8,389 nt of DNA from Candidatus Eiseniibacteriota bacterium (lineage in GTDB: Bacteria; Arandabacterota; Arandabacteria; JAGLYR01), in NCBI GenBank assembly GCA_023132135.1, contig JAGLYR010000071.1, positions 1 through 8,389 of the forward strand, read 5' to 3'. The translations under genes were made by a program, and so were the position numbers. The notes below the pieces were generated by a model. It ran no database searches. It was not told the DNA's origin and worked only from the letters and a program-made list of their open reading frames with translations. Within the stretch, counting starts at the first letter, position 1. Each line of letters opens with the position of its first letter. Of the stretch, positions 1-8,389 are shown piece after piece.

Positions 1-12
1 TACGCTTCGACC

Positions 13-31
13 CGACACGGTTGCCGTGTCG
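13..31. other. Perfect 8-bp inverted repeat before the first gene
   Basis: CGACACGG at 13-20 and CCGTGTCG at 24-31 are exact reverse complements around a 3-base TTG loop. There is no T run after it, so it does not look like an intrinsic terminator. It lies 14 bases before the ATG of the first glycosyltransferase, just upstream of its ribosome site. The upstream reading frame in phase with base 1 stays open to a TGA at 55-57, so this stretch may still be the 3' end of an upstream gene overlapping the next start by 13 bases; the window edge prevents a decision. Confidence 0.35.
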
Positions 32-35
32 CCAT

Positions 36-44
36 GGGGAAGAG
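36..44 (+). promoter_or_regulatory. Ribosome binding site deciding the ATG-45 start
   Basis: The purine-rich GGGGAAGAG runs directly up to ATG 45, with a GGGGA core four bases away. This supports ATG 45 over the in-frame TTG at 21. The protein from 45 begins MRVLIID, the usual first beta strand of a GT-B fold, whereas the longer form would add eight polar residues of no family resemblance. Confidence 0.55.
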
Positions 45-1229
45 ATGCGAGTACTGATCATCGACCACACCGGCGGAATCGAAACGTTCCGGGAGAGGTA
101 CCGAATCCTGGCCACCTACCCGGACGTGGAGCTCACGGTTCTGGCGCCCGAGACATGGATCGAGAACCAGCGCCTCGTGAGGGCGGGTACCGAGAGCCAC
201 GGGTACCGGATCCTCACGGGACGAGCGGGTTTCCGCGGGTACGAGAACCGGGGGTTCTTCTACACCGGACTCACCGCTGCGATCCGGAAAGCCCGGCCCG
301 ATGTGCTCCACCTGATAGAGGAACCCTTCAGTCTGATCGCTCTCCAATCTGCCCTGCTGTGCAAATCCATCTGCCCGAAGGCGAAAATCATCTTCTACTC
401 GTTCGACAACCTCCACATGGGTTTCAGGTATCCTTACCGGCCGTCCTGGGGCTACGGGCTAATTCAGCGAGCTGTCCATCGGCTGTCCGACTGCGGGGCC
501 GTATCCTGCAGGGATGCCAGAGAAATACTCCTTTCCCGGGGCTTCACCAAGCCGATCCGGTATTTGCCCTTCGGAATTGACCCGGACCTGTTCAGCAAAA
601 GAGATGCTTCGAGCCGGAGGGCTGCGCTTGGTCTCAGGAGTTTTGTCATCGGTTTCGCAGGACGACTGATCCCGGCCAAGGGGGTGGACATCCTGCTGGA
701 AGCCCTGGCGCGCCTCCGGACGGATTGGTCGTTTCTCGTGGTCGGCGGCGGGCCCGAGGCTGCGTCCATCGAGGACTTTGCCCGGTCCAGAGGATGGGAA
801 AATCGCTTGAGAATCGAGAGAAACGTGTCTCATGCCGATGTACCGGATGCAATGAATCTCATGGATGTACTGGTCCTTCCCTCTCGCACGACACCCAAAT
901 GGAAGGAGCAGTTCGGGCGGGTGCTGATTGAGGCCATGGGCTGTGCGATCCCCGTGGTCGGATCCGATTCGGGTGCAATCCCGGAGGTGATCGGCGACGG
1001 CGGCATCATTGTCCCGGAAGGCAACGCAGAGGAGCTTGCCCAGGCGTTAGGCGATCTCCAGCAGGATCCCCGAAAGCGAGCGAAGTTGGGCAGCGCCGGA
1101 AGAACGCGTGTTCTGAACCACTTCACGTGGCAACGCGTTGCGGAGCTGTACAAGACAATCTATGATGGTCTGCTGGATGAATCCCTGACATCGGAAGAGG
1201 TCCCGGAGTGGAGTACGTCTTCTTCATAG
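45..1229 (+). CDS. Glycosyltransferase family 4 (GT-B fold)
   Basis: Predicted cytoplasmic glycosyltransferase of 394 residues, the usual GT4 length. It would transfer a sugar from an activated donor to a growing surface glycan or lipid-linked acceptor; donor and acceptor cannot be read from the sequence. The N-terminal acceptor domain starts with MRVLIID and includes a 'PDVLHLIEEP' strand near residues 85-94. The C-terminal donor domain starts near residue 200 with IGFAGRLIPAKGVD (202-215), the typical GT4 'GRL...KG.D' motif. LVVGGGP follows at 231-237, then the EX7E signature (E288 in KEQFG, E296 in LIEAMG) and a PVVGSDSGAIPEVI segment (303-316). All expected motifs are intact. The last ~20 residues are Ser/Glu-rich and overlap the next gene by 22 bases, so the two are probably co-translated. 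It was probably reached by a promoter upstream of the window. Family is sure, substrate unknown. Confidence 0.92.
   Translation: MRVLIIDHTGGIETFRERYRILATYPDVELTVLAPETWIENQRLVRAGTESHGYRILTGRAGFRGYENRGFFYTGLTAAIRKARPDVLHLIEEPFSLIALQSALLCKSICPKAKIIFYSFDNLHMGFRYPYRPSWGYGLIQRAVHRLSDCGAVSCRDAREILLSRGFTKPIRYLPFGIDPDLFSKRDASSRRAALGLRSFVIGFAGRLIPAKGVDILLEALARLRTDWSFLVVGGGPEAASIEDFARSRGWENRLRIERNVSHADVPDAMNLMDVLVLPSRTTPKWKEQFGRVLIEAMGCAIPVVGSDSGAIPEVIGDGGIIVPEGNAEELAQALGDLQQDPRKRAKLGSAGRTRVLNHFTWQRVAELYKTIYDGLLDESLTSEEVPEWSTSSS
1193..1200 (+). promoter_or_regulatory. Strong ribosome binding site for the GT9 gene
   Basis: GGAAGAGG lies inside the 3' end of the preceding gene, seven bases before GTG 1208. 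It is the best Shine-Dalgarno match in the first operon and justifies the GTG start rather than the in-frame GTGs at 1241 or 1253. Its position within the upstream coding region points to translational coupling. Confidence 0.65.
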
Positions 1230-2329
1230 CATCTGCGCTCGTGAGCAGGATAGTGAATGCCCGCGGATTCTTCCGGCAGGGAGAGTTCGCTCGAATCCTG
1301 GTCTTCAAGCTGGATCACCTCGGCGACATCGTGACGGCCACACCCGCGCTGGAGTATCTGAGGAAGGAGTACCCGGAGGCGGAAATCACCCTCGTCGTGG
1401 GCCCCTGGGCCGCTCCTCTCCTGGACGGGTATCCGGGAATTGATCGTCTGGTTGTTTATGCCAGTCCGAAGTACGCGCGGGTCGTCGCGCCCTCCCAGGG
1501 CCGGAACCTGCGTTTCCTTCTTCCTCACACCCGGTATGATCTGATCGTCGGATTGCGGGACGACTGGTCGACTCTCGAGTTCTCCCTCTTTGCGGGAGCG
1601 AAGCGGCGGGCGGACCGGGGCACGGTGCGGCTTCGTGACAGGATCGGGAGAATCATGAGCCGTCTGCGGCGGGTTCCCGAACCCGCCCCGCTCCATGAGG
1701 TGGAAACCAACCTGAGAATCGTGGGCGCGGGCGCCCTTGAGGACTCCGCTGGTCCTCACCTTCAGATCCCGGAGGATGCCCTCGAGTGGGCCGACCGCGA
1801 GGTCGCGCGTCTTGCCGACAACGTGAAGGGGTACGTGGTTTTTCATCCCGGGGCATATTCCCCCCTGCGAAGATGGCCCATGGAGCGGTTTGTCGACGTG
1901 GCGCGCTGGCTTCGGCAGGCGCGGGACCTCGGTGTCGTCATCACCGGCTCGGCCCAGGAAACAGACGTTGCGGAAGCTATCGCCGGGAAGGCGGGACCCG
2001 GCGTTCTCTCTCTGGCAGGGAAAACGTCTCTTGCCCGGGCTGTGGCCGTGATCTCCCGTGCCCGGGCCATGCTCTCGGTGGATACCGGCCTGATGCACGT
2101 GGCCACCGCCGTGGGCACACCCGTCGTGGCCCTGGTGGGCCCCGAGGACCCCGCCCGCTTTGGCCCCTTCGGTCCCGATCACGTCACCCTCTATCACAAC
2201 TTCCCCTGTTCCCCCTGCAACCAGGTCCGCTGCTCGCGCAAGACCCCCGAGTGCATGGAAGCCATCACGGTCCAGGAAACCATCGACGCTCTCGCCCATT
2301 GCCTGGATCGCGCTGCCAGTACGCCGTAG
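1208..2329 (+). CDS. Glycosyltransferase family 9, ADP-heptose:LPS heptosyltransferase-like
   Basis: Predicted cytoplasmic or membrane-associated glycosyltransferase of 373 residues. Family 9 members move heptose from ADP-heptose to LPS inner core or related acceptors. The core begins RILVFKLDHLGDIVTATPAL (29-48), the GT9 N-terminal motif with the conserved GD pair at 39-40. YVVFHPGAYSPLRRWP (209-224) matches the family's 'HPGA...RRWP' motif, and GVVITGS (242-248) opens the next strand. SVDTGLMHVATAVGTPVVAL (290-309) is the hallmark D-T-G-x-x-H donor-site motif. Near the C-terminus are four cysteines (C334, C337, C342, C349) in a CSPC...C...CM pattern seen in many members. About 28 hydrophobic or basic residues precede the core, an extension that could help membrane binding. 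It overlaps the upstream GT4 by 22 bases. Which heptosyltransferase type it is (waaC/waaF/waaQ) cannot be settled, so no symbol is given. Confidence 0.92.
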   Translation: MEYVFFIASALVSRIVNARGFFRQGEFARILVFKLDHLGDIVTATPALEYLRKEYPEAEITLVVGPWAAPLLDGYPGIDRLVVYASPKYARVVAPSQGRNLRFLLPHTRYDLIVGLRDDWSTLEFSLFAGAKRRADRGTVRLRDRIGRIMSRLRRVPEPAPLHEVETNLRIVGAGALEDSAGPHLQIPEDALEWADREVARLADNVKGYVVFHPGAYSPLRRWPMERFVDVARWLRQARDLGVVITGSAQETDVAEAIAGKAGPGVLSLAGKTSLARAVAVISRARAMLSVDTGLMHVATAVGTPVVALVGPEDPARFGPFGPDHVTLYHNFPCSPCNQVRCSRKTPECMEAITVQETIDALAHCLDRAASTP

Positions 2330-2368
2330 CAGACGAATCCCTAACCCCCTCCCCGATTGTGTATTGAC

Positions 2369-2397
2369 TTGTTTGATGCCGGAGTATCTGATATCCT
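2369..2397 (+). promoter_or_regulatory. Possible promoter for the second glycosyltransferase unit
   Basis: The 75-base gap after the GT9 stop is noticeably AT-richer than its surroundings. TTGTTT (2369-2374) and TATCCT (2392-2397) are 17 bases apart, with a TG at 2389-2390 giving an extended -10. A better -35 box, TTGACT at 2364-2369, is present, but its 17-base partner (TCTGAT) is poor. Either way transcription would begin near 2404, practically at the GTG start. This rests on box matching only. Confidence 0.35.
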
Positions 2398-2404
2398 ACT
2401 GAGC

Positions 2405-3625
2405 GTGAATATCCTATTCCTCACATCCAGATTCCCGTACCCGCCAAACCGGGGCGACCGCGTCCGCACCTTCAATTTCCTCAAGCGGTTGTCGCTGGAC
2501 CACGACATTCAGCTCCTCTCATTTATCCAGTCGGAAGAGGAACTGCGCGGGCTACCCGCGCTGGAGCCCTACTGCCGGGTGGAGACGGTACACTTGCCCC
2601 GATCCAGATCCTACTGGAACATGCTGTCCCGCGCCGGATCGGCCCTGCCGTTCCAGACTCTGTACTACGAGTCCCGTGAGATGGAGCATCTGATCCATAC
2701 ACACACCAGTAATCGACGGTTCGATGTGGTCTACATACATCTGTTCCGGATGGCTCCCTTTGCTTTGGCCCTGCCCGGTGTGCCGCGGATTCTGGATCTG
2801 ACCGACTGCATTTCCGGGGAGTTGGCTGCATCCATTCCCCATCGTTCCTGGTTCCTGAGACGCCCCCTCCGGATGGAGGCGGACCGGATCCGCCGCTACG
2901 AAACCCGCGTCGCCAGCGGCTTCGATGAGGTCTGGACCATCTCCGAAGCCGATCGATCGGAGATCCTCCGGATGGCCCCCGGCGCGCCCGTCCACGTGGT
3001 TCCCAATGGAGTGGACGAGTCCCTCTACTCCGCGGACCCTAGCAGGGAAGGGATGCGATTGGGGTTCCTGGGAAACCTGAGCGTTCCGCACAACATCGAC
3101 GCTGCGCGCTTTCTAGCCCTGGAGATCATGCCTCGAATCCGGGGCGCTTTTGCCGATTCGCAGCTGGAATTGGTTGGTCACGGGCCCACCCGCATGGTCC
3201 GGCAGCTTCATGGGAGGAACGGAACTGTCGTGACCGGTCCGGTGGAAAACCTACGGGAGTGGTTCGAATCCCTGGCCGTGTTTGTTTCCCCACTACGGTT
3301 CGCCGCCGGAGTTCAGAACAAGATTCTGGAAGCCATGGCCGCAGGGGTTCCCGTCGTCACCACGTCCCACGGAAACCGGGGCCTGGCCGCCGGGCCGGAA
3401 AAAGAGATCCTCGTTCGTGATCGACCGGATGACTTCGCCGAGGCCGTGATTTCCCTCCTCCATGATCCCGCCCAGGCCGCGCGACTGGGACAGTGCGGCC
3501 GCTCCTTTGTCCGGGACAACTTCTCTTGGGATGCCGTGGCGGAACGTGTCGCGAATCTCGCCTGCCCGTCCATCCAGCGCGAAACCGTAACATCCCAGGA
3601 CCTGGTGAGAAATGGTGACTGGTGA
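2405..3625 (+). CDS. Glycosyltransferase family 4, resembling EpsH/PEP-CTERM-associated sugar transferases
   Basis: Predicted GT-B glycosyltransferase of 406 residues acting in the cytoplasm on an unidentified glycan. It starts MNILFLTSRFPYPPNRGDRV; this 'R-P-Y-P-P-N-x-G-D' opening and PLRFAAGVQNKILEAMA (296-312) recall the 'sugar transferase, PEP-CTERM/EpsH1 system associated' group (TIGR03087), from memory and unsearched. Other GT4 marks are VVPNGVD (198-204), LGFLGNLSVPHNIDA (219-233) and LELVGHGP (254-261). The first Glu of the EX7E motif is Ala (A301) and the second is E309, as is common in this subgroup. GTG 2405 is chosen because homologues begin exactly there; the frame is open upstream to TTG 2357, but that adds 16 residues with no family match. 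No ribosome site precedes GTG 2405. The 3' end overlaps the sulfatase-like gene by 14 bases. No exosortase or PEP-CTERM protein is in view. Confidence 0.88.
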   Translation: MNILFLTSRFPYPPNRGDRVRTFNFLKRLSLDHDIQLLSFIQSEEELRGLPALEPYCRVETVHLPRSRSYWNMLSRAGSALPFQTLYYESREMEHLIHTHTSNRRFDVVYIHLFRMAPFALALPGVPRILDLTDCISGELAASIPHRSWFLRRPLRMEADRIRRYETRVASGFDEVWTISEADRSEILRMAPGAPVHVVPNGVDESLYSADPSREGMRLGFLGNLSVPHNIDAARFLALEIMPRIRGAFADSQLELVGHGPTRMVRQLHGRNGTVVTGPVENLREWFESLAVFVSPLRFAAGVQNKILEAMAAGVPVVTTSHGNRGLAAGPEKEILVRDRPDDFAEAVISLLHDPAQAARLGQCGRSFVRDNFSWDAVAERVANLACPSIQRETVTSQDLVRNGDW

Positions 3626-5579
3626 CTCTGCGGTAGGCGCACCGAAGTCCGGCGGTCCGGGAAGCTGGGAGCTGGCCGTGGGCTGGACAGCCGAGGGATG
3701 CCTGGGGTTGCTCCAGGGCGCCGTCGTTCTCTCCGGTCTGTACGACTGGCCAGCCCGGACCCCGATTCTCCTGGCCTCGTTTCTTCTCCACAGCGTGCCG
3801 GGGTCCCTGCTGAGCGTGGCCTGGAGCCCCGTCTATCTCCGGCTGGGGAGAAGAATGGGGCGGAACCCGAGCCGCGTCGGAGCCTCTGCAGCTTTTCTTT
3901 CATTCGCTGTCTTCGTCCCCGCCGCGGTCTACATCCACGTGACCCGCCTTCCGGGGATCCACCTTCTCGCCCCCATCAGCATTGCCCTCACCATTGGCTT
4001 GATCCTCTTCTGCCTGGTACTCGTTCCCTTCTGGCGCATTATCCTGAGACAATGGTTCCGCAGGTTCGAGACCCGGGGCGGGCTCCGATCCCGCTCGAGC
4101 CTGGCATGGTTGGGCGTCCCCCTTCTGGCCATGATCTTTTTCTCCTTCCTCCCACTACTGGGTTTCGGGGACGGACTACGAGACCGGGGCGTCCCGCGGG
4201 AGTCGGCGCCACATACCAATGTCATCCTCTTGATCATGGATACGACGCGGGCCGACCACCTCTCCTGCTACGGGTACGAGAGACCGACCACTCCGTTTCT
4301 CGAAGCCCTGGCCGGCGGGGGGGTCCTCTTCGAAGACGCCGTTTCACCTTCGCCCTGGACACTGCCCTCCCACGCTTCCATCCTGTCGGGCCGCTTTCCC
4401 GGGAGCCACGGCGCCCACTTCCAGCACTGGCGGCTGGATGATTCGAACGTAACGCTGGCCGAGATCCTCAAGGAGCACGGATACACCACGGGGGCTTTTG
4501 TTTCCAACCCGTTCCTCTCCAGAACCTTCAATCTGGACCAGGGGTTTGACATCTACGACGATGAGCTGGAGCCGTGGATGCTGCGGACCTATCTCTGGCG
4601 GATCGCTGTGAAGATGAGATTGTCATCTCTGGTGGGTCCCCGGTATTCGGAGCGCCGCGCGGACGAGACGGCGGCTGCCATCCTCCGCTGGATCGAACGG
4701 ATTGGAGAGGGTCCCTACTTCCTGCTTGTGAACTTCAACGACCCCCACGCGCCCTACGACCCTCCGGAGGAATCCCGCAATCGCTTCCTCCGGGACCGGG
4801 ACTATGCCGGTCCGCTTCTCGATCCCGCATCGCACGACGATTTCGTCCTCGTTGACGAGGCCGGTCTCTCGGCCCGGGACATGAACTATCTCATGGATCT
4901 GTACGACGGGGAGATCGGGTATCTGGACGGCGTCATGGGACGGCTTCTTCAGATTCTTGAAGAGAAATCGGGGGACAGCGGGACTCTGGTTGTCGTCGTC
5001 GGCGATCACGGGGAATCCTTCGGCGAGCACGGTCTGCTGGGCCACCGGGGTTCGCTGTACCACCAGACCCTCGGGGTGCCTCTCATCCTCTCCTGGCCGG
5101 GGACTCTTCCCGAAGGAATTCGGATTCCATCCCGGGTGCAGAGTCTCGACATCGCGCCGACCATTCTCGATTTGCTGGGCCTGCCGGTTCCCGGGGAAAT
5201 GGAGGGCGAGAGTCTCGTTTCGCTACAGGACCCGCCACAGACAAGTGAACCCACCACCCTCACTGCCCGCGACTGCTACGCCGAGCTCTACCCCGAGCCG
5301 GACCTCGTGAAGCGCTATCCCCGGATGGGACGCCGGCTCACGGCCCTCTACCGCGGCTCCTGGAAACTGATCGCGGGTGATGACGGGTCCAGCGAGATCT
5401 TTGATCTGGCCGCCGATCCCGGCGAGGAGAGCAATCTGAGTTCCTCCGATCCCGAGATCACGGCCAACCTCACGGCCCTCCTGACCGCCTGGCGGGGAAC
5501 CGGGGAAACCGCCACCACGGCCGTTCCCCTCGATGCGGCCACCGCCGACCGCCTGCGGTCATTGGGATACTTGCAGTAG
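3612..5579 (+). CDS. Membrane-anchored sulfatase/alkaline-phosphatase-fold enzyme with Thr nucleophile
   Basis: Predicted inner-membrane enzyme of 655 residues. Five hydrophobic segments (about 26-44, 51-70, 93-110, 117-140, 165-184) precede a sulfatase-fold domain (about 202-525) that should face the periplasm. The domain opens VILLIMDTTRADHLSCYGY (204-222). The nucleophile region PWTLPSHASILSG (248-260) has Thr250 where true sulfatases have the formylglycine Cys or Ser, and His254 where they have Arg. NDPHAPYDPP (376-385) and VVVGDHGESFGEHG (461-474) supply the remaining ligands; likely metal residues are D210, T250, D465 and H466. The protein ends RLRSLGYLQ, a tail common among bacterial proteins labelled sulfatase. 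Five helices plus Thr resemble LtaS and EptA, so phosphoethanolamine or phosphoglycerol transfer is a reasonable guess; sulfate-ester hydrolysis is less likely. ATG 3612 overlaps the upstream gene by 14 bases (GGTGAG at 3604-3609 is close), implying coupling. Fold is sure, reaction uncertain. Confidence 0.88.
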   Translation: MVTGDSAVGAPKSGGPGSWELAVGWTAEGCLGLLQGAVVLSGLYDWPARTPILLASFLLHSVPGSLLSVAWSPVYLRLGRRMGRNPSRVGASAAFLSFAVFVPAAVYIHVTRLPGIHLLAPISIALTIGLILFCLVLVPFWRIILRQWFRRFETRGGLRSRSSLAWLGVPLLAMIFFSFLPLLGFGDGLRDRGVPRESAPHTNVILLIMDTTRADHLSCYGYERPTTPFLEALAGGGVLFEDAVSPSPWTLPSHASILSGRFPGSHGAHFQHWRLDDSNVTLAEILKEHGYTTGAFVSNPFLSRTFNLDQGFDIYDDELEPWMLRTYLWRIAVKMRLSSLVGPRYSERRADETAAAILRWIERIGEGPYFLLVNFNDPHAPYDPPEESRNRFLRDRDYAGPLLDPASHDDFVLVDEAGLSARDMNYLMDLYDGEIGYLDGVMGRLLQILEEKSGDSGTLVVVVGDHGESFGEHGLLGHRGSLYHQTLGVPLILSWPGTLPEGIRIPSRVQSLDIAPTILDLLGLPVPGEMEGESLVSLQDPPQTSEPTTLTARDCYAELYPEPDLVKRYPRMGRRLTALYRGSWKLIAGDDGSSEIFDLAADPGEESNLSSSDPEITANLTALLTAWRGTGETATTAVPLDAATADRLRSLGYLQ

Positions 5580-5586
5580 AGCCTGA

Positions 5587-5615
5587 TTGACTTTCCCCCC
5601 CGGATGTGAGATAAT
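5587..5615 (+). promoter_or_regulatory. Sigma70-type promoter for the FG-GAP gene
   Basis: TTGACT (5587-5592) and GATAAT (5610-5615) each match the consensus at five of six positions and are separated by exactly 17 bases. TG at 5607-5608 adds an extended -10. The -35 box begins seven bases after the sulfatase-like stop codon, so this promoter makes the next gene a separate transcription unit. Predicted start is near 5621-5623. The spacer contains seven consecutive C (5595-5601). Confidence 0.75.
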
Positions 5616-5628
5616 TACTTTGATGGTA

Positions 5629-5655
5629 AGGGGGCGGGCCGGTGGTCCGCCCTTT
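5629..5655 (+). other. 12-bp stem-loop at the predicted 5' end of the FG-GAP transcript
   Basis: Bases 5629-5640 pair with 5644-5655 around the triloop GGT; nine pairs are Watson-Crick and three are G-U in RNA. It begins about seven bases after the predicted transcription start and is followed by TTTCCGTATT, a weak T-rich tail. It could stabilise the mRNA 5' end, act as an attenuator, or terminate read-through from the upstream operon. The stem is clear in the sequence; the role is inferred. Confidence 0.55.
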
Positions 5656-5676
5656 CCGTATTCTCGTGTGTGATCC

Positions 5677-5681
5677 GGGAG
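5677..5681 (+). promoter_or_regulatory. Ribosome binding site of the FG-GAP gene, inside a small hairpin
   Basis: GGGAG lies ten bases before ATG 5692. CGGG (5676-5679) can pair with CCCG (5684-5687) around an AGAT loop, so part of the site could be masked in the mRNA. The stem is only four pairs and may be weak. Confidence 0.45.
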
Positions 5682-5691
5682 ATCCCGACGT

Positions 5692-8283
5692 ATGCGACGA
5701 GCTGTGCTCGCAATCCTCTTCTCCACGATACTGCTGCCGGTTCCGGGGATCGGCCAGTGCGACCTCGACTTCGACGCGGCGAGAACCTATCCCGTCGGCG
5801 CGCGCCCCTTCTCTGTGGCCAGGGGCGACTTCAACAGCGACGGGATCGATGACCTAGCCACCGCCAACCACGACGACGCCGGCGTCACGATTCTCCTGGG
5901 GCGTGGTTCGGCCGGCGTGGGCGAGGGAGGTTTCACACCCTTCGCAACCTACTCCACCGCGGATGGACCTCGCTACATCCTGACCGCCGACTTCGATGAA
6001 AACGGGATCCTCGACCTGGCCGTGACCCATAACTTCGACGACGTGGTATCGATCCTCCTCGGAAACGGCTCGGGCGGAAACGGCGACGGCACATTCCAGC
6101 CGCCCGTCCACTACCCCGTGGCGGCCGGGCCCACATGGCTCGCCGCAGGGGATTTTAACGCGGACGACATCCTGGATCTGGTCTCAGCGGACCTGTTCAG
6201 CGGATTCATTTCGGTTCTCATCGGCAGCGGGTCCTCCGGAGTGGGCGACGGCACATTCCAGCCCAGGGTCGACTACCCGGCCGGGGCCAGTCCCAATTCC
6301 GTGACCGCGGCGGACTTCGACAGCGACGGGATCCTCGATCTGGCAGTCGCGGACATGGTGGACGACGACGTCCTCATCTTCCTGGGCAATGGATCCAGCG
6401 GTCAGGGCGACGGGACCTTCAGCCTCTTCGGGAGCTACGACACACCCAACGGCACGGCCTGCGTAATCACGGGGGATTTCGACCGCGACGGCATTACGGA
6501 CATCGGGGCATCCAACTACTTCGACGACACCGTGTCCATCCTCATCGGCAACGGCTCCGAGGGCGCCGGGGACGGGACTTTCCAGACGCCCCTGAACTAC
6601 CCCGCCGGCTGCGGACCGCCGGCGATGACCTCCGGCTATCTGAACGACGATCTCATTCTGGACCTGGCCGTCATCAACTACCACGACGACGCCGTGTCCA
6701 TCCTCTTCGGAAGCGGTGACGGCAGTTTCCAGGACCCCGTTCCCTACCCGGTGGGGGACGGGCCGGAGCTGGTCCGGACAGGGGATTACAACGAGGACGG
6801 GGTTCAGGATCTGGCCGTGGTGGGCGCCTGGAGCAACGACGTCACAATCCTGATTGGCCGGCCCGAAAACGATGGAACATTCACAGCCGCCGCCCAGCGC
6901 AGCGCGGGCGGCAGTCCCATGGACATCATTGCAGCCGATTTCAATGAAGACGGATTCATGGATCTCGCGGTGGCGGATTCTTTGATGAACAGGGTGCGAA
7001 TCCTGATCAACGACGCGACAACCGGCGCTTCCTTCCTGCCCAGGACCGGCTACGCCGCCGGAGCTTCTCCCGTGGCCCTGGTTGCCGGGGATTTCGACGA
7101 AGACGGCATCCTGGACCTCGCGCTGGCGGACTACATCGGTGATGCCGTCTCTATTCTCATTGGAAACGGCTCGGCCGGAATCGGAGACGGCACGTTTCAG
7201 CCGCCCGCCGGGTACGTTGCGGGGAATCGTCCCCGCGGGCTCGTCACCTGTGATTTCGACGAGGATGGAATCCTAGACCTCGCGGTCGCCACGCGCCTGG
7301 GCCAGGGCGTATCTGTTCTCCGGGGCAACGGCACCGGCGGCGTGGGCGACGGGACCTTCGCGGCGTTCCTCGACTACTCCGTGGGCCTCGAGTGCGTGGA
7401 TCTTGCGGCCGGCGATTTCAACGAAGACGACATCCTCGATCTGGCCGTTGCCACCCGAGGAAGCGGAGGAATTGCCATCCTCGTCGGAAATGGACTGGGC
7501 GGTGTGGGCGATGGGACCTTCGGATCCCCCACCTGGTTCCCGGCAGGATCCGGACCGGCTTCCGTTCTGGCCGCACTGCTGGACGGCGACGACACACTGG
7601 ATCTGGCGGTAGCCTGTGAGACGGCCGACAGCCTCGTTGTCCTGGTGGGCAACGGCGACGGCACGTTCCAGCCCCCGCTGGGGATCGGGGTAGTGGGAGA
7701 ACCCCGCGGAGCATGCGCCGCCGATCTGGACAACGACGGACATCCAGACCTGGTCACTGCAAACAGGGGCGCCTCCAGCCTGTCAATCCTGCAGGCCGAC
7801 TCCACCCTCCGCTACCTGGACTATTCCCACTGGGCGAATCTGGGCGCAGGCGAGTATCCGGCGGCTGTGATCGCGTGCGACCTCAATCACGATGATCTCC
7901 CGGACCTGATCACAGCGGACGAGGGGTCGGGAACTGTGTCGATTGTCCTCAATGCATCGGACTGCGGGACCACGCTCGTCGCCGGCGGCGGAACTCCGGA
8001 TGACGGCTCGCTGGAACCGCTCCACATCCGTCCGAACCCCTTCCGCCATGGTACGCATCTCACGTTCTCCGTTCCGTCGCGGGAGGTCTGCACCGTCTCG
8101 ATCTTCGACGTGACCGGGAGGCGCGTCCGGCAGCTGATGGAAGAATCTCTGGACCCCGGTGTGCACGAAGTCTCATGGGACGGGTGCAACAACCGGGGCG
8201 GAAGGGTGTCTCCCGGCATCTACTTCTGCCGCGTCTCGGCGGGGCCGAACACCCGCGTTGCAAAGCTGGCCGTCATCCGATAG
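5692..8283 (+). CDS. Secreted FG-GAP/VCBS beta-propeller protein with C-terminal FlgD-like sorting domain
   Basis: Predicted exported protein of 863 residues. MRR followed by a hydrophobic stretch (4-18) and P-G-I-G (18-21) forms a signal peptide, with cleavage likely after G21; Cys23 is preceded by Gln, so a lipobox is unlikely. Residues 45-755 hold 14 blades of 49-54 residues, most with a calcium-type loop such as [13 protein letters not shown] and a turn such as [15 protein letters not shown]. Blade starts are 45, 99, 153, 207, 261, 315, 364, 415, 466, 520, 574, 628, 677 and 729. After a Gly-rich linker (764-772), residues 777-863 form a small Ig-like domain with RPNPFRHG (780-787), [12 protein letters not shown] (804-815), [11 protein letters not shown] (827-837) and SPGIYFCRV (840-848), as in FlgD-like/T9SS type A sorting tails. 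FG-GAP propellers often bind ligands, carbohydrate or other proteins, but no catalytic domain is visible. Function is probably adhesion or surface binding. It has its own promoter. Confidence 0.9.
5824..7956 (+). repeat. Fourteen tandem FG-GAP blades (about 162-base period)
   Basis: Blades 1-5 and 9-11 are each exactly 54 codons long; blades 6 and 12 are 49, and blades 7, 8 and 13 are 51-52. Acidic loops of the D-x-D/N-x-D-G-x-x-D-L type are well kept in blades 1, 2, 4, 5, 7-10 and 13, partly altered in 3, 11 and 14 (Asp for Gly), and degenerate in 6 and 12. Fourteen blades would suit two seven-bladed propellers, the integrin-type architecture for FG-GAP repeats. Confidence 0.85.
6082..6263 (+). 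repeat. Identical 20-base segments one blade apart
   Basis: GGCGACGGCACATTCCAGCC occurs at 6082-6101 and again at 6244-6263, exactly 162 bases (54 codons) apart. It encodes the GDGTFQP turn of blades 2 and 3. Close variants recur in other blades, for example near 7186-7205. Identity including synonymous positions suggests fairly recent blade duplication or gene conversion. Confidence 0.7.
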
Positions 8284-8389
8284 CCTGCGACGTGGCGAGT
8301 GCGAGAGTGTGCAACAGGGGTGGGCGTTGTCGCTCTTCCCCCCGGGTTCCACTTCGTTCCATAAGGTCTAGCATTGAGCCGCCCCCTCC
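8284..8389. other. Noncoding tail of the window
   Basis: After the FG-GAP stop codon there is no convincing gene, no strong hairpin with a T run, and no clear promoter. A run of six C (8338-8343) and a weak -10-like TAGCAT (8369-8374) are present, but the latter has no good -35 partner. The next gene presumably starts beyond the window. Confidence 0.4.

Follow-up and report, generated by a model that had tools for sequence, protein, structure and literature searches.

Many prokaryotic proteins carry the label 'sulfatase' from a PF00884 match alone. The question raised by the present locus is whether one of these, a 655-aa protein encoded at 3612..5579 on the forward strand of the window (the whole stretch of DNA analysed, 8,389 nucleotides), removes a group from a surface glycan or adds one. 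We consider addition more likely, with sulfate as the best guess for the group, because key active-site residues of a sulfatase are missing, because the gene lies in a sugar-polymer gene cluster, and because the protein's C-terminal tail (L-x-x-LGY, the 'LGY tail' hereafter) is common to enzymes of sulfate import and activation.

The gene, its product and its neighbours

The open reading frame list and a profile match identify the product as a membrane-anchored, Thr-type enzyme of the alkaline phosphatase (AP) superfamily. Its membrane region occupies about residues 20-190, the PF00884 domain residues 203-523 (E=5.6e-47 in a profile search), and a sulfatase-type C-terminal domain, SGSH_C, is matched beyond. 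Upstream on the same strand are three glycosyltransferase genes: a GT4 (3..1229, by profile match; its 5' end may be outside the window), a GT9 heptosyltransferase-like protein (1208..2329; TIGR02195 just over cut-off), and a second GT4, a relative of the XrtA/PEP-CTERM type (2357..3625; TIGR03087, below cut-off), whose 3' end overlaps the start of the 655-aa coding sequence at 3612. The gene downstream (5692-8283) encodes an FG-GAP repeat protein whose C-terminus matches the T9SS type A sorting domain (27.5 bits against a cut-off of 23).

An active site without the formylglycine signal

A sequence-only reading of this DNA had pointed to the motif TLPSH at residues 250-254, in place of C/S-x-P-x-R, and had concluded that the protein is probably not a sulfatase. 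The translation bears out the motif, and the residue numbers given there (D210, T250-H254, H379, D465 and H466) agree with it; the segment singled out at that time, 4314-5042, corresponds to residues 235-477, and H478 falls just beyond it. In alignments, D210-T-T-R-A-D215 (4239..4256, forward strand, as are all features of the gene) provides the first metal ligand, D210, followed by a threonine where sulfatases carry a second D/Q. T250-L-P-S-H254 (4359..4373) covers the nucleophile position, H379 (4746..4748) lies within P-H-x-P-Y, and D465-H466 (5004..5009, in DHGES) are metal ligands. In the reference alignment, H478 (5043..5045) stands where formylglycine sulfatases and phosphonate monoester hydrolases (PMH) of the DHG type have K.

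Four catalytic positions thus differ jointly from the formylglycine enzymes (211, D/Q to T; 250, C/S to T; 254, R to H; and 478, K to H), the annotated references being choline sulfatase, PehA, arylsulfatases, YidJ, AslA, YdeN and others, and the comparison at position 478 being with those of the DHG type. In the arylsulfatase EfAS, mutants of Q21, C61, R65 and K324 lose much or all of their activity (PMC12421950); when mapped by sequence, these residues appear to correspond to positions 211, 250, 254 and 478. In a domain alignment of the 655-aa protein with 15 homologs (16 sequences, drawn from the source genome and related genomes), ten key positions are invariant (D210, R213, D215, T250, P252, H266, H379, D465, H466 and H478), and TLPSH is therefore neither a chance occurrence nor a lone mutation. 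The source genome (G000, 345 contigs) encodes 14 full-length PF00884 paralogs, the 655-aa protein included; 13 have Thr at the nucleophile position and one (L010) reads STGGH.

That the enzyme might nonetheless be a true sulfatase, working without formylglycine, is suggested by its closest solved folds, which are those of sulfatases (the C-terminal SGSH_C region included), and by five PF03781 FGE-like loci in the genome. Against this, the protein lacks C/S at the modified position, as well as the Arg and the Lys, the C/S-x-P-x-R signal is found in none of the 14 paralogs, and the protein falls outside the formylglycine clade (see below); this explanation is accordingly regarded as highly improbable.

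Kinship by tree, sequence and fold

In a tree built after removal of the four diagnostic columns (by a quick method, with SH-aLRT support only and with long branches present), 12 of 13 formylglycine enzymes fall together in a clade, with a starred support of 100, from which the 655-aa protein is excluded; the Thr-type proteins, this one among them, fall outside it. The protein therefore does not cluster with proven sulfatases, which was the check that the sequence-only reading had proposed, and clustering with EptA is likewise absent, the three E. coli Ept proteins forming a separate starred group. At the level of sequence, the conclusion that the protein is not a sulfatase is thus well supported, both by the four changed positions and by its place outside the formylglycine clade. 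In the same tree, a C-L-P-S-R protein (L056:5911-7455) grouped, on a long branch, with Thr-type proteins that have no LGY tail; it is perhaps misplaced, or the formylglycine signal may have arisen a second time.

Both its sequence and its fold place the domain nearer to sulfatases and PMH than to EptA, with sequence matches down to E 1.5e-64 and fold matches of Z 32-37 (against 6hr5, Z 37.3 and rmsd 2.9 over 352 aligned residues); the PbgA/YejM periplasmic domain is also matched in fold, at Z 32. The fold comparisons are the sole use made of a domain-only AF2 model (pLDDT 75, pTM 0.82), in which some segments on the active-site side, around part of the metal site, are of low confidence; a full-length model from 8 sequences (pLDDT 52) was not used. 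Neither EptA nor LtaS appears in the 50 fold matches listed for the domain model, which is no sign of their true absence. With the formylglycine sulfatases and PMH (PF00884, S1) the protein has in common the fold, the ligands D210, D465 and H466, and the SGSH_C region, and differs from them at the four positions described above; PMH/PehA combine a Cys nucleophile with an Arg and a Lys, all three of which are replaced, and the corresponding profile (NF045661) scores 101.9 against a cut-off of 900.

The top matches by sequence and fold are hydrolases (PMH, choline sulfatase and arylsulfatase), and Thr-type AP enzymes do hydrolyse phosphate esters, as is established for AP and NPP. An exported Thr-nucleophile phosphatase or phosphodiesterase, trimming the glycan or a lipid-linked precursor, has therefore to be weighed. 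Against it count the absence of the Cys, Arg and Lys that PMH possess, the position of the gene inside a cluster that builds a glycan, and a tail belonging to the sulfate pathway, and we rank hydrolysis third among the candidate reactions, as an unlikely one.

Membrane architecture and the comparison with phosphotransferases

The N-terminal region (3675..4166) contains five hydrophobic segments in a Kyte-Doolittle analysis, at about residues 22-40, 52-70, 90-108, 122-140 and 167-185, and loops 2 and 4 are strongly positive, which together predict an N-in topology with the catalytic domain outside. As judged by hydropathy and loop charge, this predicted plan matches that of EptA, EptB, EptC and LapC. 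Within the genome it is common to four paralogs; further paralogs have a single N-terminal anchor, in several cases one with a lipobox-like end. A catalytic domain predicted to lie outside the membrane favours a lipid-borne donor.

E. coli EptA has T, T and H at the positions equivalent to 211, 250 and 478, as does the 655-aa protein, and DHGES is found in both. EptA, EptB and EptC also have in common with it the five-segment plan with an outside AP domain and a Thr at the nucleophile position, but the 655-aa protein differs from them in having D rather than E as first ligand, a sulfatase-type C-terminal domain, and the LGY tail. LtaS/OpgB and LapC/PbgA/YejM have a similar membrane-anchored AP fold, with no close sequence match to them apparent, and LapC, unlike the 655-aa protein, lacks the active-site residues in the reference alignment. 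The LtaS and OpgB families are not among the profile matches of the protein (OpgB aligned poorly with the reference set), and its best Ept NCBIfam score, 50.8 bits, is far under the cut-off of 561.

PS decarboxylase (PF02666), which covers only the PS-decarboxylase route to phosphatidylethanolamine, was found in none of the eight genomes of the class, and PgsA is present in the source genome (TIGR00560, 138.6 bits against a cut-off of 109.1). Phosphatidylglycerol is for these reasons the more likely of the two phospho-donors, and a phosphoglycerol donor is accordingly possible.

In such a reaction, T250 would move phosphoglycerol or another polar head group from an outside phospholipid to the glycan, the EptA/LtaS/OpgB-like enzyme working as LtaS and OpgB do from outside both families. 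The topology, the Thr, DH and H478 residues, the presence of PgsA and the glycan gene cluster all agree with this, and it would remove the difficulty of finding a donor for an exported enzyme; Thr is the classical phosphoryl-transfer nucleophile of the AP superfamily, a point that counts against sulfation. Against it stand the Ept score and the separate Ept clade, the missing PS decarboxylase (which makes phosphoethanolamine unlikely), and a tail common to APS kinase and CysA that would be left unexplained. We rank phosphoglycerol-type transfer second, as a doubtful alternative. The sequence-only reading had preferred EptA/LtaS-type transfer of phosphoethanolamine or phosphoglycerol: its Thr and His residues stand and are joined by the predicted topology, but the protein lies no nearer to EptA, and the preference itself is not established, given a kinship nearer to sulfatases and PMH and a tail and gene content that point to sulfate.

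The LGY tail and its carriers

The 655-aa protein ends in RLRSLGYLQ, and sequence comparison finds its tail (L648-RSLGY-LQ, 5553..5576) also on APS kinase, CysA, RHH-like proteins and the haloarchaeal proteins Agl30 and Agl31. L-x-x-LGY stands at the end of the AP domain in all 14 of the genome's own paralogs, in 11 at the terminus and in 3 before a C-terminal extension. Among the homologs gathered, the tail is present in 37 of 42 non-formylglycine proteins and absent from 19 of 19 formylglycine enzymes (Fisher p 1.4e-11, for rows that are not independent), and across the fetched genome loci the motif occurs in 30 of 2465 frames, against 1 for the reversed motif. Its carriers in those loci are Thr-type PF00884 proteins, two PF01663 proteins, APS kinases, a sulfate ABC transporter ATPase (CysA, which adjoins CysW; TIGR00968 over cut-off), and small RHH-like proteins. 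On APS kinase the tail is an add-on beyond the kinase domain, seen in 8 of 8 genomes of the class and in G031, G008 and G025; in seven other genomes, the APS kinases read do not have it. APS kinase is present in 11 of 11 genomes whose best match has the tail (p 5e-5, or 0.015 with the class collapsed).

Agl30 (VNG1056C, Q9HQQ3) and Agl31 (VNG1057C, Q9HQQ2) of Halobacterium salinarum are 'sulfatase-like' AP-superfamily proteins, encoded within a glycosylation cluster, for which gene deletion and heterologous expression established N-glycan sulfotransferase activity (PMC11980604). According to the cloning primers listed in Table 1 of that paper, the two proteins end in HLEDLGYL and LEELGYT; the paper was the only publication found in a search for the LGY tail or AP-family sulfotransferases. 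The 655-aa protein resembles both in superfamily, annotation, glycan cluster and extreme C-terminal L-x-x-LGY tail, and its kinship to them rests on tail and annotation. They differ in placement: Agl31 is a cytosolic protein and Agl30 is predicted to have one transmembrane segment at most, whereas the 655-aa protein has five, with its domain predicted outside. Haloarchaeal Thr-type homologs sit among glycosyltransferases, and one such cluster of Thr-type proteins and GT4 genes also encodes a sulfate-permease-like protein and a CysD-like protein that itself carries the tail.

Thr-type proteins also occur without the tail. One is encoded at L032, in a genome (G034) where neither APS kinase nor ATP sulfurylase was detected, nor PS decarboxylase; Thr alone therefore does not mean sulfation, and the idea that it marks PAPS genomes was dropped. 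The L032 protein suggests that tail-less Thr types have another function. On a Paenibacillus plasmid (L138:19959-24383), cysC lies between two tail-less Thr-type 'sulfatases', and one with C-C-P-A-R adjoins.

Sulfate activation and a proposed sulfation system

ATP sulfurylase and APS kinase are encoded, on one contig, in all eight genomes of the class, and PAPS reductase (PF01507) exceeds its cut-off in none of the eight; from this we infer that PAPS is probably made for sulfation rather than assimilation. These genomes are mostly fragmentary or incomplete, and counts inside one class are not independent. The commonest PAPS-using sulfotransferases (PF13469 and PF00685) were not found in G000. 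Where checked, a PF01663 protein is encoded between ATP sulfurylase and APS kinase. This conserved operon, ATP sulfurylase - PF01663 AP-superfamily protein - APS kinase, is seen at G000:C120 (L131) and at L132-L137; a second PF01663 gene lies nearby, and the operon's PF01663 proteins have no LGY tail. Tiny proteins ending in the tail are encoded next to the sulfate-activation genes (L131:10789-11076, L175:1493-1741 and L136:192-389 on the reverse strand, L131:5143-5346 on the forward), one with a weak RHH_1 match (RHH/CopG-like). At L191, a tailed sulfate-transporter ATPase (6350-7504) and a PF01663 protein that also bears the tail (9953-11887) are encoded within a few kb of each other, both on the forward strand.

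The explanation ranked first, to which we give an even chance, is that the 655-aa protein is anchored in the membrane and modifies a glycan as a transferase of a sulfation system, with T250 in place of formylglycine. A metal site of D210, D465 and H466 would hold T250, which would accept a sulfuryl group and then donate it to a hydroxyl on the glycan that the neighbouring glycosyltransferases produce, much as Agl30 and Agl31 sulfate a haloarchaeal glycan. The source genome has the genes to make PAPS in the cell. However, PAPS is cytosolic, and the main objection is that the catalytic domain is predicted, from positive-inside loops, to be extracytoplasmic and thus away from it; PAPS is not known to occur outside the membrane, where several paralogs that look like lipoproteins would also sit. 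A simple PAPS-using, Agl31-like enzyme is weakened by this predicted topology, and a membrane-carried sulfate donor would be needed because of it. Other consumers of PAPS are also conceivable: the PF01663 proteins encoded in the sat-cysC operon could use it themselves.

A broader version, which we hold more tentatively and at rather less than an even chance, is a previously undescribed sulfation system in which one common C-terminal tail marks the components (sulfate ABC ATPase, CysD-like protein, APS kinase, small RHH-like proteins and PF00884/PF01663 enzymes), the Thr-type AP enzymes being its sulfotransferases and the exported ones using a membrane-borne sulfate donor. Most simply, the tail would belong to the C-terminal end of the AP domain and be mimicked by other proteins of the sulfate pathway as a docking tag, which raises an immediate question of protein interaction.

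If the Thr-type, LGY-tailed branch does build sulfated (or phosphorylated) glycans, its 'sulfatase' labels describe the reaction the wrong way round. AP-superfamily sulfotransferases would then extend past the two haloarchaeal examples, and the LGY tail would serve as a simple sequence tag for finding whole sulfation systems.

AP-superfamily proteins on viral contigs (L196, L197, L204, L207 and L209) also end in the LGY tail, with non-formylglycine motifs (SDPNY, TLPEI) where these were read; C-x-P-x-R types on such contigs are tail-less.
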